Of a DNA stretch of 64,000 nt, positions 1-64,000 are shown one piece after another. Under the pieces are notes generated by a model. That model was not told the origin of the DNA and made no database searches. It worked only from the letters and a program-made list of their open reading frames with translations. The stretch comes from Cellulomonas sp. C5510 (GTDB lineage: Bacteria > Actinomycetota > Actinomycetes > Actinomycetales > Cellulomonadaceae), in assembly GCF_019797765.1 (NCBI RefSeq), contig NZ_CP081862.1, positions 2,728,001 to 2,792,000 of the forward strand, given 5' to 3'. Made by a program: the position numbers and the translations under genes. Positions within the stretch are counted from its first letter, which is position 1. Each line of letters begins with the position of its first letter.

Positions 1-133
1 CGCTACACCCCGGTCTCAACATCATTCGATTGTGCTGAACCCGATCCGGACGCACACTGGTGCCGTCGGGAGGCCGCAGGACGGCCCGCCCGGCACCCCC
101 TCACCCACCCCTGGACCTTCCTGGAGCACGCCC

Positions 134-487
134 GTGTCCGCTCTCGTCACCGCGCTCGGCTGGGTCGGCGCGGTCACGTGCCTCGTCGCCTACGTCCTCG
201 TCACCCGCGGCACCTGGGCGCCCACCTCCGGGCGGTACCAGCTCGCGAACGTCATCTCCGGGCTGTTCATGGGACTCGTCGCGGCGAGCAGCGGCGTGTG
301 GCCGTCGGTCGTCACCAACGCGGTGTGGGCCGTGGTCGGCGTGCACGCCGTCGCCGTGGTGCTGCGGGCCCGCCGGCAGCGGGCGCGCGAGGCGGCGCGG
401 ACCGCGGGCGACGCCCCGGCGGCGACCGTCCACCCCGGCCCGGCACCGGCGGGCCAGCCGCTGGGCGCCGTCGACCTCGCCGCCTGA
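134..487 (+). CDS. CBU_0592-family small membrane protein
   Basis: A roughly 117-residue protein with three hydrophobic stretches in the first 80 residues, separated by a short loop (RGTWAPTSGRYQ), and a polar Ala/Arg-rich tail. The pattern LGWVG...AYVL...RYQLAN...WPSVV.N.VWAVVG is that of the CBU_0592 family of small integral membrane proteins, whose role is unknown. I chose GTG 134 because GGAG lies 7 nt upstream; a GTG at 32 is in frame but would add a Pro-rich segment with no clear ribosome site. The gene stands alone. Confidence 0.75.
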   Translation: MSALVTALGWVGAVTCLVAYVLVTRGTWAPTSGRYQLANVISGLFMGLVAASSGVWPSVVTNAVWAVVGVHAVAVVLRARRQRAREAARTAGDAPAATVHPGPAPAGQPLGAVDLAA

Positions 488-600
488 CCTGCGCGGCGTC
501 GACCTGCCGCTCCCGACGAGGCCGGCCCCGTGGGAGCCCGGCCGCCCCTGAGCCACGCCGTCGGTTGCGGCGCGGGCGACGCGGCGACGACGATCGCGGC

Positions 601-1437
601 ATGTGGACCGACCGCGCCGCCGTGCTGGACGACGTCTCGGCCGGCGACTGGATCCGCCCGCGGCTCGGCCGCTGGACCACCGTCACCGGGCTGCTGCCGG
701 GCGGGTTCGAGGCGTACGCGCGGGTGCTGCACCCGGTCGTCGGGGCGCTCCCCGACGCGCCGGACGACGCGCCGTGGGCGCCGCTGCGGTGGGCCGACGT
801 CGCCGCGGTCACCGGGCGCACCCTGCACCCGCTGGTCCAGTGGCACCGCCTCGTCGGGGGCGACGACGCGGACCCGTGGAACCCCGACGCCGCGCTCTGG
901 CCGCACGGCCGGCCGGCGGAGGGTCACCTCGCCCTCCCCCAGCTCACCGCGCTCTGCCGCGCGCTGGCCCCGCACACCGCGACCGCCGACCGGTGCCTGA
1001 TGGCGGTGTGGGAGGGCTGGGGCGCCCTCAACGGCGGCTCCGTGCGGATGACCGTCGTCGACGGGCGCGTGGCCCGCACCGAGCCCGTGCCGCGCGCGTT
1101 CACCGACGCCGAGTGGGACGCCCCGCGGTTCCGGCTGCCCGCCCGCGACTACCTGCTGGTCGCAGGGCCGCTCGACGCCGTGGCGGACGTGGCCCGGGGG
1201 CCCGGCGACGGCGACGGCCGGTCGCCCGCGCTGATCTGGCCGCAGGACCGCGCCTGGTGCGTCGGGACGGAGGTCGACCACGACTCGACCCTCGTCGGCG
1301 GCACCCGGCAGGCGGTCGCGGCGGTGCTGGCCGAGCCGGCGCTGGAGGCGTTCGTCGTCGGGCCGGACGACCCGCTCGGGTTCGACGGGGACACCGTGAA
1401 CGAACCGTCCGACGCGCCGGGCGCCGGTCGGCCCTGA
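601..1437 (+). CDS. Hypothetical protein, 278 aa, soluble
   Basis: I do not recognise a named family. The protein is soluble, without signal peptide or membrane segment. It has many Trp residues and a conserved-looking centre (TATADRCLMAVWEGWG) followed by an arm ending in PARDYLLVAGPLDAV and LIWPQDRAWCVGTEVD. Similar conserved hypothetical proteins are, as I recall, common in high-GC actinobacteria. The ATG at 601 begins where protein-like composition starts; the in-frame extension upstream is Arg-rich and looks noncoding. It converges on the DUF1905 gene downstream. Confidence 0.7.
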   Translation: MWTDRAAVLDDVSAGDWIRPRLGRWTTVTGLLPGGFEAYARVLHPVVGALPDAPDDAPWAPLRWADVAAVTGRTLHPLVQWHRLVGGDDADPWNPDAALWPHGRPAEGHLALPQLTALCRALAPHTATADRCLMAVWEGWGALNGGSVRMTVVDGRVARTEPVPRAFTDAEWDAPRFRLPARDYLLVAGPLDAVADVARGPGDGDGRSPALIWPQDRAWCVGTEVDHDSTLVGGTRQAVAAVLAEPALEAFVVGPDDPLGFDGDTVNEPSDAPGAGRP

Positions 1438-1453
1438 CCGGCGCCGTGACGCG

Positions 1454-1756
1454 TCAGACGTCGAGCACCCGGAGCCGCACCCGGACCGGCCCGCCGGTGG
1501 TCAGGCCCTCCGCGTCGCGCACGGCCCGCTTCACCGGCAGCGAGTACGCCCGCTGCTTCCCGTCGGGGAAGATCGACGTCCGCCACGTGGTGCCGCCCAC
1601 CGTCACCTCGACCCGCAGCGACCCGAACCCGCGCGCGAACACCCCGGCCCGCTCGAGGATCTCGTCGGACGCCTCCTCGGGCACGCTGACGAACGTCCAC
1701 CGCTCGGTGCGGCGGGCGTCCCACTCCCACAGCGGCGCCTCGAAGTCGAAGGTCAT
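1454..1756 (-). CDS. DUF1905 domain protein (copy 1)
   Basis: A 100-residue protein made of a single DUF1905 beta-barrel-like domain: an N-terminal strand (FDFEAPLWEWD), a middle T.WRTSIFPDGKQRAYSLPVK segment and a closing strand (VRVRLRVLDV). The family's function is unknown; it often sits alone or beside YdeI-like domains. ATG 1756 is the first codon giving the canonical domain start. A second DUF1905 gene lies 0.3 kb upstream on the same strand, with a small membrane protein between, so the pair may come from duplication. Confidence 0.8.
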   Translation of the reverse strand: MTFDFEAPLWEWDARRTERWTFVSVPEEASDEILERAGVFARGFGSLRVEVTVGGTTWRTSIFPDGKQRAYSLPVKRAVRDAEGLTTGGPVRVRLRVLDV

Positions 1757-1791
1757 GCCCCGATGGTGCCCGACGGCGCCGACACGCACCC

Positions 1792-2040
1792 TCAGCGGCG
1801 CCGCAGCGCCAGCCAGCCCGCCCCGGCGACGAGGAGCACGCCCACCACGACGCACGCGACCCCCGCGGCCGACGACCCCGCGCCCGGCCGGTAGACCTGC
1901 TCGCTGAGCTGCGCGTACGCGAACCAGCCGCTCGGCCGGCGGGTCAGCAGCCAGGCACCGATCCCCGCGACGACGGCACCGACGACCGCGACGACGAGGG
2001 CGGACGCGCGGCGGCGGGGAGCGGGCACGGGACCGAGCAT
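1792..2040 (-). CDS. Small two-TM membrane protein, 82 aa
   Basis: Two hydrophobic helices (about residues 13-32 and 58-77) flank a polar loop containing RRPSGWFAYAQLSEQVYRPG; the C-terminus is LRRR, which would favour a cytoplasmic tail. No family is recognised. It sits between two DUF1905 genes on the same strand, 35 nt after the second copy starts the series, so the three may be cotranscribed. Codon use matches the neighbours. Confidence 0.6.
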   Translation of the reverse strand: MLGPVPAPRRRASALVVAVVGAVVAGIGAWLLTRRPSGWFAYAQLSEQVYRPGAGSSAAGVACVVVGVLLVAGAGWLALRRR

Positions 2041-2056
2041 GCCGTGCCGCGGCCCG

Positions 2057-2344
2057 TCAGGTGGCGACGACGAGCCGGAGCGTCACCGTGTCGCCGACCT
2101 CGACGTCCTCGGCCCGGCGCACGGCGGCCTTGATCGGGACCAGGTAGCCGCCGTCGCGCGGGAACAGCGACGTCGTCCACTGCGTCCGCCCGAGCGTCAC
2201 CGCGACCGGGATCACGCCCCAGCCGTAGGACACGAGCGCCGACACGGCGTGCAGCGCGGCGGCCTCCTGCTCGCCCACGGGCACGAAGTGGAACGGCGCC
2301 GGCCCGCGCCAGTGCACGACCTCACCGGTGAACCGCAGATCCAT
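2057..2344 (-). CDS. DUF1905 domain protein (copy 2)
   Basis: A 95-residue single-domain DUF1905 protein. The diagnostic features are FTGEVVHWRGPAPFHFVPVG at the start, TQWTTSLFPRDGGYLVPIK in the middle and VGDTVTLRLVV at the end. It is clearly related to the copy at 1454-1756 but diverged. Function unknown. It is the first gene of a minus-strand set of three and starts about 100 nt from the divergent FAD oxidase gene. Confidence 0.85.
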   Translation of the reverse strand: MDLRFTGEVVHWRGPAPFHFVPVGEQEAAALHAVSALVSYGWGVIPVAVTLGRTQWTTSLFPRDGGYLVPIKAAVRRAEDVEVGDTVTLRLVVAT

Positions 2345-2448
2345 CCGGCGAGCGTAGCCAGGCGGCGGAGACCCGGCCCGCCCGGCCCCTTGCCCCCGTC
2401 GCTCCCCCGGCGCGACCCTGGTTCCGCCGACGTCGCCCAGGAGCCCCC

Positions 2449-3813
2449 ATGTCCGTCAGCACCGCGCTCGCCGACCTCCGCACCCGCCTCCGCGGCCGGG
2501 TGGTCGCGCCCGAGGACCCCGACTACGACACCCTGCGCGCCGTCGTGCCGGGCGGTGCGGACCCGCGCCCGGCGGTCATCGTGCGACCGCTCGACGACGC
2601 CGACGTCGCCGCCGCCGTGACCGTGGCCCGGGAGTCCGGGCTGCCGCTCGCCGTGCGCAGCGGCGGCCACAGCAACGCCGCGCACGGGTCGGTGGACGGC
2701 GGGATCGTCGTCGACGTGCGCGACCTCACGGAGCTCACCGTCGACGTCGAGCGGCGGACCGCCTGGGTCGGGGCGGGCCTGACCGCGGGTGCCGTGACGG
2801 CGGCCACGGCGGCGCACGGGCTGGCGGTCGGGTTCGGGGACACCGGGTCGGTCGGCGTCTCCGGCATCACGCTGGGCGGCGGCGTCGGCTACCTCTCGCG
2901 GGCGCACGGGCTGACGATCGACAACCTGCTGGCCGCGGACGTCGTGCTCGCCGACGGGCGGGTGGTGCGCGCGGACGCCGAGCAGCACCCGGACCTGTTC
3001 TGGGCGCTGCGGGGCGGCGGCGGGAACGTCGGCGTCGTGACGCGGCTGCAGCTGCGGCTGCACCCGCTGGACGGCGTGGTCGGCGGGATGCTCGTGCTGC
3101 CGGCCACGCCCGCCGCGGTCGCCGGGTTCGTCACCGCGACCCAGGCCGCCCCGGACGAGCTGTCCGCGATCGTCAACGTCATGCCCTGCCCGCCGCTGCC
3201 GTTCGTGCCCGCCGAGCACCACGGGTCGCTCGTCCTCATGGCGCTGGTCTGCTGGTCGGGTCCCGTCGAGGCCGCCGACGCGGCGCTGGCGCCGCTGCGC
3301 GCGTTCGGGGAGCCACTGGCGGACCTGGTGCGCCCGGTCCCCTACCCCGAGCTGTTCCCGCCGGCCGACCCGGAGTACCACCCACGGGCCGTCGCCCTGA
3401 CGCTGCTGACCGACCACGTCGACCTGCCGCTCGCCGAGCGCCTGGTGGAGCGGCTGTCCGCGGTCGACGGGATGCGGGTGGTGCAGCTCCGCGCGCTCGG
3501 CGGGGCGATCGCGCGGGTGGACCCGCAGGCCACGGCGTACGCGCACCGGTCGGCCCGGCTGATGGGCAACGTCGCCGCGTTCGTGGACGGACCGGACGAC
3601 CGCGAGCGCCGCGCGGCGTGGGTCGCGCAGACCGCCGCCCTGCTGGACCAGGGGAACCCGGGCGCCTACGTGAACTTCCTCGCGGACGAGGGGCCGGAGC
3701 GGGTCCGCGCGGCCTACCCGGGTGCCACCTGGGACCGGCTGGCCGCGGTGAAGGCGGTGTACGACCCGGGCAACCTGTTCCGCCGGAACCAGAACGTCCC
3801 GCCCGCCGGGTGA
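2449..3813 (+). CDS. FAD-binding oxidoreductase (PCMH/BBE type)
   Basis: A 454-residue flavin oxidase of the berberine-bridge-enzyme-like family. The FAD-binding PCMH domain holds VRSGGHS with His74 placed for 8-alpha-histidyl FAD linkage, and VGVSGITLGGGVGYL. The C-terminus carries the BBE motif (VYDPGNLFRRNQN). In bicovalent members a Cys precedes VGV.G; here the aligned residue is Thr132, so FAD is probably linked once. Such enzymes oxidise sugars, alcohols or secondary metabolites; the substrate cannot be told. ATG 2449 has AGGAG 5-6 nt upstream. No signal peptide is seen, so it should be cytoplasmic. Confidence 0.85.
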   Translation: MSVSTALADLRTRLRGRVVAPEDPDYDTLRAVVPGGADPRPAVIVRPLDDADVAAAVTVARESGLPLAVRSGGHSNAAHGSVDGGIVVDVRDLTELTVDVERRTAWVGAGLTAGAVTAATAAHGLAVGFGDTGSVGVSGITLGGGVGYLSRAHGLTIDNLLAADVVLADGRVVRADAEQHPDLFWALRGGGGNVGVVTRLQLRLHPLDGVVGGMLVLPATPAAVAGFVTATQAAPDELSAIVNVMPCPPLPFVPAEHHGSLVLMALVCWSGPVEAADAALAPLRAFGEPLADLVRPVPYPELFPPADPEYHPRAVALTLLTDHVDLPLAERLVERLSAVDGMRVVQLRALGGAIARVDPQATAYAHRSARLMGNVAAFVDGPDDRERRAAWVAQTAALLDQGNPGAYVNFLADEGPERVRAAYPGATWDRLAAVKAVYDPGNLFRRNQNVPPAG

Positions 3814-3828
3814 CGGCGGGCGGGACGT
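3794..3828. terminator. Bidirectional terminator overlapping a stop codon
   Basis: A perfect 15-bp stem (ACGTCCCGCCCGCCG and its complement) with a 5-nt loop. The TGA stop of the FAD oxidase lies inside the loop. It sits between two convergent genes and probably ends transcription from both. Confidence 0.7.
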
Positions 3829-3837
3829 CCCGGTGGG

Positions 3838-4803
3838 TCAGGCTGCGGCGAGGACGCGCTGCTCCTGCCGCTCGACGGCGGCCTGCTCCTCGGCGACGAC
3901 CTTCCGGTACGCGGGCAGCTCCGGGTAGAGCTCGGTGCCCGTCAGCGGGTTGCGCCGCGTGGTGACGATCCGGTGCACCTGGTAGACCGCGAGCGCCACG
4001 TTCGAGGCGAGCGAGATCGCGCTGACGGTGAACAGCGCGGCCGGGTCGTGCGAGGACTCCACCGCGAACACCGACGACGACACGAACGTCGGGAACGCCA
4101 TCGTGAACATCATCCACAGCGCCAGGGTGTGGGCCCGGTGCTGCAGCCACGCCCCGCGCTTGAACACGAACGCCGGGATGGTGCAGGAGATCAGCAGGGC
4201 CGCGCCCGCGTAGAACGCGTGGTCGCCGACGCAGTTGTAGACGTAGGCGAAGTTCCACAGGTCGTAGGGGATGATCCAGAACCACAGCATGTCCGGCCAG
4301 ATCATGTCGCGGCTCGGCGAGCGGCTGATCATGATCCCGGCCCAGCCGCAGATCGTGACGAGGTTGAGGATGCCGGCGACGCCGTTCATGACGTTCCACG
4401 GGCCGGGGACCATGTAGACGCCGTCGACGACTCCCTCCGACATGCCGGCGACCTGGAAGTCGCGCAGCACGGCCTCCGCGATGTTGATGGCGAGGATCGC
4501 GGCCGGGAACGCGAGCGCCCAGCGCTTCGCGGCCAGCTTCGGGTGGTACCGCAGGGCCATGAAGCCGAGGCACCCGGCGAGCGCCGAGTACACCTTGACC
4601 CAGTGGAACCACGTGCCGGTGGACGAGCCCGCCCCGGCGGTGTGGGGCCAGACGAAGATCGTCAGGACCACCGGCAGCGCCACGAAGAACGCCAGCCCGG
4701 CGGCGCGCCAGCGGCGGGTGACCTCGTTGAGCCCGATGAGCGCGGCGAGCACGACGCACCACATCAGGGCCGAGTACCAGGGGATCTGGTCGAACAGGAA
4801 CAC
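3838..4803 (-). CDS. DUF5692 family membrane protein
   Basis: A 321-residue integral membrane protein with about nine hydrophobic helices and conserved polar pieces (WFHWVKVYSALAG, NIAEAVLRDFQ, GPWNVMNGVAGI, IIPYDLWNFAYVYNC). This pattern is that of DUF5692; the function is unknown. GTG 4803 is preceded by AAGGAGG. It lies 57 nt downstream of a TetR gene on the same strand, so both are probably one operon and the TetR may control this membrane protein. The last about 30 residues are a charged Glu/Gln-rich tail. Confidence 0.75.
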   Translation of the reverse strand: MFLFDQIPWYSALMWCVVLAALIGLNEVTRRWRAAGLAFFVALPVVLTIFVWPHTAGAGSSTGTWFHWVKVYSALAGCLGFMALRYHPKLAAKRWALAFPAAILAINIAEAVLRDFQVAGMSEGVVDGVYMVPGPWNVMNGVAGILNLVTICGWAGIMISRSPSRDMIWPDMLWFWIIPYDLWNFAYVYNCVGDHAFYAGAALLISCTIPAFVFKRGAWLQHRAHTLALWMMFTMAFPTFVSSSVFAVESSHDPAALFTVSAISLASNVALAVYQVHRIVTTRRNPLTGTELYPELPAYRKVVAEEQAAVERQEQRVLAAA

Positions 4804-4860
4804 GGTGCCTCCTTGCGAGCGGAGCCGTCGCGTCCAGCGGCGGCGCGGGGGTGCGCCCGG

Positions 4861-5475
4861 TCAGGGCGCCGGTCGTCGTCCGACCAGGTCGAGCCGCAGG
4901 GTCTGCCGGACGAGAGAGGCCAGGACGGCGTCGGGGACGTCCGGCTCGGTGCGGACCAGGCCGACGAGCCCGTGCACGAGCACGACGAACGTCGCGCGGA
5001 CGTGCTCGATGGCCAGCCCGTGCCGGGCGGAGTACGCCTCGACGGTGGTGACCTGGAGCGTGTCGACGACCGCCGCGACGGCCCGGTCGACGAAGCGCTG
5101 GTAGAGCGCCGCGTTCTCCGGCCGGTGCAGGTCGGCCCGCACCGGGTCGTCCGAGGCGGTCTGGGCGCGGAACAGCGCCACGACGTCGCGCAGCGCGCCC
5201 TCGACGTCCCCGACGGTGCGGTTCGCGTCCCAGGCCCGCACGGACTCCGCGAACGCCTCGACCCGGCGCTCGAGGACGGCGTCCAGCAGGTCCTCGGTGG
5301 TCGGGAAGTAGTGGTAGACGAGCCCGCGCGTCACGCCGGCGGCCCGGGCGACGTCGCTGACGGTGGTGCGGCTGAGCCCGCGCTCGGCGTACGCACGCTC
5401 CGCGGCGTCGAGCAGCGCGGTCCGCCGCTCCTCGGGGTCGAGGACGGTGCGCCGGGTGCTCTCGCCGCTGGTCAT
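4861..5475 (-). CDS. TetR/AcrR family transcriptional regulator
   Basis: A 204-residue one-component repressor. The N-terminal helix-turn-helix (residues about 16-62) reads ALLDAAERAYAERG...TTVSDVARAAGVTRGLVYHYF; the rest is an all-helical ligand/dimer domain. It precedes the DUF5692 gene and starts 18 nt from a perfect CATTGAC-N5-GTCAATG palindrome that overlaps its -35 element, as expected for autorepression. A -10 hexamer ends 7 nt before the ATG, so the message may be leaderless. Ligand unknown. Confidence 0.9.
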   Translation of the reverse strand: MTSGESTRRTVLDPEERRTALLDAAERAYAERGLSRTTVSDVARAAGVTRGLVYHYFPTTEDLLDAVLERRVEAFAESVRAWDANRTVGDVEGALRDVVALFRAQTASDDPVRADLHRPENAALYQRFVDRAVAAVVDTLQVTTVEAYSARHGLAIEHVRATFVVLVHGLVGLVRTEPDVPDAVLASLVRQTLRLDLVGRRPAP

Positions 5476-5481
5476 GGCACC

Positions 5482-5524
5482 ACGGTAGAACTCATTGACA
5501 CATCGTCAATGGGACGATCGTCCC
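5482..5524 (-). promoter_or_regulatory. tetR promoter with two abutting palindromes
   Basis: On the minus strand, TTGACG (5504-5509) and TACCGT (5482-5487) are separated by 16 nt and would start RNA at or next to the ATG at 5475. The perfect inverted repeat CATTGAC-N5-GTCAATG (5493-5511) covers the -35 region. A second perfect 14-bp palindrome, GGGACGATCGTCCC (5511-5524), begins at its last base. The first is a credible TetR operator; the second may bind another dimer or serve the divergent VOC gene. Confidence 0.65.
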
Positions 5525-5578
5525 GTCGTCCGCGCCCCTCCTCTTCCCCGTGCCGGAGGGCGGTGCCACGATGCTGCG

Positions 5579-5977
5579 ATGCGCGTGCACCGGCTCATCC
5601 ACGTGTTCGACGCCCCCGACCTCGCCGCCGAGAGCGGCTTCTGGGCAGCCCTGCTCGACGGCACCGTCGAGGCCGAGGACGACTGGCACAACGTCGTCGT
5701 CGACGGCGAGTGGCGCATGGGCTTCCAGCTCGCCCCGGACCACGTGCCGCCGGTCTGGCCCGACGGGCCGCAGCAGCAGCAGATCCACCTCGACGTCTGG
5801 GTCGACGACCTCGCCGAGGCGCACGAGCGCGCGATGGGGCTCGGGGCGCGGCTGCTCCGGGCGGCGCCCGACCTCGGCACGACGGACGAGGTGTTCCAGG
5901 TCTACGCCGACCCCGCCGGGCACCCGTTCTGCCTGTGCCGGGGGCCGCTGCCCGCGTCGGAGGCGGACGGCTCCTGA
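5579..5977 (+). CDS. VOC (glyoxalase-like) family protein
   Basis: A 132-residue single-module vicinal-oxygen-chelate protein. Features are the opening strand VHRLIHVFDAPD, the segment QQIHLDVWVDDLAEAHERAMGLGARLL and the closing pattern FQVYADPAGHPFCLC. Members include isomerases, resistance proteins and dioxygenases; this subgroup (glyoxalase_6-like) has mostly unassigned roles. ATG 5579 is the start that gives the canonical domain; an upstream GTG in frame would add unrelated sequence through the operator. It is divergent from the TetR gene and may share its control. Confidence 0.8.
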   Translation: MRVHRLIHVFDAPDLAAESGFWAALLDGTVEAEDDWHNVVVDGEWRMGFQLAPDHVPPVWPDGPQQQQIHLDVWVDDLAEAHERAMGLGARLLRAAPDLGTTDEVFQVYADPAGHPFCLCRGPLPASEADGS

Positions 5978-5993
5978 CCGCGCGCGGCCTGCC

Positions 5994-6965
5994 TCAGGGC
6001 AGCGTCGCCGCCGGTGTCGCCGGCGGCACCAACCGACCCCGCGCCAGCAGCACCACGGTCCCCGCCGCGAGCGCGAGCAGCAACGCCGTCCCGACGGCCG
6101 CCACGACCACCGCCACCACCCGCACGGCGGTGTCCACCTCCGCGTGCGCGATCCGCAGGCCGGTGTTCGCCATCGCCGCGAGCCCGAACGAGAACGCCCA
6201 CAGCCCCGCCGTGAACCCGCCCGCGAGCAGCCAGCGCCACAGCCGCAGCAGCAGCACGAGCTGCAGCACCCCGTACCCGAACAGCACCAGCGCCACGGCG
6301 TCCACGCGGCCACCGTCCACCACCAGGTACGCGTAGCAGGCGACGAAGGCCGGGGCGAGCTGCACCCCGATCACGCCACGCGCCCGCGGCGCCACCTCGG
6401 GCCCGGTCCGCAGCCGGTGCGTGATGAGCGGCTCCAGCGTCAGCCACGACACCACCCCGGCCCCGAGGAACAGGTACCCGAGCTGCGCCTGCCCGACCGT
6501 CGCCACGCCGATCGCGCTGATGAGGTTCGCCGCCACGAGCGGCAGGTAGAACCCCGGCGTCGTCGCGTCGAGCGGCTGCGTGCCCGACCACAGCGGCGCG
6601 CACCGCACCGCCGCGAACACCAGCTGCCCCGCCACGCCCAGCCACAGCAGCACGGCCGCGACCACCGGCGCGTACGGGTGCAGCCCGACGGACACGAGGA
6701 TCCCGCCCGCCGGCACCAGGCTCAGGAACGAGAACAGCCCCGGGTCGCGCCACTCCCGCACGACGCCCTCCCACGCCGTCACGCACCGGTACACGAGGAC
6801 CGCCGCGAGCACGCACCACACCGCGCACCCGATCAGGACGACCGACTCCCCCACCCAGTGCGGCACCAGCCCGACCGTCGCGCCGTAGCGCCACGCGCTG
6901 CCGAGGCCCACCAGGCCGAGGACCATGCCGAAGAAGCTCGCGGGGACGCGCTGGAGCGTGCGCAC
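5994..6965 (-). CDS. TDT/SLAC1 family channel or tellurite-type transporter
   Basis: A 323-residue protein with about ten membrane helices. It opens with RTLQRVPASFFGMVLGLVGLGSAWR, the typical SLAC1/TehA start, and the repeated helix-hairpin pattern continues (FFGMVLG, SFLSLVPAGGI, YLPLVAANL, GYLFLGAG, AFSFGLAAMA). The family moves small anions or has been tied to tellurite resistance; substrate unknown here. I chose GTG 6965 because CGGAGG lies 9 nt upstream; an earlier in-frame start would run into the neighbouring toxin gene. It is convergent with the VOC gene. Confidence 0.8.
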   Translation of the reverse strand: MRTLQRVPASFFGMVLGLVGLGSAWRYGATVGLVPHWVGESVVLIGCAVWCVLAAVLVYRCVTAWEGVVREWRDPGLFSFLSLVPAGGILVSVGLHPYAPVVAAVLLWLGVAGQLVFAAVRCAPLWSGTQPLDATTPGFYLPLVAANLISAIGVATVGQAQLGYLFLGAGVVSWLTLEPLITHRLRTGPEVAPRARGVIGVQLAPAFVACYAYLVVDGGRVDAVALVLFGYGVLQLVLLLRLWRWLLAGGFTAGLWAFSFGLAAMANTGLRIAHAEVDTAVRVVAVVVAAVGTALLLALAAGTVVLLARGRLVPPATPAATLP

Positions 6966-7048
6966 GGGCAGGACCCTCCGAGGTGCCGGGGACGGGACAC
7001 CGCTGACGGTAGCGCCGCGGGCGGCGAGCCCTCCTCCGGCACGGCCGC

Positions 7049-7312
7049 TCAGCGGTACACGTCGCGACGGTGGTCGACCTTCACCACCGTGACCACGACC
7101 TCGCCGTCGTCGATGACGTAGATCACCCGGTACTGGCCGCGCCGCGCGGACCAGAACCCCTCCAGCTCGCGGACGAGCTGCTTGCCCACCCGGTGCGGGT
7201 TGTCGGCGAGCGGTCCGACCACGAACTCCCACACCGCAGCCGCAACCGCCTCCGGCAGGTCGTCCGCCAGGGCGCGGCGAGCAGCGGACGTCCAGCGCAC
7301 CCGGTAGCTCAT
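7049..7312 (-). CDS. RelE/ParE-family toxin
   Basis: An 87-residue toxin of the RelE fold: YRVRWTSAARRAL at the start, then VGKQLVREL.G.WSARRGQYRVIYVIDD and a final VVKVDHRRDVYR. RelE toxins cleave mRNA in the ribosome A site; the Arg/Tyr/His residues near the C-terminus match the usual active residues. Its start overlaps the antitoxin stop by 4 nt (ATGA), the standard arrangement for a type II module. Confidence 0.9.
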   Translation of the reverse strand: MSYRVRWTSAARRALADDLPEAVAAAVWEFVVGPLADNPHRVGKQLVRELEGFWSARRGQYRVIYVIDDGEVVVTVVKVDHRRDVYR

Positions 7313-7569
7313 CGGCGAGGACGCTCGGACAGCTCGACCGTCGCCCCCTTCGCGATCTCCTCCCGCGCCGCCCGGAGATCGGCCATCGTCTCCGGGTCGG
7401 AGAGGATCTCCAGCGTCTCCTCGAGCGCTGCGAGGTCGTCAGGCGAGATCAGCACGGCGGCCGGCTCGCCGTTCCGGGTGATGACGACGCGCTCGTGCGT
7501 GTCGTGCACCGAGCCGACGACAGCCGACAGGTGGGCCTTCACGTGCGCCAGGGAGGTCGTGGTCGTCAT
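7309..7569 (-). CDS. Phd/YefM-family antitoxin
   Basis: An 86-residue antitoxin. The N-terminal half (LAHVKAHLSAVVGSVHDTHERVVITRNGEPAAVLIS) is the Phd/YefM DNA-binding fold and the acidic C-terminal half (LEETLEILSDPETMADLRAA) is the toxin-neutralising part. ATG 7569 is favoured over ATG 7575 because a TAGAAT -10 element ends at 7577, placing the transcription start next to 7569. It is the first gene of the pair and should autorepress with the toxin. Confidence 0.88.
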   Translation of the reverse strand: MTTTTSLAHVKAHLSAVVGSVHDTHERVVITRNGEPAAVLISPDDLAALEETLEILSDPETMADLRAAREEIAKGATVELSERPRR

Positions 7570-7576
7570 GACCATG

Positions 7577-7582
7577 ATTCTA
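7577..7582 (-). promoter_or_regulatory. -10 element of the phd-relE operon
   Basis: TAGAAT on the minus strand, in a locally AT-richer patch. Its distance to ATG 7569 implies an mRNA with no or almost no leader. No good -35 is visible at 17 nt. Confidence 0.45.
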
Positions 7583-7639
7583 GTCACTGCGAGCGAGTTC
7601 CCGTGGCGACCTGAGCCAGGTCGGCCCCGTCCTCCGGCG

Positions 7640-8089
7640 TCATCGTCCCGCCGGCACGCGCCGCAGCGTCGCGCCTCTGCGCTGCTCGTCGGCGATCCGC
7701 TGGAGCGTCGCGCGGTCACAGCGCGGCCACAGAGCGGCGATCACCTCCTGGACCTCTGGACCCTCGTCGCGAGGACCGAACCGGGCGAGGTCCAGAACGG
7801 TCCGCTCCGGCGTCGTCACCAGAGCCCGACCCAGATCGGTCGTCACGGCGACGGCGTCCAGCTCGGCGACGGCCCGGGTCACGAACCACACCTCACCGTC
7901 GCGGTCGGTCAGGCGCCGGGCCCTGCGCTGGGTGGGGACAGCGACGTAGCCGACGCCGATCGCCCGCGGCAGGGCGCGGTGCATCCGGGCTGCGCTCAAC
8001 CCGGTCAGCACCGGCACGCGGTCGCCGTACAGCGCGGTGCGAGTCGGCTCGACCAAGAACTGCAGAGTGAAGCGAGTAGCCGCTCTCAT
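7640..8089 (-). CDS. AbiEi-type antitoxin, lacking the N-terminal winged helix
   Basis: A 149-residue protein matching the C-terminal part of type IV AbiEi-like antitoxins: VPVLTGLSAARMHRALPR, a VAVPTQRR...EVWFVTR stretch and VTTPERTVLDLARFG, then a helical end. Full-length members usually begin with a winged-helix DNA-binding domain of about 50-80 residues, which is absent here. No AbiEii nucleotidyltransferase toxin lies beside it. It may be an orphan remnant or a short regulator. The start (ATG 8089) is the second of two candidates. Confidence 0.6.
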   Translation of the reverse strand: MRAATRFTLQFLVEPTRTALYGDRVPVLTGLSAARMHRALPRAIGVGYVAVPTQRRARRLTDRDGEVWFVTRAVAELDAVAVTTDLGRALVTTPERTVLDLARFGPRDEGPEVQEVIAALWPRCDRATLQRIADEQRRGATLRRVPAGR

Positions 8090-8141
8090 GCTCGCCGATG
8101 ACACGCGATCCGCGCGCAGCAGCCCTGGCACACTCCGTCCC

Positions 8142-8570
8142 GTGATCGACTCCGTCGTCCCCGACGCCTTCCGCGACGTCCTCGCCGACCGCCCGTGGCT
8201 GCTCGTCCTCGCGGCCGGCGGGGTCGTCCTGCTGCTCCGCCTGCTCGGCCGGGCCGGCGCCCCGGTCGCCCGCCCGGGCGAGGTGTGGTTCGCGATGGTG
8301 CCCTACCGGGACGGCACGGGCGCGAAGGACCGGCCGGTCGTCGTCCTGGCGCGGCGCGGGCGGTGGGTGACGGTCGCTCGGCTGACCTCCCAGGACCAGT
8401 CCGCGCGGCCCACGGACTACGCGCGCGTGCCACACCCCCTGCCAGGGCTGACGCGGAGCAGCTGGGTGGACCTGCGGCCGATGCGCATCCGGCGTTCGGC
8501 GCTGCGTCGGCGGACCGGGGACGCCGGAGCGGCGTGGCTGGCGTGGTACGAGCGGGCGGGGCGGCGCTGA
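8142..8570 (+). CDS. PemK/MazF-like protein with an N-terminal membrane helix
   Basis: A 142-residue protein. Residues about 17-36 form one hydrophobic helix (LLVLAAGGVVLLLRLLG). The rest is a PemK/MazF-like barrel: PGEVWFAMVPYRDGTGAKDRPVVVLAR, then SSWVDLRPMRIRRSALRRRTGD. MazF-type proteins are RNA endonucleases, but no antitoxin gene is adjacent and this membrane-tethered actinobacterial form has no proven activity that I know of. GTG 8142 is the first start after the divergent AbiEi-like gene. Confidence 0.75.
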   Translation: MIDSVVPDAFRDVLADRPWLLVLAAGGVVLLLRLLGRAGAPVARPGEVWFAMVPYRDGTGAKDRPVVVLARRGRWVTVARLTSQDQSARPTDYARVPHPLPGLTRSSWVDLRPMRIRRSALRRRTGDAGAAWLAWYERAGRR

Positions 8571-8699
8571 CCTCTGCCTCCCGAGGGTCACGGACTTCAC
8601 CCGGAAGCCGGCCGCGACGCACTACCCGGGGGTGGGACCGTGGACGCGGCCCCGCGACGGCGCGGCGGCATCGCCGAGAGACTCACCAGGGGGCACGTC

Positions 8700-9614
8700 A
8701 TGGCTTCACGCTTCAACCCACCGCCGAACTGGCCTCCCGCTCCTGCGGGGTGGACTCCCGGCCCCGGCTGGCAGCCTGACCCCGCATGGGGGCCGGCACC
8801 GGCGGGATGGCCGCTGTGGGTCGACGACGGTGACGCCGGCGTGCCGGGACAGGCACCCCTCGACGCGACGGCCCCGGAGCCGGCGGACCCGACGGCCCTC
8901 TTCCCTCACCCCGACTCGTCCGGTCTGGCGCAGCCGCCCGGTTCGGCCCCCGGCGACGAGCCCCGCAGGTCGTGGGTCGCACGCCACAAGGTGCTCGTCG
9001 GCGTCGGCGGCGTCGTCGTCCTCCTCCTCGCCGTGGCGGGCATCGCCGGGGGCAGCGAACGCGAACCGACGGCTGCCGACGACACCGCCTCGGGGCAGGC
9101 CATCGACGGGGCGGTGACCACGGAGGACGTCGCCGACGAGGAGGACTCCGAGGCCGAGCGCCGGGCCGCCGAGGAGGCCGAGGCGGAGCAGAAGGCCCAG
9201 GAGGAGGCCGACGCGGCCGCGCAGGCGGAGGCGGACCGCGTCGCCGAGGAGAAGCGCGTGGCGGAGGAGGCGGCCGCGGCTGAGGCGGCCGCCGCGGAGG
9301 CCGCCCGCATCGGCAGCGTCGCGCAGCAGAACGCCTACCGCACCGCGACGGACTACCTGGACTACATGTCGTTCTCCCGGAGCGGCCTGATCGGGCAGCT
9401 CGAGTTCGAGGGGTACGTGACCGCCGACGCCGAGTTCGCCATCGCGCGCCTGGAGGCGGAGGGTGGCGTCGACTGGAACGCGCAGGCGGCCGCCAAGGCC
9501 GCGGACTACCTCTCGTACACCGCGTTCTCGCGGCAGGGGCTCGTCGACCAGCTGCTCTACGAGGGCTTCACCGCCGAGCAGGCGGAGTACGGGGTGAGCA
9601 CGACGGGGCTGTAG
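8700..9614 (+). CDS. Ltp-repeat surface protein with membrane anchor
   Basis: A 304-residue protein. Residues 1-90 are Pro/Trp-rich and cytoplasmic by position; 97-117 is one membrane helix; 145-203 is a charged Ala/Glu coiled coil; 211-304 carries two copies of the Ltp repeat (YLDYMSFSRSGLIGQLEFEGY and YLSYTAFSRQGLVDQLLYEGF). Ltp modules occur in host-exposed lipoproteins, and a phage-encoded member blocks DNA injection (superinfection exclusion). No lipobox is present; anchoring is by the helix. ATG 8700 has AGGGGG upstream. It follows a cluster of toxin/antitoxin-like genes. Confidence 0.8.
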   Translation: MASRFNPPPNWPPAPAGWTPGPGWQPDPAWGPAPAGWPLWVDDGDAGVPGQAPLDATAPEPADPTALFPHPDSSGLAQPPGSAPGDEPRRSWVARHKVLVGVGGVVVLLLAVAGIAGGSEREPTAADDTASGQAIDGAVTTEDVADEEDSEAERRAAEEAEAEQKAQEEADAAAQAEADRVAEEKRVAEEAAAAEAAAAEAARIGSVAQQNAYRTATDYLDYMSFSRSGLIGQLEFEGYVTADAEFAIARLEAEGGVDWNAQAAAKAADYLSYTAFSRQGLVDQLLYEGFTAEQAEYGVSTTGL

Positions 9615-9699
9615 CCGGTCGCGTCGGAGCGCGGGACCGCCGCACCGGCGCGAACGGGCTCTCGCGCGGGCGGAAGGTCCGGAGCCTCCGACGAAGGCC

Positions 9700-9880
9700 A
9701 CGACCTCCGAGCCGGATGCGGGCACCCCGAGCTCGGCGAGCACCACGGTGGGTCCTCTCCCCCGCCCCACCGCCTTCGCGTGCAGGCGCTGGTGCGCGTC
9801 GGGCCCGACGAGGTGCCGGTACGCGCCCACCGGGGCGAGGTGCTCGGCCGCGTGCGCCTCGCGCGGCGTCTGCGCGGTCG
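9700..9880 (-). pseudogene. Possible decayed alpha/beta-hydrolase N-terminus
   Basis: Between two genes, the minus frame through 9830 reads APVGAYRHLVGPDAHQRLHA and then GPTVVLAELG, which looks like the first two strands of an alpha/beta hydrolase. The similarity fades and no catalytic region follows. The 9615-9978 gap holds otherwise only the hairpin below. This is a weak call by eye. Confidence 0.3.
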
Positions 9881-9891
9881 CGGATCATGGA

Positions 9892-9923
9892 CGAGGAGCC
9901 CGCCGTGACCGGCGGGCTCCTCG
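9892..9923. terminator. Strong hairpin terminator
   Basis: A perfect 14-bp GC-rich stem (CGAGGAGCCCGCCG and its complement) with loop TGAC. It lies 56 nt beyond the stop of the minus-strand wall protein gene and is a likely terminator for it. Confidence 0.7.
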
Positions 9924-9978
9924 TGAGCGCGGGCGCGGGCGGACCGACCCCGACGGGGGCCGGTCCGCGACGCGGCGG

Positions 9979-12087
9979 TCAGCGCCGGGCGAGCCTCCGC
10001 CGGGCGACGAGGACCATCCCCGCACCGGCCACGAGCCACAGCACGCTGAGCCCGACCGCCCCGCCGACCTCGGAGCCCGTCACGGCGAGCGCCGGGAGGG
10101 ACCGGTCGGCGATGCGCGCGAACGTCCCGTCAGTCGTCAGCGCGAAGGGGATCACGAACTCGGCGCGGCTGCCGTCGAGGGCGGTGCCCACGGCGATCAG
10201 GCGGTGGTGACCCGCCTCGAGCCCCGCGGGCAGCAGCCCGGTCACGGTCGCGGTGCCGTCCGCGCCGACCGTCGCCGTCCCGATGACCTGGGGCGTCGAG
10301 TGGACCTCGAGCACCAGCTCCGAGCCGGGCAGCAGCCCGGTGCCGGTGGCGGACACCGGGGTGCCCTGCGCGACCGCACCGAGGCTCCGCCCGAGCTCGG
10401 CCTGCACCGTGGCGGGCACGGTGGGCACCGTGGGCACGGTGGGCACGGTGGGCACGGTGGGCACCGTGGGCACCGTGGGCACCGTGGGCACCGTGGGCAC
10501 CGTGGGCACCGCCGCGATGGTCCCGGTGACCGTCGTGGTGGCGGGCAGGGTCACCTCGTCGCCCTCCGCCGTCGCCACCAGCTCGCACGCACCGACCCCG
10601 GTGCCGACGACGGCCCCGTCGACCAGACGGCACGCGCCCGTGGCGGTGACGGTGACGGGCAGACCGACGTCCGAGACGTCGGCGACCGGGATCGGCGCGA
10701 AGCCGACGGTCAGCCCGGTGAGCGCCGGGAGCGTCAGGTGCTGGACCCGCTTGCCGACCGTGACCTGGATGCTCGCGGAGGCCGCCTCCGTCTCGCTGTC
10801 GCCGGCCTGCGTCGCGACGATCTCGCAGTCGCCGACCCCTGTGAGCTCGAGGTAGCCGTCGGAGACGGTGCACGCCCCCGACCCGGTGAAGGTGACCGGC
10901 AGGTCCGCGGAGGAGCGGCCGACCAGCTGCACCGCGGCGGCGCCGTACGTCAGGTCGTTCCCCGGGGAGTCGATCGTGACCGTCTGCCCGGCCTTGACGA
11001 CCACGACCGCCGACGAGGCGCTCGACCCGGCGACCGCCGTGGTCCCGGAGAACGTGGCCGCGAGCGCGGTCGTCCCCGCGGGGCGATGCACGCCGGTGAC
11101 CGTGGCGACGCCGTCCACGACGGGCACCCCCGCGTGGACCGTCCCGGCGATCGTCAGGTCCACCGTGCCGCCGTCGACGGGCGTGCCGCCGGCCGTCACG
11201 GACGCGGTGACGTCGAACGCCTCACCGCTGGCCGGGTTCGCGACGCTCGTGCCGAGCGCGACCGCCGACGTCGCCCGCGGCACGGTGCCGCCGGCCGACG
11301 GCGCCGCCGCGGGGTCGGAGGGGCCGATCACGTTGGAGGCCGTCACCCGGATGCCGTAGGAGACGCCGTTGTCCAGGCCGGAGACCACCGTCGACGTCTC
11401 CGGCGGGGTGCCGGTGACGGTCGCGCACGGCGCCTCCGTGCCGCCCTCGGGGGTGCACAGCACCTCGTACGACGTCACGCCTCCGGCGACGTCCTCGGGC
11501 ACGGTCCAGGAGACCGCGACCGAGCCGTCACCCGGCGTGGCCTGCACATCGCGCGGCGGGCTCGGGACGCGCGTCGCGAAGGTGAGCCGCGCGGTGCCCT
11601 TGTACGGGGGCTGGTAGGCGCCCAGGGCGATCCGGTAGTCCACGCCGGCCGTGAGCGTCACCGTGACGGCGGCGTCCAGGCTGTACGAGTCGTCGTTGTG
11701 CGCCACGAACGAGCCCGCGGCGGTCCACACCTCCAGCGTGTTGTCCCAGCCGGACGGGGAGAGCGACGTCGCGCGGATGTACACCCGGACCGTCTCCGTC
11801 GGGGTGTAGGAGAACCAGGTGGTGTTGTCCCAGTACGGCTGCGTGCTGGTCTGCCGCGATCCCGACGAGACGGACCCGACGTTCGTGACGTCGACGCTGG
11901 AGTCGAGGTTCGCGACCGGCAGCGGGACGGCGGCGCCGGCCGTCGTCCCGCCGGCGGCCTCACCGGCGGCGACCGCGGTCCCGGGGGCCGTGACGGCGGC
12001 CGTCGGGGCGAGCAGGAGCACGGCGGCGATCATCGCGATCCGCCGCCACCCCCTTGTCGCACGGGTACGGGCTCCAGGCCTGGACAT
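9979..12087 (-). CDS. Sortase-E type cell-wall protein with FN3 and Ig-like domains
   Basis: A 702-residue secreted protein. Residues 1-41 are a signal peptide (RR, hydrophobic core, AVAA). A beta-rich domain follows, then a fibronectin type III domain (about 175-270), several bacterial Ig-like modules and ten VPT tripeptides (about 527-556). The C-terminus is a wall-sorting signal: LAVTG at 667-671, a hydrophobic helix and RRRLARR. LAxTG is the motif of actinobacterial class E sortases, so the protein should be linked to peptidoglycan; a sortase gene is not in this window. ATG 12087 has GGAG upstream. Adhesion or matrix function is an inference. Confidence 0.82.
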   Translation of the reverse strand: MSRPGARTRATRGWRRIAMIAAVLLLAPTAAVTAPGTAVAAGEAAGGTTAGAAVPLPVANLDSSVDVTNVGSVSSGSRQTSTQPYWDNTTWFSYTPTETVRVYIRATSLSPSGWDNTLEVWTAAGSFVAHNDDSYSLDAAVTVTLTAGVDYRIALGAYQPPYKGTARLTFATRVPSPPRDVQATPGDGSVAVSWTVPEDVAGGVTSYEVLCTPEGGTEAPCATVTGTPPETSTVVSGLDNGVSYGIRVTASNVIGPSDPAAAPSAGGTVPRATSAVALGTSVANPASGEAFDVTASVTAGGTPVDGGTVDLTIAGTVHAGVPVVDGVATVTGVHRPAGTTALAATFSGTTAVAGSSASSAVVVVKAGQTVTIDSPGNDLTYGAAAVQLVGRSSADLPVTFTGSGACTVSDGYLELTGVGDCEIVATQAGDSETEAASASIQVTVGKRVQHLTLPALTGLTVGFAPIPVADVSDVGLPVTVTATGACRLVDGAVVGTGVGACELVATAEGDEVTLPATTTVTGTIAAVPTVPTVPTVPTVPTVPTVPTVPTVPTVPTVPATVQAELGRSLGAVAQGTPVSATGTGLLPGSELVLEVHSTPQVIGTATVGADGTATVTGLLPAGLEAGHHRLIAVGTALDGSRAEFVIPFALTTDGTFARIADRSLPALAVTGSEVGGAVGLSVLWLVAGAGMVLVARRRLARR
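10420..10509 (-). repeat. 9-bp minisatellite encoding (VPT)10
   Basis: Ten tandem copies of a 9-mer, GTGCCCACS on the coding strand, differing only in the third base of Thr codons. A related unit (VPA) follows at 10411-10419. The number of copies can change by slippage without a frameshift, so the stalk length may vary among strains. Confidence 0.95.
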
Positions 12088-12491
12088 GGTGACTCTCCTC
12101 GGTCGGGAACAGCGGCTCGCGGCACGTCACGTCCGGTGACGCATCACCCCCTTGTCGGCACGGCACCCGCAGAGATGAAGAGTCGCGGGCGAACTTCTTC
12201 CCCGTCGCGGGTGGTACCACCCAGCGCGGGGCGGCCACCGGGCAGGCCGGGTCGACGCCCGGCCTGATCACCCCGCCCGCAGCGCCCCCAGGGCACGTGC
12301 CACGATCACCGGCCGGGACGTCGGTACCGATCGCGTGCAGCAGGCGCCGGGGGTCGTCCTGCCCGGCCGGCACAGGCCCGCGTCGAGGAGGCCCCGCAGG
12401 TGACCGCGCCGAGGGCGCTGCCGTCTCGGTGACAGCAGCGCGTCGCGCCGCCGCCGGCGTGACGCCGACCGGTCGTGCCAGGCCTGCTGCG
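12088..12491. other. Intergenic region with a 14-bp palindrome
   Basis: This 0.4-kb gap separates the wall protein start from the end of a response regulator gene. It holds the perfect palindrome GGGTGGTACCACCC (12209-12222), placed 122 nt before the wall-protein ATG and a candidate operator. I looked for a c-di-GMP riboswitch, since such genes often follow one, and did not find its conserved parts. No coding region is convincing. Confidence 0.5.
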
Positions 12492-13094
12492 CTAGATCCA
12501 GCCCTGCCGGCGGGCGTGGCGCGCGGCGTCGTGCCGGTTCCGCTCCCCGAGCCGGGTGATCGCGTTCGACAAGTAGTTCCGCACGGTGCCGGGCGCGAGG
12601 TGCAGCTCCCCCGCCATCGCCGCGATGGACCGGCCCTCCTGCGTCAACCGCAGCACGTCGAGCTCGCGATCGGTGAGCGGGCAGTCGGACTGCATCGCGT
12701 CGAACGCCACCACCGGGTCCACGTGCCGCCCGCCGACGTGGACGCGGCGGATGATCGCGGCGAGCTCCCCGGCGGCCACGCTCTTCGGGACGAAGCCGCG
12801 CACACCGGTCTCGAGCGCCGTGCGCAGCACCCCGGGGCGGGCGTGGCGGGTCACGACGACGACGCGCCGTCCAGGGTCGGCGGCCAGCAGCTCCGCGGCC
12901 GTCTCGAGGCCGCTCGCCCCGGGCATCTCGAGGTCGAGCAGGAACACGTCGACCGCGTGGCGCGCCGACTCGGCGAGCACGGACGGGCCGTCGTCGCACT
13001 GCGCGACGACCGCGATGTCCCCCTCGAGCTCGAGCAGGGACGCGAGCGCCGTCCGCAGCAGGGTCTCGTCGTCGGCGAGCAGGACGCGGATCAC
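12492..13094 (-). CDS. NarL/FixJ-family response regulator of the peptide cluster
   Basis: A 200-residue regulator. The receiver domain begins VIRVLLADDETLLRTAL with the acidic pair, has the phosphorylated Asp in VFLLDLEMPG and Lys in GFVPKS. The C-terminal LuxR-type helix-turn-helix is LTDRELDVLRLTQEGRS...GTVRNYLSNAI. GTG 13094 overlaps the kinase stop by 4 nt. The pair is divergent from the ABC/methyltransferase/peptide run and most likely controls it. Layout and size resemble DesR-type regulators. Confidence 0.9.
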   Translation of the reverse strand: MIRVLLADDETLLRTALASLLELEGDIAVVAQCDDGPSVLAESARHAVDVFLLDLEMPGASGLETAAELLAADPGRRVVVVTRHARPGVLRTALETGVRGFVPKSVAAGELAAIIRRVHVGGRHVDPVVAFDAMQSDCPLTDRELDVLRLTQEGRSIAAMAGELHLAPGTVRNYLSNAITRLGERNRHDAARHARRQGWI

Positions 13095-14257
13095 GCCGGA
13101 CCCCGCCCCCGGGTGCCCGGGCGACGGGTCACCCGGACGGTGAACACCTCGCCCTCGCACCCCCAGTCGACGACGGCCCCGCCGGCGGCGAGCCGGTCAC
13201 GCAGACCACGCAGGCCCCGGCCGGTCCCCGGCTCGCGGCTGCTGGGCAGCACGCCGTCGTTCGCCACCGTGAGGGAGTCCTCCCGTACGACGACGTCGAC
13301 CCGGGAGGCGTCGGCGTGCCGCAGCACGTTGCTCGCTGCCTCGCGCAGCACCAGGGCGACCTCCTCGTCCCACAGGTCGAGCGACCGGCCGGGGGCGTCG
13401 ACGCGCGTGTCGATCCCGGCGGCGGCCAGCAGCGCCTGCAGGTTCCCCAGCTCCAGCGCCGGCGACGTCTGCCTGCTGTTCTGGGCGATCTGCCGGGTCT
13501 GGGCCTCGAGCTCCACCACGAGCTGCTCGATGCTCGCGAGCTCGGCGCGGCTGCGCTCGACGTCGCCGTCGAGGCTGCGGCGCGCGAGCTCCGTCTTGAA
13601 CTTGATCGCGAGCAGGGTGTGCCCCTGGACGTCGTGCAGGTCGGCGGCGAACCGCAGCCGCTCCCGCGTCAGGACGAGGTCGCGCTCCCGCACCCGGTCC
13701 TCCTCCCACCGCTGGTACCACGCCCAGGAGGTCGCGACGGTCAGGAACACGAGCAGCTCGACGGCGAGGATCAACACCGTCGGTTCGCCGTGGTCGTCCC
13801 AGACCTCCGAGGCGGGCCTGCCGCCGGCCGCCACGACGGCCAGCGGCACCCCGGCCAGCACGAGTGCCGCCGCCGCGAGCCAGACCGGCCGCAGCCGCCA
13901 GGTCGTCGCGGCCAGGGCGGCGGGAGCGAGCAGCGCGAACCCGACGTTCGGGTCCTCCGGCAGCGCGAGCCGCGCCGTCCAGCCCAGGACGCCGACGCCG
14001 AGGACGGCGACGGGCCGCACCCCGACGTCGGGGTGCGGCCAGCGCCACGCGAACCACCCGAGGTAGCACGCGACCACGACGGTCGCGGCGACCGTCAGGA
14101 CGTGGGTCCGCGGCCCCGCGAGCGCACCCGCGATCCCGAGACCGCCGAAGACGAGCACGACGCCGATCCAGACGACGCGGACGAGCCGCTCGTTGCGCGC
14201 GGCATCCAGCCCGGGCGACGCGACGGGGGGCGCACCGCCCACCTCGTCCTCCCCCAT
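13091..14257 (-). CDS. Sensor histidine kinase (HisKA_3, DesK-like)
   Basis: A kinase of about 388 residues with five or six membrane helices in the first about 160 residues and no large outer domain, as in DesK/LiaS-like sensors that detect membrane changes or peptides within the bilayer. The dimer domain has RLRFAADLHDVQGHTLLAIK with the phosphorylated His; the ATPase part has REAASNVLRHADAS and GRGLRGLRDRL. I favour ATG 14257; GTG 14290 is also possible. It overlaps the regulator gene and faces the exporter promoter. Confidence 0.85.
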   Translation of the reverse strand: MGEDEVGGAPPVASPGLDAARNERLVRVVWIGVVLVFGGLGIAGALAGPRTHVLTVAATVVVACYLGWFAWRWPHPDVGVRPVAVLGVGVLGWTARLALPEDPNVGFALLAPAALAATTWRLRPVWLAAAALVLAGVPLAVVAAGGRPASEVWDDHGEPTVLILAVELLVFLTVATSWAWYQRWEEDRVRERDLVLTRERLRFAADLHDVQGHTLLAIKFKTELARRSLDGDVERSRAELASIEQLVVELEAQTRQIAQNSRQTSPALELGNLQALLAAAGIDTRVDAPGRSLDLWDEEVALVLREAASNVLRHADASRVDVVVREDSLTVANDGVLPSSREPGTGRGLRGLRDRLAAGGAVVDWGCEGEVFTVRVTRRPGTRGRGPA

Positions 14258-14311
14258 GAGGTCACTGTGGCACGGGTCCGCGCTGCTCACACCCCTCTCG
14301 CGCCACCGCCG

Positions 14312-14323
14312 TGACTCGTGTCA
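14312..14323. promoter_or_regulatory. Candidate operator TGAC-N4-GTCA
   Basis: The inverted repeat TGACTCGTGTCA lies in the divergent region between the kinase gene and the ABC ATPase gene, with GGTGTCACCGGTCACC just beyond (14332-14347). It is a plausible binding site of the neighbouring LuxR-type regulator, but short. Confidence 0.35.
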
Positions 14324-14403
14324 TGCGGACAGGTGTCACCGGTCACCCCACCCCGTGATCCCGCGCACTACCCGCGCCGCAGCCGTCCTCGCACGCTGGG
14401 CCC

Positions 14404-15324
14404 ATGTCCAGCGCACCAGTCCCGGTCGAGGTCGTCGGCCTCACCTGCCGGTACGACGACGTCACCGCCGTCGACGGCGTGAGCTTCGACGTGCAGCACG
14501 GCGAGCTCTACGCGCTGCTCGGCACCAACGGGGCGGGCAAGACGACGACGCTCGAGACGCTCGAGGGGCACCGCGCTCCCGACGGCGGGACGGTGCGGGT
14601 GCTCGGCGGCGACCCTGCCGACCGGCGGCGGACCCGGCCCCGGGTCGGCATGATGCTCCAGGAGTCCGGGCTCGCGGCCGACCTCACCGTGGCGGAGAGC
14701 CTGGACCTCGTCGGGCGGCTCAGCGGGCGCCGCGACGACGTGCCCCCGCTGCTCGACCGGGTCGGCCTCGCCGACAAGGCGAACGTCCGCGTCGTGCAGC
14801 TGTCCGGCGGCGAGCGCCGACGGCTCGACCTGGCGATGGCCGTGTACGGGTCACCTCCGCTGCTGTTCCTCGACGAACCGACGACCGCGCTCGACCCGGC
14901 TGCCCGCGACCGCCTGTGGGAGCTGGTCGCCGACCTGCGCCGGGAGGGGACGACCGTCCTGCTCACCACCCACTACCTCGAGGAGGCCGAGCAGCACGCG
15001 GACCGGATCGGGGTGCTGCACCGCGGCCGGCTGGTCCGTGAGGGCTCGCTCGCCGAGCTGGTGGGGACGATGCCCTCCGTGCTGGAGTTCGAGGCGTCCG
15101 CCGCACCGCCCCGCTGGCCCGCTCACCGCGAGGGCCGCCGGTTCAGCGTCGGGACGCGTCAGCCGCAGGCCGACCTGCTCGAGCTCCTGCGGTGGGCCGA
15201 GCGCGAGCAGGTCGAGCTCGAGAACCTGCGGTGCACGCCGCCGAGCCTCGCCGAGATCTTCCGGCAGGTCGACGGCACCTCCGCACGGGACGACCTGCGC
15301 CCGGCGACGGCGGTGGCGTCGTGA
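14404..15324 (+). CDS. ABC transporter ATP-binding protein (peptide cluster exporter)
   Basis: A 306-residue ATPase. Walker A GTNGAGKTT (residues 40-48), Q-loop MMLQESG, signature LSGGERRRLDLA, Walker B LLFLDEPTTALDP and the switch His in LLTTHYLEE are all intact. The extra about 90 C-terminal residues are usual in drug and peptide exporters of the DrrA/NatA/CcmA group. It is the first gene of the plus-strand run and overlaps the permease gene by 4 nt (GTGA). By context it should power export of the peptide products or give self-resistance. Confidence 0.9.
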   Translation: MSSAPVPVEVVGLTCRYDDVTAVDGVSFDVQHGELYALLGTNGAGKTTTLETLEGHRAPDGGTVRVLGGDPADRRRTRPRVGMMLQESGLAADLTVAESLDLVGRLSGRRDDVPPLLDRVGLADKANVRVVQLSGGERRRLDLAMAVYGSPPLLFLDEPTTALDPAARDRLWELVADLRREGTTVLLTTHYLEEAEQHADRIGVLHRGRLVREGSLAELVGTMPSVLEFEASAAPPRWPAHREGRRFSVGTRQPQADLLELLRWAEREQVELENLRCTPPSLAEIFRQVDGTSARDDLRPATAVAS

Positions 15325-16031
15325 CCGCCGTCGCACGGGCCGAGCTCACGATGCTGGCCCGCAACCGGGTCGTCGCGGTGTCCGCGCTGCTGATGCCGCT
15401 GGCCTTCGCCGTGTACCTGGTAGCGATGCGGGACACCTTCGGGGGCGGCGGCCCGGTCGCCGCGCTCCAGGTCGTCGTCATGGCGGCGTTCGGCGTGTAC
15501 ATCACGGCGACGACCACGCTCGCCGGGCGGCGCCAGACGCTGTTCCTCAAGCGGCTGCGCAGCGGGGCCCTCCCCGACCGCGCCGTCCTCGCCGGTCTCC
15601 TCCTGCCCGTCGTCGGGGTCAACCTCGCCCAGGTCGTCGTCGTGCTCGGGGTCGTCGCGGCGACGGGCTCCGCACCGTCCCAGGGCGTCGTGGTGCTCGC
15701 CGCCGTCCTGGCCGTCGAGGCCATGTTCCTCGCGCTGGCGCTGGCGACGTGGGGTGTGACCACCTCTCCCGAGCACGCGCAGGTCACGACCGTGCCACTG
15801 TTCCTGCTCACGCTGGGCGCGGCCGCCTGGACCCTGCTGACCGGCGTGGACGACCTCGTCGCGGTCAAGCTCGCGCTCCCGGGCGGCGCCGCGGCGGCGC
15901 TCGTCTCCGAGGCGTGGACCTCGGGCGTCACCGCTGCGCGCGCGCTGCTGCTGCTCGGCCCGACGCTCGGCTGGGCGGCGGTCGGCCTGCTCGTGACCCG
16001 GTCGACGCTGCAGTGGGAGCCCCGGTCGTGA
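15321..16031 (+). CDS. ABC-2 type permease (peptide cluster exporter)
   Basis: A 236-residue membrane protein with six hydrophobic helices, starting with the short cytoplasmic piece TAVARAELTMLARNR that is typical of ABC-2 permeases. It pairs with the upstream ATPase (4-nt overlap) and its stop overlaps the methyltransferase start by 4 nt, so the three genes are translationally coupled. It is small for the family but complete. Confidence 0.85.
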   Translation: MTAVARAELTMLARNRVVAVSALLMPLAFAVYLVAMRDTFGGGGPVAALQVVVMAAFGVYITATTTLAGRRQTLFLKRLRSGALPDRAVLAGLLLPVVGVNLAQVVVVLGVVAATGSAPSQGVVVLAAVLAVEAMFLALALATWGVTTSPEHAQVTTVPLFLLTLGAAAWTLLTGVDDLVAVKLALPGGAAAALVSEAWTSGVTAARALLLLGPTLGWAAVGLLVTRSTLQWEPRS

Positions 16032-16882
16032 CCGCGGCGCTCACCCGCCCCGGGCCGTCCGCCGGGACCAGCGGCAGCGGGCACGACGGTCGCGCCGGCT
16101 ACCGCGAGTACGGAGACCAGTTCGCCGCCTTCTACGACGCCGTCTTCCCGCGGGAGGCGATCGGGACCGACGAGCTCGCCTGGCTGCGGCAGGTGCTGCC
16201 GGGGCGGACCCGGAGGCTCGCGGAGCTCGGCGTCGGGACCGGTCGGGTCGCCCTCCCGCTGGCCGGTTCCCTGCTGCGGGACGAGGACGGACCGGTCGAG
16301 TACCTCGGCGTCGACGTGTCCGCCGCGATGCTGGGCGAGCTGGGCTCCCACGACCCGCGCGGGCTCGTCTCCCCCCTGCTCGCCGACATCACCGACGTCA
16401 CGCTGCCCACCGGCCTCGACGCCGTGCTGTGCGTCTGCGGGACCCTCTCGATGATCACCGAGCCGCGCGGCCAGGCGGCCGCCGTCGCAGCCGCAGCCGC
16501 CGCCCTGCGTCCCGGCGGCGTGCTGGTGGTCGAGACGCACCACGCCGACGCCGTCCTCGCCCTGCACCCGACCGCCGACCGGTCCTGGGCCGTCGCCTAC
16601 CCGGGCGACCGCCGGATGCTCGCCACGTTCTCCCACCTCGACGGCCGACGGTGGGACCTCGAGCACTGCTGGCTGGATGCCGGCACGGCGACCTTCGCCC
16701 GCGAGAGCAGTCGCGTGACGTCCCTCGACGAGGTCGACGCGTACGCGACAGCCGCCGGCCTCGTCCCGGCCGGCCGCAGCGCGGGCCTCCGCGGCGCCCC
16801 GCTGACTCCGGCGTCGCCGACGGCGACCGCCGTGTACCGCCGTCCCGGGCCCCCGCCCCCGGAACCCGACCAGGAAGGCTGA
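16028..16882 (+). CDS. Class I SAM-dependent methyltransferase
   Basis: A 284-residue methyltransferase. After a Ser/Gly-rich start, motif I is LAELGVGTGRVALPLA (residues about 65-79), the acidic loop is YLGVDVSAAML, and LADITD, VLCVCGTLSMI and LRPGGVLVVETHHAD follow. Enzymes of this shape methylate small molecules or peptide termini; MpaM of daptide pathways is one such context, though I cannot show orthology. It overlaps the permease by 4 nt and precedes the HTTM fusion by 3 nt, which places it firmly in the cluster. It could N-methylate the mature peptides. Confidence 0.85.
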   Translation: MTAALTRPGPSAGTSGSGHDGRAGYREYGDQFAAFYDAVFPREAIGTDELAWLRQVLPGRTRRLAELGVGTGRVALPLAGSLLRDEDGPVEYLGVDVSAAMLGELGSHDPRGLVSPLLADITDVTLPTGLDAVLCVCGTLSMITEPRGQAAAVAAAAAALRPGGVLVVETHHADAVLALHPTADRSWAVAYPGDRRMLATFSHLDGRRWDLEHCWLDAGTATFARESSRVTSLDEVDAYATAAGLVPAGRSAGLRGAPLTPASPTATAVYRRPGPPPPEPDQEG

Positions 16883-16885
16883 CCC

Positions 16886-18721
16886 GTGGACCGTTCAGAC
16901 CTCCGGCGCGCGCTCCGCCACCTCGAGACCAGGGACGGCGCCCTCACCGCCACCGAGCGGCTGTCGGCGCTCGTCACCCTCTGGTCCAGTCTCGAGCACC
17001 TGGCCAACGGCGCGAACCGGCGTCCCGGCGGTTTCAACGACTGGCAGCAGCTGCGGCGCACGGGCCTGGCCGAGCAGCGCGCGGTGCGCAGCGTGCTGGA
17101 CGTCGTCGCCCGGCCCCCGGTGCTGACGGCCCTGCACTGCGCGCGCATCGCGGCATCGGCGGTGCACCTGGCCCCGGTCCGGGACCGGCGGGTGCGCGCG
17201 GTCGCGGCAGCCGTCAACGCCGGGACCGGCCTGCTCACCGCCCCCGTCCACCACAACGGTGGCGACGGCTCGGACCAGGTCGGGTTCTTCACCCAGGCGC
17301 TGTCCGCCGTCGCCCGCGCCCGCCCGGGAACCCGCACGACCAACGCCGTGCTGTGGACGCTCGCGTCGCAGGCCACGCTCGCCTACCTGGTGTCGGGCTG
17401 GGTCAAGCTCGCCGGCGAGCCCTGGCGGCGTGGCTCCGCGCTCGACGGCGTGATGCGCACCCGCACCTACGGCGCCGAACCGGTGTACCGGATCGTCCAC
17501 CGGCACCCCGTGCTCGCGCGGGCCGGCGAGATCGGCACCCTGGCCCTCGAGTGCGGCTTCCCCGCGGTGTTCCTCCCCCACCGCGGCCTGCGCGTCGCGT
17601 ACCTCGGCGCTGTCGCGGGGATGCACGCGTCGATCGCCGGGGTCATGGGGCTCGGGCGGTTCCTCCCGGCGTTCCTCGCGCTGCAGCCGGCCGTGCTCTA
17701 CACCGCCGGGACGGCCCCCGGACGGGACGACACCCTGCCGCGCGTGCTCGGTGCGACCGCACTCGCCGGCGCCGGAGCCGCCGCGTGCGCGCAGCTCACC
17801 TGGCACCGCGCGGCACGGCGTCCCCGCGCGGGCCAGCGCCTCGTCCCCACCACGTCCGGGAGCCGGCTGGCGGTCCGGTACAGCGAGGGCACGGACCCCA
17901 CCGCGCCCCTGCTGGTGTTCGAGAACTCGCTCGTCGCCACCCAGGAGTACTGGGACGCGCTCGTGCAGCAGCTCGGTGGCGCGTACGCGACGCTCACGTA
18001 CGACCGGCCCGGCTACGGCGCCAGCACGGCGGGCCGGGGGCCGGCGCTCGCCGACCACGCCCGGGACCTCGACGACCTGGTCGAGCGGTACCGCCGCGGG
18101 CGGGAGGTCTGGCTCGTCGGGCACTCCCTCGGGGGCTTCCTCGCCCTGGAGGCGGCCGACGCGCTGCGCACGGCTCCGACGGGTCTGGTGCTGCTCGACC
18201 CGACCGCGAGGACCCTCACGCCGGACGGCGCCAGCGCGGTCGACCAGGAGTCGATGGACACGCTCACCGCGAGCTTCCCGCTGATGGAACGGTCGCTGCG
18301 GGCCGGGTGGGGGGCGTTCCTCAGCCCGCGGGTGTGGGCGATCCCCGCGTCGCCCGGCTCCGCACGGCGGATCGCTGCCGTCTACCGGGACCCCGGGATC
18401 TGGCGGGCCGGACGGCTGGAGTGGCGGGCTGCGACGGCGCGCATCCTCGCGCCCCCCGCACCCGCGCGGCGGCCCGCCGTGCCGGCCCTCGTCCTGACCG
18501 CCTCCACCAGCGCGGCGCTGCACCCGGCCGCGACCGCCGCCCACCGCGGGCTCGCGGAGCGGCACCCCGACGGCGAGCACCTCGTGGTCCGCGGCACGCA
18601 CGACGGGCTGCTGACCGCGGCCGGTCCGGTCGCCGCGGTCGCCGAGCACATCCGCAGGTTCGTGGACGACCTGTCCGCCCGCCGCCCCTGGTCGGGTGCC
18701 GCCGTCGCGGAGTCCGCGTGA
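16886..18721 (+). CDS. HTTM-like membrane domain fused to an alpha/beta hydrolase
   Basis: A 611-residue two-part protein. Residues about 25-315 are a polytopic membrane region with the HTTM (vitamin-K-carboxylase-like) pattern: SGWVKLAGEPWRRG, a YRIVHRHPVLARAGEIGTLA stretch and later helices. SdpB, needed to mature the SDP killing peptide of Bacillus, belongs to this superfamily. Residues about 325-600 are an alpha/beta hydrolase with nucleophile Ser414 in VGHSLGG and likely His572 in GTHDG. The joining of the two is unusual and could couple processing with peptide cleavage or acyl chemistry. GTG 16886 lies 3 nt after the methyltransferase stop; the stop overlaps the next ATG. Confidence 0.75.
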   Translation: MDRSDLRRALRHLETRDGALTATERLSALVTLWSSLEHLANGANRRPGGFNDWQQLRRTGLAEQRAVRSVLDVVARPPVLTALHCARIAASAVHLAPVRDRRVRAVAAAVNAGTGLLTAPVHHNGGDGSDQVGFFTQALSAVARARPGTRTTNAVLWTLASQATLAYLVSGWVKLAGEPWRRGSALDGVMRTRTYGAEPVYRIVHRHPVLARAGEIGTLALECGFPAVFLPHRGLRVAYLGAVAGMHASIAGVMGLGRFLPAFLALQPAVLYTAGTAPGRDDTLPRVLGATALAGAGAAACAQLTWHRAARRPRAGQRLVPTTSGSRLAVRYSEGTDPTAPLLVFENSLVATQEYWDALVQQLGGAYATLTYDRPGYGASTAGRGPALADHARDLDDLVERYRRGREVWLVGHSLGGFLALEAADALRTAPTGLVLLDPTARTLTPDGASAVDQESMDTLTASFPLMERSLRAGWGAFLSPRVWAIPASPGSARRIAAVYRDPGIWRAGRLEWRAATARILAPPAPARRPAVPALVLTASTSAALHPAATAAHRGLAERHPDGEHLVVRGTHDGLLTAAGPVAAVAEHIRRFVDDLSARRPWSGAAVAESA

Positions 18722-19275
18722 TGTCCGCGCGCCGGGACCGCGGCGACGCCGCTGTCGTGGTCGTCGTCGCGCTGGCCGCCTGGGTGCTCGCGACCGCCAC
18801 CGGCCAGCACCCGAACCAGAACTTCGACCGCGTCCGCGGCATCGACCGGGCGTCGGTGCTGCTGCCCAACTGGCGCTTCTTCGCGCCGGTCCCCGCCAAC
18901 AAGGACGTCGTGCTGCTGCACCGGGTGCGTCGGGACGGACGCATCGGCGAGTGGCAGCACACCCACCTGGCCCCGGCCAGGCGGGTCCGGCACGTGCTCT
19001 GGTTCCCCGAGCGACGGGTCGACAAGGGGATCTTCGACGTCGTCGGCCGCTTCCTGCGCACGGTGGAGCAGGTGGGCGTCGGCTTCGAGGACGGCCCCGA
19101 CTACCAGATGCTCGCCGGGTTCGTCCGCCGGCGCGTGCTCCTCGACGGCGCCGACGGCGTCGAGGCGTTCCAGTTCGCGATCGCCCGGGAGAGCGGCTAC
19201 GCGGACGAGCCGCTCGAGGAGATCTTCGTCTCCCGCAAGGAGGTGCTCGCGCCGCACGCGGCGACGCACCGGTGA
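18721..19275 (+). CDS. Membrane-anchored protein, SdpA-like by layout
   Basis: A 184-residue protein with one N-terminal membrane helix (about residues 10-27) and a soluble domain outside. The segment LLPNWRFFAPVPANKDVVLLHRV is the part that resembles SdpA-family antimicrobial-peptide proteins (a planar N.W.FF..P pattern after the helix). In Bacillus SdpA and SdpB together convert proSdpC to the toxin. Here the gene starts inside the stop of the HTTM fusion (TGATG), the same pairing. Homology is judged by pattern only. It is followed by a hairpin and then the first peptide gene. Confidence 0.6.
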   Translation: MSARRDRGDAAVVVVVALAAWVLATATGQHPNQNFDRVRGIDRASVLLPNWRFFAPVPANKDVVLLHRVRRDGRIGEWQHTHLAPARRVRHVLWFPERRVDKGIFDVVGRFLRTVEQVGVGFEDGPDYQMLAGFVRRRVLLDGADGVEAFQFAIARESGYADEPLEEIFVSRKEVLAPHAATHR

Positions 19276-19287
19276 GACCCCTGCTGT

Positions 19288-19309
19288 CCCGCACGCACCC
19301 GCGTGCGGG
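19288..19309 (+). other. Hairpin upstream of the first peptide gene
   Basis: CCCGCACGC and its complement form a perfect 9-bp stem with loop ACCC, 22 nt before the first peptide ATG. It could stabilise a processed mRNA 5' end or weakly end the upstream message. Confidence 0.45.
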
Positions 19310-19331
19310 CGACCGAGAAGAGGAGAGAACG

Positions 19332-19481
19332 ATGCTCAGCTCGACGATCCTTGCCGCCGCCCCGTTCGACGCACCCGAGGGTGCCCTGCACGCCGAGGAG
19401 TCCCCGCTGGGGGCGACGCCGCTGGTCGCCGCCGTGGCCGGCGCCGTGGCGGCGTACACGTACGCCCAGGCCAACGGCTGA
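19332..19481 (+). CDS. Putative precursor peptide A1 (49 aa)
   Basis: Unannotated-type small gene with a strong site (AAGAGGAGAG) before ATG. It shares FD (residues 12-13) and LGATP (26-30) with two neighbouring small genes at identical spacing. After ATP comes a 19-residue Ala/Val-rich stretch ending in YTYAQANG. There are no Cys residues, so lanthionine or disulfide bridges are excluded. I read it as leader (1-30) plus core (31-49) of a ribosomally made peptide; cleavage after ATP is a guess from conservation. Confidence 0.7.
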   Translation: MLSSTILAAAPFDAPEGALHAEESPLGATPLVAAVAGAVAAYTYAQANG

Positions 19482-19500
19482 CCCGACGGAGGTGAGCGCC

Positions 19501-19695
19501 GTGACCCGGTCCGGGATGAGCCGCGCCGAGGGCGCGCTGCTGGTCGCCGCTCCCGCCGTCGCGATGGCCGCGATCCTGATCGGCACCGTCCTCGGGGTCG
19601 ACCTGGGGGTGCTGCTGGTCGTGGTCGTGGCGGTCATCGCGCTCGCGGCCGCGGGATGGGGCTTCCTCACCCGCGGCCGCGGGCCACGGCGGTGA
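19501..19695 (+). CDS. Two-TM small protein, possible immunity factor (64 aa)
   Basis: Two hydrophobic helices (about residues 12-31 and 35-54) and a basic tail (TRGRGPRR). It lacks the FD and ATP motifs of its neighbours, so it is not another precursor. GGAGGTGA precedes GTG 19501. Lying between precursor genes A1 and A2, it fits a membrane immunity protein or export helper; no family is recognised. Confidence 0.65.
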   Translation: MTRSGMSRAEGALLVAAPAVAMAAILIGTVLGVDLGVLLVVVVAVIALAAAGWGFLTRGRGPRR

Positions 19696-19771
19696 GCAGG
19701 CTCCCGCGGAGAGCCGACCCCGGCGCGGTCGCCCACGCACCGCGCCTCCCCCCGACGAGAGGAGGTGACAC

Positions 19772-19936
19772 ATGACAGGAGCAGTCCTCGCGGCGCACCC
19801 GTTCGACACGGGTGAGGCCACACTGGTCGCCCCGGAGGGCGCGCTCGCCGCCACCCCGTTGGCGGCCGCGGCGGCGACGGCCGTGCTCGCGGCCGCCGTC
19901 GCGGCGTACGCGGTCGAGGAGACCGTCGGGAACTGA
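19772..19936 (+). CDS. Putative precursor peptide A2 (54 aa)
   Basis: Second member of the small-peptide family: FD at 11-12, LAATP at 25-29, with the same 12-residue interval. The 25-residue C-terminal part is almost only Ala and Val, then EETVGN. A near-ideal site (GAGGAGGTGA) precedes ATG 19772, which argues for high expression. The core should be a membrane-active helix. It is too short for usual gene calling. Confidence 0.72.
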   Translation: MTGAVLAAHPFDTGEATLVAPEGALAATPLAAAAATAVLAAAVAAYAVEETVGN

Positions 19937-19970
19937 GCCCCGAGCCCCGCACCTTCCGGAGGAGAGCACC

Positions 19971-20135
19971 ATGCGCACGTCGTCCGTGCTGGACAACCAG
20001 GAGTTCGACCGCCCGACCGGCACGACCCTCGGGGAGCTCCGGCCCCTCGCGGCGACGCCGGCCGCCGTCGCGTTCGCGAGCGCCGTCGTCGCGGCCGCCC
20101 TCGCGGGCGCACAGGTCGGCGACATGGTCGACTGA
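19971..20135 (+). CDS. Putative precursor peptide A3 (54 aa)
   Basis: Third family member: FD at 12-13, LAATP at 26-30, then a 24-residue Ala/Val-rich core containing Phe and ending GAQVGDMVD. The leader differs from A1 and A2 outside the motifs (DNQEFDRPTGTTLGELRP), so conservation of FD and ATP is meaningful. GGAGGAGAG precedes ATG 19971. A hairpin follows directly after the stop. Confidence 0.72.
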   Translation: MRTSSVLDNQEFDRPTGTTLGELRPLAATPAAVAFASAVVAAALAGAQVGDMVD

Positions 20136-20138
20136 CCC

Positions 20139-20177
20139 GGTTCCCGGGGACGGCGCACCGCGTCGTCCCCGGGAACC
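20139..20177 (+). terminator. Hairpin after the precursor genes (likely partial terminator)
   Basis: A perfect 14-bp stem (GGTTCCCGGGGACG and its complement) with an 11-nt loop, between A3 and the oxidoreductase gene. No T-run follows, as is usual in this genome. Such a site would let precursor mRNA outnumber enzyme mRNA, a common device in peptide clusters. Confidence 0.55.
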
Positions 20178-20216
20178 GCGCGGCGCACCACCGGACCCGC
20201 ACCCCAGGAGAGGCCG

Positions 20217-21761
20217 ATGTCCACCGAGCACCGCGACCTGGTCGTCCCCCTCGCCCGGGGCGGCACCCGGCGCCGCCCGCCGGACGCCGTCGTGGTCGGC
20301 GCCGGGCCGAACGGGCTCGCCGCCGCGATCGAGTGCGCCCGCGCCGGGCTCGTGGTGCACGTGGTCGAGCAGAGCAGCACGATCGGCGGCGGCGCGCGCA
20401 CGTCGGAGCGGATCCTGCCGGGCCTGCTCCACGACGACTGCTCCGCGGTGCACCCGATGGCGGCGGCGTCGCCGTTCTTCCAGGACCTGCGCGACGCCGG
20501 CCTCGCTCCCGAGGACGCCGGCCTGCGGCTGGTCCACCCTCCGGCACCGCTCGCGCACCCGCTGGACGGCGCCGACGCCGGGGTGCTGCACCGCGACCTC
20601 GAGCGGACCGCCGCGGGCCTCGGCGCGGACGGCGCACGGTGGCGCAGGCGGAACGGCCCGCTGGTGGCACGGATGCCCGACCTGCTCACGGAGGTGATGC
20701 AGCCGCTGGTGCACCTTCCCCGGCACCCGCTCCTGCTGGCCCGGTTCGGCGTCCCCGCACTGGTCCCGGGCGCGCGGCGTGCCGCCTCGTACACCACCCC
20801 GCAGGCCGCGGGCCTCGCGGCCGGCCTGGCGGCGCACGCGTTCACGAGCCTCGACCTGCCGGGCTCCGGCGCGGTCGGCGCGCTGCTCGGGGCCCTCGGG
20901 CACAGCCACGGATGGCCCTTCGCCGTCGGCGGCTCGCAGTCCATCACCACCGCCCTGGCGCGGATCCTCCTCGAGCTCGGCGGCACGATCACCACCGGGT
21001 TCCGGGTCGACCACCTCGACGACGTCGCCGGGCTGACGGGGGTCGACCCGAGGCGCGGACGCGGGACCGTGCTGCTCGACACGTCTCCCTCTGCCGCAGC
21101 GCGCATCCTCGGCACCGACCAGCCCCGCCGCCAGAGGGCCGCCTACCAGCGGTTCCGCCACGGGCCGGCGGCGTTCCGCGTCGACCTCGCCGTCCGCGAC
21201 GGGATCCCGTGGGCCGACCCCGCGGTGGCCGGCGCGGGGTCGGTGCACCTCGGCGGCGCCGCGGACGAGGTCGCGGCCGCCGAGGGGCAGTGCTGGGACG
21301 GAGGGCTGCCCGAGCGGCCGTTCGTCGTGCTCGCCCAGCCCCATGTCGCGGACGACACGCGCTCGGTCCGGCTCGACGGCCACGACGTCCACCCCGTCTG
21401 GGCGTACGCGCACGTCCCGCGAGGGTTCCCGGGCGACGCGACCGACCTCGTCCTCGCGCAGATCGAGCGGTTCGCCCCCGGCATCCGGCGCGCCGTCGTC
21501 GGCACGTGGCACCGCACCGTCCCCGAGCTGGCCGCCCACGACCCGAACGCCGTCGACGGGGACGTGTGCGGTGGCGCCAACGACCTCCGGCAGCTCGTCG
21601 CACGGCCCCGCGCGCTGCGCCCGTACGAGACGGGCGTCCCCGGGGTCCTGCTCTGCTCGGCCTCCACGCCCCCCGGCGCGGGCGTGCACGGGATGTCCGG
21701 GGCCAACGCCGCACGCGTCGCCGTGTCCGCTGCCGCGCTCGCCCGGGCAGGCGAGCGCTGA
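20217..21761 (+). CDS. Phytoene-desaturase-like FAD oxidoreductase
   Basis: A 514-residue flavoprotein of the CrtI/amine-oxidase superfamily. The N-terminal dinucleotide-binding motif is VVVGAGPNGLAAAIECARAG followed by VVEQSSTIGGGARTSE; the C-terminal FAD motif is PGVLLCSASTPPGAGVHGMSG. No carotenoid genes are nearby, so a role on the peptides (dehydrogenation or oxidative decarboxylation) is a better reading by context. AGGAGAGG precedes ATG 20217. It is the last gene of the run and a terminator overlaps its stop. Confidence 0.82.
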   Translation: MSTEHRDLVVPLARGGTRRRPPDAVVVGAGPNGLAAAIECARAGLVVHVVEQSSTIGGGARTSERILPGLLHDDCSAVHPMAAASPFFQDLRDAGLAPEDAGLRLVHPPAPLAHPLDGADAGVLHRDLERTAAGLGADGARWRRRNGPLVARMPDLLTEVMQPLVHLPRHPLLLARFGVPALVPGARRAASYTTPQAAGLAAGLAAHAFTSLDLPGSGAVGALLGALGHSHGWPFAVGGSQSITTALARILLELGGTITTGFRVDHLDDVAGLTGVDPRRGRGTVLLDTSPSAAARILGTDQPRRQRAAYQRFRHGPAAFRVDLAVRDGIPWADPAVAGAGSVHLGGAADEVAAAEGQCWDGGLPERPFVVLAQPHVADDTRSVRLDGHDVHPVWAYAHVPRGFPGDATDLVLAQIERFAPGIRRAVVGTWHRTVPELAAHDPNAVDGDVCGGANDLRQLVARPRALRPYETGVPGVLLCSASTPPGAGVHGMSGANAARVAVSAAALARAGER

Positions 21762-21783
21762 GCCCCGTCCCCCGGACGGGGCT
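21761..21783 (+). terminator. Terminator of the peptide cluster
   Basis: AGCCCCGTCC and its complement form a perfect 10-bp stem with loop CCC, starting on the last base of the oxidoreductase stop codon. It marks the 3' end of the cluster. Confidence 0.65.
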
Positions 21784-21800
21784 GCCGGTCCGGGCGCCGG

Positions 21801-22099
21801 CTACGGCACGGGGACGGCCGCGGGGATCGGCGCGGTGTCCGTGGTCGCCCGCTCGGGCTGGGCGCCCTCGACGTCGACGTCGACGTCGACGTCCGGGAGG
21901 ATGCGGTCCAGCCAGCGCGGCAGCCGCCAGGCGTGCCTCCCCGGCACGTGCGTCACCGCGGGGTCGAGCAGCAGCCGCACGACGAAGGCGTCGACCAGCA
22001 CGCCGGACGCGAGACCGAAGCCGATCGCCTGGATCATCACCGAGGGGGAGAGCACGAAGCCGCCGAACACCGAGATCATGATGGCGGCGACGTCGGCGG
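21801..22099 (-). pseudogene. C-terminal remnant of an MMPL-family transporter
   Basis: About 95 codons read AAIMISVFGGFVLSPSVMIQ, then the helix GFGLASGVLVDAFVVRLLLDPAV, which are the last two membrane helices of MMPL lipid/drug exporters, followed by a short Asp/Val-rich tail. Intact members exceed 700 residues; here everything upstream is missing. The join near 22090-22100 runs straight into unrelated sequence, so it is a truncated relic. Confidence 0.75.
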
Positions 22100-22252
22100 C
22101 ACGACCACCCCGAGCATCTCGACGTCGTCGACACCGACCTCGAGGCCGGGCAACGGGTCACCGAGCAGCACCCCGCCCTGCTCCGCAACACCGCCGCGCT
22201 CTGCCGACGCGCCAGAAGGTCGCGCCCAGCGCGCACGTCCCCTTCGGCGTGA
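22097..22252 (+). pseudogene. Unidentified gene fragment
   Basis: A 51-codon open stretch without start codon encodes HPEHLDVVDTDLEAGQ and TEQHPALLRNTAALCRRAR before TGA. The composition is protein-like, unlike other frames here, but I cannot name the family. It abuts the MMPL remnant head-to-head and is probably debris from the same rearrangement. Confidence 0.35.
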
Positions 22253-22326
22253 TCAACCAGGACCACGACGTGACCCCGGCAGACGCCCAGGAGTCCTCGG
22301 CCAGACGGCCAGCAGAAGACACACGT

Positions 22327-22354
22327 GAGGCCCGCCCCAGCAGGGACGGGCCTC
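22327..22354 (-). terminator. ssrA: Terminator downstream of tmRNA
   Basis: GAGGCCCG-CCC and its complement form a 12-bp stem with one imperfect pair and a 4-nt loop, 45 nt past the tmRNA 3' end. Confidence 0.55.
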
Positions 22355-22361
22355 AAGCGAT

Positions 22362-22393
22362 TCTACGAAGAGTGTCTCCGCAATCTACGAAGA
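22362..22393. repeat. Direct repeat TCTACGAAGA x2 next to the ssrA 3' end
   Basis: Identical 10-mers at 22362-22371 and 22384-22393, 22 nt apart, just outside the tmRNA 3' end. They could be arm-type sites or scars of an integration event; no function can be assigned from sequence alone. Confidence 0.35.
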
Positions 22394-22398
22394 CCTCG

Positions 22399-22766
22399 TG
22401 GTGGAGGTGGCGGGAATCGAACCCGCGTCCGATGACGTGGAACCAGGGCTTCTCCGGGCGCAGTCTGCAGCTGCTTTTCTCGGCCCCCGCGCTCACGCAG
22501 ACAAGACGCGGACGGGCCCAGTCGCCTGAAAGTCCCCGCAGCCCCGACGACGAGGACTGCGAGCAGTGGCTCCCTAGATGACGCCAGGAACTGAGTCGGA
22601 AGCTAGCTCAGGCTGACGGACTTCGAGGCTCGCTCAGGCGGCGAGGGCGAAGTCGGTGCGCTTGGAATCGGCACCTATGGGTTTACACGGAGCGTTAGCG
22701 AGATAACCGTGTGTCCTCGGCCCGCTTCTCCTGGCTCGACGATCACCGTCGAAACCGATCACCCCC
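22399..22766 (-). ncRNA. ssrA: tmRNA (ssrA)
   Basis: The 368-nt RNA rescues stalled ribosomes with SmpB. The 3' end is TTCGATTCCCGCC..CCACCA with CCA encoded; the 5' end is GGGGGTGATCGGTTTCGAC. The 7-bp acceptor stem pairs with one G-U. The tag frame at 22634-22672 starts with resume codon GCC and gives ADSKRTDFALAA then TGA, an actinobacterial tag ending in the LAA degron. Sequence for several pseudoknots lies between. Its partner smpB is at 34878-35348. tmRNA 3' ends are favoured insertion sites for islands. Confidence 0.97.
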
Positions 22767-23003
22767 AAGTGGGTGCTGCTGTGGAGTTGTCAACCGCCCC
22801 GCCCGCTCGCCGGGTGACCCCGGGGACCGTGCGCGACGCGTCCAGCATACGTGTCCAACACCGCCCCCCGCACGGTCATTCCCGCCTGCCGACGCCCCCG
22901 GGAGCGGGCACGTCGCCCTCGACCTGCGCGCACGGCCCGGGGGCGGGACGATACGCGGTGCGTGGCGCCGGTCCCCCTGCCGGCGCCGTCCAGGGAGGAC
23001 ACC

Positions 23004-23561
23004 GTGACCGAGCAGACGCGCGGGCGGGCGGGATCTCACCGCCGCCCCGACGACGCGCCGCACCGCGACGACCGCGTCCCGGACCGACTGGCGTCGGACG
23101 GCCGGGACGAGACACCCGACGAGCGCATGGACCGGAACTGGAACGAGCTGCTGCAGGAGCTGCGCGTGGCCCAGACGGGCGTGCAGATCCTCACGGGGTT
23201 CCTGCTGACGGTGCCGTTCCAGCAGCGGTTCGCCGACCTGGACGCCTACCAGAAGGGCGTGTATCTGGTGCTGGTGGTGCTGGCGGTGGCGGCGACGGGC
23301 TTCATCGTGGCGCCCGTGTCGCTGCACCGGATCCTGTTCCGCCGGCACCTGAAGCGGGAGCTGGTGGCGTCGGCGGACCGGCTGGCGCAGACCGGGCTGG
23401 CGCTGCTGGCGCTGGTGCTGGCGGGTGCGGCGCTGCTGCTGTTCGACGTGGTCGTGGACCGGGCGGCGGGCCTGTGGGCGGGCGGCGCCGTGCTGGTGGG
23501 CCTGACGGTGGTGTGGCTGCTGGTCCCCCTGCGTCTGGCGCGCGGCGCGCGGCGCGCGTAG
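23004..23561 (+). CDS. DUF6328 family membrane protein
   Basis: A 185-residue protein with a polar N-terminal third and four membrane helices. NWNELLQELRVAQTGVQILT, then FLLTVPFQQRFADLD and APVSLHRILFRRHLKRELV are hallmarks of DUF6328 (once loosely called sodium:proton antiporter). Function unknown. GTG 23004 follows GGGAGGA at a good distance. It converges on the TetR gene with 15 nt between. Confidence 0.8.
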   Translation: MTEQTRGRAGSHRRPDDAPHRDDRVPDRLASDGRDETPDERMDRNWNELLQELRVAQTGVQILTGFLLTVPFQQRFADLDAYQKGVYLVLVVLAVAATGFIVAPVSLHRILFRRHLKRELVASADRLAQTGLALLALVLAGAALLLFDVVVDRAAGLWAGGAVLVGLTVVWLLVPLRLARGARRA

Positions 23562-23576
23562 CCGGAGTGGCCCCGG

Positions 23577-24443
23577 TCAGTCCTCGGCGAGCAGCCGCGC
23601 GATGATGCGCGCGCCGGCCTCCGGGGACATGTGCGGCGAGCCGGTGAGCTTGCCCTCCAGGGTCACGACGTTCAGCACGCTGATGATGGCGAGCGTGAGG
23701 TCGCGGTCCTGCTGGGTGGGCTCGTCGGGGCCGGGCTCCTCGCCGGCGGCGCGGCGGCGTGCCTGCCGGATGCGGACGGCCTGGGCGGTGGCGGTGTCGA
23801 ACGACCGCACGTGCAGCTCGACGAGCTCGCCGGCCTCCGACGGGTTGCGCAGCCCGTAGCTGAGGAACTCCAGGGACAGCAGCAGATTCGGGTCGTCCTG
23901 GGTGGCGCGGATCCAGTCGGCGAGCGCCTCGGTGTCGACGCCGTCGTCGGTGAGCCCGGGCATGTCGAGCGCCGGGTCGTCCATGGCGATGCCGAGCCGC
24001 TCGCGTGCCAGCGCGAGGAACAGCCCGCTCTTGGACCCGAAGTGCGCGTAGAGGGCGCCCTTGGTGTAGCCGGCCTCGGCGGCGATGTCCCCGACGGAGG
24101 CACCCTCGTAGCCCTTGGCGGCGATGACGCGCGAGGCGGCGTCCAGCAGGTCGGCGCGCGTGCGGTCGACCTTCTCGCGGCGGTTCTCGCGGGCGCGGTG
24201 GTCCCCGCCGCGGCGGGCGACGTTCTCGGACGCGTCGGCCAGTCCGCGGGAGGCCTCGCGCAGGCCGGCGGCGAGCGCCTCGCTGACCTCGGGCACGACG
24301 GACTGCGCCTGCTTGCCGAGCAGCCGGGTCAGGGTCGCGGTCGCGTCGGCGAGGGCGCGCGTGGCGGCGCTGATCGAGTCGTCGACCCCCGGCGTGCGGG
24401 AGCGGTCCTCGTCGTGCTGGTCCTGTCGTGACATGCGGCCCAT
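23577..24443 (-). CDS. TetR-family regulator with a long N-terminal extension
   Basis: A 288-residue regulator. The DNA-binding domain starts only near residue 93 (RTRADLLDAASRVIAAKG...SVGDIAAEAGYTKGALYAHFGSK); the first about 90 residues are a helical, Ala-rich region with DSISAATRALADATATLTRL and a basic end. Usual TetR proteins have 5-20 residues before the HTH. The gene is divergent from an ABC exporter with three similar palindromes between, so it most likely represses both. ATG 24443 (after GGGAGG) and ATG 24434 are both possible. Confidence 0.85.
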   Translation of the reverse strand: MGRMSRQDQHDEDRSRTPGVDDSISAATRALADATATLTRLLGKQAQSVVPEVSEALAAGLREASRGLADASENVARRGGDHRARENRREKVDRTRADLLDAASRVIAAKGYEGASVGDIAAEAGYTKGALYAHFGSKSGLFLALARERLGIAMDDPALDMPGLTDDGVDTEALADWIRATQDDPNLLLSLEFLSYGLRNPSEAGELVELHVRSFDTATAQAVRIRQARRRAAGEEPGPDEPTQQDRDLTLAIISVLNVVTLEGKLTGSPHMSPEAGARIIARLLAED

Positions 24444-24457
24444 CGTACCTCCCTGCG

Positions 24458-24558
24458 TACCGATCGGTATATCTGTCACGTCATCGCAGATCAGCGCGAC
24501 ATACCGTCTGGTATCTGCCGATAGGTATCTGCTACCGTCCGGCATGTACCGATCGGTT
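24458..24558. promoter_or_regulatory. Three TetR operator-like palindromes
   Basis: TACCGATCGGTA (24458-24469, perfect), ATACC-GTCT-GGTAT (24501-24514) and TACCGATCGGTT (24547-24558), plus a weaker half-site pair around 24518-24528. They fill the divergent region between the TetR gene and the ABC ATPase gene and the last lies 20 nt before the ATPase ATG. This is strong positional evidence for TetR control of both sides. Confidence 0.7.
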
Positions 24559-24578
24559 TCCGAGCGAGGAGGATGGGG

Positions 24579-25544
24579 ATGGCGACGCAGGAGGTGCTGC
24601 GCGTCCGAGGGCTGCGCAAGCGCTACCGGGGACGCAACGGGGTGCAGGCGAACGACGGGATCGACCTCGACGTCGACGCCGGCCAGGTCGTCGGGCTCCT
24701 CGGGCACAACGGGGCCGGCAAGACGACGCTCGTCAACCAGGTCGTCGGCCTGGTCCGACCTGACGCGGGGACGATCCTGCTGGACGGCGTCGACGCCGTG
24801 GCGCAGCCGGACGAGGCCCGCCGCCGCACGAGCATCCAGGCGCAGGCGAACGTGCCGATCACCGGCCTGACCCCGCGGCGGGCGATCGAGCTGGTCGGGC
24901 GGATCCGCGGCGGCGAGCGCGCGGCCGTGCGGGACCGGGTGGCTCGGCTGCTGGAGGCCCTGGACCTCGGGCCCTGGGCGGACACCCCCGCCGAGAAGGT
25001 GTCGGGCGGCATCGCACGCCTGACGGCCTTCGCCATGACCGTCGTGACCCCCGGGCGTCTGGTGGTGCTCGACGAGCCGACCAACGACGTCGACCCCGTG
25101 CGCCGCCGCCTGCTGTGGCAGCAGATCCGCGCGCTCGCCGACGAGGGCCGAGGCGTCCTGCTGGTGACGCACAACGTCCGCGAGGCGGAGCGCGTCGTCG
25201 ACCGGCTCGCGGTGCTGGACCGCGGCGTGGTCCTCGCGGACGACACCCCGGCCGGCCTGACGGCTCACCTCCAGGGCACGCTCACCGTCGAGGCGGACGT
25301 CTCCCCCGGCGCCGGCCTGACCTGGCACCCCGCGGTCCGGGCGGTGTCGAGCACCCGCGGCCGGGAGACCGGCACGGTCCGTGCCGACGACGCGGCGGAG
25401 GTCGTGCGCTGGGCGCAGGCCGAGGTCGCCGCGGGACGGCTCGAGCGCTACGCGCTCACACCCGCCTCGCTCGAGGACGTCTACGTCGACCTCGTGGGCC
25501 ACGAGCGCTCCGAGGCGCTGGCGACGGCGGGTGAGGCCGCGTGA
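24579..25544 (+). CDS. ABC transporter ATP-binding protein
   Basis: A 321-residue ATPase with Walker A GHNGAGKTT, Walker B RLVVLDEPTNDVDP and switch LLVTHNVREAE. The signature is VSGGIARL instead of LSGGQ, a departure at positions 1 and 5. The C-terminal extension is usual for exporter ATPases. GAGGAGG sits 6 nt before ATG 24579, so this is preferred to ATG 24573. It overlaps its permease by 4 nt and is probably repressed by the divergent TetR; drug or lipid export is likely. Confidence 0.88.
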   Translation: MATQEVLRVRGLRKRYRGRNGVQANDGIDLDVDAGQVVGLLGHNGAGKTTLVNQVVGLVRPDAGTILLDGVDAVAQPDEARRRTSIQAQANVPITGLTPRRAIELVGRIRGGERAAVRDRVARLLEALDLGPWADTPAEKVSGGIARLTAFAMTVVTPGRLVVLDEPTNDVDPVRRRLLWQQIRALADEGRGVLLVTHNVREAERVVDRLAVLDRGVVLADDTPAGLTAHLQGTLTVEADVSPGAGLTWHPAVRAVSSTRGRETGTVRADDAAEVVRWAQAEVAAGRLERYALTPASLEDVYVDLVGHERSEALATAGEAA

Positions 25545-26275
25545 CCGCCGTCGGCCAGACCCTCATGCTCGCGCAGTGGCAGTTCCGACGTCAGTCCGCG
25601 TACCTGCCGCTGATGGTCGTCGTCCAGGTCTTCATGGCCGTGGCCACCGTGATCGGCTACGGCCTGCTGGTGGGCGACCCCGACCCGGTCACCGCGCTCT
25701 ACCTGGCGACCGGCGCGCCGACCGTCACCCTCATCACGATCGGCCTCGTCATCACCCCGCAGATGCTCAGCCAGTCCCGCACCGAGGGCAGCCTCGACTG
25801 GATGCGGACGCTGCCCGTGCCCCGCTCGGCGTTCCTGCTCAGCGACCTGCTGGTGTGGACGCTGCTCGCGCTGCCCGGCATGGTGCTCGGCGTCGTGGCG
25901 GGCGTGCTGCGGTTCGACGTCGACCTGAGCCTCGCGCCGTGGCTGGTGCCCGGCTCGCTGCTGGTGTCGCTGACCGCCGCCGCCGTCGGGTACGCGATGG
26001 CGTCGCTGCTGCCGCCCGCCGTCGCCGCCCTCGTGACGCAGGCGCTGGTGTTCATCGTGCTGCTGTTCTCCCCCGTGTCGTACCCGGCGGAGCGGATGCC
26101 CGGCTGGCTGCAGGGCGTGCACGAGTGGCTGCCGATCCAGCCGATGGCCGAGCTGGTGCGCGCCGGGCTGGTGAGCGACACGTTCTCGCTGCCCGGGCGG
26201 TCGCTGGTGGTGCTGGTGGTGTGGTGCGCGGCGTCCCTCGCGGGGGCGGTCGTCGCGCTGCGCCGGCGCGCCTGA
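25541..26275 (+). CDS. ABC-2 type permease
   Basis: A 244-residue protein with six membrane helices. It starts TAVGQTLMLAQWQFRRQSAY, an amphipathic N-terminus usual for ABC-2 permeases, and has SRTEGSLDWMRTLPVPR, the family's cytoplasmic loop. Pairs with the upstream ATPase (GTGA overlap). A terminator follows 20 nt after the stop. Confidence 0.88.
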   Translation: MTAVGQTLMLAQWQFRRQSAYLPLMVVVQVFMAVATVIGYGLLVGDPDPVTALYLATGAPTVTLITIGLVITPQMLSQSRTEGSLDWMRTLPVPRSAFLLSDLLVWTLLALPGMVLGVVAGVLRFDVDLSLAPWLVPGSLLVSLTAAAVGYAMASLLPPAVAALVTQALVFIVLLFSPVSYPAERMPGWLQGVHEWLPIQPMAELVRAGLVSDTFSLPGRSLVVLVVWCAASLAGAVVALRRRA

Positions 26276-26294
26276 CGGGTCGCGGCGACGTCGC

Positions 26295-26331
26295 GGGGCG
26301 CCGGTCGGGATGTCGACCCGGCCGGCGCCCC
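26295..26331. terminator. Bidirectional terminator
   Basis: GGGGCGCCGG (26295-26304) pairs with CCGGCGCCCC (26322-26331) around a 17-nt loop, between the convergent permease and chemoreceptor genes. Confidence 0.65.
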
Positions 26332-26336
26332 ACCGG

Positions 26337-28100
26337 TCACGCCGTCGGCAGCGTGACGAACGCGGTGTCGGGCGCGTCTCGGCGCGCGGGCTCGCGCTGC
26401 TGCGGCAGCTCGGGCGACACGCCACCCGGCCCGGCCGGCACCCGGTAGCGGAACTGCCCCACGACGCCGCGCAGCCTCCCCGACAGCGCCGCGAGCTCGC
26501 CCGCCGCCCGCTCCGACTCCGCGGACCCGTCCCGCGTGACCGCCGCGGCCTGCGCGACACCGGCGATGTTCTCCGCGATCTGCCCCGAGCCGCCCGCGGC
26601 CTCCGTGACGTTGCGCCCGATCTCCGCGGTGGTGGCGGTCTGCTCCTCGACGGCCGCGGCCACCGTGGTCTGCAGCTCGTGCACCGCGCCGACGACGCGG
26701 GAGATCTCCGCGACCGCCTCCACGGCACGGGCCGCGTCGGCCTGGATGGCCTCGACGCGGCGCGCAATGTCCTCCGTGGCGTCGCCCGTCTCCTGCGCGA
26801 GGTCCTTGACCTCCCCGGCGACCACGGCGAAGCCCTTGCCCTCCTGCCCGGCCCGCGCCGCCTCGATGGTCGCGTTGAGCGCGAGCAGGTTCGTCTGCCC
26901 GGCGATCGCCGCGATCGACTTCACGACGTCACCGATCTGCCGGCTCGACTCCCCCAGCCGCTCGATGACGGCCGTCGTCTCCGCGGCCGACCGGGCCGCC
27001 TGGTCGCTGATGCGCGCCGCCTCGCTCGTGGACCGGCTGATCTCCTGGATCGACGCGTCCATCTGCTGGGTGCCGGCGGCGACGGTCTGCGTGGTGCGGG
27101 ACACCTCCTCGGCGGCTGCGGAGACCACGCCCGCCTGAGCCTCGGTCTGCTCGGCCTGCGCGGCGATCTGCTGGGCGGACCCGGACAGCTGCTCGGCGGC
27201 CGCCGCGAGCGTGACCGACGTGGTGTCGATGTCACCGACGACCTCCCGCAGCGTGCCGATCGCGCGGTCGAGCGACTGCGCCGCGCGCCCCGGCTCGTCC
27301 TGGGTGTCGAGCCCGGCCTCGACGGTCAGGTCACCGTCGGCGAGGGCGTCGCACGCGACACGCACGCGCTCGACGGCCCGCAGGATGCCGCGCGCGGTGA
27401 CGAGCCCGAGCGTGAGCGCCAGCACGAGCCCCGCGGCGAGCAGCGCCACCACGAGCGTGCGGTTCGAGACGTAGGCGGCGTGGGCCTCGGCGACGGACTC
27501 CTGCGCGGATGCCTTCTCGCCGTCGACCATCGTGGCGAGCGCGTCCATCATGGTGGTGATCAGCGGGGCCGCCTGCATGTCACGCGCCCGCTGCCAGGCC
27601 GCTATGTCGCCCCGCTCGGCAGCGGGCAGCAGCGTCCCGTCGCGGAGCTGCTGGTAGGACGCGAGCGCGTCGGCGAACGCCGCCGCGCCCTCCGCGAGGG
27701 GCTCGTCCCCGGCGCCGCCGGCGTCCTCGACGACGGCGCCGAGGTCCTCCGCGATCGCCGCGTCCAGGGCCGCGATGTCACGGACGAACGCCTGCCGGGA
27801 GGCCTCGTCGGCGGCGAGCGCGTGGCTCGTGACGTCCAGGCGCATCTCGAGCGTCGAGCGGCGCATCGCGGCGACGCGCTCGAAGCCGAGCAGGTCGTCG
27901 TCGTAGACGCTGGCGGTGGCGGCGTCGGTGCGCGCCAGGGCGGCCAGCGCGGAGGCGCCGACGGCCCCGGCCGCGACGACGCCGACGAGCACGGACGCGA
28001 CGATGCGGGTGCGGACGCCCAGGTCCCCGAAACGGCGGCGGTGCGGGCGCCCGGGCGAGGTGGTGCCGTCGGGTCGTGGATGGAGTGCGGGCACGGACAT
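26337..28100 (-). CDS. Methyl-accepting chemotaxis protein
   Basis: A 587-residue chemoreceptor. One membrane helix near residues 33-56, a four-helix-bundle sensor domain (about 57-215), a second helix (about 216-237), a HAMP domain and a long signalling coiled coil. The hairpin tip is ...[20 protein letters not shown] then [18 protein letters not shown], where Gly and Lys replace more usual residues of VVAxEVRxLA. It feeds CheA/CheW to steer flagella, implying a motile cell; no che genes are in the window. AGGGGG precedes ATG 28100. Confidence 0.93.
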
Positions 28101-28194
28101 GGGTCCCCCTGGATGGGTCGGTGCGCCCCCTGAGGCGCTGTGTCGCCCCGATCGGCGCGCACAGGCCCACCGGCATGGGACCTGCGTCCCGCCC

Positions 28195-28216
28195 GTGCTG
28201 CACGTTCGTGCAGCAC
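28195..28216. promoter_or_regulatory. Perfect 22-bp palindrome
   Basis: Arm GTGCTGCACG, centre TT, then the exact complement. It lies between the divergent chemoreceptor (95 nt away) and ligase (64 nt away) genes, so an operator for either is plausible. The regulator is unknown. Confidence 0.5.
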
Positions 28217-28279
28217 CACGCCCCCGCGCCGACGCGTGACCCCTGGCCGGTCCCGCCGACGCCGAGCAGGATGGGCGCC

Positions 28280-29347
28280 ATGGACCTGCCCGTCATGCCC
28301 CCGGTCGCGCCGATGCTGGCCAAGGCGGTGCCCGAGATCCCCGACCTCGGCCACACCGAGCCCAAGTGGGACGGCTTCCGCACGATCGTGTTCCGGGACG
28401 GCGACGAGGTGGTGCTCGGCAGCCGCAACGAGAAGCCGATGACGCGCTACTTCCCGGAGCTGGTCGAGCAGCTGCGGGCGCACACCCCGGAGCGCTGCGT
28501 CCTGGACGGGGAGATCGTCGTGGTCGCGGGCGACCGGCTCGACTTCGACGCCCTGCAGCAGCGCATCCACCCCGCGGAGAGCCGGGTGCGGCTGCTGTCG
28601 CAGCAGACACCGGCCTCGTTCGTGGCGTTCGACGCGCTGGCGCTCGGCGACGACGACCTCATGGGCACGCCGCTGCGCGACCGCCGCGCGCGCCTCGTGG
28701 ACGCCCTCGGCGGGGCGCAGGCGCCCGTGCACGTCACACCGGCGACCGCGGACCTCGCGGAGGCGCAGGGCTGGTTCCGGCGGTTCGAGGGCGCGGGCCT
28801 CGACGGGGTGGTCGCCAAGCCGCTCGACGGGACCTACCAGCCGGACAAGCGCGCGATGTTCAAGGTGAAGCACGCCCGCACGGCGGACTGCGTGGTCGCC
28901 GGGTTCCGGTGGCACAAGTCCGGGCCGGTGCTCGGCTCGCTGCTGCTGGGGTTGTGGACGGACGACGGCCGGCTCCAGCACGTCGGCGTCGCCGCCTCGT
29001 TCCCGATGCCCCGCCGCAGAGCCCTCGTCGAGGAGCTCGCCCCGCTGCGCGCCGACGACCTGGCCGGGCACCCGTGGGGCGACTGGGCGGACCAGTCCGC
29101 GCACGAGGGCAAGCGGATGCCCGGTGCGGTGAGCCGGTGGAGCGCCGGGAAGGACCTGTCGTTCGTCCCGCTGCGGCCCGAGCTCGTCGTCGAGGTGGCG
29201 TACGACCACATGGAGGGCGACCGGTTCCGGCACACCGCCCAGTTCCGCCGCTGGCGGCCCGACCGCGACCCGGCGACCTGCACCTACGCCCAGCTCGAGG
29301 AACCGGTGGGGTTCCGGCTGTCGGAGATCCTCGCGCCGCCGTCCTGA
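28280..29347 (+). CDS. ligC: ATP-dependent DNA ligase (LigC type)
   Basis: A 355-residue ATP-dependent ligase. The adenylated Lys29 is in EPKWDGFR (motif I); other nucleotidyltransferase motifs are LDGEIVV (III), FVAFDALAL (IIIa), [11 protein letters not shown] (IV) and [13 protein letters not shown] (V). The C-terminal OB fold ends with [13 protein letters not shown]. It matches the size and order of mycobacterial LigC, which fills short RNA-containing gaps in base excision repair with a partner polymerase. ATG 28280 gives the canonical start [12 protein letters not shown] 28271 is also possible. Confidence 0.9.
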
Positions 29348-29421
29348 GCCCCGCCGCGCGCACCGGGGAGTGCGCTCGTAGGGTCGATCGGGTCCCGCCT
29401 CCTCCCGCGGAAGGACCCCCG

Positions 29422-30807
29422 ATGAGCCACACCGCACCGGCCCCGGACCAGGCCCCCTCCCCCGCCCGGCCGCACCACGTGGTCGTGATCGGCGCCGGGT
29501 TCGGCGGGCTGTTCGCGACGAAGGCCCTGGCCGACGCGCCCGTCCGCGTGACCGTCATCGACGGCACCGCCACGCACCTGTTCCAGCCGCTGCTCTACCA
29601 GGTGGCGACCGGCGTGCTCTCCGTCGGCGAGATCGCCCCCGCCGCCCGGGACGTGCTGCGGCGGCAACGGAACGCGCGCGTGCTGCTGGGCGTGGTGACC
29701 GACGTCGACGTGGAGCAGCGCGTCGTGGTGTCGTCCTCGCCGCTCGGGGAGACGCGCACCTCCTACGACAGCCTGGTCGTCGCGGCCGGCGCCGGGCAGT
29801 CGTACTTCGGCAACGACCGGTTCGCCGACCACGCGCCGGGCCTCAAGAGCATCGACGACGCCCTCGAGCTGCGCGGGCGCATCTTCGGGGCGTTCGAGCT
29901 GGCGGAGCTCGCCACCGACCCGGCGGACCGCGCCCGCCTCACGACCTTCGTGGTGGTCGGCGCCGGCCCGACCGGCGTCGAGATGGCCGGCCAGCTCGCG
30001 GAGCTCGCGCACCGGTCGCTGCGCGGCAACTTCCGGCACCTCGACCCCGCCCAGGCACGCATCCTGCTGGTCGACCCGGTGCCGAAGGTGCTGCCCGGCT
30101 ACCCCGAGAAGCTCCAGGACGCCGCCGCCCGCACGCTCGAGGGTCTGGGCGTCGAGCTGCTCATGAACCACAAGGTCGTCGACGTCGACGCGGACTCGGT
30201 CGCGGTGGAGGACCCCGACGGCCGGCGCACGCGCATCGACGCCCAGACGAAGATCTGGGCGGCCGGCGTCGCGGCGTCCCCGCTGGGGCGCCTGCTCGGC
30301 GAGCGGACGGGCGCCGAGGTCGACCGGGCCGGCCGGGTGGTCGTGGAGCCGAACGGCTCGCTGCCCGGGCACCCCGAGGTGTTCGTGGTCGGCGACATGG
30401 CGGCGCGCACGTCCGTGCCCGGGGTCGCCCCCGCGGCGATGCAGACGGGCCGGTACGCCGCGCAGGAGATCGTGCGCCGGCTGCGGGGCGAGCCCTCGGG
30501 CGGCCCCTTCGTGTACCGGGACAAGGGCAGCCTGGCGACGGTCTCGCGGTTCGAGGCGGTCGCGAGCATCGGCGCCGTGAAGGTGTCGGGGTTCCTCGCC
30601 TGGCTGCTGTGGCTCGGGGTGCACCTCGTGTACCTCGTGGGGTTCAAGAACCGCGTGACGACGCTGCTGCACTGGGCCGTGTCGTTCGTCGGGCGGGGCC
30701 GCTCCGAGCGCACCGCCACCTGGCAGCAGGTGGTCGGCCGCACGGTGCTGCGCTCGCGCGGCGCGGAGCACCCCACCCGGCGCGCGGACGACGTCGCGGG
30801 GAGCTGA
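29422..30807 (+). CDS. ndh: NDH-2 type NADH dehydrogenase
   Basis: A 461-residue FAD enzyme. The FAD motif is VVVIGAGFGGLFATKAL (about residues 20-36), the quinone-site region is THLFQPLLYQVATGVLS, the NAD motif is VVVGAGPTGVEMAGQLAE and the second FAD motif VFVVGDMAART. A C-terminal helix (FLAWLLWLGVHLVYLVGF) ties it to the membrane. It passes electrons from NADH to menaquinone without proton pumping. It lies 74 nt after ligC in the same direction; ATG 29422 is the first clear start. Confidence 0.9.
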   Translation: MSHTAPAPDQAPSPARPHHVVVIGAGFGGLFATKALADAPVRVTVIDGTATHLFQPLLYQVATGVLSVGEIAPAARDVLRRQRNARVLLGVVTDVDVEQRVVVSSSPLGETRTSYDSLVVAAGAGQSYFGNDRFADHAPGLKSIDDALELRGRIFGAFELAELATDPADRARLTTFVVVGAGPTGVEMAGQLAELAHRSLRGNFRHLDPAQARILLVDPVPKVLPGYPEKLQDAAARTLEGLGVELLMNHKVVDVDADSVAVEDPDGRRTRIDAQTKIWAAGVAASPLGRLLGERTGAEVDRAGRVVVEPNGSLPGHPEVFVVGDMAARTSVPGVAPAAMQTGRYAAQEIVRRLRGEPSGGPFVYRDKGSLATVSRFEAVASIGAVKVSGFLAWLLWLGVHLVYLVGFKNRVTTLLHWAVSFVGRGRSERTATWQQVVGRTVLRSRGAEHPTRRADDVAGS

Positions 30808-30833
30808 CCGAGGAGTCCGCCGGCCGACCGGCC

Positions 30834-31583
30834 TCAGCGCGACGTCCGGGCGCCGTCGGCACCCGGATGGCTCGCCGCGAACCGGTCGAGCTCGGCCGCG
30901 ACGACGCTGCGCAGCTCGGCGCTGCACAGCGGCAGGAAGTGCCCCGGCGTCCGCAGACGCACGAGCCGCGCGCCCGGGAGCGCGCCGTCGCCGGGGATGT
31001 GCGGGTCCCAGCGGGTGGCGGCCGCCACGATGCGGCCGTGGTCGGCCCGCTGGGCCGCGAGCGCGGTGAGCACCTCGTCGTCCGGCAGGAACGCGCGCAG
31101 CGCCGGCACCGGGAGCCACCGCGCGTAGGGCGAGCCGGCGAAGGGCGTGTTGACGGCCACCATGCCCCGCAGGCGGTCCCGCACGTCCGCGCGGCCGAGC
31201 AGCGCCTTGCCGATGAGGCCGCCCTTGGAGTGCGCGACGACGACCGCACCCCGCAGGTCGAGCTCCCGGACGCGGTCCGCGGCGAGCTCGGTCATCTCGG
31301 GGAGGCCGCCGCCGTTGAACCCGAGCCCGGGGACGACGTGGACCGCGTGCCCTCGGGCGTGCAGGGCGCCCCCGAGGGGCTCGAGGAACCGCCACGGCTC
31401 CCACACGCCGGGCAGCAGCAGCACCTCCGGCGGGCGGCGCGCCGCGGGGTGGGCCCACGCGCCCGGCGGCGTCCGCGACAGCAGCGCGGCGGCCTGCCGC
31501 CAGCCGGCGTACCCGTAGTCGAGGACCCGCCACGCGGTGCGGGCGGCCACCTCGGCCGGCCGCCGGCGTGCGCGCGCCGTCAC
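30834..31583 (-). CDS. Alpha/beta-hydrolase, lipase/esterase-like
   Basis: A 249-residue hydrolase. LLLPGVWEPWRFLEPL is the first strand and oxyanion part, VVVAHSKGGLIGK holds the nucleophile Ser, and GHFLPLCS near the C-terminus the His. The PGVWE start and HSKGG elbow resemble small actinobacterial lipases of unknown substrate. Its GTG overlaps the stop of the upstream hydrolase by 4 nt, so the two hydrolases form a coupled pair. Confidence 0.8.
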   Translation of the reverse strand: MTARARRRPAEVAARTAWRVLDYGYAGWRQAAALLSRTPPGAWAHPAARRPPEVLLLPGVWEPWRFLEPLGGALHARGHAVHVVPGLGFNGGGLPEMTELAADRVRELDLRGAVVVAHSKGGLIGKALLGRADVRDRLRGMVAVNTPFAGSPYARWLPVPALRAFLPDDEVLTALAAQRADHGRIVAAATRWDPHIPGDGALPGARLVRLRTPGHFLPLCSAELRSVVAAELDRFAASHPGADGARTSR

Positions 31584-32557
31584 CACGCGCCCTCCCGCAC
31601 CCAGCGGGCGAGCAGCGGGGCGTGGGTCGCCTGCGGGATGTGGCCCGCGCGCGGCACCTCCCGCACGGTCCCCCGGGGTGCGAGCGCCGCCAGGCGCCGG
31701 TGCCAGTCGCGTGTGGCGACCGGGTCGTGCTCCCCGCGGACCAGCAGCGCCGGGCCGGGCAGCCTGCTGACGGCCGCCGCCGTGTCGTAGGCGAACATCT
31801 CCGGCAGCACCGCCGAGAACCACCGCGGACCGGCACGCAGGTAGTCCGTGGCGACGACGGCGTTGACGGCGGGCGGCTCGTACCGGGCGTCCCGCGCGAG
31901 CCTCGCCGCCTGCCCGGCCACCGACGGCGCGGACGGGTCGACCACGGCGCCCACCAGCACCACCCGGGACACCGCCCGCGGGTCGCGCAGCATGGCCTCG
32001 GCGACGACCTGCGCCCCCATCGAGTGCCCCACGAGCACCGCGTCCTCGACGCCGCGCAGCAGCCCCAGCACGACGTCCGCCAGGTCACCCACCGCCGGGA
32101 CACGCTGCGGCCGGGGGCTGCGGCCGAAGCCGGGCAGGTCCGGCACGAGCACCCGTCGATCGCGGCACAGCTCCGCCGCCAGCGGGCGCCAGTACCGGTG
32201 CGAGACGCCGATGCCGTGCACCAGCACGACCGGGGGCGAGTCCGGGTCCCCGCAGGCGGCGACGACGAGGCGCTCGCCGGCGCCGGTCCCCCGAACGGAG
32301 CGCCCCTCCGGCGGCCGCGCCCGGCGGTCACCCGGCCCGCCTGGGCGCGACGGAGCCGCGGCCGGGGCGGCCCGCGGCGGGTCCGGCGCGGGGGGCCGTG
32401 CGGGCGGGGTGGGGCGCGGCCGCGTCGCGGGCGCGGTGGCCGGAGTGGGCGGCGTGGTCCGGCTGGTCGAGGGCAGGGCGGCCTCCAGGCTGCGTGCGGT
32501 GACGGGCAGTGCGGTGACGGACGGGGCAGTGACGGACGGGGCGCGGACGGCGTGCAC
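31580..32557 (-). CDS. Alpha/beta-hydrolase with Pro/Ala-rich N-terminal region
   Basis: About 325 residues, of which the last about 230 are a standard alpha/beta hydrolase: VVLVHGIGVSHRYWRPL, VGHSMGAQVV with the nucleophile Ser, RGEHDPVA and AGHIPQATH with the His. The N-terminal about 90 residues are low-complexity Pro/Thr/Ala/Arg. I placed the start at GTG 32557, the last in-frame start before the hydrolase fold that I could find; starts further upstream would overlap the divergent DUF255 gene. The start is uncertain. Confidence 0.7.
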   Translation of the reverse strand: MHAVRAPSVTAPSVTALPVTARSLEAALPSTSRTTPPTPATAPATRPRPTPPARPPAPDPPRAAPAAAPSRPGGPGDRRARPPEGRSVRGTGAGERLVVAACGDPDSPPVVLVHGIGVSHRYWRPLAAELCRDRRVLVPDLPGFGRSPRPQRVPAVGDLADVVLGLLRGVEDAVLVGHSMGAQVVAEAMLRDPRAVSRVVLVGAVVDPSAPSVAGQAARLARDARYEPPAVNAVVATDYLRAGPRWFSAVLPEMFAYDTAAAVSRLPGPALLVRGEHDPVATRDWHRRLAALAPRGTVREVPRAGHIPQATHAPLLARWVREGAW

Positions 32558-32684
32558 GCAGGGGGTCGGAGCGCGCCCGCCGGCGGGCGCGCTCCGATGA
32601 CTCTGGACGACGTCGCTCGAGTCGGCGACCGCTGGCGCGCCCTCGCGCTCGCGGCGCGGCGCCGCCCGGGTGACAGTGGAGGGC

Positions 32685-34841
32685 ATGGCCGACCGCCTCG
32701 CCCGCAGCACCAGCCCGTACCTGCGCCAGCACGCCGGCAACCCCGTCGACTGGTGGGAGTGGGGCCCGGATGCCCTGGCCGAGGCCCGCCGCCGGGACGT
32801 CCCGCTGCTGGTGTCGATCGGCTACGCGTCCTGCCACTGGTGCCACGTCATGGCGCACGAGTCCTTCGAGGACCCGGAGGTCGCCGCCGTGATGAACCGC
32901 GGGTTCGTGAACATCAAGGTGGACCGCGAGGAGCGCCCGGACCTGGACGCGGCGTACATGGCCGCGACCCAGGCGATGACCGGGCAGGGCGGCTGGCCGA
33001 TGACGGTGTTCGCCACCCCGGACGGCGACCCGTTCTTCTGCGGGACGTACTTCCCGCCGGTGCCGGTCGCGGGGCGGCCGTCGTTCCGCCAGGTGCTCGA
33101 CGCCCTGTCCCGGACCTGGCGGGAGCGGCGTGACGAGGTCCGGGCGGGGGCCGCGGAGCTGCTCGCGGCGGTGGGCGGCGCCGCGGGACCGGGCGCCGGT
33201 GCGCGACGGGGCGACGGCGCGGGTGGGACCGACGGCTCCCCGCCGCCCGACCCCGGCGACGCGGGCCGCACTGGCGACCCCGCCGCCGACGCCGGCTCCC
33301 CCGCGCTCGACCTGGCCGCCGTCGCCCGGGTCGGCGACCTGGCCCTGACGGCGCTCGCCGACGCGTACGACGCGGAGCACGGCGGGTTCGGCGGCGCCCC
33401 GAAGTTCCCGCCGTCGCCGCTGCTGGAGTGGCTGCTGCGCCGCGCGGCCCGGACCGGAGACGAGCGCGCCCTGGCGATGGCCGGGGGCACCCTGAGCGCG
33501 ATGGCCCGCGGCGGCATGGCGGACCAGGTCGGCGGGGGCTTCGCGCGCTACTCCGTGGACGCCACATGGACGGTGCCGCACTTCGAGAAGATGCTCGAGG
33601 ACAACGCGATGCTGCTGCGGGTGTACGCGCACTGGTGGCGGCTGACGGGGTCCGACCTGGCGCGCCGCGTCGTCGAGGGGACCGCGGAGCACCTGCTGCG
33701 GGACCTGCGCACCCCCGAGGGCGGCTTCGCGTCGTCGCTCGACGCGGACACGGCCGGCATCGAGGGCGCCACCTACGTGTGGACCCCGGCGGAGCTGACC
33801 GCCGTGCTCGGGCCGGAGGACGGGGCGTGGGCGGCGGACGTGCTCGGGGTGACGCCCGCGGGCACGTTCGAGTCCGGGGCGTCGGTGCTGACGCTGCGCT
33901 CCGGGCCGGACCCGCGCGAGGAGGTCCGCCTCGAGCGCGTGCGCCGGGCGCTGCTACGGGCGCGTGCGACCCGCCCGCAGCCGCACCGGGACGACAAGGT
34001 GGTGGCGGCGTGGAACGGCCTGGCGGTCGCGGCGCTCGCCGAGGCGGGCGCGGTGCTGGAGCGCCGGGAGTGGGTGGCCGCCGCGCAGGACGCCGCCGAG
34101 CTGCTGCACCGCGTGCACACCCTCCAGGGCGGCGACGGGCTGACCCGGCTGGCCCGCACGTCGCGTGACGGCGCGGTGGGGACGGCGCCGGGCGTCCTGG
34201 CGGACTACGCCGCCGTCGCGGAGGGCTGGCTGGTGCTGGGCGGCGTGACGGGCGACCACCGCTGGGCCGCCCGCGGGTCGGCACTGCTCGACACGGTGCT
34301 GGCGCGGTTCCGGGCACCGGGCCACGGCTTCCGAGCGACCGCGGACGACCAGACCGACCCGGTGGTCGGCCGCCTCGCCGGCGGCCCGGACGTCGCGGAC
34401 GGCCCCAGCCCGAACGCCGGGGCCGCCGCCGCGGGAGCCCTGCTGATGAGGGCGGCGCTCACCGGCTCGGCGACGGACCGGCAGGCTGGAGAGCTCGCGC
34501 TCGCCGACCCGCTGTCAATCGCGCACCGCCACCCGCGGGCCGTCGGGTGGGCGCTCGCCGTCGCGGAGGCCGTCCTGGACGGTCCCCGCGAGGTCGCGGT
34601 GGTGGGCCGGGCCGACGACCCGGGGCGGGTGGCCCTGGTCCGGACCGCCGCGCGCGCGACCGCGCCGGGGCTCGTGCTCGCGCAGGGCGACCCGGACGAG
34701 GTCGCCGGTTCGGCGGACGCGGTGGGGCTGCTGCGGGACCGGCCGCTGGTCGGCGGACGCGCCGCGGCGTACGTGTGCCGCGGCTTCGTGTGCGACCGCC
34801 CGACCACCGACCCGGCGGAGCTGCGGGCGTCGCTCGCCTGA
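32685..34841 (+). CDS. Thioredoxin-domain protein (DUF255, YyaL/SSP411 type)
   Basis: A 718-residue cytoplasmic protein. The N-terminal thioredoxin-like domain starts [18 protein letters not shown] (here [20 protein letters not shown]) and has [17 protein letters not shown] with the CxxC motif. The rest is an (alpha/alpha)6 barrel: [26 protein letters not shown] and [14 protein letters not shown] Gly/Asp-rich insert of about 45 residues lies near 175-220. Relatives are found from bacteria to man (SPATA20) without a proven reaction. ATG 32685 follows GGAGGG closely; GTG 32670 is an alternative. Confidence 0.88.
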
Positions 34842-34844
34842 CGT

Positions 34845-34857
34845 GCCCCGGCGGGGC
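34845..34857. terminator. Short hairpin between convergent genes
   Basis: GCCCC-GGC-GGGGC, 4 nt after the DUF255 stop and 20 nt from the smpB stop. Weak terminator candidate. Confidence 0.3.
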
Positions 34858-34877
34858 GTGCGGGTCCGGGGCGACCG

Positions 34878-35348
34878 TCAGCGGTCGCGCTTCTCCCGCA
34901 TCGCCCGCTGCGCCTCGAGGTTGTCCTGCCGCTCGCGCAGGGCCTGCCGCTTGTCCCACTCCTTCTTGCCGCGGGCCAGCGCGATCTCGGCCTTCGCGCG
35001 CCCGTCGAGGAAGTACAGGGACAGCGGCACGATCGTCTGCCCCTTCTCGCGGGTCTTCGCCTCGAGCCGGTCGATCTCGTCGCGGTGCAGCAGCAGCTTC
35101 CGCTTGCGCCGCGGCGCGTGGTTGGTCCAGGTGCCCTGGGAGTACTCCGGGATGTGGACGCCCTCGAGCCACGCCTCGCCGCCGTCCACCGAGCACCAGC
35201 CGTCCACCAGCGACGCCCGCCCGGCGCGCAGCGCCTTGACCTCGGTCCCGGTCAGCACGACGCCGGCCTCGAACACGTCCTCGATGAGGTAGTCGTGGCG
35301 GGCCTTGCGGTTGGACGCGACGAGCGACCGGCCGGTCTGCTTGGCCAT
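34878..35348 (-). CDS. smpB: SsrA-binding protein SmpB
   Basis: A 156-residue protein, the usual length. [50 protein letters not shown] and [17 protein letters not shown] are conserved SmpB blocks, and the basic tail ([14 protein letters not shown]) enters the decoding centre. It carries tmRNA to stalled ribosomes; ssrA lies 12 kb away in this window. ATG 35348 is preceded by GGAGGA. The ftsE-ftsX-M23 peptidase-smpB order is common in actinobacteria. Confidence 0.97.
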
Positions 35349-35445
35349 GGGGGCGTCCTCCTTCGTGCGGGTGCGGGCGTGCGGCGGTGTGCCGTGGCGA
35401 CGCAGCAGCCTATCGGCCGGTGCGCCGCACCCCCAGCGGATTCCG

Positions 35446-36789
35446 CTACAGGCCGAGCAGCGGCCGCGGGTTCACCGTGGCCCCGTTGACGTAGACCTCG
35501 AAGTGCAGGTGGCAGGCCGCCGACGTCCCCGTGTTGCCGGAGTAGCCGAGCAGCTGGCCGCGGGACACCGCCTGGCCGCCCCCGACCACGAAGCTCGTCA
35601 TGTGGTTGTACGAGGTCATCAGGGAGTTCCCGTCGACCAGCCCGTGGTCGACCATCACCTGGTTGCCGAACCCGTTGCGCCACTGGGCCCACTGCACGGT
35701 GCCCTCCTTGGCGGCGTAGATCGGGGTGCCGCACCACGTGCGCAGGTCGATGCCGGCGTGCAGGCGGTAGTACCCGAGGATCGGGTGCAGGCGCATCCCG
35801 TACTCGCTGGTGACGTAGATCGGGCTGATCGAGGTCGGGTTGCCGAACAGCGCGCCGCTCACGGTGCCGCTGGGGGCCGGGGGCGGGGCGGTCCCCGCGG
35901 CGGCGGCCGCGGCGGCGGCGCGCTCGCGCTGCTGGGCCGCGACCTGCTCGAGCTTCTTCCGGATGGCCGCGGCCTCGGCGTCGATCTGGTCGACCTCGGC
36001 CTGCGCGGCCGACTTCTGCTGCTCGATCTGCTTCTTCTTGGCGGTCTGCTCGGCGACCAGGCGCTCGACCTCGGCCTCGCGGTCCGCGGCCTCCTGGCGC
36101 GCCGCCTCGGCCTGGGCGACCTTCGCGTCCGCCTCGTCCTTGAGCTCCGCGATCCGGTCGCCCACCGCGGTGAGGCGCGCCTGGCTGTTGCGGTTGTCGG
36201 CGCTGATCGCGGCGAGCTCGTCGAGCACCTCGGACTGCGCGCGCTGCGCGGCGGTCGCGAGGCTGTACTGCTCGGTGAACTCCTCGACGGACTGCGCCTC
36301 CATGACCACGCTCAGGCCGGAGAGCTCCGGTCCCCCCTGGTACGCCTGCCGGGCGAGCTGGCCGATCTGGGAGCGGATCTCGTCGGCGCGCGCCGAGTCC
36401 TGCTCGATGGTGGCCGAGATCGACGCCTGCTGGTCCTGGGCGTCCTGGAGCCGCGCGGCGATCAGCGCGGCCTCCCGCTCGTAGCCCGCGAGGGCCTCCT
36501 CCGCGGCGGACAGCGCCTCGCGCGCCGGGCCGAGCTGCTGCTGGACCGCGAGCAGCTCCTGCGCCGTCTGCGCCAGCTCCTCGCTCAGCCCCTCGAGCGC
36601 AGCCTCGGCGTCGGCGCGCTGCTGGTCGTTCGCCTGCTGCCGCTGCTCGAGCTGCGACTGCTGGTCGTCGAGGTCGTCGCCGGCCGCCGAGCCCGCGGCG
36701 GTGACGCCGACGAGGACGGCCAGGACGCCGGCGAGCAGCCCCGCGAGGGGGCGCCGGCCCCGGGGACGGTGCGGGCGGCTGCGGCGCAT
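35446..36789 (-). CDS. M23 peptidase, FtsEX-linked murein hydrolase factor
   Basis: A 447-residue exported protein. A signal sequence with a basic start lies at about 1-36. Residues about 38-290 are a long Gln/Ala/Glu coiled coil, and about 320-447 an M23 (LytM) domain with HAGIDLRTW (the HxxxD metal motif) and [11 protein letters not shown] (HxH). All metal ligands seem present, so it may be a true endopeptidase rather than only an activator like EnvC. It starts 1 nt after the ftsX stop, so it is very probably the cell-separation hydrolase controlled by FtsEX. Confidence 0.9.
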
Positions 36790-36790
36790 G

Positions 36791-37708
36791 TCAGACCTTC
36801 GTGTAGCGGCTGAGGGTGACCAGGGACGAGATCGCGGCGAGCACGACGGCGGCGACGACGAGGAACGGTGCGATCTGCCACACCTCGTTGGTGGTGACGT
36901 ACGGGATCCAGGCGACCTGCCCTCCGAGCCAGTCGCTGACCAGGTACTGCACGCCGGCCCACAGCCCCGCCACGGACAGCGCGGCGCCGATGGTGGCCGC
37001 GATCGCACCCTCGAGCATGAACGGCAGCTGGATGAACAGGTTGGAGGCGCCGACCATGCGCATGATCCCGGTCTCCCGCCGGCGGCTCATCGCCGACAGC
37101 CGGATGGTCGTGGTGATGAGGAGCACCGCGGCGAGCAGCATCACGCCGGCCAGGCCCAGGGACAGCAGCGTCGCGCTGTTGAGCACCCGGAACAGGGAGT
37201 TGTAGAGCTCGCGCTGGTCCTGCACGTTCTCGACGCCCTGGCGGCCCTGGAGCACGTCCGCGACGACCTCGAACTTCTCCGGGTCGGTGAGCTTGATGCG
37301 CAGCGACTCGTTCATGTCGTCGACCGTCGTGATCTGGGCCCAGAACTGCCCGTCGAACTGGCGCTCGAACGTCTCGTACGCCTGCTCCTTGGACTCCTCG
37401 GAAATCTTCTCGATGTACGGCGCGACGTCGGGGGCGTCGAGCGCGTCCCGGATCGCCTGCTTCTGCTCGTCGGTGACCTCGCCACCGGCGCACGTCGGCT
37501 CCGGGGACTCGCCCGCGGGGCACAGGTACACCGCGACCTCGACCTTGCCGTACCAGTCGTCCTTCATCTTGGTGATCTGCATCTGCAGCAGCGCCGCGGC
37601 ACCCACGAACGACAGCGACACGAACGTCACGAGGACGACCGACACCGCCATCGACAGGTTCCGGCGCAGGCCGATGCCGATCTCGGAGAGGATGAACTGC
37701 AGTCGCAC
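36791..37708 (-). CDS. ftsX: Cell division protein FtsX
   Basis: A 305-residue membrane protein: short basic N-terminus, helix 1 (about 20-42), a large outer domain (about 45-185) with a CxxxxESPEPTC-type Cys pair, then three helices. SRRRETGIMRMVGASNLFIQLPFMLEG is the FtsX signature. It couples ATP use by FtsE to peptidoglycan hydrolases. GTG 37708 follows GAGGGAGGGG. It sits 13 nt after ftsE and 1 nt before the M23 gene. Confidence 0.96.
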   Translation of the reverse strand: MRLQFILSEIGIGLRRNLSMAVSVVLVTFVSLSFVGAAALLQMQITKMKDDWYGKVEVAVYLCPAGESPEPTCAGGEVTDEQKQAIRDALDAPDVAPYIEKISEESKEQAYETFERQFDGQFWAQITTVDDMNESLRIKLTDPEKFEVVADVLQGRQGVENVQDQRELYNSLFRVLNSATLLSLGLAGVMLLAAVLLITTTIRLSAMSRRRETGIMRMVGASNLFIQLPFMLEGAIAATIGAALSVAGLWAGVQYLVSDWLGGQVAWIPYVTTNEVWQIAPFLVVAAVVLAAISSLVTLSRYTKV

Positions 37709-37721
37709 GTCTGCCCCTCCC

Positions 37722-38411
37722 TCAGCGGTCCGAGCCGTAGACGCCGCGCGACTGGTCGCGCACCATCTCGCCGCCGGAGAGCTCGACGACGCGCTTGCGC
37801 ATCTGGTCGACGATCTCGTCGTCGTGGGTGGCCATGACGACCGTGGTACCCGTGCGGTTGATCCGGTCGAGCAGGCGCATGATCCCCAGGGAGGTCGTCG
37901 GGTCGAGGTTGCCGGTCGGCTCGTCCGCCAGGAGGATCGACGGCCGGTTGACGAAGGCCCGCGCGATCGCGACACGCTGCTGCTCGCCGCCGGACAGCTC
38001 GTGGGGCCGGCGCTTCTCCTTGCCGGCCAGCCCCACCATCTCCAGCACGTCCGGGACGGTCGTCAGGATGTGGTGGCGCGGCTTGCCGATGACCTGGAGC
38101 GCGAACGCCACGTTCTCGAAGACGGTCTTGTTGTGCAGCAGGCGGAAGTCCTGGAACACCGCGCCGATCTGGCGCCGCAGCTGCGGGACCTTCCACGACG
38201 ACAGCGTGGTGAGGTCCTTGCCCGCGACGAAGACGCGCCCGGCCGACGGCCGCTCCTCACGCAGCACGAGGCGCAGGAAGGTGGACTTCCCGGAGCCGGA
38301 CGCCCCGACGAGGAACACGAACTCGCCGCGTTCGACGTCCAAGGTGACCTGGTCCAGCGCGGGGCGCGCGCCGCGCGCGTAGACCTTGGTGACGTTCTCG
38401 AATCTGATCAC
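37722..38411 (-). CDS. ftsE: Cell division ATP-binding protein FtsE
   Basis: A 229-residue ABC ATPase: Walker [11 protein letters not shown]-loop [10 protein letters not shown], signature [14 protein letters not shown], Walker [14 protein letters not shown] and switch MATHDDEIV. Length and motifs match FtsE. It forms FtsEX at the division site. The start is GTG 38411. The 172-nt gap to prfB contains TTGACG on the minus strand (about 38545) as a possible -35 element but no good -10. Confidence 0.96.
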
Positions 38412-38583
38412 AACGGTGCGGCCAGTGCTGGGGGACGGGAGGGTGGTGCGGTCCTGGCCGCGACGAGCGTAGGCAGCGCCCCGTCGTGACCGGACCGTGA
38501 CACGCCGTCGGTTCCCTGTGAGAACGGGCGACCGGCCCCGTCAACGCGCGAGGCCGCCCGAATAGCCCGGAACGTCCCGGTTT

Positions 38584-39696
38584 TCAGTCCTGCGGGGACC
38601 GCCGCCAGCGGATGCCCGCCTCGATGAACCCGTCGATGTCCCCGTCGAACACCGCCGAGGTGTTGCCGACCTCGTGCTCGGTCCGCAGGTCCTTGACCAT
38701 CTGGTACGGGTGCAGCACGTAGGACCGCATCTGGTCGCCCCAGGACGCCTTGATGTCGCCCGCGAGCTCCTTCTTCTTCGCGTCCTCCTCGGCCCTGCGG
38801 ACCAGGAGCAGGCGGGACTGCAGGACGCGCAGCGCGGCCGCGCGGTTCTGGATCTGCGACTTCTCGTTCTGCATCGACACGACGATGCCGGTCGGGAGGT
38901 GCGTCATGCGGACCGCGGAGTCGGTCGTGTTGACCGACTGCCCGCCCGGACCCGAGGAGCGGAACACGTCGACCTTGATCTCCGACTCGGGGATCTCGAT
39001 GTTGTCGTCGCTCTGCTCGATCAGCGGGATCACCTCGACCGCGGCGAACGACGTCTGCCGGCGGCCCTGGTTGTCGAACGGCGAGATGCGGACCAGCCGG
39101 TGCGTCCCGGCCTCGACCGACAGGTGCCCGAACGCGTAGGGCGCCTTCACCTCGAACGTCGCCGACTTCAGTCCCGCCTCCTCCGCGTACGAGGTGTCGA
39201 GCACCGTGGTCGGGTAGCCGTGCCGCTCGGCCCAGCGCAGGTACATCCGCATGAGCATCTCGGCGAAGTCCGCCGCGTCGACGCCGCCGGCGCCCGCGCG
39301 GATCGTCACGACGGCCTCGCGCTGGTCGTACTCGCCGTTCAGGAGCGTGCGGACCTCGAGCTCGCCGAGGTCCTTGCGGATGGTCACCAGCTCGGCCTCG
39401 GCCTCGGCGAGCGTCTCGGCGTCGCCGCCGTCCTCCGTCGCCATCTCGACCAGGGTCTCCAGGTCGTCGATGCGACCGCCGAGCCTGTCGACGCGGTCCA
39501 GCTCGGACTGCGCGGCGCTCAGCGCGCTCGTGACCTTCTGCGCGGACTCGGGGTCGTCCCACAGGTCCGGGGCCGACGCCTTCTCGGAGAGGTCGGCGAT
39601 CTTCGCCCGGAGGGCCGTGGGGTCGGACACCGCCTGGATCGACTGGAGCGTGCTGCGCAGGTCGCGGATCTCGGCGGGGAAGTCGGTGGCTGCCAC
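38584..39696 (-). CDS. prfB: Peptide chain release factor 2
   Basis: A 370-residue RF2. The anticodon-like tripeptide SPF is in [15 protein letters not shown] and the catalytic GGQ in [21 protein letters not shown]. It reads UGA and UAA. The gene is open from GTG 39696 to the stop, so the programmed +1 frameshift that many bacteria use for autoregulation is absent, as in other high-GC actinobacteria. It precedes ftsE in the same direction. Confidence 0.97.
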
Positions 39697-39798
39697 GACG
39701 GTCCAGGCTACCGGCTGCCGGGAGACCCCACGAGCAGGGCCACCGCACGCGGGGCGCGGTCCCGGCCGGGGCGCGGCGCGAGCCACTACGGTGTGAGC

Positions 39799-40707
39799 GT
39801 GAACAGCCCAGCCCCGTCCGGACGCCAGCACTCCCTCGCGCACGGCGCGCACCGCGCCACGATCGCCGAGGTCGGCGCCAGCGTCCGCACCTACGCCGTC
39901 GGGGGGCGCGACGTCGTGCTCCCGTTCGCCGAGGACGTCCTCGCGCCCGCCTACTCCGGGGCGGTCCTGGCCCCGTGGCCGAACCGCCTGCGTGACGGGC
40001 AGTACACCTGGGAGGGCACCGGGTACCAGGTCCCCGTGACCGAGCCGGACCGCGGCACCGCGCTGCACGGCCTCGTCGCGCACGTCCGGTTCGAGCGGGT
40101 CGCGGGCGACGACGCCTCGGTCACGCTGCGGCACGACCTGGTGCCGACACCCGGCTACCCGTGGTCGCTGCGCCTCGACGTCACGTACGCGCTGTCCGAC
40201 GCGGGCCTGCGCGTGCACGTCGTGACCACGAACCTGTCCGGCACGGCCGCGCCGTACGGCATCGGGTTCCACCCGTGGCTCTCCCCCGGTGACGCCGCCG
40301 TGGACGACTGCACGCTGCGCGTCGACGCGACGTCGCAGGTGACGAACGACGAGCGCCTGCTGCCGACCGGCACCCGGCCGCTCGCGGGCGCCGAGGACCG
40401 CCGCACGCCGCAGCCGCTCGCCGGCACCGCCCTGGACGACGCGTTCGTCGACGTCACGCGCGACGCCGACGGCCTGTCCTGGATCGTGCTCGGCGCTCCG
40501 GACGGGCACGGGGCGGCGATGTGGATGGACGGCTCGATGGACACCTGGCAGGTGTGCACCGGCGACGGCATCCCGCTGATCGACCGCCGCGGGGTCGCCG
40601 CCGAGCCCATGAGCTGCATCGCCGACGCCTTCCGGACCGGCGAGCGCCTCGTGCGCCTCGAGCCCGGCGCGAGCCACGAGGTGACCTGGGGCATGACGCT
40701 CGTCTGA
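39799..40707 (+). CDS. Aldose 1-epimerase family protein
   Basis: A 302-residue galactose-mutarotase-like protein. [38 protein letters not shown] (active His), [10 protein letters not shown] (second His) and a Glu-containing [11 protein letters not shown] follow the family order. It interconverts sugar anomers; the exact sugar is unknown and some members act on glucose-6-phosphate. GTG 39799 is divergent from prfB by about 100 nt. Confidence 0.88.
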
Positions 40708-40728
40708 GACGCCGCCCCGCACGGACGA

Positions 40729-40761
40729 CGAAGGCCCCGCCGGTGACCGGCGGGGCCTTCG
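40729..40761. terminator. Strong bidirectional terminator
   Basis: CGAAGGCCCCGCCGG and its complement form a perfect 15-bp stem with a 3-nt loop between convergent genes. Confidence 0.75.
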
Positions 40762-40785
40762 TGCACGCAGGAGGGTCGGTCGGCG

Positions 40786-41634
40786 TCAGCCGTAGTACTC
40801 GCCGTCGGCCATGACGCCCTTCGTGTACTCCCAGTGCCAGCGCTCGTACGGGCCGCTGCCGCCCGGGCGGGCCCACGCCGGGTTCTCCCAGCCGAACACC
40901 GGGGCGTTCTCGTTCAGCCAGTCCCACTGGGCGCCGGTGGTCTGCGAGCTGCACAGGTCGACCGCCAGGCCCCAGCCGTGGTTGCTGCGGCCGGCCGGCG
41001 CGGCCAGGCCGCCCTTCGCCGCCTTGACCGCGCGCTGCTCGGCGAGGGTGCGGTACCCGCTCGACAGGCACAGGTCGGTGCCGAACCGCGTGACCCACAT
41101 CGCGTTGAGCTCGGCGAGCGCCTCGGCGGCGTCCGCCCGGATCTGCGTCGTGCCGTCCCACAGGTAGCAGAGGTCGGACGCGGGCAGCTGGCCGTTCGCG
41201 CTGTCGGTGCCGGCCTCGCCGCTGCACCCCGGCAGGATCTCGCGCTCCTCGGAGCGGCTCACGTCGACCTGCGCGCGCACGGCGGTCGCGTCGGTGGAGA
41301 CGAGGGACGCGGGCGGCAGCACGGCCGCCGGGGAGGACGTCAGCGCCTCCACGGTGCTCGGCAGCGTCGCGTCGGCCTGCGCGTCGGTGTACCCGTCGTC
41401 GCTGCGCGCGGACTGCTGCGAGAGCGGGACGGCGACCGTCACGGCCGCCAGCGTCACCAGGACCCCGGCGCGGGTGCCCCACCGGGCGAGCGGCCCCGCG
41501 CGGTGGTCGCAGGCCGCCGGCGCGGCGGCCGCCGGCGCTGCGGCGCGCGGGGCGGCGGCGTGGCGGGACGCCTCACGGAGCTGGCGACGGGTCGGGGAAC
41601 CGGTGGCGGCAGGCTGCGCGCTGTGCGACGCCAC
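40786..41634 (-). CDS. M15 family D-Ala-D-Ala carboxypeptidase-like protein
   Basis: A 282-residue membrane-anchored protein. An Ala-rich cytoplasmic start is followed by one helix (about 54-72) and an outer linker. The C-terminal M15B domain has SGYRTLAEQ, SNHGWGLAVDLC (His and Asp metal ligands) and ERWHWEY (Glu and His). It should trim D-alanyl ends of peptidoglycan peptides. GTG 41634 follows GGAGG; the upstream in-frame extension is not protein-like. Two Cys pairs may form disulfides. Confidence 0.87.
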   Translation of the reverse strand: MASHSAQPAATGSPTRRQLREASRHAAAPRAAAPAAAAPAACDHRAGPLARWGTRAGVLVTLAAVTVAVPLSQQSARSDDGYTDAQADATLPSTVEALTSSPAAVLPPASLVSTDATAVRAQVDVSRSEEREILPGCSGEAGTDSANGQLPASDLCYLWDGTTQIRADAAEALAELNAMWVTRFGTDLCLSSGYRTLAEQRAVKAAKGGLAAPAGRSNHGWGLAVDLCSSQTTGAQWDWLNENAPVFGWENPAWARPGGSGPYERWHWEYTKGVMADGEYYG

Positions 41635-41895
41635 GGGGCCTCCGATGCTCGCGGGTGGTCGAGGGATCCCGTCCCGGGAGGCGGGCACGGACCAACCGCG
41701 GTGACGACTCCCGGGGGGACGATCACGAAACCATAACGGGCGCACGGCGGCGCTCCAACCCCCTGACGGCGAGATCGTTGACGGATCATCGGCGTGTCGC
41801 CCCGGATCACCCACCGGGGCCACCCGGACGTGTGACGAAGGTCCCACGGACGGGCGAACCGGCCCCCGCGGGCACGCCACCGCCGCCCGCCGCGG

Positions 41896-42942
41896 TCAGC
41901 GCCGGACGGCCCCGCGCTGCATCGCGTCCCGCACCTCGCCGACCAGCTCCTCGAGGATGTCCTCCAGGAACACGACGCCGACGGCCCTGCCGTCCGCCTC
42001 GACCCGCGCGAGGTGGACGCCGGAGCGCTGCATGGCCGCGAGCGCCGCCTCCACCTCGTCGCCGGGCGACACGACCGCGAGCGCCCGCACCCGCCAGGCC
42101 GGCACCGGCAGCCGCCGGGACGCGTCGTCGGCGTACAGGACGTCCTTCACGTGCAGGTACCCGGTCGGGCTGCCGTCGCGGCCCAGCACGGGGAACCGGC
42201 TGTACCCGGTGCGGGCGACGAGACGCTCGACGTCCTCGGGCGTGACGTCCGCCGGGACGGGCACGAGGTCCGCCACCGGCACCATGACCTCGGCGGCGGT
42301 GCGGTCGGAGAACTCCAGCGCACCGGACAGCAGGCCCTGCTCGTCGGCCAGCAGGCCCTCGGCCTGCGACTGCTCGACGATCGACTGCACCTCCTGGGCG
42401 GTGAACGCCGACGCCACCTCGTCCCGGGGGTCCACGCCGAACAGCCGCAGCACGTGGTTCGCCACCCAGTTCAGGCCCCCGATGACCGGCCGCACCACGC
42501 GCGCCAGCCACACCAGCGGCGGGCCGAACACCAGCACGGCGCGGTCCGGACCGGACACGGCGAGGTTCTTGGGCACCATCTCGCCGAGCACGACGTGCAG
42601 GTACACCACGACGACCAGGGCCACCACGAACGCGATCGGGTGCGCGAGGCTCGTGCTCACCCCCAGGGCGTGCAGCGGGTCCTCGATGAGGTGCGCGATC
42701 GCCGGCTCCGCCACCAGGCCGAGACTGGTGGAGCACACGGTCACGCCGAGCTGCGCGCACGCGAGCATCAGCGAGACGTGCTCCATCGCCCACAGCACGG
42801 TCACGGCGCGGCGGTCGCCCGCCTCGGCCTTCGGCTCGACGGACGAGCGGCGGGCGGAGATGATCGCGAACTCGGCCGCGACGAAGAACGCGTTGCCGGC
42901 CAGCAGCGCGATCGCCAGGGCGAGGGCGAGCCCGTTGCTCAT
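41896..42942 (-). CDS. CNNM/CorC-type (hemolysin family) membrane protein
   Basis: A 348-residue protein: DUF21/CNNM membrane domain (three to four helices, with VVYLHVVLGEMVPKNLAVS) then two CBS motifs (EVMVPVADLVPVP and VRALAVVSPGDEV). Such proteins are tied to Mg2+/divalent ion efflux. It overlaps its paralogue upstream by 4 nt and the pair probably forms a heteromer. The C-terminal transporter-associated domain seen in the paralogue is missing here, so this is the short partner. Confidence 0.87.
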   Translation of the reverse strand: MSNGLALALAIALLAGNAFFVAAEFAIISARRSSVEPKAEAGDRRAVTVLWAMEHVSLMLACAQLGVTVCSTSLGLVAEPAIAHLIEDPLHALGVSTSLAHPIAFVVALVVVVYLHVVLGEMVPKNLAVSGPDRAVLVFGPPLVWLARVVRPVIGGLNWVANHVLRLFGVDPRDEVASAFTAQEVQSIVEQSQAEGLLADEQGLLSGALEFSDRTAAEVMVPVADLVPVPADVTPEDVERLVARTGYSRFPVLGRDGSPTGYLHVKDVLYADDASRRLPVPAWRVRALAVVSPGDEVEAALAAMQRSGVHLARVEADGRAVGVVFLEDILEELVGEVRDAMQRGAVRR

Positions 42943-44267
42943 CGGCCGGCCTCCTCGTCCTCGACCGGCGCCTCGGCCGGGCGCACGACGACGCGCTCGA
43001 CCCGGCGGCGGCTCATCGACTCCACACGGAGCAGGACGGCACCCGCCTGCACCTCGTCGCCCACCTCCGGGACCCGCCCGAGCGCGGCCATCACCAGGCC
43101 GCCGAGCGTCTCGTACCGGCCGTCCTCCGGGACCACCAGGCCGGTGGTCTCGGTGAGCTCGTCCGGCCGCAGCAGCCCGGAGACCTCCCAGGCTCCGTCG
43201 GCGCGCCGGGACGCGGTCGTGCGGCGCCGGTCGTGCTCGTCGGCGACGTCACCCACCAGCTCCTCGACGACGTCCTCCAGGGTGACCACGCCGGACGTGC
43301 CGCCGTACTCGTCCACGACCACCGCCATCTGCAGGCCGTGCTCGCGCAGCTCCACCAGCAGCGGGCCGAGGTGCACGGTCTCCGGCACGCGCGGGGCGTC
43401 GACCATCAGCGCCGCCGCCGGCACCTCGCCACGGCGCTCGTGCGGCACCGCGATCGCGCGGCGCAGGTGCACCATCCCGACCACGTCGTCCGAGTCGTCG
43501 CCGATCACCGGGAACCGGGAGTGCCCGGTCTCGCGGGACAGCCGCACGACGTCCGCCGCGGTGTCCTCCCGGCGCAGCACGACGACGCGCTGCCGGTCGG
43601 TCATGACGTCGACCGCGGTGAGGTCGGAGAAGTCGATGGAGTTCGTGATGAGCACCGCGGTCGACGCGTCGAGGGTGCCGACCTGCGCGGACCGCCGGAC
43701 CAGCGCGGCGAGCTCCTGCGGCGACCGGCCGCCGGACAGCTCCTCGCGCGGCTCGACGCCCACGCGCCGCAGCAGCGCGTTCGCGCTCGAGTTGAACAGC
43801 GTGATGAGCGGGCGCAGCGCCGTCGTGAACCCCCGCTGCAGCGGCGCGACCCACCGGGCGGTCGCGAGCGGCCGGCTGATCGCGAAGTTCTTGGGCACCA
43901 GCTCGCCGAACAGCATGGAGAACCCGTTGACGAGCACGAGGGTCAGGACCACCGCGACGACGCCGCCGGCCGCCGCGCCGAGGACGGAGTCCCGCAGCGG
44001 ACCGCCCAGCAGCCGGCTCACCGCCGGCTGGGTGGTGTAGCCGAGCAGCACCGTGGTGACGGTGATGCCGACCTGGGCGCCGGAGAGCTCGGTGGACAGC
44101 CGGCGCAGCGCCTTGAGGACGCTCTGGCCGCGGCGGTCGTCGGGGCGGGTCTGGCGGTCGACCACGCCCGGGTCCAGCGTGACCAGCGAGAACTCGCTGG
44201 CGACGAACACGGCGGTCCCGGCGGTCAGCACGACGCCGAGCAGCACGAGCAGCCACTCGGTCAGCAC
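42939..44267 (-). CDS. CNNM/CorC-type protein, long partner
   Basis: A 442-residue protein with the DUF21/CNNM membrane domain (SMLFGELVPKNFAIS), paired CBS domains (DVMTDRQRVVVL, VDAPRVPETVHL), the VVDEYGGTSGVVTLEDVVEELVGDV motif and a C-terminal CorC_HlyC domain. It is the first gene of the pair. GTG 44267 opens the membrane domain; an in-frame extension reaching 44432 would run through a strong hairpin and is rejected. Function: divalent cation transport or its regulation. Confidence 0.88.
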   Translation of the reverse strand: MLTEWLLVLLGVVLTAGTAVFVASEFSLVTLDPGVVDRQTRPDDRRGQSVLKALRRLSTELSGAQVGITVTTVLLGYTTQPAVSRLLGGPLRDSVLGAAAGGVVAVVLTLVLVNGFSMLFGELVPKNFAISRPLATARWVAPLQRGFTTALRPLITLFNSSANALLRRVGVEPREELSGGRSPQELAALVRRSAQVGTLDASTAVLITNSIDFSDLTAVDVMTDRQRVVVLRREDTAADVVRLSRETGHSRFPVIGDDSDDVVGMVHLRRAIAVPHERRGEVPAAALMVDAPRVPETVHLGPLLVELREHGLQMAVVVDEYGGTSGVVTLEDVVEELVGDVADEHDRRRTTASRRADGAWEVSGLLRPDELTETTGLVVPEDGRYETLGGLVMAALGRVPEVGDEVQAGAVLLRVESMSRRRVERVVVRPAEAPVEDEEAGR

Positions 44268-44338
44268 GGGCCACCCCGGCGGGGGTCGGCCCCGGCACGG
44301 GCGCGGGGCCCCGCGAGGAGGTTCAGGAGGCAGGGAGG

Positions 44339-44385
44339 GCCGGCATGGTCTCCCCCGGGCTCGTCGGCCCGGGGAGGACGCCGGC
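44339..44385 (-). promoter_or_regulatory. Long hairpin in the CNNM operon leader
   Basis: On the minus strand, outer arms GCCGGC enclose an inner 13-nt arm GTCCTCCCCGGGC that pairs with only two mismatched positions, loop CGACGA. It lies 72-118 nt before the GTG at 44267. It could be an attenuator or metal-sensing leader; no known Mg2+ or Mn2+ riboswitch core was recognised. Confidence 0.45.
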
Positions 44386-44454
44386 AGCGACTTGAGCTGC
44401 TCATGGTGGGGTCGATCATACGAAACCTCCACACCCGCGCTCTACGCTGGGTCG

Positions 44455-45234
44455 ATGACGTTCGCTTCCCGTCCCGGCGGTGCCGCCGGCAGCCCCGCGG
44501 GCGCCCCGGGCTCCGCGTCCACGTCGGTGCTCGTCGTCGAGGACGAGCCCGCCATCGCCACCGCGGTCGCGCGGCGGCTCTCCGCCGAGGGCTGGCAGGT
44601 GGAGACCGTCGGCGACGGTCTCCAGGCCGTCGACGCCGCCGCCCGGCTGAACCCCGACGTCGTCGTGCTCGACGTGATGCTGCCGGGGATCGACGGCCTC
44701 GAGGTGTGCCGCCGCATCCAGGCCGACCGGCCCGTCCCCGTCCTCATGCTGACCGCCCGGGACGACGAGACCGACATGCTCATCGGGCTCGGGGTCGGCG
44801 CCGACGACTACATGACCAAGCCGTTCTCGATGCGCGAGCTCGTGGCGCGGGTCAAGGCCCTGCTGCGGCGCCAGCAGCGCGCGGCGCTCGCCGCCGAGCT
44901 CGCCGCCGTGTCGCCCCAGGCCGAGCCGCCCGTCGCGGTCGGCGACGTCGTCATCGACCGCGCGCAGCGCCGCGTGCACCGCGCCGGCGAGGAGGTGCAC
45001 CTCACGCCGACCGAGTTCGACCTGCTGCTCGCGCTCGCCGCCAGCCCGCGCACCGTGCTCACGCGCGAGCGCCTGCTGGCCGAGGTGTGGGACTGGGTGG
45101 ACGCCTCCGGGACGCGCACCGTCGACTCCCACGTGAAGGCCTTGCGCAGGAAGCTCGGGGCGGACCTGATCCGCACGGTGCACGGCGTGGGCTACGCGCT
45201 GGAGCCGGCCGGCACGGGCAGCGGCGGCGCGTGA
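44455..45234 (+). CDS. OmpR/PhoB-family response regulator
   Basis: A 259-residue regulator. The receiver has VLVVEDEPAIATAV, the phosphorylated Asp in VVVLDVMLPGIDG and Lys in YMTKPFSMREL; the winged-helix domain has LTPTEFDLLLALA and VDSHVKALRRKLG. An Ala/Glu linker joins them. ATG 44455 is preceded by a TACGCT -10-like element (44442-44447), implying a very short leader. It overlaps the kinase gene by 4 nt. Confidence 0.93.
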   Translation: MTFASRPGGAAGSPAGAPGSASTSVLVVEDEPAIATAVARRLSAEGWQVETVGDGLQAVDAAARLNPDVVVLDVMLPGIDGLEVCRRIQADRPVPVLMLTARDDETDMLIGLGVGADDYMTKPFSMRELVARVKALLRRQQRAALAAELAAVSPQAEPPVAVGDVVIDRAQRRVHRAGEEVHLTPTEFDLLLALAASPRTVLTRERLLAEVWDWVDASGTRTVDSHVKALRRKLGADLIRTVHGVGYALEPAGTGSGGA

Positions 45235-46316
45235 CGGTCCCCCGGCACCAGCGCCCGCGCGTGGGGCGGCTGCCCGACGTGCGGCCGCTCGACCGGCTGC
45301 GCTCCATCAAGATCAAGCTGGGCGTGCTGGTCGCGGCGGCGGTGTTCGTCGCGGCGCTCCTGACGTGGATCGGGCTGAACAACGCGCTCGGGCCGACGCG
45401 GACGTTCCCGATCGTCATCGTGATCGCCCTCGTCATGACGCAGGTGCTCGCCCGCGGCATGACGTCGCCGCTCCGGGAGATGACCGCGGCCGCGCGGGCC
45501 ATGGCGGCGGGCGACTACAGCCGCCGCGTGCGCGCGACGAGCCGCGACGAGGTCGGCGAGCTCGCGGCGGCGTTCAACCGCATGGCGGACGACCTCGAGC
45601 AGGCCGACTCCCTGCGCCGCGAGATGGTCGCGAACGTCTCGCACGAGCTGCGCACCCCGGTCACCGCGCTCCAGGCCCAGCTCGAGAACATCGTCGACGG
45701 GGTGAGCGACCCCGACCCGGAGTCCATGCGGGCGGCGCTCGCCCAGACGCAGCGGCTCAGCAGGCTCGTCGCCACCCTGCTCGACCTGTCGCGGCTCGAG
45801 GCCGGCGCGGTCGACCTGCAGGTCACGGAGGTGCCGCTGCAGCAGTTCCTCGAGGAGGCCGCGCAGGAGGGCCGGCTGGTGGGCTCCTCGAAGGACCTCA
45901 CGTTCCCGGTGCAGGTCGAGCCGGCGGACCTCACGGTGCCCGCCGACCGCGAGCGCCTGCACCAGGTGGTCGCGAACCTCGTGCAGAACGCGGTGCGGCA
46001 CTCCCCGCGCGGCGCGCCGGTCCGGCTCGAGGCGCACCGCGCGGGCGGCTGGGTGCGGATCGACGTCGTCGACCAGGGCCCCGGGATCGCAGCGGACCAG
46101 CGGCAGCGCGTCTTCGAGCGGTTCGCGCGCGGCAACACCCCGGCGATCACCGGGCAGATCTCCACGGGCGGCACCGGTCTCGGGCTGTCGATCGTGCGCT
46201 GGGCGGTCACGCTCCACGGAGGCACGGTCGAGGTCGCCGACACGGACACGGGCTGCACCATGCGCGTGATGCTCCCGTCGCGCCGCACCTCCCGGCCCGC
46301 GACCGGCGCCTTCTAG
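45231..46316 (+). CDS. Sensor histidine kinase (HAMP-HisKA-HATPase)
   Basis: A 361-residue kinase. Two membrane helices (about 28-48 and 59-77) are separated by only about ten residues, so it has no outer sensor domain. HAMP is SPLREMTAAARAMAAGDYSRR; the H-box is MVANVSHELRTPVTALQAQL; the N-box is LVQNAVRHSPRG and the G-boxes DQGPGIA and GTGLGLSIVRW. It probably senses within the membrane. Partner of the upstream regulator; the target is unknown but an ABC exporter follows 98 nt later. Confidence 0.92.
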   Translation: MTVPRHQRPRVGRLPDVRPLDRLRSIKIKLGVLVAAAVFVAALLTWIGLNNALGPTRTFPIVIVIALVMTQVLARGMTSPLREMTAAARAMAAGDYSRRVRATSRDEVGELAAAFNRMADDLEQADSLRREMVANVSHELRTPVTALQAQLENIVDGVSDPDPESMRAALAQTQRLSRLVATLLDLSRLEAGAVDLQVTEVPLQQFLEEAAQEGRLVGSSKDLTFPVQVEPADLTVPADRERLHQVVANLVQNAVRHSPRGAPVRLEAHRAGGWVRIDVVDQGPGIAADQRQRVFERFARGNTPAITGQISTGGTGLGLSIVRWAVTLHGGTVEVADTDTGCTMRVMLPSRRTSRPATGAF

Positions 46317-46414
46317 CGCCTCCGTCCGGCGGCGGAGGCGCCCCGGCCCGGCGGCGGGCGGTCTCCCCCTCGCGGCTGATCCCCCGGGTCGGTGCCGGCT
46401 CCTAGGGTCGGGTC

Positions 46415-47398
46415 ATGCCACCTGACGCGACGCACGCCATCGAGGTCAGCCACCTCACGAAGACGTTCGGCCAGGTCCGGGCCGTCGACGACCTGAGCTT
46501 CACCGTCCGGCCCGGCCGGGTGACCGGGTTCCTCGGCCCGAACGGCGCCGGCAAGACGACCACGCTGCGGATGCTGCTGGGCCTGGTGACGCCGACCAGC
46601 GGCACCGCGACCATCGGCGGCCGCCGCTACGCCGACCTCGACCGCCCCATGCGCACGGTCGGCGCCGCCCTCGAGGCCGCGGACTTCCACCCCGGCCGCA
46701 CGGCCCTGGACCACCTGCGCGTCTTCACCCCGCAGGCCGGCGTCCCGGACTCCCGTGCCCCCGAGGTGCTCGACCTCGTCGGGCTGGGGTTCGCGGCGAA
46801 GCGCCGGGTCGGCGGCTTCTCCCTCGGCATGCGGCAGCGGCTCGCGCTGGCGACCACCTTGCTCGGCGACCCGCCGGTGCTGCTGCTGGACGAGCCCGCG
46901 AACGGCCTGGACCCCGAGGGCATCCGCTGGCTGCGCGACCTGCTGCGGGCGCTCGCCGCCCAGGGGCGGACCGTCCTGGTGTCCTCGCACGTGCTGTCCG
47001 AGGTGCAGCAGACCGTCGACGACGTCGTCATCATCGCCGGCGGCCGCCTCGTGCACGCCTCCACGCTCGAGGAGCTGGGGCGCATGACCGAGCCCCGCGT
47101 GCGCATCGCCTCCCCGGACGCGGGCCGTCTGGAGGCGCTCGTGGCCGAGCAGGGCTGGGCGACCGGGCTCGTGTCCCCGGGTGTCGTCGAGGTCACGGGC
47201 ACGGACGCCGCCGCCGTCGGGCGCGCCGCCTTCGCGGCCGGCCTCGAGCTGCACGAGCTCGCGACGCACGCGGCCGGGCTGGAGGAGCTGTTCCTCAGCC
47301 TGACGTCGTCCGCCGCCGAGCACGCAGCCCCGCCCGGGGCACCGCCGACCGCCACCGGGCCGACCGCCGCCGACGCGTCCACCGGAGGTGCGCGATGA
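46415..47398 (+). CDS. ABC transporter ATP-binding protein
   Basis: A 327-residue ATPase: Walker A GPNGAGKTT, signature FSLGMRQRLALA, Walker B VLLLDEPANGLDPEG and switch LVSSHVLSE. The FSxGMxQR signature and DEPxNGLDP are typical of bacitracin/lantibiotic-type and NatA-like exporters. A long C-terminal region ends in Pro/Ala-rich sequence. It overlaps the permease by 4 nt and follows a membrane-sensing two-component system, so an envelope-stress or peptide resistance module is likely. Confidence 0.9.
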   Translation: MPPDATHAIEVSHLTKTFGQVRAVDDLSFTVRPGRVTGFLGPNGAGKTTTLRMLLGLVTPTSGTATIGGRRYADLDRPMRTVGAALEAADFHPGRTALDHLRVFTPQAGVPDSRAPEVLDLVGLGFAAKRRVGGFSLGMRQRLALATTLLGDPPVLLLDEPANGLDPEGIRWLRDLLRALAAQGRTVLVSSHVLSEVQQTVDDVVIIAGGRLVHASTLEELGRMTEPRVRIASPDAGRLEALVAEQGWATGLVSPGVVEVTGTDAAAVGRAAFAAGLELHELATHAAGLEELFLSLTSSAAEHAAPPGAPPTATGPTAADASTGGAR

Positions 47399-48207
47399 AG
47401 GACACCCTGGTCTCCGAGTACCGGAAGCTCGTCACGACCCGCACCTGGTGGGTGCTGCTGATCGTCATGGTCGGCTACATGGCGTTCCTCGGGACGATGA
47501 TGGCGTTCGCCTTCACGTTCGACGGCGGCTCGCAGGTCTCCACGGGCGGCGGGGCCACGCCGGTCGTCGACCCGCGGGACATCGCCGTGGCGGTGTACTC
47601 CCTGCCCGCCTCGCTCGGGTACGCCCTGCCGCTGCTGGTCGGCGTCCTGGCGGTGACCGCGGAGTTCCGGCACCGCACGCTCACGCCGACGCTCCTGGCC
47701 CAGCCCGACCGCAACCGGTTCGTGGCCGGCAAGCTGATCGCGTCGATCCCGATGGGCCTGCTGTACGGCGTGCTCGGGACCCTCGCGACCGTCGCCGCGG
47801 GCGCCACCGTGTTCGCCTTCACCGACGCGGACGCGTTCCTCGGGGACGCGCAGATGTGGGGCGTCATCGCCCGGACGGTCCTCTCGCTCACGATCTGGTG
47901 CGTGCTCGGCGTCGGTCTCGGGTTCGCGCTGCCGAACCAGGTCGTGGCGATCATCGTCGTGCTGGCCTTCACCCAGTTCGTCGAGCCGATCGCCCGGCTG
48001 GTGCTCAACCTGAACGACGCCACGGCGGGGATCTCGCGGTTCATGCCGGGCGCCGCCGGCGAGGCGATCAGCGGCGGGTCGTTCTACTCCGCGAGCGGCC
48101 TGGGGAATCTGCTGTCCCCCGCGGCGGGCGCCCTGGTGCTCGTCGGCTACGCGCTGGTGCTCGCGCTGCTCGGCCGCCTCACGACGCTGCGTCGCGACAT
48201 CACCTGA
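47395..48207 (+). CDS. ABC-2 type permease
   Basis: A 270-residue protein with six membrane helices. The start (KDTLVSEYRKLVTTRTWWVLL) and the segment VTAEFRHRTLTPTLLAQPDR are signatures of permeases paired with BcrA-like ATPases. A long first outer loop holds a Gly/Ser-rich stretch. It overlaps the ATPase gene by 4 nt. Confidence 0.9.
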   Translation: MKDTLVSEYRKLVTTRTWWVLLIVMVGYMAFLGTMMAFAFTFDGGSQVSTGGGATPVVDPRDIAVAVYSLPASLGYALPLLVGVLAVTAEFRHRTLTPTLLAQPDRNRFVAGKLIASIPMGLLYGVLGTLATVAAGATVFAFTDADAFLGDAQMWGVIARTVLSLTIWCVLGVGLGFALPNQVVAIIVVLAFTQFVEPIARLVLNLNDATAGISRFMPGAAGEAISGGSFYSASGLGNLLSPAAGALVLVGYALVLALLGRLTTLRRDIT

Positions 48208-48462
48208 CCCCGCCCGACGCCGCCCGCGCCCCTCGTCGCCCGTCCGGCGGCGGGGGGCGCGCGCGTCCGCCCCGGCCTGCGCATGACCGAGTTGGCACGG
48301 GCCAGACCACCCGCAGACCCGCAGATGGGATGCCCCTCACCCCCGGGCGACCCGCCGTGTGACGAGCACGTGAACCACCCGCGCGTCACCCGCCCCGACG
48401 GGAGACGACACGCAGTCAGGACGTAGGGTTGGCCACGAACCGATCCGGCGAAGACGCGGTCA
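48208..48462. other. Upstream region of kgd
   Basis: This 255-nt gap holds a GC-rich inverted repeat shortly after the permease stop (GCGCCCC ... GGGGCGC, about 48228-48260) that may terminate it, and a TAGGGT -10-like element at 48424 ahead of kgd. Nothing else stands out. Confidence 0.35.
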
Positions 48463-51400
48463 GTGACCGCGGAGGAAGTGGGCGATCCTCGCGTGTCCCA
48501 GCATGCCGAGCCAGACGTGAACCGGGCCGACTTCGGCGCGAACACGTGGCTGGTGGACGAGCTGTACGAGCAGTACCTCCAGGACAAGTCCGCGGTCGAT
48601 CCGGCGTGGTGGGACTTCTTCGAGGGCTACCGGCCCTCGGCGCCCCAGCCGACGACCTCGGGGGCACCGGACGGCGCGTCGGGGGACGCCGCCCCGGCGC
48701 CCGCGGACGGCCGGCGTCCCGCGTCCGGCTCCGCGCGGCAGGACGGCGGCGCGGCAGCCGCCCCGGCAGCGCCGCCCGTGGCGGCCCCGGACGCCGGGAC
48801 GCCCGGCGGCGAGCGCGACGGCACCGTCGCCCAGCCGGGTGCGACCCGGCCCGCGCACACCGGCGACGGCAGCGCGGTCCCCCCGGCCCCCTCCCCCGCC
48901 GCGTCCGCTCCCGCGGGCCCGGCACCCACCCCGCGGGACCCCGAGCCGGTGCCGACGACGTCCCCGGTGGCGACCGCGCAGCCCGCGACCGCCCCCTACG
49001 CGCCCGCCGCGAAGGCCGCACGCGAGGCCGAGCTCGAGCCGCCGGAGGCCGCGGACGAGGTGCAGCGCCTGCGCGGACCCTCCGCGCGCGTCGTGACCAA
49101 CATGGAGGCCAGCCTCGAGGTGCCGACCGCCACGTCGGTCCGCGCCATCCCCGCGAAGCTGCTGGTCGACAACCGCATCGTCATCAACAACCACCTGGCG
49201 CGCGGCCGCGGCGGCAAGGTCTCGTTCACGCACCTCATCGGCTTCGCGCTGGTGGAGGCGCTCGGCGAGATGCCCGCGATGAACAGCGCCTACACGCTCG
49301 TCGACGGCAAGCCCGGGGTGATGACGCCCGCGCACGTGAACCTCGGTCTCGCGATCGACCTGGCGAAGCCGGACGGCACCCGCCAGCTGCTCGTGCCGAG
49401 CATCAAGAAGGCGGAGACGCTCGACTTCGCCCAGTTCTGGACCGCGTACGAGGACGTCGTGCGGCGCGCCCGCGGCGGCAAGCTCGGGGTCGACGACTTC
49501 GCCGGCACCACGATCTCGCTGACCAACCCCGGCACCATCGGCACGGTGCACTCCGTGCCGCGCCTCATGCAGGGCCAGGGCACGATCATCGGCGTCGGCG
49601 CGATGGACTACCCCGCCGAGTTCCAGGGCACGTCCGACGAGCAGCTCAACAAGATGGGCGTGTCCAAGGTGCTGACGGTGACGTCCACCTACGACCACCG
49701 GATCATCCAGGGTGCGCAGTCCGGCGACTTCCTCCGCATCCTGCACCGCAAGCTGCTGGGCGAGGACGGGTTCTACGACCGGGTGTTCGCCTCCCTGCGC
49801 GTGCCCTACGAGCCGATCCGCTGGGTCAAGGAGGCGGCCGACCCGGACGCCGAGGCCATCAAGCCCGCGCGGATCGCCGAGCTCATCCACGCCTACCGGT
49901 CGCGCGGCCACCTGATGGCCGACACCGACCCGCTGGCGTACCGGCTGCGCAAGCACCCCGACCTGGACGTGCAGACGCACGGCCTGTCGCTGTGGGACCT
50001 GGACCGCACGTTCCCGACCGGCGGGTTCACGGGCCGGCCCCGCGCGACGCTGCGCCAGGTGCTCGGCCTGCTGCGCGACTCGTACTGCCGCACCACCGGC
50101 TTCGAGTACATGCACCTGCAGGACCCGCGGCAGCGTCGGTGGCTGCAGGAGCGGCTCGAGGCCGGCTACGCGCCCACCCCGCGCGAGGACCAGCTGCGCA
50201 TCCTGCGCCGCCTGAACGCGGCCGAGGCGTTCGAGACGTTCCTGCAGACGAAGTACGTCGGGCAGAAGCGGTTCTCCCTCGAGGGCGGCGAGTCCGTCAT
50301 CCCGCTGCTCGACGCGATCCTGTCCCGGGCGGCCGAGGGCGGTCTGGACGAGGTCGCCATCGGCATGGCGCACCGCGGCCGGCTCAACGTGCTCGCGAAC
50401 ATCGCCGGCAAGTCGTACGGGCAGATCTTCAGCGAGTTCGAGGGCAACCAGGACCCGAAGTCCGTCCAGGGCTCGGGCGACGTCAAGTACCACCTGGGCA
50501 CCGAGGGCGTGTTCCAGTCGGAGTCCGGCGCGTCGACGCGGGTGTACCTGGCGGCGAACCCGTCGCACCTCGAGGCCGTGGACCCCGTGCTCGAGGGCAT
50601 CGTCCGCGCCAAGCAGGACCGGATCGACCTGGGCGGCGACGGGTTCTCCGTGCTGCCGATCCTCATCCACGGCGACGCGGCGTTCGCCGGGCAGGGCGTG
50701 GTCTTCGAGACCCTCAACCTGGCCCAGCTGCGCGGCTACCGCACCGGCGGCACGGTCCACGTGGTCATCAACAACCAGGTCGGCTTCACCACCGGCCCGT
50801 CGTCGTCGCGGTCCTCGCAGTACGCGACCGACGTCGCCAAGGGCCTGCAGGTCCCGATCTTCCACGTCAACGGCGACGACCCCGAGGCGTGCGTCCGGGT
50901 CGCGGAGCTCGCGTTCGAGTACCGCGAGCAGTTCGACCGCGACGTCATCATCGACATGGTCTGCTACCGGCGCCGTGGCCACAACGAGGGCGACGACCCC
51001 TCGATGACCCAGCCGCTCATGTACAACCTCATCGAGGCCAAGCGCTCGGTGCGCAAGCTCTACACCGAGGCGCTGGTGTCGCGCGGCGACATCACGCTGG
51101 AGGAGGCGGAGCACGTGCTGCGCGACTACCAGGCGCAGCTCGAGCGGGTGTTCGCGGAGACCCGCGAGGAGGGCTGGACCCCGCCGTCGCCGGACGCCGA
51201 GCCGGTCGCCGGCCTGGAGCGCCCGGAGTCCCAGCGCGAGGACGCGGGCGTCATCATCGGCTGGCAGACGGCCGTCCCGGCGAAGGTGCTGGAGCGGATC
51301 GGCGCCGCGCACGTCCGTGCGCCCGAGGGCTTCACCGTGCACCCCAAGCTGGCCCAGCTGCTCGCCCGTCGCGAGCAGATGTCCCGCGAGGGCGGCATCG

Positions 51401-52419
51401 ACTGGGGCTTCGGGGAGATCCTGGCGTTCGGGTCGCTGCTCATCGAGGGCACGCCGGTGCGGCTCGCCGGGCAGGACTCGCGCCGCGGGACGTTCGTGCA
51501 GCGGCACGCCGTGCTGCACGACCGCGAGACCGGCGCGGAGTGGACGCCGCTGCTGTACCTGTCGGCGGACCAGGCCAAGTTCTGGGTGTACGACTCCTCG
51601 CTGTCGGAGTACGCCGCGCTCGGCTTCGAGTACGGCTACTCGGTCGAGCGTCCCGACGCCCTGGTGCTGTGGGAGGCGCAGTTCGGCGACTTCGTCAACG
51701 GCGCCCAGACCGTCATCGACGAGTTCATCTCCTCGGCCGAGCAGAAGTGGGGCCAGCACTCGTCCGTCGTGCTGCTGCTCCCCCACGGCTACGAGGGCCA
51801 GGGGCCGGACCACTCGTCCGCCCGCATCGAGCGGTTCCTGCAGCTGTGCGCCGAGGGCAACATGACGGTGGCGCAGCCCACCACCCCCGCGTCGTACTTC
51901 CACCTGCTGCGGCACCAGGCGTACACGCGCCCCCGCCGCCCGCTCGTGGTGTTCACGCCGAAGTCGATGCTGCGGCTGAAGGCCGGGGCGTCGCCCGTCG
52001 AGGACTTCACGTCGGGGACGTTCCGGCCGGTCATCGGCGACGACGTGGCGGCACGGGACGCCGCGCGGGTCGATCGCGTGCTGCTCTGCTCCGGCAAGGT
52101 CTACTGGGACCTCGTCGCGCAGCGCGAGAAGCTCGGGGACGAGCACACGGCCGTGGTCCGGTTCGAGCAGCTCTACCCGCTCGACCCGGAGGGCCTGCGT
52201 GCCGCGCTCGCGCCGTTCGACGGCGCCGAGCTGGTGTGGGTGCAGGACGAGCCGCGCAACCAGGGCCCGTGGGGCTTCATGTCGATGGCGCTGCCGCAGG
52301 TCGTCGGCGCCCCGGTGCGTGCGGTCTCCCGCCCGGCGTCCGCGTCCACCGCGGCGGGGTCCGCGAAGGTGCACCAGGCCGAGCAGGCGGACCTGCTGCG
52401 GGCGGCGTTCGAGCGCTGA
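48463..52419 (+). CDS. kgd: Multifunctional 2-oxoglutarate dehydrogenase/decarboxylase
   Basis: A 1318-residue TCA-cycle enzyme of the actinobacterial OdhA/Kgd type. Residues about 1-45 are the E1 start ([17 protein letters not shown]), 50-190 an Ala/Pro linker, 200-430 a succinyltransferase domain without lipoyl module ([15 protein letters not shown] near 410), and the rest the TPP-dependent E1 with [16 protein letters not shown] and [11 protein letters not shown]. It works with E2 (SucB/AceF) and Lpd and is inhibited by the FHA protein OdhI/GarA. GTG 48463 gives the longest frame; GTG 48493 (VSQHAEPD) equals the usual family start. Confidence 0.95.
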
Positions 52420-52432
52420 CCCCCGGTCCCGC

Positions 52433-52476
52433 GCCGCCCCCGCGCCGTCCCTCTCCGGGACCGGCGCGGGGGCGGC
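52433..52476. terminator. Long bidirectional terminator
   Basis: GCCGCCCCCGCGCC pairs with GGCGCGGGGGCGGC, with an inner GTCCC/GGGAC stem and a single bulge. It lies between convergent kgd and the GNAT gene. Confidence 0.75.
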
Positions 52477-52482
52477 GGCGTC

Positions 52483-53628
52483 TCACCCGGCCAGGCCCAG
52501 CCGCCGGGCCAGCGGCACGGCGCGCACGAGGGCGTGCGCCGCGAGCCCCCCGGCCGGCAGCAGCAGGTCGACCTGCGTGCGGGCCGCGGGCCACAGGCGG
52601 GCGCCGACGGCGTAGTGCGACCCGAACCCCGGGTCGACGAACGGGGCGTCCGTGGTGCCCAGCAGGTACGTCATGGCGGCGATCCGGCCGACGGACCCCG
52701 GGCTGAACCGCCGGAACCGCTCGTCGTACGCGTCGAGCATCCCGAACCACCCGCCACCGGAGCGCGCGAGGTACCCGGTCCACAGGGTGTGCGGGCCGGC
52801 GGCGAGGCGCAGCACCGCGAGGTCGCCGTCGCGCCGGAACGCCCGGGCGGCATCGCGGAACCACTGCTCGCGGCGCGGGTCCAGCCCGACGGCCGCTCCG
52901 CCGCGGTCCGTGTCACCCTTCCACCCGGCGGACTGGAGCTCGATGAACCTGTCGTCCGCGTCGGGTCGCGCAGAGTCGAGGTGGAGGGCGATCGGCTCGC
53001 CGGTCTCGCGCCGGATCCCGCGCACGACGCGGCGGATCTTCTGGGCGTCGCCCGGTCGCAGGTGCGCGGTGGACAGCGGCGGGTCGACGATGGCGCCGTC
53101 CACCGGGTCGGGGACGTCGAGCACCGTCAGCGCCTCGCGCGGCGCCCACGCCCCGGTCTCACGGCACCGCTCGACGACGGGGAGGCGGCGGCGTCGCACG
53201 ACCTCGGCGAGCGCGTCGGCGAGCGGCCCCTCGAGCGGGAACCGGCGCAGGAGCACGAGCCCGGGCAGGCCCACGGCCGGCGCGCCCCGGAGCAGGGCGT
53301 CGAGCACCTCGACCGCACGACCTCGGCGCACCAGCGGGTGGTGGCGGTCGGACTCGAGCGTCATGTAGTCCCCACCGGTCGTGAGCGCCTCGACGGGGAC
53401 GCGCGGCATCACGCGCTTCGTCGTCAACGCCAGCACGCCGAGCCAGCGGGCGTCCTCGGTCACCACGAGCAGCCGCAGGTCGGCGACGCGCTCCCCGAGG
53501 CGCCGGGCGGCCAGGAGCTGGCGGGGGTCCAGGCACATGTTGGGGGCCACGGCGTCGGCGGCGAGGTTCTGCCAGGCCCTCCCCTCATCGGCGGTCACGT
53601 CGGCGAGCGGGAGGAGTCTGACCTGCAT
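52483..53628 (-). CDS. GNAT (BioF2/FemAB-like) acyltransferase
   Basis: A 381-residue protein with two GNAT-like halves. The second half has the Acetyltransf_6 pattern: KIRRVVRGIRRETG, FIELQSAGWKGDTDRGGAAV, ARAFRRDGDLAVLRLAAG and WTGYLARSGGGWFGMLDAYDE. Relatives modify sugars, lipids or amino groups, some in siderophore or capsule pathways. ATG 53628 has GGAGG upstream. A partial iron-box-like sequence lies 45 nt before it. It is unrelated to its neighbours; substrate unknown. Confidence 0.7.
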   Translation of the reverse strand: MQVRLLPLADVTADEGRAWQNLAADAVAPNMCLDPRQLLAARRLGERVADLRLLVVTEDARWLGVLALTTKRVMPRVPVEALTTGGDYMTLESDRHHPLVRRGRAVEVLDALLRGAPAVGLPGLVLLRRFPLEGPLADALAEVVRRRRLPVVERCRETGAWAPREALTVLDVPDPVDGAIVDPPLSTAHLRPGDAQKIRRVVRGIRRETGEPIALHLDSARPDADDRFIELQSAGWKGDTDRGGAAVGLDPRREQWFRDAARAFRRDGDLAVLRLAAGPHTLWTGYLARSGGGWFGMLDAYDERFRRFSPGSVGRIAAMTYLLGTTDAPFVDPGFGSHYAVGARLWPAARTQVDLLLPAGGLAAHALVRAVPLARRLGLAG

Positions 53629-53672
53629 GTCGCCTCCGGGCACGGGGACGCCGGGCCTCCCCCGGCTCCGAC

Positions 53673-53691
53673 CCACGTTAGGCGAACCTAT
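53673..53691. promoter_or_regulatory. Iron-box-like (IdeR/DtxR) sequence
   Basis: The 19-mer at this position has GTTAGGCGAACCTA at its core and matches about 14 of 19 positions of the DtxR/IdeR consensus. It lies in a rare AT-rich patch ahead of the GNAT gene. Only a moderate match. Confidence 0.35.
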
Positions 53692-53745
53692 GTCCGTTTT
53701 GTGCTCATTCTGTGGGTGAAGTCCTCGCGCGCCCGGTGCCCGCCG

Positions 53746-54720
53746 TCAGGCGACCGCCGCGGCACGCTCCGCGTCGTCCGTGCACGCGAACTGCCGGCGG
53801 TAGGCCTGGGGGCTCGTACCGAGCACCCGCGCGAAGTGGTGCCGCAGGATCGCCGCGCTGCCGAACCCGCTCGCCCGGGCCACCTCCTCGACCCCTGCCG
53901 CCGTCCGCTCGAGCATCTCCTGCGCCCGGACGAGCCGCTGCCGGGTGATCCAGGCGGCGGGCGTGGTGCCCGTCTCGGCGCGGAACCGGCGGGCGAACGT
54001 CCGCTCGGACATCAGGGCCCGCGCGGCGAGGTCCGGGACGGTGAGCTCCTCGTCGAGGTGCTCGACGAGCCACGCCAGCAGCGGCGCCAGGGTGTCGGCG
54101 TCGCACGGCAGCGGGGTCTCGACGTACTGCGCCTGCCCGCCGTCGCGGTGCGGCGGCACCACCATGCGGCGGGCGATCGCGGCGGCGTCGCGCGCCCCGA
54201 GCTCGCGTCGTACCAGGTGCAGGCAGGCGTCGATGCCGGCCGCCGTCCCGGCGCTGCTGATCACCCCGCGGTCCTCCACGTACAGCACCGCGGGGTCGAC
54301 CTGCGCCCGCGGGAACCGGCGCGCGAGCTCGTCGGCGTACATCCAGTGGGTGGTGCACCGCCTCCCGTCCAGCAGCCCGGCGTCGCCGAGCGCGAACGCG
54401 CCGGAGCAGATGCTCATGACCCAGGCGCCCCGGTCGTGGGCGTCGCGCAGCGCCTGCAGCGCGGACGCGGGCAGCTCGGCGGGAGCACCGAAGGGCAGGG
54501 CGATGACCAGGTCGGCGTCGGCGGCGGCCTCGAGCCCGGCCGGCACGTCGAGCCGCAGACCGGGCTTCATCGGCACGGGGCCCGGCTCGGGGGTGCACAC
54601 CGTGAAGTCGAAGGCCGGCCCGCCGGTGTCGGTGCGGTCGATGCCGAAGACCTCGCACACGAGCCCGAGCTCGAAGGCGGCCACCCCGGGGACCGCGATG
54701 GCGGTCACGCGTCGCAACAT
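53746..54720 (-). CDS. GlxA-type (DJ-1/PfpI-AraC) regulator
   Basis: A 324-residue regulator. The N-terminal DJ-1/PfpI-like domain has VCEVFGIDR and SICSGAFALGDAGLLDG; the C-terminal AraC domain has two helix-turn-helices (VPDLAARALMSERTFARRFRAETG and VEEVARASGFGSAAILRHHFARVLG). The family includes AdpA. Two sites matching the AdpA box lie just upstream, in the region shared with a divergent small membrane protein gene. ATG 54720 is clear. Confidence 0.92.
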   Translation of the reverse strand: MLRRVTAIAVPGVAAFELGLVCEVFGIDRTDTGGPAFDFTVCTPEPGPVPMKPGLRLDVPAGLEAAADADLVIALPFGAPAELPASALQALRDAHDRGAWVMSICSGAFALGDAGLLDGRRCTTHWMYADELARRFPRAQVDPAVLYVEDRGVISSAGTAAGIDACLHLVRRELGARDAAAIARRMVVPPHRDGGQAQYVETPLPCDADTLAPLLAWLVEHLDEELTVPDLAARALMSERTFARRFRAETGTTPAAWITRQRLVRAQEMLERTAAGVEEVARASGFGSAAILRHHFARVLGTSPQAYRRQFACTDDAERAAAVA

Positions 54721-54730
54721 CCGGCCAGTG

Positions 54731-54788
54731 TGCCACCTCTGGCGGGATCTCGACGAGAGGCGGCCGTTCTGCCACTCGTGGCCGGACC
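54731..54788. promoter_or_regulatory. Two AdpA-like boxes upstream of the GlxA-type gene
   Basis: TGGCGGGATC (54740-54749) fits the AdpA consensus TGGCSNGWWY fully and TGGCCGGACC (54779-54788) in nine of ten positions. Each sits in a GCCA-N4-TGGC repeat and they are exactly 39 nt apart, within a 25-nt direct repeat (19 of 25 identical, starting at 54731 and 54770). Confidence 0.55.
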
Positions 54789-54811
54789 TCGATGCCGGCA
54801 GCATTCCTGCC

Positions 54812-54961
54812 ATGGCGATCACGATCCTCCTGCTCGGGCTCCTGACCCTGCTCGTCTGGCTCACGGCGCGGCTGGTCGACACCATCCGCCGCGACGGTCT
54901 CGGGCACCGGCCCCCGCCGGCGTCCCGGCACGACTGGACGGAGGGCACCGGCCTGCGGTGA
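54812..54961 (+). CDS. Small one-TM protein, 49 aa
   Basis: A 49-residue protein with one helix at about residues 3-21 (ITILLLGLLTLLVWLTARLV) and a charged tail containing DTIRRDGLGHRPPP. It is divergent from the GlxA-type regulator, next to the AdpA-like boxes, so it may be the controlled gene. No Shine-Dalgarno is obvious. Family unknown. Confidence 0.55.
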   Translation: MAITILLLGLLTLLVWLTARLVDTIRRDGLGHRPPPASRHDWTEGTGLR

Positions 54962-55086
54962 CACGCCCGGCACGCGCCCCCGCCGGCGTGCGCGCGTCGC
55001 ACCGGCGGCGGGACCGCACGGCTGCGACACTGGACCCCGCACGTGCGCGGCACCCGCCGCGCGAGACCGAGAGGACGGGGACGGCC

Positions 55087-55686
55087 GTGGGCGAGCAGGC
55101 GCTGCGCCTGGTGGTGGTCGGGGACGAGCTGGCCGCCGGAGCAGGCGACCCGCGAGCCCTGGGCTGGGTCGGGCGCGTGGTCGCCCGCACGGCGGCACCC
55201 GCCCCGCCCACCGTGCTGACGCTCGCGGTCCCGGGCGAGACGACCACCGGCCTGTCCGCCCGGTGGGAGGAGGAGGTCGCCCGCCGCACCTCCCCCGAGG
55301 TCGAGACGCGGCTGGTCGTCGCGCTCGGCCGGGCCGATGCCCTCGCCGGCCTGTCGCTCGCCCGCAGCCGGCTCAATCTCGCGAACGTCCTCGACGCCGC
55401 GGACCAGCGTCGGATGCCGGCCTTCGTCGTCGGACCGCCGCCCGGCGCCGGCATCGACGCGACCACGCTGGCGGACCTGTCCGCCGCGTTCGCCGACGTG
55501 ACCACCCGGCGCCGCGACCCCTACGTCGACACGTTCGGCCCGCTGGCCGGGCACGAGCAGTGGCTCGCGGACCTCGCCGCCGGCGACGGCGCCCTGCCCG
55601 GGCAGGCCGGCTACGGGCTCATGGCGTGGCTGGTGCTGCACTCCCACTGGAACGCGTGGCTCGGGCTCCCGGAGGACGTGGTCTAG
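55087..55686 (+). CDS. SGNH-hydrolase-like protein without catalytic residues
   Basis: A 199-residue protein with the SGNH fold. Block I reads VVGDELAAGAGDPRALGWVGRV, where the nucleophile Ser of GDS is Glu; block V reads DGALPGQAGY, where the usual DGIHP His is Leu. Blocks around LAVPGETTTGL and VVALGRAD keep the Gly/Asn-type positions only in part. The fold appears intact while the triad is lost, so it is likely a binding protein or has another role. GTG 55087 is the first start. It converges on the PadR gene. Confidence 0.75.
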   Translation: MGEQALRLVVVGDELAAGAGDPRALGWVGRVVARTAAPAPPTVLTLAVPGETTTGLSARWEEEVARRTSPEVETRLVVALGRADALAGLSLARSRLNLANVLDAADQRRMPAFVVGPPPGAGIDATTLADLSAAFADVTTRRRDPYVDTFGPLAGHEQWLADLAAGDGALPGQAGYGLMAWLVLHSHWNAWLGLPEDVV

Positions 55687-55692
55687 CCCGCG

Positions 55693-56346
55693 TCACCGGG
55701 GCAGCGTCGCCTCGATCGCCACCCGCGCGCTCACCAGGACGGCCCGCACCGTGTCGGCGGTCAGAGGCGAGACGCCCCCGCGCTGTTCGGCGTCACGCAG
55801 GGCCGCCCGGACCTGGGCCCGGAACTCGGCGAGGTCCGCCTCGGCACGCACCCGACGCCGGCGCGCGGCCCGCTGCTCCCGCCGCGCCGCGCGGTCCTGC
55901 TCCCCCGGCCCCTCGTGCCACCCCGGCTCCTCCGGCAGCGCGACCCCTTCGTGCCCGCGGGCGCGCGCCTGCTGCGCGGCAGCGGCCAGCTCGGCCCGCA
56001 GCCCCGCCGCCGACCCCACCACGTCGGTCCGCACCCGCGCGGCCAGCTCGCGGACCGACCTGGCCACGTCGTGCTCGAGGGCGACCAGGTCGGCGCGCCG
56101 GTCACGCAGCTCCTGCCTCCCGCGCTCCGTGAGCGCGTACGTCGCGGTGCGGCCATCCTGCGTCCGCTCGACCAGCCCGTCCTCCTGCAACCGCGCCAGC
56201 CGCGGGTAGACCGTGCCCGCGCTCGGCCGGTACAGCCCGCCGAACCGGTCGGACAGCGCCGTGATCAGCTCGTAGCCGTGCCGGGGCCCGTCCTCGAGCA
56301 GCGAGAGCAGGTAGAGCCGCAGCTGCCCGTGCGCGAAGACCGCCAT
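55693..56346 (-). CDS. PadR-family transcriptional regulator
   Basis: A 217-residue regulator. The winged helix is LRLYLLSLLEDGPRHGYELITAL followed by GTVYPRLARLQEDGLVERT and a YALTERGRQEL wing. A long charged helical C-terminal part, rich in Arg/Ala, gives dimerisation. Its ATG shares one base with the stop of the DUF4097 gene, so both are one operon. It probably autoregulates through the AT-rich palindrome upstream of that operon. Confidence 0.88.
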   Translation of the reverse strand: MAVFAHGQLRLYLLSLLEDGPRHGYELITALSDRFGGLYRPSAGTVYPRLARLQEDGLVERTQDGRTATYALTERGRQELRDRRADLVALEHDVARSVRELAARVRTDVVGSAAGLRAELAAAAQQARARGHEGVALPEEPGWHEGPGEQDRAARREQRAARRRRVRAEADLAEFRAQVRAALRDAEQRGGVSPLTADTVRAVLVSARVAIEATLPR

Positions 56347-57215
56347 CAGGGCCCCGGGACGGGACCGCCCGACCCGGGGCCGGCCGGCGGCACCACGGGC
56401 TCCGCGAGCGGCACGCCGTGCAGGACGGTGAGGTGGCCCGACACGGTCTGCGTGGTCACGAAGCACGTCGCCTGGGGGTCGCGCAGGTCCACGCTCGTGC
56501 GCCCCGGCCGGCGCTCGCCGTGCTCGACGCCGTCGACCACCACCCGGCCGGACACGCTGCGCGCCTCGACACCCACGCCGTGGCCCGCCGGCAGCCGCAC
56601 GGCCACGTCGCCCGAGACGGTCCGCACCTGCACGACGGAGCTCGCCGCGAGGCAGTCGAGCGTGACCTCCCCGGACACCGTCGTGACGGTGACGCGTGAC
56701 AGGGCGCCGGACGCGGTGGCCGCGCCGGACACCGTGCCGACGGACAGGTCACCCGCGTGGTCCCGCACGACGACGTCCGAGGACACGCTCTTGAGGGCGA
56801 GCGCGCCGCGCGTCCCGTCGACCACCACCGCGCCGCCGACGGTCGACACCGTGGCGTCCTGCTGCACACCGGCGAGCAGCAGGTCGGCGTTCACCGACGC
56901 GAGGGAGACGGCCGCGCCGCGCGGAACCGCGACGTGCACCTCGACCCGGTCGCGCTGGTGCGGCCCCCGGAGCTTGTCGATCAGGCCGTCGAGCCCGGTG
57001 ACGGACCGCACACCTGCCCAGAGCGCGCCGTCGGCGTAGGTCACCTCCAGCGGCATGCCGTCGACGCGGTGCACCTGGATGCGGGCGCCCGTGGCGGCGG
57101 GGTCGTCGTGCGCGACGACGTCCACCCGCCCGCCGTTCACCTGGACGCGCAGCGAGCGCACGTCCTCCACGTCGACGGTCTGGGGGCCGATGACGACCCA
57201 GGACTCGGTGGCCAC
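56346..57215 (-). CDS. DUF4097 beta-strand repeat protein
   Basis: A 289-residue protein built of repeating short beta strands of the form VSG.V.V (VNADLLLAG, VGGAVVVDG, VSSDVVVRD, VSGAATASG, VSGEVTLDC, VSGDVAVRL, VSGRVVVDG), a right-handed helix-like adhesin fold. The family often partners with PadR or anti-sigma genes and is thought to act in envelope stress; here it has no signal peptide. GTG 57215 follows GAGGAG. First gene of the operon with padR. Confidence 0.87.
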   Translation of the reverse strand: MATESWVVIGPQTVDVEDVRSLRVQVNGGRVDVVAHDDPAATGARIQVHRVDGMPLEVTYADGALWAGVRSVTGLDGLIDKLRGPHQRDRVEVHVAVPRGAAVSLASVNADLLLAGVQQDATVSTVGGAVVVDGTRGALALKSVSSDVVVRDHAGDLSVGTVSGAATASGALSRVTVTTVSGEVTLDCLAASSVVQVRTVSGDVAVRLPAGHGVGVEARSVSGRVVVDGVEHGERRPGRTSVDLRDPQATCFVTTQTVSGHLTVLHGVPLAEPVVPPAGPGSGGPVPGP

Positions 57216-57231
57216 GGCAGGCTCCTCGGTT

Positions 57232-57245
57232 CGAGATATATCGCG
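57232..57245. promoter_or_regulatory. AT-rich palindrome upstream of DUF4097-padR
   Basis: CGAGATATATCGCG is palindromic at 12 of 14 positions with core GATATATC, 17 nt before the GTG. It is the most AT-rich spot nearby and resembles PadR operators; TATATC may also serve as -10. Confidence 0.5.
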
Positions 57246-57285
57246 TTCTGTCACCGTAGGACGCCGCCGGGACACCCGCAAGAGG

Positions 57286-58374
57286 TCAGGCGATCACGCC
57301 GATCGCCCGCAGCTCGACGGTCAGGTCCTGCGGGTTGGTGGCCACCGCGACGGCCTCGTCGTACGACACGGACCCGTCCGCCACGAGGCGCACCAGGTGC
57401 TGGTCGAACGTCTGCATCTTGTAGTAGTCGCCCTGCCGGATCAGGTCCAGCAGCGGCTCGGTGCTCCCCGGGTCCACGATCGCCTCCGCCGTGCGACCCG
57501 TGTTGACCAGCACCTCGATCACCGCGACCCGGCCGTGGTCGTCCGCCCGGCGCACCAGGCGCTGCGACACGATGCCGCGCAGCGCCTGCGCCAGGGCCAC
57601 CCGCACCTGCTGCTGCTCGTGCGGCGGGAAGAAGTCGACGATGCGGTTCACCGACTCCGCGGCGTCGATGGTGTGCAGCGTCGACAGCACGAGGTGACCG
57701 GTCTCCGCCGCCGACAGCGCCGCCCGCACCGTCTCGACGTCGCGCATCTCCCCGACGAAGATCACGTCGGGGTCCTGGCGCATCGCCGCCCGCAGCGCGA
57801 CCGTGAAGTCCGCGGTGTCCTGCCGGATCTCCCGCTGCGAGACGATGCCGCGCTTGTCCTGGTGCAGCACCTCGATCGGGTCCTCGATCGTGACGATGTT
57901 GGCCTCGCGGACGGTGTTGATCAGGTCGATCATCGACGCCAGCGTCGTCGTCTTGCCCGACCCCGTCGGGCCCGTGACCAGCACCAGGCCGCGCGGCTCC
58001 AGCGCCAGCTCCCCCACCACGTCCGGGAGCCCGAGCTCCGACATCGACTGCGCGCCCATCGCGACCAGCCGGAACACCAGCCCGTAGGTGCCGCGGGCCT
58101 GGTACGCGTTGACCCGGAAGCGCCCGACTCCCGACAGCGAGAACGCGAAGTCCGCCTCGTGCGAGTGCGCGAACTCCTCCGCGAGCTCAGCCGGGAGCAC
58201 CTCGTCGAGCATGTTCGCCGTGTCCCGCGGGGTCAGCGCCCGCGCCTGGAGCCGTCGCAGGCGGCCGTCGACGCGCACCCGGGGCTCGGACCCGACCTTC
58301 ACGTGCAGGTCGGAGCCGCCGGCCTGAGCCAGGGCGTGCAGGAGGGGGACGACGGACTGCGGCTGCTCGGTCAC
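57286..58374 (-). CDS. pilT: PilT-type retraction ATPase
   Basis: A 362-residue hexameric secretion ATPase. Walker A is TGPTGSGKTTTLASMID, the Asp boxes are IVTIEDPIEVLH and DPDVIFVGEMRD, and the AIRNLIRE-like retraction helix is replaced by less conserved sequence near the end. The HLVLSTLHT His box is intact. PilT drives retraction of type IV pili; no pilin, PilB or PilC gene is nearby, so partners must lie elsewhere or the protein has another role. The start GTG 58374 is very close to its AGGGGG. Confidence 0.88.
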   Translation of the reverse strand: MTEQPQSVVPLLHALAQAGGSDLHVKVGSEPRVRVDGRLRRLQARALTPRDTANMLDEVLPAELAEEFAHSHEADFAFSLSGVGRFRVNAYQARGTYGLVFRLVAMGAQSMSELGLPDVVGELALEPRGLVLVTGPTGSGKTTTLASMIDLINTVREANIVTIEDPIEVLHQDKRGIVSQREIRQDTADFTVALRAAMRQDPDVIFVGEMRDVETVRAALSAAETGHLVLSTLHTIDAAESVNRIVDFFPPHEQQQVRVALAQALRGIVSQRLVRRADDHGRVAVIEVLVNTGRTAEAIVDPGSTEPLLDLIRQGDYYKMQTFDQHLVRLVADGSVSYDEAVAVATNPQDLTVELRAIGVIA

Positions 58375-58512
58375 CCCCCTGTCATCGGCCGGAACCCCCC
58401 GGGGCTTGAACACCCGCGTGCGGCGGGCCCCGCGGGGTGTGGGACGATGGGGGGTCACTGGGCCGTCGAGGCACACCTCGTCCGGCCGGCACGCCAGACC
58501 AGGGAGAGATCG

Positions 58513-58587
58513 ATGAGCAAGCGTGGCCGCAAGCGCCGTTCCCGCGCCGGGAGCTCCGCCAACCACGGCAAGCGCCCCAACGCCTGA
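58513..58587 (+). CDS. Ribosomal protein bL37
   Basis: A 24-residue, very basic peptide: MSKRGRKRR, then NHGKRPNA at the end. The conserved tail ANHGKRPNA and size match bL37, found in mycobacterial 70S structures near 23S rRNA and restricted to actinobacteria. GGGAGAG lies 7 nt before ATG 58513. The gene is short enough to be missed by most annotation. A perfect hairpin follows 28 nt later. Confidence 0.9.
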   Translation: MSKRGRKRRSRAGSSANHGKRPNA

Positions 58588-58615
58588 GGCGTCGGGCGGC
58601 GCCGCCGCGAAGCGC

Positions 58616-58651
58616 ACGAAGGGCCCGGTGCTCACGCACCGGGCCCTTCGT
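58616..58651. terminator. Strong bidirectional terminator
   Basis: ACGAAGGGCCCGGTGC and its complement form a perfect 16-bp stem with loop TCAC, between convergent bL37 and rsrA. Confidence 0.78.
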
Positions 58652-58685
58652 CGTCCTCGTCCGCCCGCGCGGGCGGACGCCGGGA

Positions 58686-58985
58686 TCACGTCGTGCGCGT
58701 CACCCGCAGCTCGGTCAGACGGGCGTGGATCTTCAGGCGCAGGTCGGCCGGGGCCTGCTCCTGGCAGCAGCGCCGCACGAGCTCCTTGAGCATCGTCTCG
58801 ACGGCCACCTCGTCCAGGCAGGGCCGGCACTCCTCGACGTGCGCGCGCACCTGGGCGGCGTCGACCGGCTCGAGCTCGCGGTCGACGTAGGCGAACAGCC
58901 GGCCGAGCGCCTGCTCGCACTCCGGGCCGCAGCCCCCGGACGGCCCCCCGGCGGAGGTCCCCGCCGCCGCGTCCCAGCCCGTCAT
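58686..58985 (-). CDS. rsrA: Zinc anti-sigma factor RsrA-like
   Basis: A 99-residue ZAS-family anti-sigma factor. The metal motif HxxxCxxC is His49, Cys53, Cys56 (HVEECRPC); further Cys lie at 19, 23 and the pair 73-74. In RsrA, thiol oxidation forms a disulfide, releases zinc and frees sigma R. The gene overlaps sigR by 4 nt (ATGA), the conserved arrangement. Confidence 0.92.
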
Positions 58986-59626
58986 CGTGCCCTCCCCGTC
59001 CCCGTGCCGGTGCCGTCGGGCGCCGGCGCCGCGGCCACGAGACCCCGGTCGCGGGCGTAGTCGGCCAGCATGTCGCGCAGCTGGCCCCGCCCGCGGTGCA
59101 GCCGGGACATCACCGTCCCGATCGGGGTGCCCATGATCTCGGCGATCTCCTTGTAGGCGAAGCCCTCGACGTCCGCGAGGTAGACCGCGATCCGGAAGTC
59201 CTCCGGGAGCCGCGCGAGCGCGTCCTTCACGTCCGAGTCCGGCAGGTGGTCGAGCGCCTCCGCCTCGGCCGAGCGCAGCCCGGTCGAGGTGTGCGACTCC
59301 GCGCGCGCGATCTGCCAGTCCTCGATCTCGTCGGCCTGCGACTGCTGCGGCTCGCGCTGCTTCTTGCGGTACGTGTTGATGAAGGTGTTCGTCAGGATCC
59401 GGTACAGCCACGCCTTGAGGTTCGTGCCCGGCCGGTACTGGTGGAACGCCGCGAACGCCTTCGCGAACGTCTCCTGGACCAGGTCCTCGGCGTCCGACGG
59501 GTTGCGGGTCATGCGCAGGGCGGCGCCGTAGAGCTGGTCCAGGTAGACCAGCGCCTCGGCCTCGAACCGCTCGCTGCGCGCCGCGTCGTCCTCGGACTCG
59601 GGGGCGCGTGTGGTGTCCTCGCTCAT
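58982..59626 (-). CDS. sigR: ECF sigma factor SigR/SigH-like
   Basis: A 214-residue ECF sigma factor. Region 2 has [31 protein letters not shown] sequence with [22 protein letters not shown]; region 4 has [41 protein letters not shown]. It drives the thiol-oxidative stress regulon (thioredoxin, proteases). ATG 59626 is the canonical start. The frame stays open upstream to ATG 59758, just behind a sigR-type promoter, giving a possible 44-residue longer form like Streptomyces sigma R-prime. Confidence 0.95.
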
Positions 59627-59767
59627 CGGCGCCGAGCCTAGTGCGCGCGCGGGGGACACGCCCGGCAGGTCCGGGGCGGACGCAGGCAGCGGGGAGGCCA
59701 CCGGCAGCGTCGCGCCCGCAGGGGCGGGCGCAGGGCGTTCCAGGGTGGTACAGCTCATGGCCTGCAC

Positions 59768-59795
59768 AACACGTCCGCCCGCCGCAGGCATTCCC
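59768..59795 (-). promoter_or_regulatory. SigR-type autoregulatory promoter
   Basis: On the minus strand GGGAAT (59790-59795) and GTT (59768-59770) are 19 nt apart, close to the known sigma R consensus. RNA from here would start about 59760, next to ATG 59758, which is in frame with sigR. Confidence 0.7.
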
Positions 59796-59871
59796 GGGCG
59801 CGCGGCGCGGCGGCGGACACTACGTTGGACCGCAGGTGTCCGTGCGTCGCGGACCGCCGGAGGAGGACGTC

Positions 59872-60453
59872 ATGCTGCTGCGCCGCATCGCCCGACCGCT
59901 CTTCGCGTCGTGGTTCCTCAGCGAGGGGGTCGACGCCCTGCGCCGCCCGTCCGCGCACGTCCCCGTCGCGCGGGACGCGGTCGAGCGTCTGTCCGCCTCG
60001 GTGCCGCGCGGCGCGCTCGGCGGGGCCCTCGACGCGTACCGCCACCCGTCCGACGGGCAGCTGACCACGCTGGTGCGGGCGCACGGCGGCGCCACCGCGC
60101 TGGCGGCGCTGCTCCTGGCCACCGGGCGCGCACCGCGCGCCGCCGCGTTGGCGCTCGCCGCCCTCACCCTCCCTCTCGCGGCCGCCGACGCCCCGCCGTC
60201 CCGCAAGGAGCGCGCCCACCTCGACGCCGAGGAGAAGAAGGCCCGCAAGACCCGGTTCCTGCGCGGCCTGTCGCTGAGCGGCGGCGCCCTCATCGCCGCC
60301 GCCGACACCGCCGGGCGTCCGTCGGTGCGCTGGCGCGTCGAGCACGCGCGAGCCACACGGGCGGCCGCCGCGTCGGCGTCGAGCGCCGCCGCCGCCGGCG
60401 TCGCCGCAGCGGGCAGGGCCGCGCGCCGGTCGGTCTCCGAGGCCACGCACTGA
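59872..60453 (+). CDS. DoxX family membrane protein
   Basis: A 193-residue protein. It begins RRIARPLFASWFLSEGVDALRRP, the usual start of actinobacterial DoxX proteins, with hydrophobic helices at about 68-83, 88-104 and 130-145 and an Ala-rich end. Some DoxX proteins associate with SodA and SseA in redox defence; its place beside sigR is compatible but not proof. GGAGGAGG precedes ATG 59872. Confidence 0.8.
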   Translation: MLLRRIARPLFASWFLSEGVDALRRPSAHVPVARDAVERLSASVPRGALGGALDAYRHPSDGQLTTLVRAHGGATALAALLLATGRAPRAAALALAALTLPLAAADAPPSRKERAHLDAEEKKARKTRFLRGLSLSGGALIAAADTAGRPSVRWRVEHARATRAAAASASSAAAAGVAAAGRAARRSVSEATH

Positions 60454-60547
60454 GGGCGCGGGCCTCGGGAACGGGCGCGGAGGGGGACCCGCGCCCCGGC
60501 GTGGACGGGGCCGTCGTCGCCGCGGCCCGTCCCGCTAGCCTGCTGGC

Positions 60548-61867
60548 ATGAGCCACGCCACCCGCGACGACGTCCCCGCCGGGGTCGGCGCCGCCGCCGA
60601 CTGGCCCGCCCCGACCGCGGCCCGCCCGCTCGACGCCACCGTCGAGGTGCCCGGGTCGAAGTCCCTGACCAACCGGTACCTCGTGCTCGCGGCCCTCGCC
60701 GACGGGCCCGGGCGCCTGCGGGCCCCGCTCCGGTCCCGGGACACGCTCCTCATGGCCCAGGCGCTCCGCGACCTCGGCACCCTGGTGGCTGACGACCCGG
60801 CGTCGCCCGGCGACTGGGTCGTCACGCCCGCGCCGTTCGGCGGACCCGGGCAGGTCGAGTGCGGCCTGGCAGGCACGGTCATGCGGTTCCTGCCCGCCGT
60901 CGCCGCCCTGGCGGACGGCCCGGTCCGGTTCGACGGAGACGAGGGGGCCCGCGTCCGCCCGATGGGTCCGGTGCTCGCGGCCCTCCGCGCCCTCGGCGTC
61001 CGGGTCGACGAGGAGGGCGCGCCCGGGCACCTGCCGTTCGTGGTCGCCGGTGCCGGCCGGGTGCGCGGCGGCAGCGTGGACGTCGACGCGTCCGGCTCGT
61101 CCCAGTTCGTGTCGGGGCTGCTGCTCGCGGCGGCCCGGTTCGACCAGGGACTCACCGTGCGGCACACGGGGCCGACCCTGCCGAGCCTGCCGCACATCGA
61201 GATGACCGTGGAGGTGCTGCGCGCCGCGGGCGTGGTGGTGGACGACTCCCGACCGGCCATCTGGCGCGTCGAGCCCGGTCCGGTGGCCGCGCGCGACGTC
61301 CGCGTCGAGCCCGACCTGTCCAACGCGGCGCCGTTCCTGTGCGCGGCACTGGTGGCCGGCGGGACGGTCCGCGTCCCGGGGTGGCCGGCGTCGACCACCC
61401 AGCCGGGCGGCCTGCTGCCCGGCATCCTCGAGCGGATGGGCGCGACCACGCGGCTGGACGGCGACGTGCTGGCCGTCACGGGCACCGGCACGGTCCGGGG
61501 CCTCGACCTCGACCTGCACGCCGCGGGCGAGATCGCCCCCACGATCGCCGCCCTCGCGGCCCTCGCGGACTCCCCCACACGGCTGCGCGGGATCGCGCAC
61601 CTGCGGGGCCACGAGACCGACCGGCTCGCGGCGCTGTCCGCGGAGATCACCCGGCTCGGCGGGCAGGCCGAGCAGACGGCGGACGGCCTGGTCATCACGC
61701 CGCGCGCCCTGCACGGGGGCACCGTGCGGACGTACGCCGACCACCGCATGGCCACGTTCGGGGCGCTGCTCGGCCTGGCCGTCCCCGGGATCCTCGTGCA
61801 GGACGTGGCGACGACCGCCAAGACGATCCCCGACTTCGTCGGGTTGTGGGACGGGATGCTGGCGTGA
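60548..61867 (+). CDS. aroA: 3-phosphoshikimate 1-carboxyvinyltransferase (EPSP synthase)
   Basis: A 439-residue EPSP synthase of the shikimate pathway. [17 protein letters not shown] binds substrate; [41 protein letters not shown] and [12 protein letters not shown] follow the family order. The VMRFLP loop, with T and R, corresponds to the glyphosate-contact region but gives no certain class. First gene of aroA-rsgA-hisN, a conserved order downstream of sigR in actinobacteria. Confidence 0.97.
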
Positions 61868-61892
61868 CCGCCCTCGCCGGGGACCGCTGACC

Positions 61893-62939
61893 GTGGCGCG
61901 CAGGGCGCTCGACGAGTCGGACGTGCGCGTCCGCCCGAGCAGGCGGGGCTCCCGCCCGCGGACCAAGACCCGGCCCGAGCACGCCGACGCCGAGCGGGCG
62001 CTCGTCACCGGTGTCGACCGGGGCCGCTACACCGTCCTCGTCGACGCCGACGGTCCCGGCGAGCGGGTCGCCACCGCCATGAAGGCCCGGGAGCTGGGCC
62101 GGGAGCGCGTCGTCCCCGGCGACCGGGTCGACCTGGTCGGCGACACCTCCGGCGCGGCGGGGTCGCTCGCGCGCATCGTGCGGATCGCCGACCGGACGAC
62201 CGTGCTGCGCCGCACGGCGGACGACACCGACCCGGTCGAGCGCGTCATCGTCGCGAACGCCGACCAGCTCGTCGTCGTCACCGCGCTCGCCGACCCCGAG
62301 CCGCGGACCCGGATGATCGACCGCTGCGTCGTCGCCGCCTACGACGCCGGCATGGAGGTCCTGCTGGCGCTCACCAAGGCGGACCTCGCCGACCCGGTGA
62401 CGCTGCGCTCGCTCTACGAGCCGATCGGCGTGCGCGTCGTCGTCACCCGGCGGGGCGGGGACGCGATCGAGGGCCTCGACGCGCTGCAGGACGCGCTGGC
62501 GGGCCGCACGTCGGTGCTCGTCGGGCACTCGGGCGTCGGCAAGTCGACCCTCGTCAACGCCCTCGTCCCCGACGCCCTGCGGGCCACCGGCGTCGTCAAC
62601 GACGTCACCGGCCGCGGCCGGCACACGTCGACGTCCGCGGTCGCGCTCCGCGTCCCCGGGCCGGCCGGCACGTGGGTCATCGACACGCCCGGCGTGCGCT
62701 CCTTCGGCCTCGCGCACGTGGACCCGGACCACCTGCTCGGCGCGTTCGCGGACCTCGCGGAGGTCGCGCAGGGCTGCCCCCGCGGCTGCACCCACGCGGC
62801 GGACGCGCCCGACTGCGCGCTGGACGACTGGGTGGCCGGGGCCCCGGACGACGACGCACGGGCAGGCCGCGCCGCGCGTGTGGACTCGTTCCGCCGGCTG
62901 CTGGTCAGCCGGACCGGCGCACCGGACCCGGCGGGCTGA
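61893..62939 (+). CDS. rsgA: Ribosome small-subunit GTPase RsgA
   Basis: A 348-residue circularly permuted GTPase: an OB-fold, then G4 (LTKADLAD), G1 (VGHSGVGKSTLVNALVP), G2 (GRGRHTST) and G3 (DTPGVR), and a C-terminal zinc knuckle CPRGCTHAADAPDC. It checks 30S subunit maturation. GTG 61893 lies 25 nt after aroA. The basic start RRGSRPRTKTRPEH is usual for actinobacterial members. Confidence 0.96.
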   Translation: MARRALDESDVRVRPSRRGSRPRTKTRPEHADAERALVTGVDRGRYTVLVDADGPGERVATAMKARELGRERVVPGDRVDLVGDTSGAAGSLARIVRIADRTTVLRRTADDTDPVERVIVANADQLVVVTALADPEPRTRMIDRCVVAAYDAGMEVLLALTKADLADPVTLRSLYEPIGVRVVVTRRGGDAIEGLDALQDALAGRTSVLVGHSGVGKSTLVNALVPDALRATGVVNDVTGRGRHTSTSAVALRVPGPAGTWVIDTPGVRSFGLAHVDPDHLLGAFADLAEVAQGCPRGCTHAADAPDCALDDWVAGAPDDDARAGRAARVDSFRRLLVSRTGAPDPAG

Positions 62940-62966
62940 CCGGCGGCTTCCGGATAGGTTGGGCGC

Positions 62967-63761
62967 ATGACCCGGTACGACGACGACCTGCGCCTCGCCC
63001 ACGTGATCGCCGACCAGGTGGACGGGCTCACGATGTCGCGCTTCAAGGCGCAGGACCTGCGGGTCGAGACCAAGCCGGACCTCACGCCGGTCTCCGACGC
63101 CGACCGGTCGGCCGAGGAGCTCGTGCGGACGCAGCTGTCACGGACCCGCCCCCGCGACGCGGTGCACGGCGAGGAGATGCCCGACACCGGGCACGGTCCG
63201 CGGCGCTGGGTCGTGGACCCGATCGACGGGACGAAGAACTTCGTGCGCGGTGTGCCCGTGTGGGCCACCCTCATCGCGCTGCTCGACGGCGACGAGGTGG
63301 TGGTCGGCCTCGTCAGCGCGCCGGCGCTCGGTCGCCGGTGGTGGGCGGCGCAGGGCTCCGGGGCGTGGTCCGGGCGGTCGCTCGCGGCGGCGAGCCGGCT
63401 CCGGGTCTCCGAGGTCGGCCGGCTCCAGGACGCGTCGTTCTCCTACTCCAGCCTGAGCGGCTGGGAGGAGCAGGGCCGGCTGGAGCACATGCTGTCGCTC
63501 ACCCGCCAGGTGTGGCGCACCCGCGCCTACGGGGACTTCTGGTCGCACGTCCTGGTGGCCGAGGGTGCGGTGGACCTGTCCGCGGAGCCCGAGCTGTCGC
63601 TGCACGACATGGCCGCCCTCGTGCCGATCGTCACCGAGGCCGGCGGCCGGTTCACCTCGCTGCAGGGGGTCGACGGGCCGTTCGGAGGCTCCGCCCTGGT
63701 GTCCAACGGCCGGCTGCACGGCGCCGCGCTGCAGGTGCTGGATCCCCTGCTGGAGCGCTGA
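62967..63761 (+). CDS. hisN: Histidinol-phosphatase, inositol-monophosphatase type
   Basis: A 264-residue Mg-dependent phosphatase. The motif WVVDPIDGTKNFVRGVPVWATLI binds metal, and GEEMPDTG gives the upstream Glu; WSHVLVAEGAVDLSAEPELSLHDMAALVPIV is the second conserved block. In actinobacteria this type (HisN) performs the histidinol-phosphate step. ATG 62967 is 27 nt after rsgA in the same operon. Confidence 0.94.
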   Translation: MTRYDDDLRLAHVIADQVDGLTMSRFKAQDLRVETKPDLTPVSDADRSAEELVRTQLSRTRPRDAVHGEEMPDTGHGPRRWVVDPIDGTKNFVRGVPVWATLIALLDGDEVVVGLVSAPALGRRWWAAQGSGAWSGRSLAAASRLRVSEVGRLQDASFSYSSLSGWEEQGRLEHMLSLTRQVWRTRAYGDFWSHVLVAEGAVDLSAEPELSLHDMAALVPIVTEAGGRFTSLQGVDGPFGGSALVSNGRLHGAALQVLDPLLER

Positions 63762-63768
63762 ACGGCAC

Positions 63769-64000
63769 CTAGCGCGGGATGCGGTCCAGCTCGGACACGT
63801 CGTACCAGAGCAGGTCGCGCTCGGCCAGGGCGTCGAGCGCCGCGTCGTCGCCGTCGAGCGCGAGCGCCACCTCATCACGAGCCGCGGGCTCGTCCACGTG
63901 CGCGCACACGACGTCGTCCAGCGCCACGGACGACGTCAGGGAGACCAGGCTCGCGGCCTCGTCGCCCGTGTCCTCGTCCCCGGGCGCCCCCGCGCGGACG
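63769..64000 (-). CDS. DUF6912 family protein (partial, C-terminal part)
   Basis: Seventy-six codons of a minus-strand gene that continues past the window end. The C-terminus ERDLLWYDVSELDRIPR is the conserved end of the actinobacterial DUF6912 proteins, and an acidic segment (LDGDDAALDALAERD) precedes it. It normally follows hisN on the opposite strand, as here. Function unknown. Confidence 0.8.
   Translation of the reverse strand, partial: VRAGAPGDEDTGDEAASLVSLTSSVALDDVVCAHVDEPAARDEVALALDGDDAALDALAERDLLWYDVSELDRIPR

Follow-up and report, generated by a model that had tools for sequence, protein, structure and literature searches.

What does the compact gene cluster at positions 12492..21783 of a 64,000-nucleotide stretch of Cellulomonas sp. 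C5510 DNA (the window) produce, and by what chemistry? In the initial annotation it figured as an undescribed ribosomal-peptide cluster in which three precursors are accompanied by an HTTM-hydrolase fusion, a methyltransferase and an exporter. Apart from the word undescribed, this description is supported: the sequence contains three precursors with PxxxTP-like motifs, LinH, LinL, a LinM-like methyltransferase, an FAD enzyme, an ABC exporter and a two-component system. By sequence comparison, the HTTM-hydrolase fusion is LinH and the 184-aa protein is LinL, core proteins of linaridin biosynthesis. The cluster thus very probably encodes linaridin-type RiPP machinery, belonging to a Thr-poor clade and equipped with three precursors. 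Linaridin machinery is already known, and the cluster is not of an unknown kind. What is new here, on the basis of sequence, is the Thr-poor LinH clade and the homology between the membrane half of LinH and SdpB.

Organization of the cluster

All genes named in the initial annotation are present, and the short peptides look like real genes by open reading frame, Pfam, motif and codon GC criteria. The GC content at codon position 3 is 0.89-0.97 across the ten plus-strand genes. The minus strand carries a LuxR/NarL-type response regulator (12492..13160; Pfam Response_reg 4.8e-22, GerE 1.2e-11) and a histidine kinase (13091..14290; HisKA_3 5.3e-12; start codon uncertain) that is divergent from the biosynthetic operon. 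The plus strand begins with a DrrA-like ABC transporter ATPase (14404..15324; ABC_tran 2.5e-30; DrrA model TIGR01188 6.6e-63, below the cut-off of that model). The adjacent ABC-2-type permease (15321..16031), a candidate for export and/or self-protection, has no significant Pfam match, the best being ABC2_membrane_3 at 0.24. It is followed by a LinM-type SAM methyltransferase (16028..16882; Methyltransf_25 1.4e-8) with a predicted role in N,N-dimethylation of the core N-terminus. In LinH (16886..18721), an N-terminal HTTM membrane domain (residues 1 to about 310) is fused to a serine alpha/beta hydrolase (about 315-600), and the predicted structure model is confident. LinL (18721..19275) consists of a single long N-terminal helix and an alpha/beta domain (AF2 model, pLDDT 86.4). 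The tight packing of the enzyme genes noted before is confirmed for the five genes from the ATPase to LinL, which overlap by 1 or 4 nt or are 3 nt apart.

Downstream of LinL, also on the plus strand, lie precursor peptide 1 (pep1, 19332..19481), a 59-aa protein with two transmembrane segments (19516..19695; an in-frame GTG at 19492 is a possible alternative start), pep2 (19772..19936) and pep3 (19971..20135). The two-TM protein is a candidate self-protection protein. At the Curtobacterium locus L021, a 55-aa ORF of similar layout lies directly 3′ of LinL, ahead of the start of a cut-off ORF; its two TMs and its likeness were judged by eye. An RNA hairpin of 19 bp (20138..20178, plus strand; dG −45.4 kcal/mol, z −5.3, reached by 0 of 200 shuffles) separates the precursors from the gene of a CrtI/CrtO-like FAD oxidoreductase (20217..21761, plus strand; NAD_binding_8 4.4e-9), whose matches to the CrtO and crtI models are far under the cut-offs. 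This hairpin is possibly a terminator or attenuator that fixes the precursor-to-enzyme ratio.

Precursor peptides

Among first-ATG ORFs of 40-80 aa on both strands of the window, L[AG]ATP occurs only in the three peptides. The PxxxTP motif is exact in pep1 (49 aa, PLGATP) and pep3 (54 aa, PLAATP), whereas pep2 (54 aa, ALAATP) reads AxxxTP. Counted from ATP, the predicted cores comprise 22, 28 and 27 aa for pep1, pep2 and pep3 and contain 2, 3 and 1 Thr, respectively, including the motif Thr. Linaridins are defined by dehydrobutyrine, made from several Thr of the core, a modification that leaves no trace in the gene sequence. None contains Cys, and their C-terminal residues are G, N and D. A precursor HMM built from other genomes only ranked pep3 first (E 6.4e-8) and pep1 second (1.8e-4) among 233 small ORFs of the window, while pep2 came fourth (E 0.25) after an unrelated ORF at 0.019. 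Support for pep2 comes from its L[AG]ATP motif, a Shine-Dalgarno sequence and its codon-position GC; pep1 is likewise preceded by a Shine-Dalgarno sequence. Three duplicates were removed from the seeds of this HMM, as were L045, L064, L069 and L084, which were artefacts of the regex.

The NCBIfam linaridin precursor models did not match any of the three peptides at E≤0.5. Of ten sister precursors, five match such a model at E≤1, the best at 8.4e-4 and under the cut-off. The miss reflects the reach of those models and not the definition of the class. The precursors of relatives are under purifying selection, with a pooled pN/pS of 0.31 over 53 comparisons; the three window peptides themselves have no close relative among the loci compared. 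The product had been expected to consist of the residues after ATP. By analogy with cypemycin, the core probably starts at ATP itself.

LinH and LinL in other genomes

The peptides had been expected to travel with the enzymes, and in other genomes they do. Among 79 loci with close LinH relatives, LinL, the marker of linaridin clusters, is nearby in 78, in 77 of them directly 3′ on the same strand. The methyltransferase is found near LinH in 62 loci and the FAD enzyme in 56, and 50 contain LinL, methyltransferase and FAD enzyme together. A precursor was detected by profile in 52 of the 79; the precursor list omits the duplicate loci L006 and L007. Of the 27 loci lacking a profile match, about 19 contain candidates recognised by eye, and in some of these TP is missing. 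Permease homologues occur near LinH in nine loci, response regulator homologues (47-55% identical, within 9 kb) in 11, and regulator, kinase and ABC ATPase together in ten.

The window LinH falls into a clade with SH-aLRT support of 100, apart from the loci L105 and L106, although its root and size hang on these two long-branched, Thr-rich rows; the tree leaves out L006-L010 and L059. Precursors of this clade contain a median of one Thr beyond the TP motif. They are rich in Ala, Gly and Val and in GxxxG motifs, and most clusters encode at least two. Thr beyond the motif is absent from 18 of 107 cores and occurs at most once in 61 (counts without one antisense L069 ORF and without L105 and L106, and with pep2 added by hand). 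Two selection effects may inflate clade size, linkage and Thr-poverty: the relatives were picked for their similarity to the window LinH, and the seeds of the precursor profile came from a TP-containing pattern. Judged from these sequences, the scarcity of Thr makes dehydration unlikely as the main chemistry of the clade, suggesting that the conserved pair of LinH and LinL probably has a further function besides dehydration.

The two Thr-rich loci connect the window to described linaridins. At L105, homologues of the window LinH (fused; E 9e-26, about 32% identity), LinL (E 2e-10, about 27%), methyltransferase (E 1e-6, 25%) and ABC ATPase adjoin a precursor that passes the NCBI cypemycin-family model NF033752 with 98.4 bits against a cut-off of 35. 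L106 combines a Thr-rich precursor with HTTM and hydrolase proteins encoded by separate genes (1e-27 and 2e-11 to the window LinH), next to LinL (E 2e-20) and an FAD enzyme 45% identical to that of the window.

The membrane half of LinH

A relationship of the HTTM part to SdpB, proposed in the initial annotation, is borne out. By hhalign, SdpB and the membrane half of LinH are homologous (95.3%, E 2.4e-8), and 0 of 120 decoys reached this score; DGxDQ, Lys, Trp, Glu and His-x6-Met-Gly-Leu line up between the two. When the SdpB profile was compared with PDB sequences, all seven matches at E≤10 were the vitamin K-dependent gamma-carboxylase GGCX, weak ones (E 0.016-0.019) that align over the KK pair of GGCX. 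The SdpB Lys (K180 in Streptomyces SdpB, K174 in the window LinH) is thereby aligned to the catalytic K218, the residue that acts as a base and removes a proton from vitamin K hydroquinone (PMC12589487). K174 is invariant in LinH. The LinH profile itself did not reach GGCX, whose substrate differs; SdpB and the Pfam HTTM family form the bridge between the two. By this route the LinH membrane half is probably a distant relative of vitamin K carboxylase.

The proposed likeness of the 184-aa protein to SdpA was not upheld. In profile comparison LinL and true SdpA scored no better than decoys, the score being reached by 7 of 60 column-shuffled and 10 of 60 block-shuffled profiles, and PF17418 had no match at E≤1 among 41 LinL rows. 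DUF5819 matches 36 of 41 LinL family members at E≤1 (best 2.9e-7; window LinL 0.065). The LinL alignment A2 held 41 of the family members found and alignment A4 31; A3 held 32 of 120 listed SdpA proteins and A5 30 of 120 listed SdpB proteins.

Relation to known peptide systems

Among the closest described counterparts is corynaridin, which like legonaridin is a type B linaridin. Its cluster resembles that of the window in LinL, an HTTM protein, an alpha/beta hydrolase, PxxxTP cleavage, an ABC transporter and the lack of a decarboxylase; it differs in a Thr-rich precursor, separate genes for HTTM protein and hydrolase (crdG, crdE), an SDR oxidoreductase and the lack of a methyltransferase (PMC9927463). 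In the window, by contrast, LinH is fused, the oxidoreductase is a CrtI-like FAD enzyme, a methyltransferase is present and all three precursors are Thr-poor. The fused LinH, LinL, methyltransferase and ABC ATPase recall the type A linaridins cypemycin and grisemycin through their homologues in L105. Type A linaridins, however, carry a C-terminal AviCys (PMC9927463), whereas the window cores, without Cys, hold one to three Thr each. Given corynaridin and L105, the cluster can no longer be called undescribed.

One may ask whether the Thr-poor clusters form a RiPP class of their own that has LinH and LinL in common with linaridins but makes epimerised, N-methylated, perhaps paired helices without functional dehydration. 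The well-supported separation from L105 and L106, the many cores with hardly any Thr beyond the motif and the precursor candidates without even TP speak for such a class. On the other hand, motif, LinH and LinL are common to L105 and L106, the methyltransferase to L105 and the FAD enzyme to L106, and the clade depends on those two rows for its root and size. We consider a separate class rather unlikely, although this view overlaps with the linaridin-machinery identity and the two are not exclusive.

Far less probable is an actinobacterial cannibalism-toxin system of the SDP (sporulation-delaying protein, sdpABC-like) type, in which a small hydrophobic toxin would be matured by the HTTM protein (as SdpB) and its 184-aa partner (as SdpA). 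Beyond the SdpB homology, such a system has in common with the window that the HTTM protein is accompanied by a small protein starting in a membrane helix. Against it, the LinL-SdpA score lies inside the decoy range, the SdpC family has no match among the ten scanned plus-strand cluster proteins, and the window precursors follow the linaridin motif. Moreover, Streptomyces SdpB (about 310-360 aa) lacks a hydrolase domain, and actinobacterial sdp loci are separate, as at L101 (SdpC there judged by eye). A daptide or daptide-like pathway to C-terminally aminated helices is hardly credible. The resemblance holds for the several Ala/Val-rich, hydrophobic helical precursors, the exporter and a methyltransferase distantly related to the daptide model NF041820 (5.7e-10, far under its cut-off), and daptides are cleaved near a conserved Pro (PMC10036551). 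It does not extend to the class-defining enzymes: RRE/DUF protein, PF00465 dehydrogenase, PLP aminotransferase and site-2 protease were not found among the scanned genes of the cluster. The ELExMEAP motif is absent as well, and the cores lack the C-terminal Thr that belongs to the daptide definition given there (PMC10036551).

A possible route to the product and its implications

For linaridin-type machinery, we tentatively envisage the following sequence of events. The leader might guide each precursor to LinH and LinL, which would form a complex in the membrane. There the HTTM half may use the invariant Lys of LinH to generate C-alpha carbanions in the hydrophobic core, so that L residues would be epimerised and the few Thr dehydrated; this step is conceivable but somewhat doubtful, and the other steps are at best equally likely. 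Removal of the leader could take place just before ATP. The serine-hydrolase part of LinH is a possible protease for this cut, since no leader-protease gene is reported for linaridin clusters (PMC9927463). The methyltransferase could then dimethylate the new N-terminal Ala, and the FAD enzyme might serve further oxidation or recycling of a redox partner. Finally, the ABC pair would export membrane-active helices, maybe acting jointly against related actinobacteria, while the two-TM protein might protect the producer. Among known members, the seven Thr and one Ser of corynaridin are reported to be dehydrated (PMC9927463), and according to a review grisemycin, salinipeptins and cypemycin hold D-residues, with grmL being indispensable (PMC10373908). 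The corynaridin paper describes the exact function of LinH and LinL as unclear.

The LinH-SdpB homology and the weak SdpB-GGCX link suggest, as a bold proposal, that quinol-driven Cα-carbanion chemistry is common to linaridin and SDP maturation. Carried to its end, LinH/LinL and, by homology, SdpB with its partner would be bacterial counterparts of vitamin K carboxylase, in which the HTTM Lys, reduced menaquinone and oxygen would yield a base that takes C-alpha protons from the leader-bound peptide. The carbanions would lead to D-residues or to loss of water from Thr. Thr-poor clusters would then make mainly epimerised, N-dimethylated GxxxG helices in sets of two or three, and the SDP toxin would contain D-residues, too. 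We regard this joint reading as improbable in its entirety.

Together with the Thr-poor clade, these homologies nevertheless raise a testable question, namely whether the HTTM domain performs carbanion chemistry, perhaps with menaquinol, or is a dedicated Thr dehydratase. If the former is true, it would connect a human clotting enzyme with an actinobacterial antibiotic class and a Bacillus cannibalism toxin, and would point to a source of enzymes that place D-residues in ordinary ribosomal peptides.

Results

Judged from its genes, the cluster at 12492..21783 carries linaridin-type machinery; dehydrobutyrine itself is not visible in a sequence. Among 295 genomes of a single genus (Streptomyces, judging by a protein name), the NCBIfam cypemycin precursor model had matches in 3, of which one exceeded the cut-off (98.4 bits). 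At this locus (L105), homologues of the window's HTTM-alpha/beta hydrolase fusion LinH (16886-18721, + strand), its 184-aa protein LinL (18721-19275, + strand), methyltransferase and ABC ATPase surround the precursor. A second anchor locus, L106, has a Thr-rich precursor near a below-cut-off match to the model; its HTTM protein and hydrolase are encoded separately next to LinL, together with an FAD enzyme that shares 45% identity with that of the window (20217-21761). The pattern is described for corynaridin: LinL serves as the marker and is accompanied by an alpha/beta hydrolase, an HTTM protein and an ABC transporter, a leader-protease gene is absent, cleavage is at PxxxTP, and Thr and Ser are dehydrated (PMC9927463). 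The two anchor gene sets and the corynaridin pattern therefore place the machinery in a known kind, and the description as undescribed in the initial annotation is not supported. NCBIfam linaridin models had no match to the window's three peptides, which is consistent with divergence of these peptides.

The previously described order, overlaps and reading frames of the cluster genes are correct. GC at codon position 3 is 0.89-0.97 across the ten + strand genes and Shine-Dalgarno sites precede each of the three peptides (pep1, 19332-19481; pep2, 19772-19936; pep3, 19971-20135; all + strand), supporting them as real genes. When window ORFs of 40-80 aa are read from their first ATG, only these three contain L[AG]ATP. 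A very stable 19-bp hairpin (20138-20178; ΔG −45.4 kcal/mol, z −5.3) lies between the precursors and the FAD gene. The fusion gene is single-copy in the genome. LinL is patchily distributed: matches occur in 6 of 297 genomes from the order, including the source genome of the window, and in none of the 6 other same-genus genomes listed.

A protein search with LinH yielded 70 proteins (alignment A1, 42 rows). At the 79 distinct loci fetched from the best 80 of 247, LinL lay within 9 kb of LinH in 78 and followed it immediately in the same orientation in 77; a methyltransferase was within 9 kb in 62 and an FAD enzyme in 56, while 50 loci had LinL, methyltransferase and FAD enzyme together. The 58 loci longer than 21 kb contained LinL in 58 cases and the methyltransferase and the FAD enzyme in 47 each. 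A branch with SH-aLRT support of 100 parts 82 other LinH rows from L105 and L106, in a tree built by a quick method with SH-aLRT only, with just two long-branched anchors on the far side and rows picked for closeness.

Small ORFs of the PxxATP type adjoin many of these loci. A profile of 80 relatives' peptides, zero of them from the window, was run on 233 small window ORFs and ranked pep3 first (E 6.4e-8), pep1 second (E 1.8e-4) and pep2 fourth (E 0.25), behind an unrelated ORF at 0.019. With a score of at least 12 and TP or SP in the motif, precursors were called in 52 of these 79 loci, in support of co-conservation of peptides and enzymes, and in 55/85 once three short precursor-less loci are added together with the window, L105 and L106. 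Further candidates, some without TP, were seen by eye in about 19 of the other 27. Streptomyces scabiei-type candidates of 88-93 aa beside LinH (L092:9515-9781, L088:9528-9806, L087:9539-9808, L098:1118-1399) have PTLGTP, a nearly Thr-free core and a long Ala/Asn-rich tail, and were missed by the profile. In candidates beside LinH at L061:9300-9710, L068:6625-7063 and L053:8764-9818 the TP motif is mostly lost (e.g. PVMTI, PVATLGL, PVICIAN); L053 has five in tandem, one with STP.

Close pairs of relatives' precursors are mostly under purifying selection, with a pooled pN/pS of 0.31 over 53 comparisons, the pairs not being independent; both comparisons of L080/L091 exceeded 1. The window's three are without a close relative here.

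In 107 precursors from 53 loci (the 52 and the window), the median number of Thr beyond the TP motif is 1, with none in 18 and at most one in 61, and 62% of core residues are A, G or V. The cores of pep1, pep2 and pep3 hold 2, 3 and 1 Thr in total; past the first motif, the L105 core has 3 and the L106 core 6. GxxxG occurs 131 times in 96 distinct cores versus 69.9 ± 7.3 after shuffling (500 shuffles, 0 as high), a significance overstated because the cores are related. At least two precursors are present in 43 of 55 precursor-bearing rows; L105 and L106 have one each. Across 32 loci with exactly two precursors and no identical pair, matched order (first-first, second-second) beat crosswise order in 314 of 496 comparisons, and 0 of 2000 random order flips reached the observed sum. 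Similarity averaged 0.305 for matched precursors, 0.209 for crossed ones and 0.287 between those of one locus, so order is kept but the two types are not far apart. Such ordered pairs bring to mind two-peptide bacteriocins with GxxxG motifs.

The membrane half of LinH is, by profile comparison, homologous to SdpB (probability 95.3, E 2.4e-8; score 66 versus 33 for the best of 120 shuffled decoys), in support of the suspected relationship. DGSDQ, K174 and W180 of LinH align with DGGDQ, K180 and W186 of SdpB, and E222 and H247...MGL with E232 and H257...MGL. The high-confidence predicted structure of LinH (pLDDT 90.7) combines this helical membrane half with an alpha/beta hydrolase, whose S414 and H572 are invariant in A1 and presumably catalytic, as in the family. 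In the PDB, the SdpB profile matched vitamin K gamma-carboxylase only (7/7 sequences up to E 10), at E 0.016-0.019 across GVKKL, with the SdpB Lys on the second K. Pfam HTTM was matched by 28/30 SdpB rows and, at E≤1, by 12/31 LinH rows. The LinH profile itself had no match to vitamin K gamma-carboxylase, and the apparent link runs only via SdpB and the HTTM family.

The proposed SdpA-like nature of LinL was not upheld, its similarity to the SdpA profile lying within the decoy range; DUF5819 was matched by 36/41 LinL rows at E≤1 (best 2.9e-7). In the phylum sample of 296 genomes, a single one matched the SdpA model. An actinobacterial sdpC-sdpA-sdpB locus, with SdpC assigned by eye, is found at L101:622-2936 (Streptomyces achromogenes by protein names).

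On the minus strand, the tmRNA gene ssrA (22399-22766; tag ADSKRTDFALAA) lies some 0.6 kb past the FAD gene, its 3′ end pointing toward the cluster. Such 3′ ends are frequent insertion sites of islands; exact repeats of at least 13 bp of this one were not found in the window. Between cluster and ssrA, a 92-aa ORF (21804-22079, minus strand) looks like a remnant, as its match to an MMPL transporter model (E 1.1e-6) is confined to the C-terminal part of the model. On the other side, a 702-aa minus-strand protein (9979-12087) adjoins the regulator; it has a repeated PTV tract as well as fibronectin III and Ig-like domains.

Discussion

In cypemycin, cleavage falls just before ATP, and the product has Me2-Ala1 and Dhb2. 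The grmL gene of the grisemycin cluster encodes a LinL. According to a review, several D-residues are present in grisemycin, salinipeptins and cypemycin, grisemycin formation requires grmL, and the N-terminal Ala is dimethylated by CypM (PMC10373908). Loss of the C-alpha proton is the first step of both epimerisation and beta-elimination of water from Thr, so a single enzyme that forms carbanions could catalyse the two reactions; where cores are Thr-poor, epimerisation would prevail over dehydration. In vitamin K gamma-carboxylase, deprotonation of vitamin K hydroquinone is ascribed to K218 as the base, and the structure was modelled with menaquinone-4 hydroquinone (PMC12589487). By our own extrapolation, the base would be supplied by the Lys of the HTTM domain together with a reduced quinone.

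Going by family and position, the hydrolase half of LinH would cut off the leader, the methyltransferase would carry out the dimethylation and the FAD enzyme an FAD step, the peptides would be exported, and the two-TM protein (19516-19695) would protect the producer. Small hydrophobic ORFs of 40-63 aa resembling the latter follow LinL at L021:4027-4194 and in L064, L067, L079, L087, L088, L092, L093, L097 and L098; these recurrent ORFs are candidates for self-protection.

Among the open-licence literature matches listed, linaridin proteins were not linked to SdpB or the vitamin K enzyme. One paper places linaridin genes and sdpABC genes in different groups (PMC5719810), and the corynaridin excerpts name an HTTM protein (PMC9927463). 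The Thr-poor clade may already be present in tables of published linaridin genome mining. The cluster is of a known kind, and what appears new is a variant within it: a Thr-poor linaridin-type clade with GxxxG-rich precursors, usually at least two per locus.
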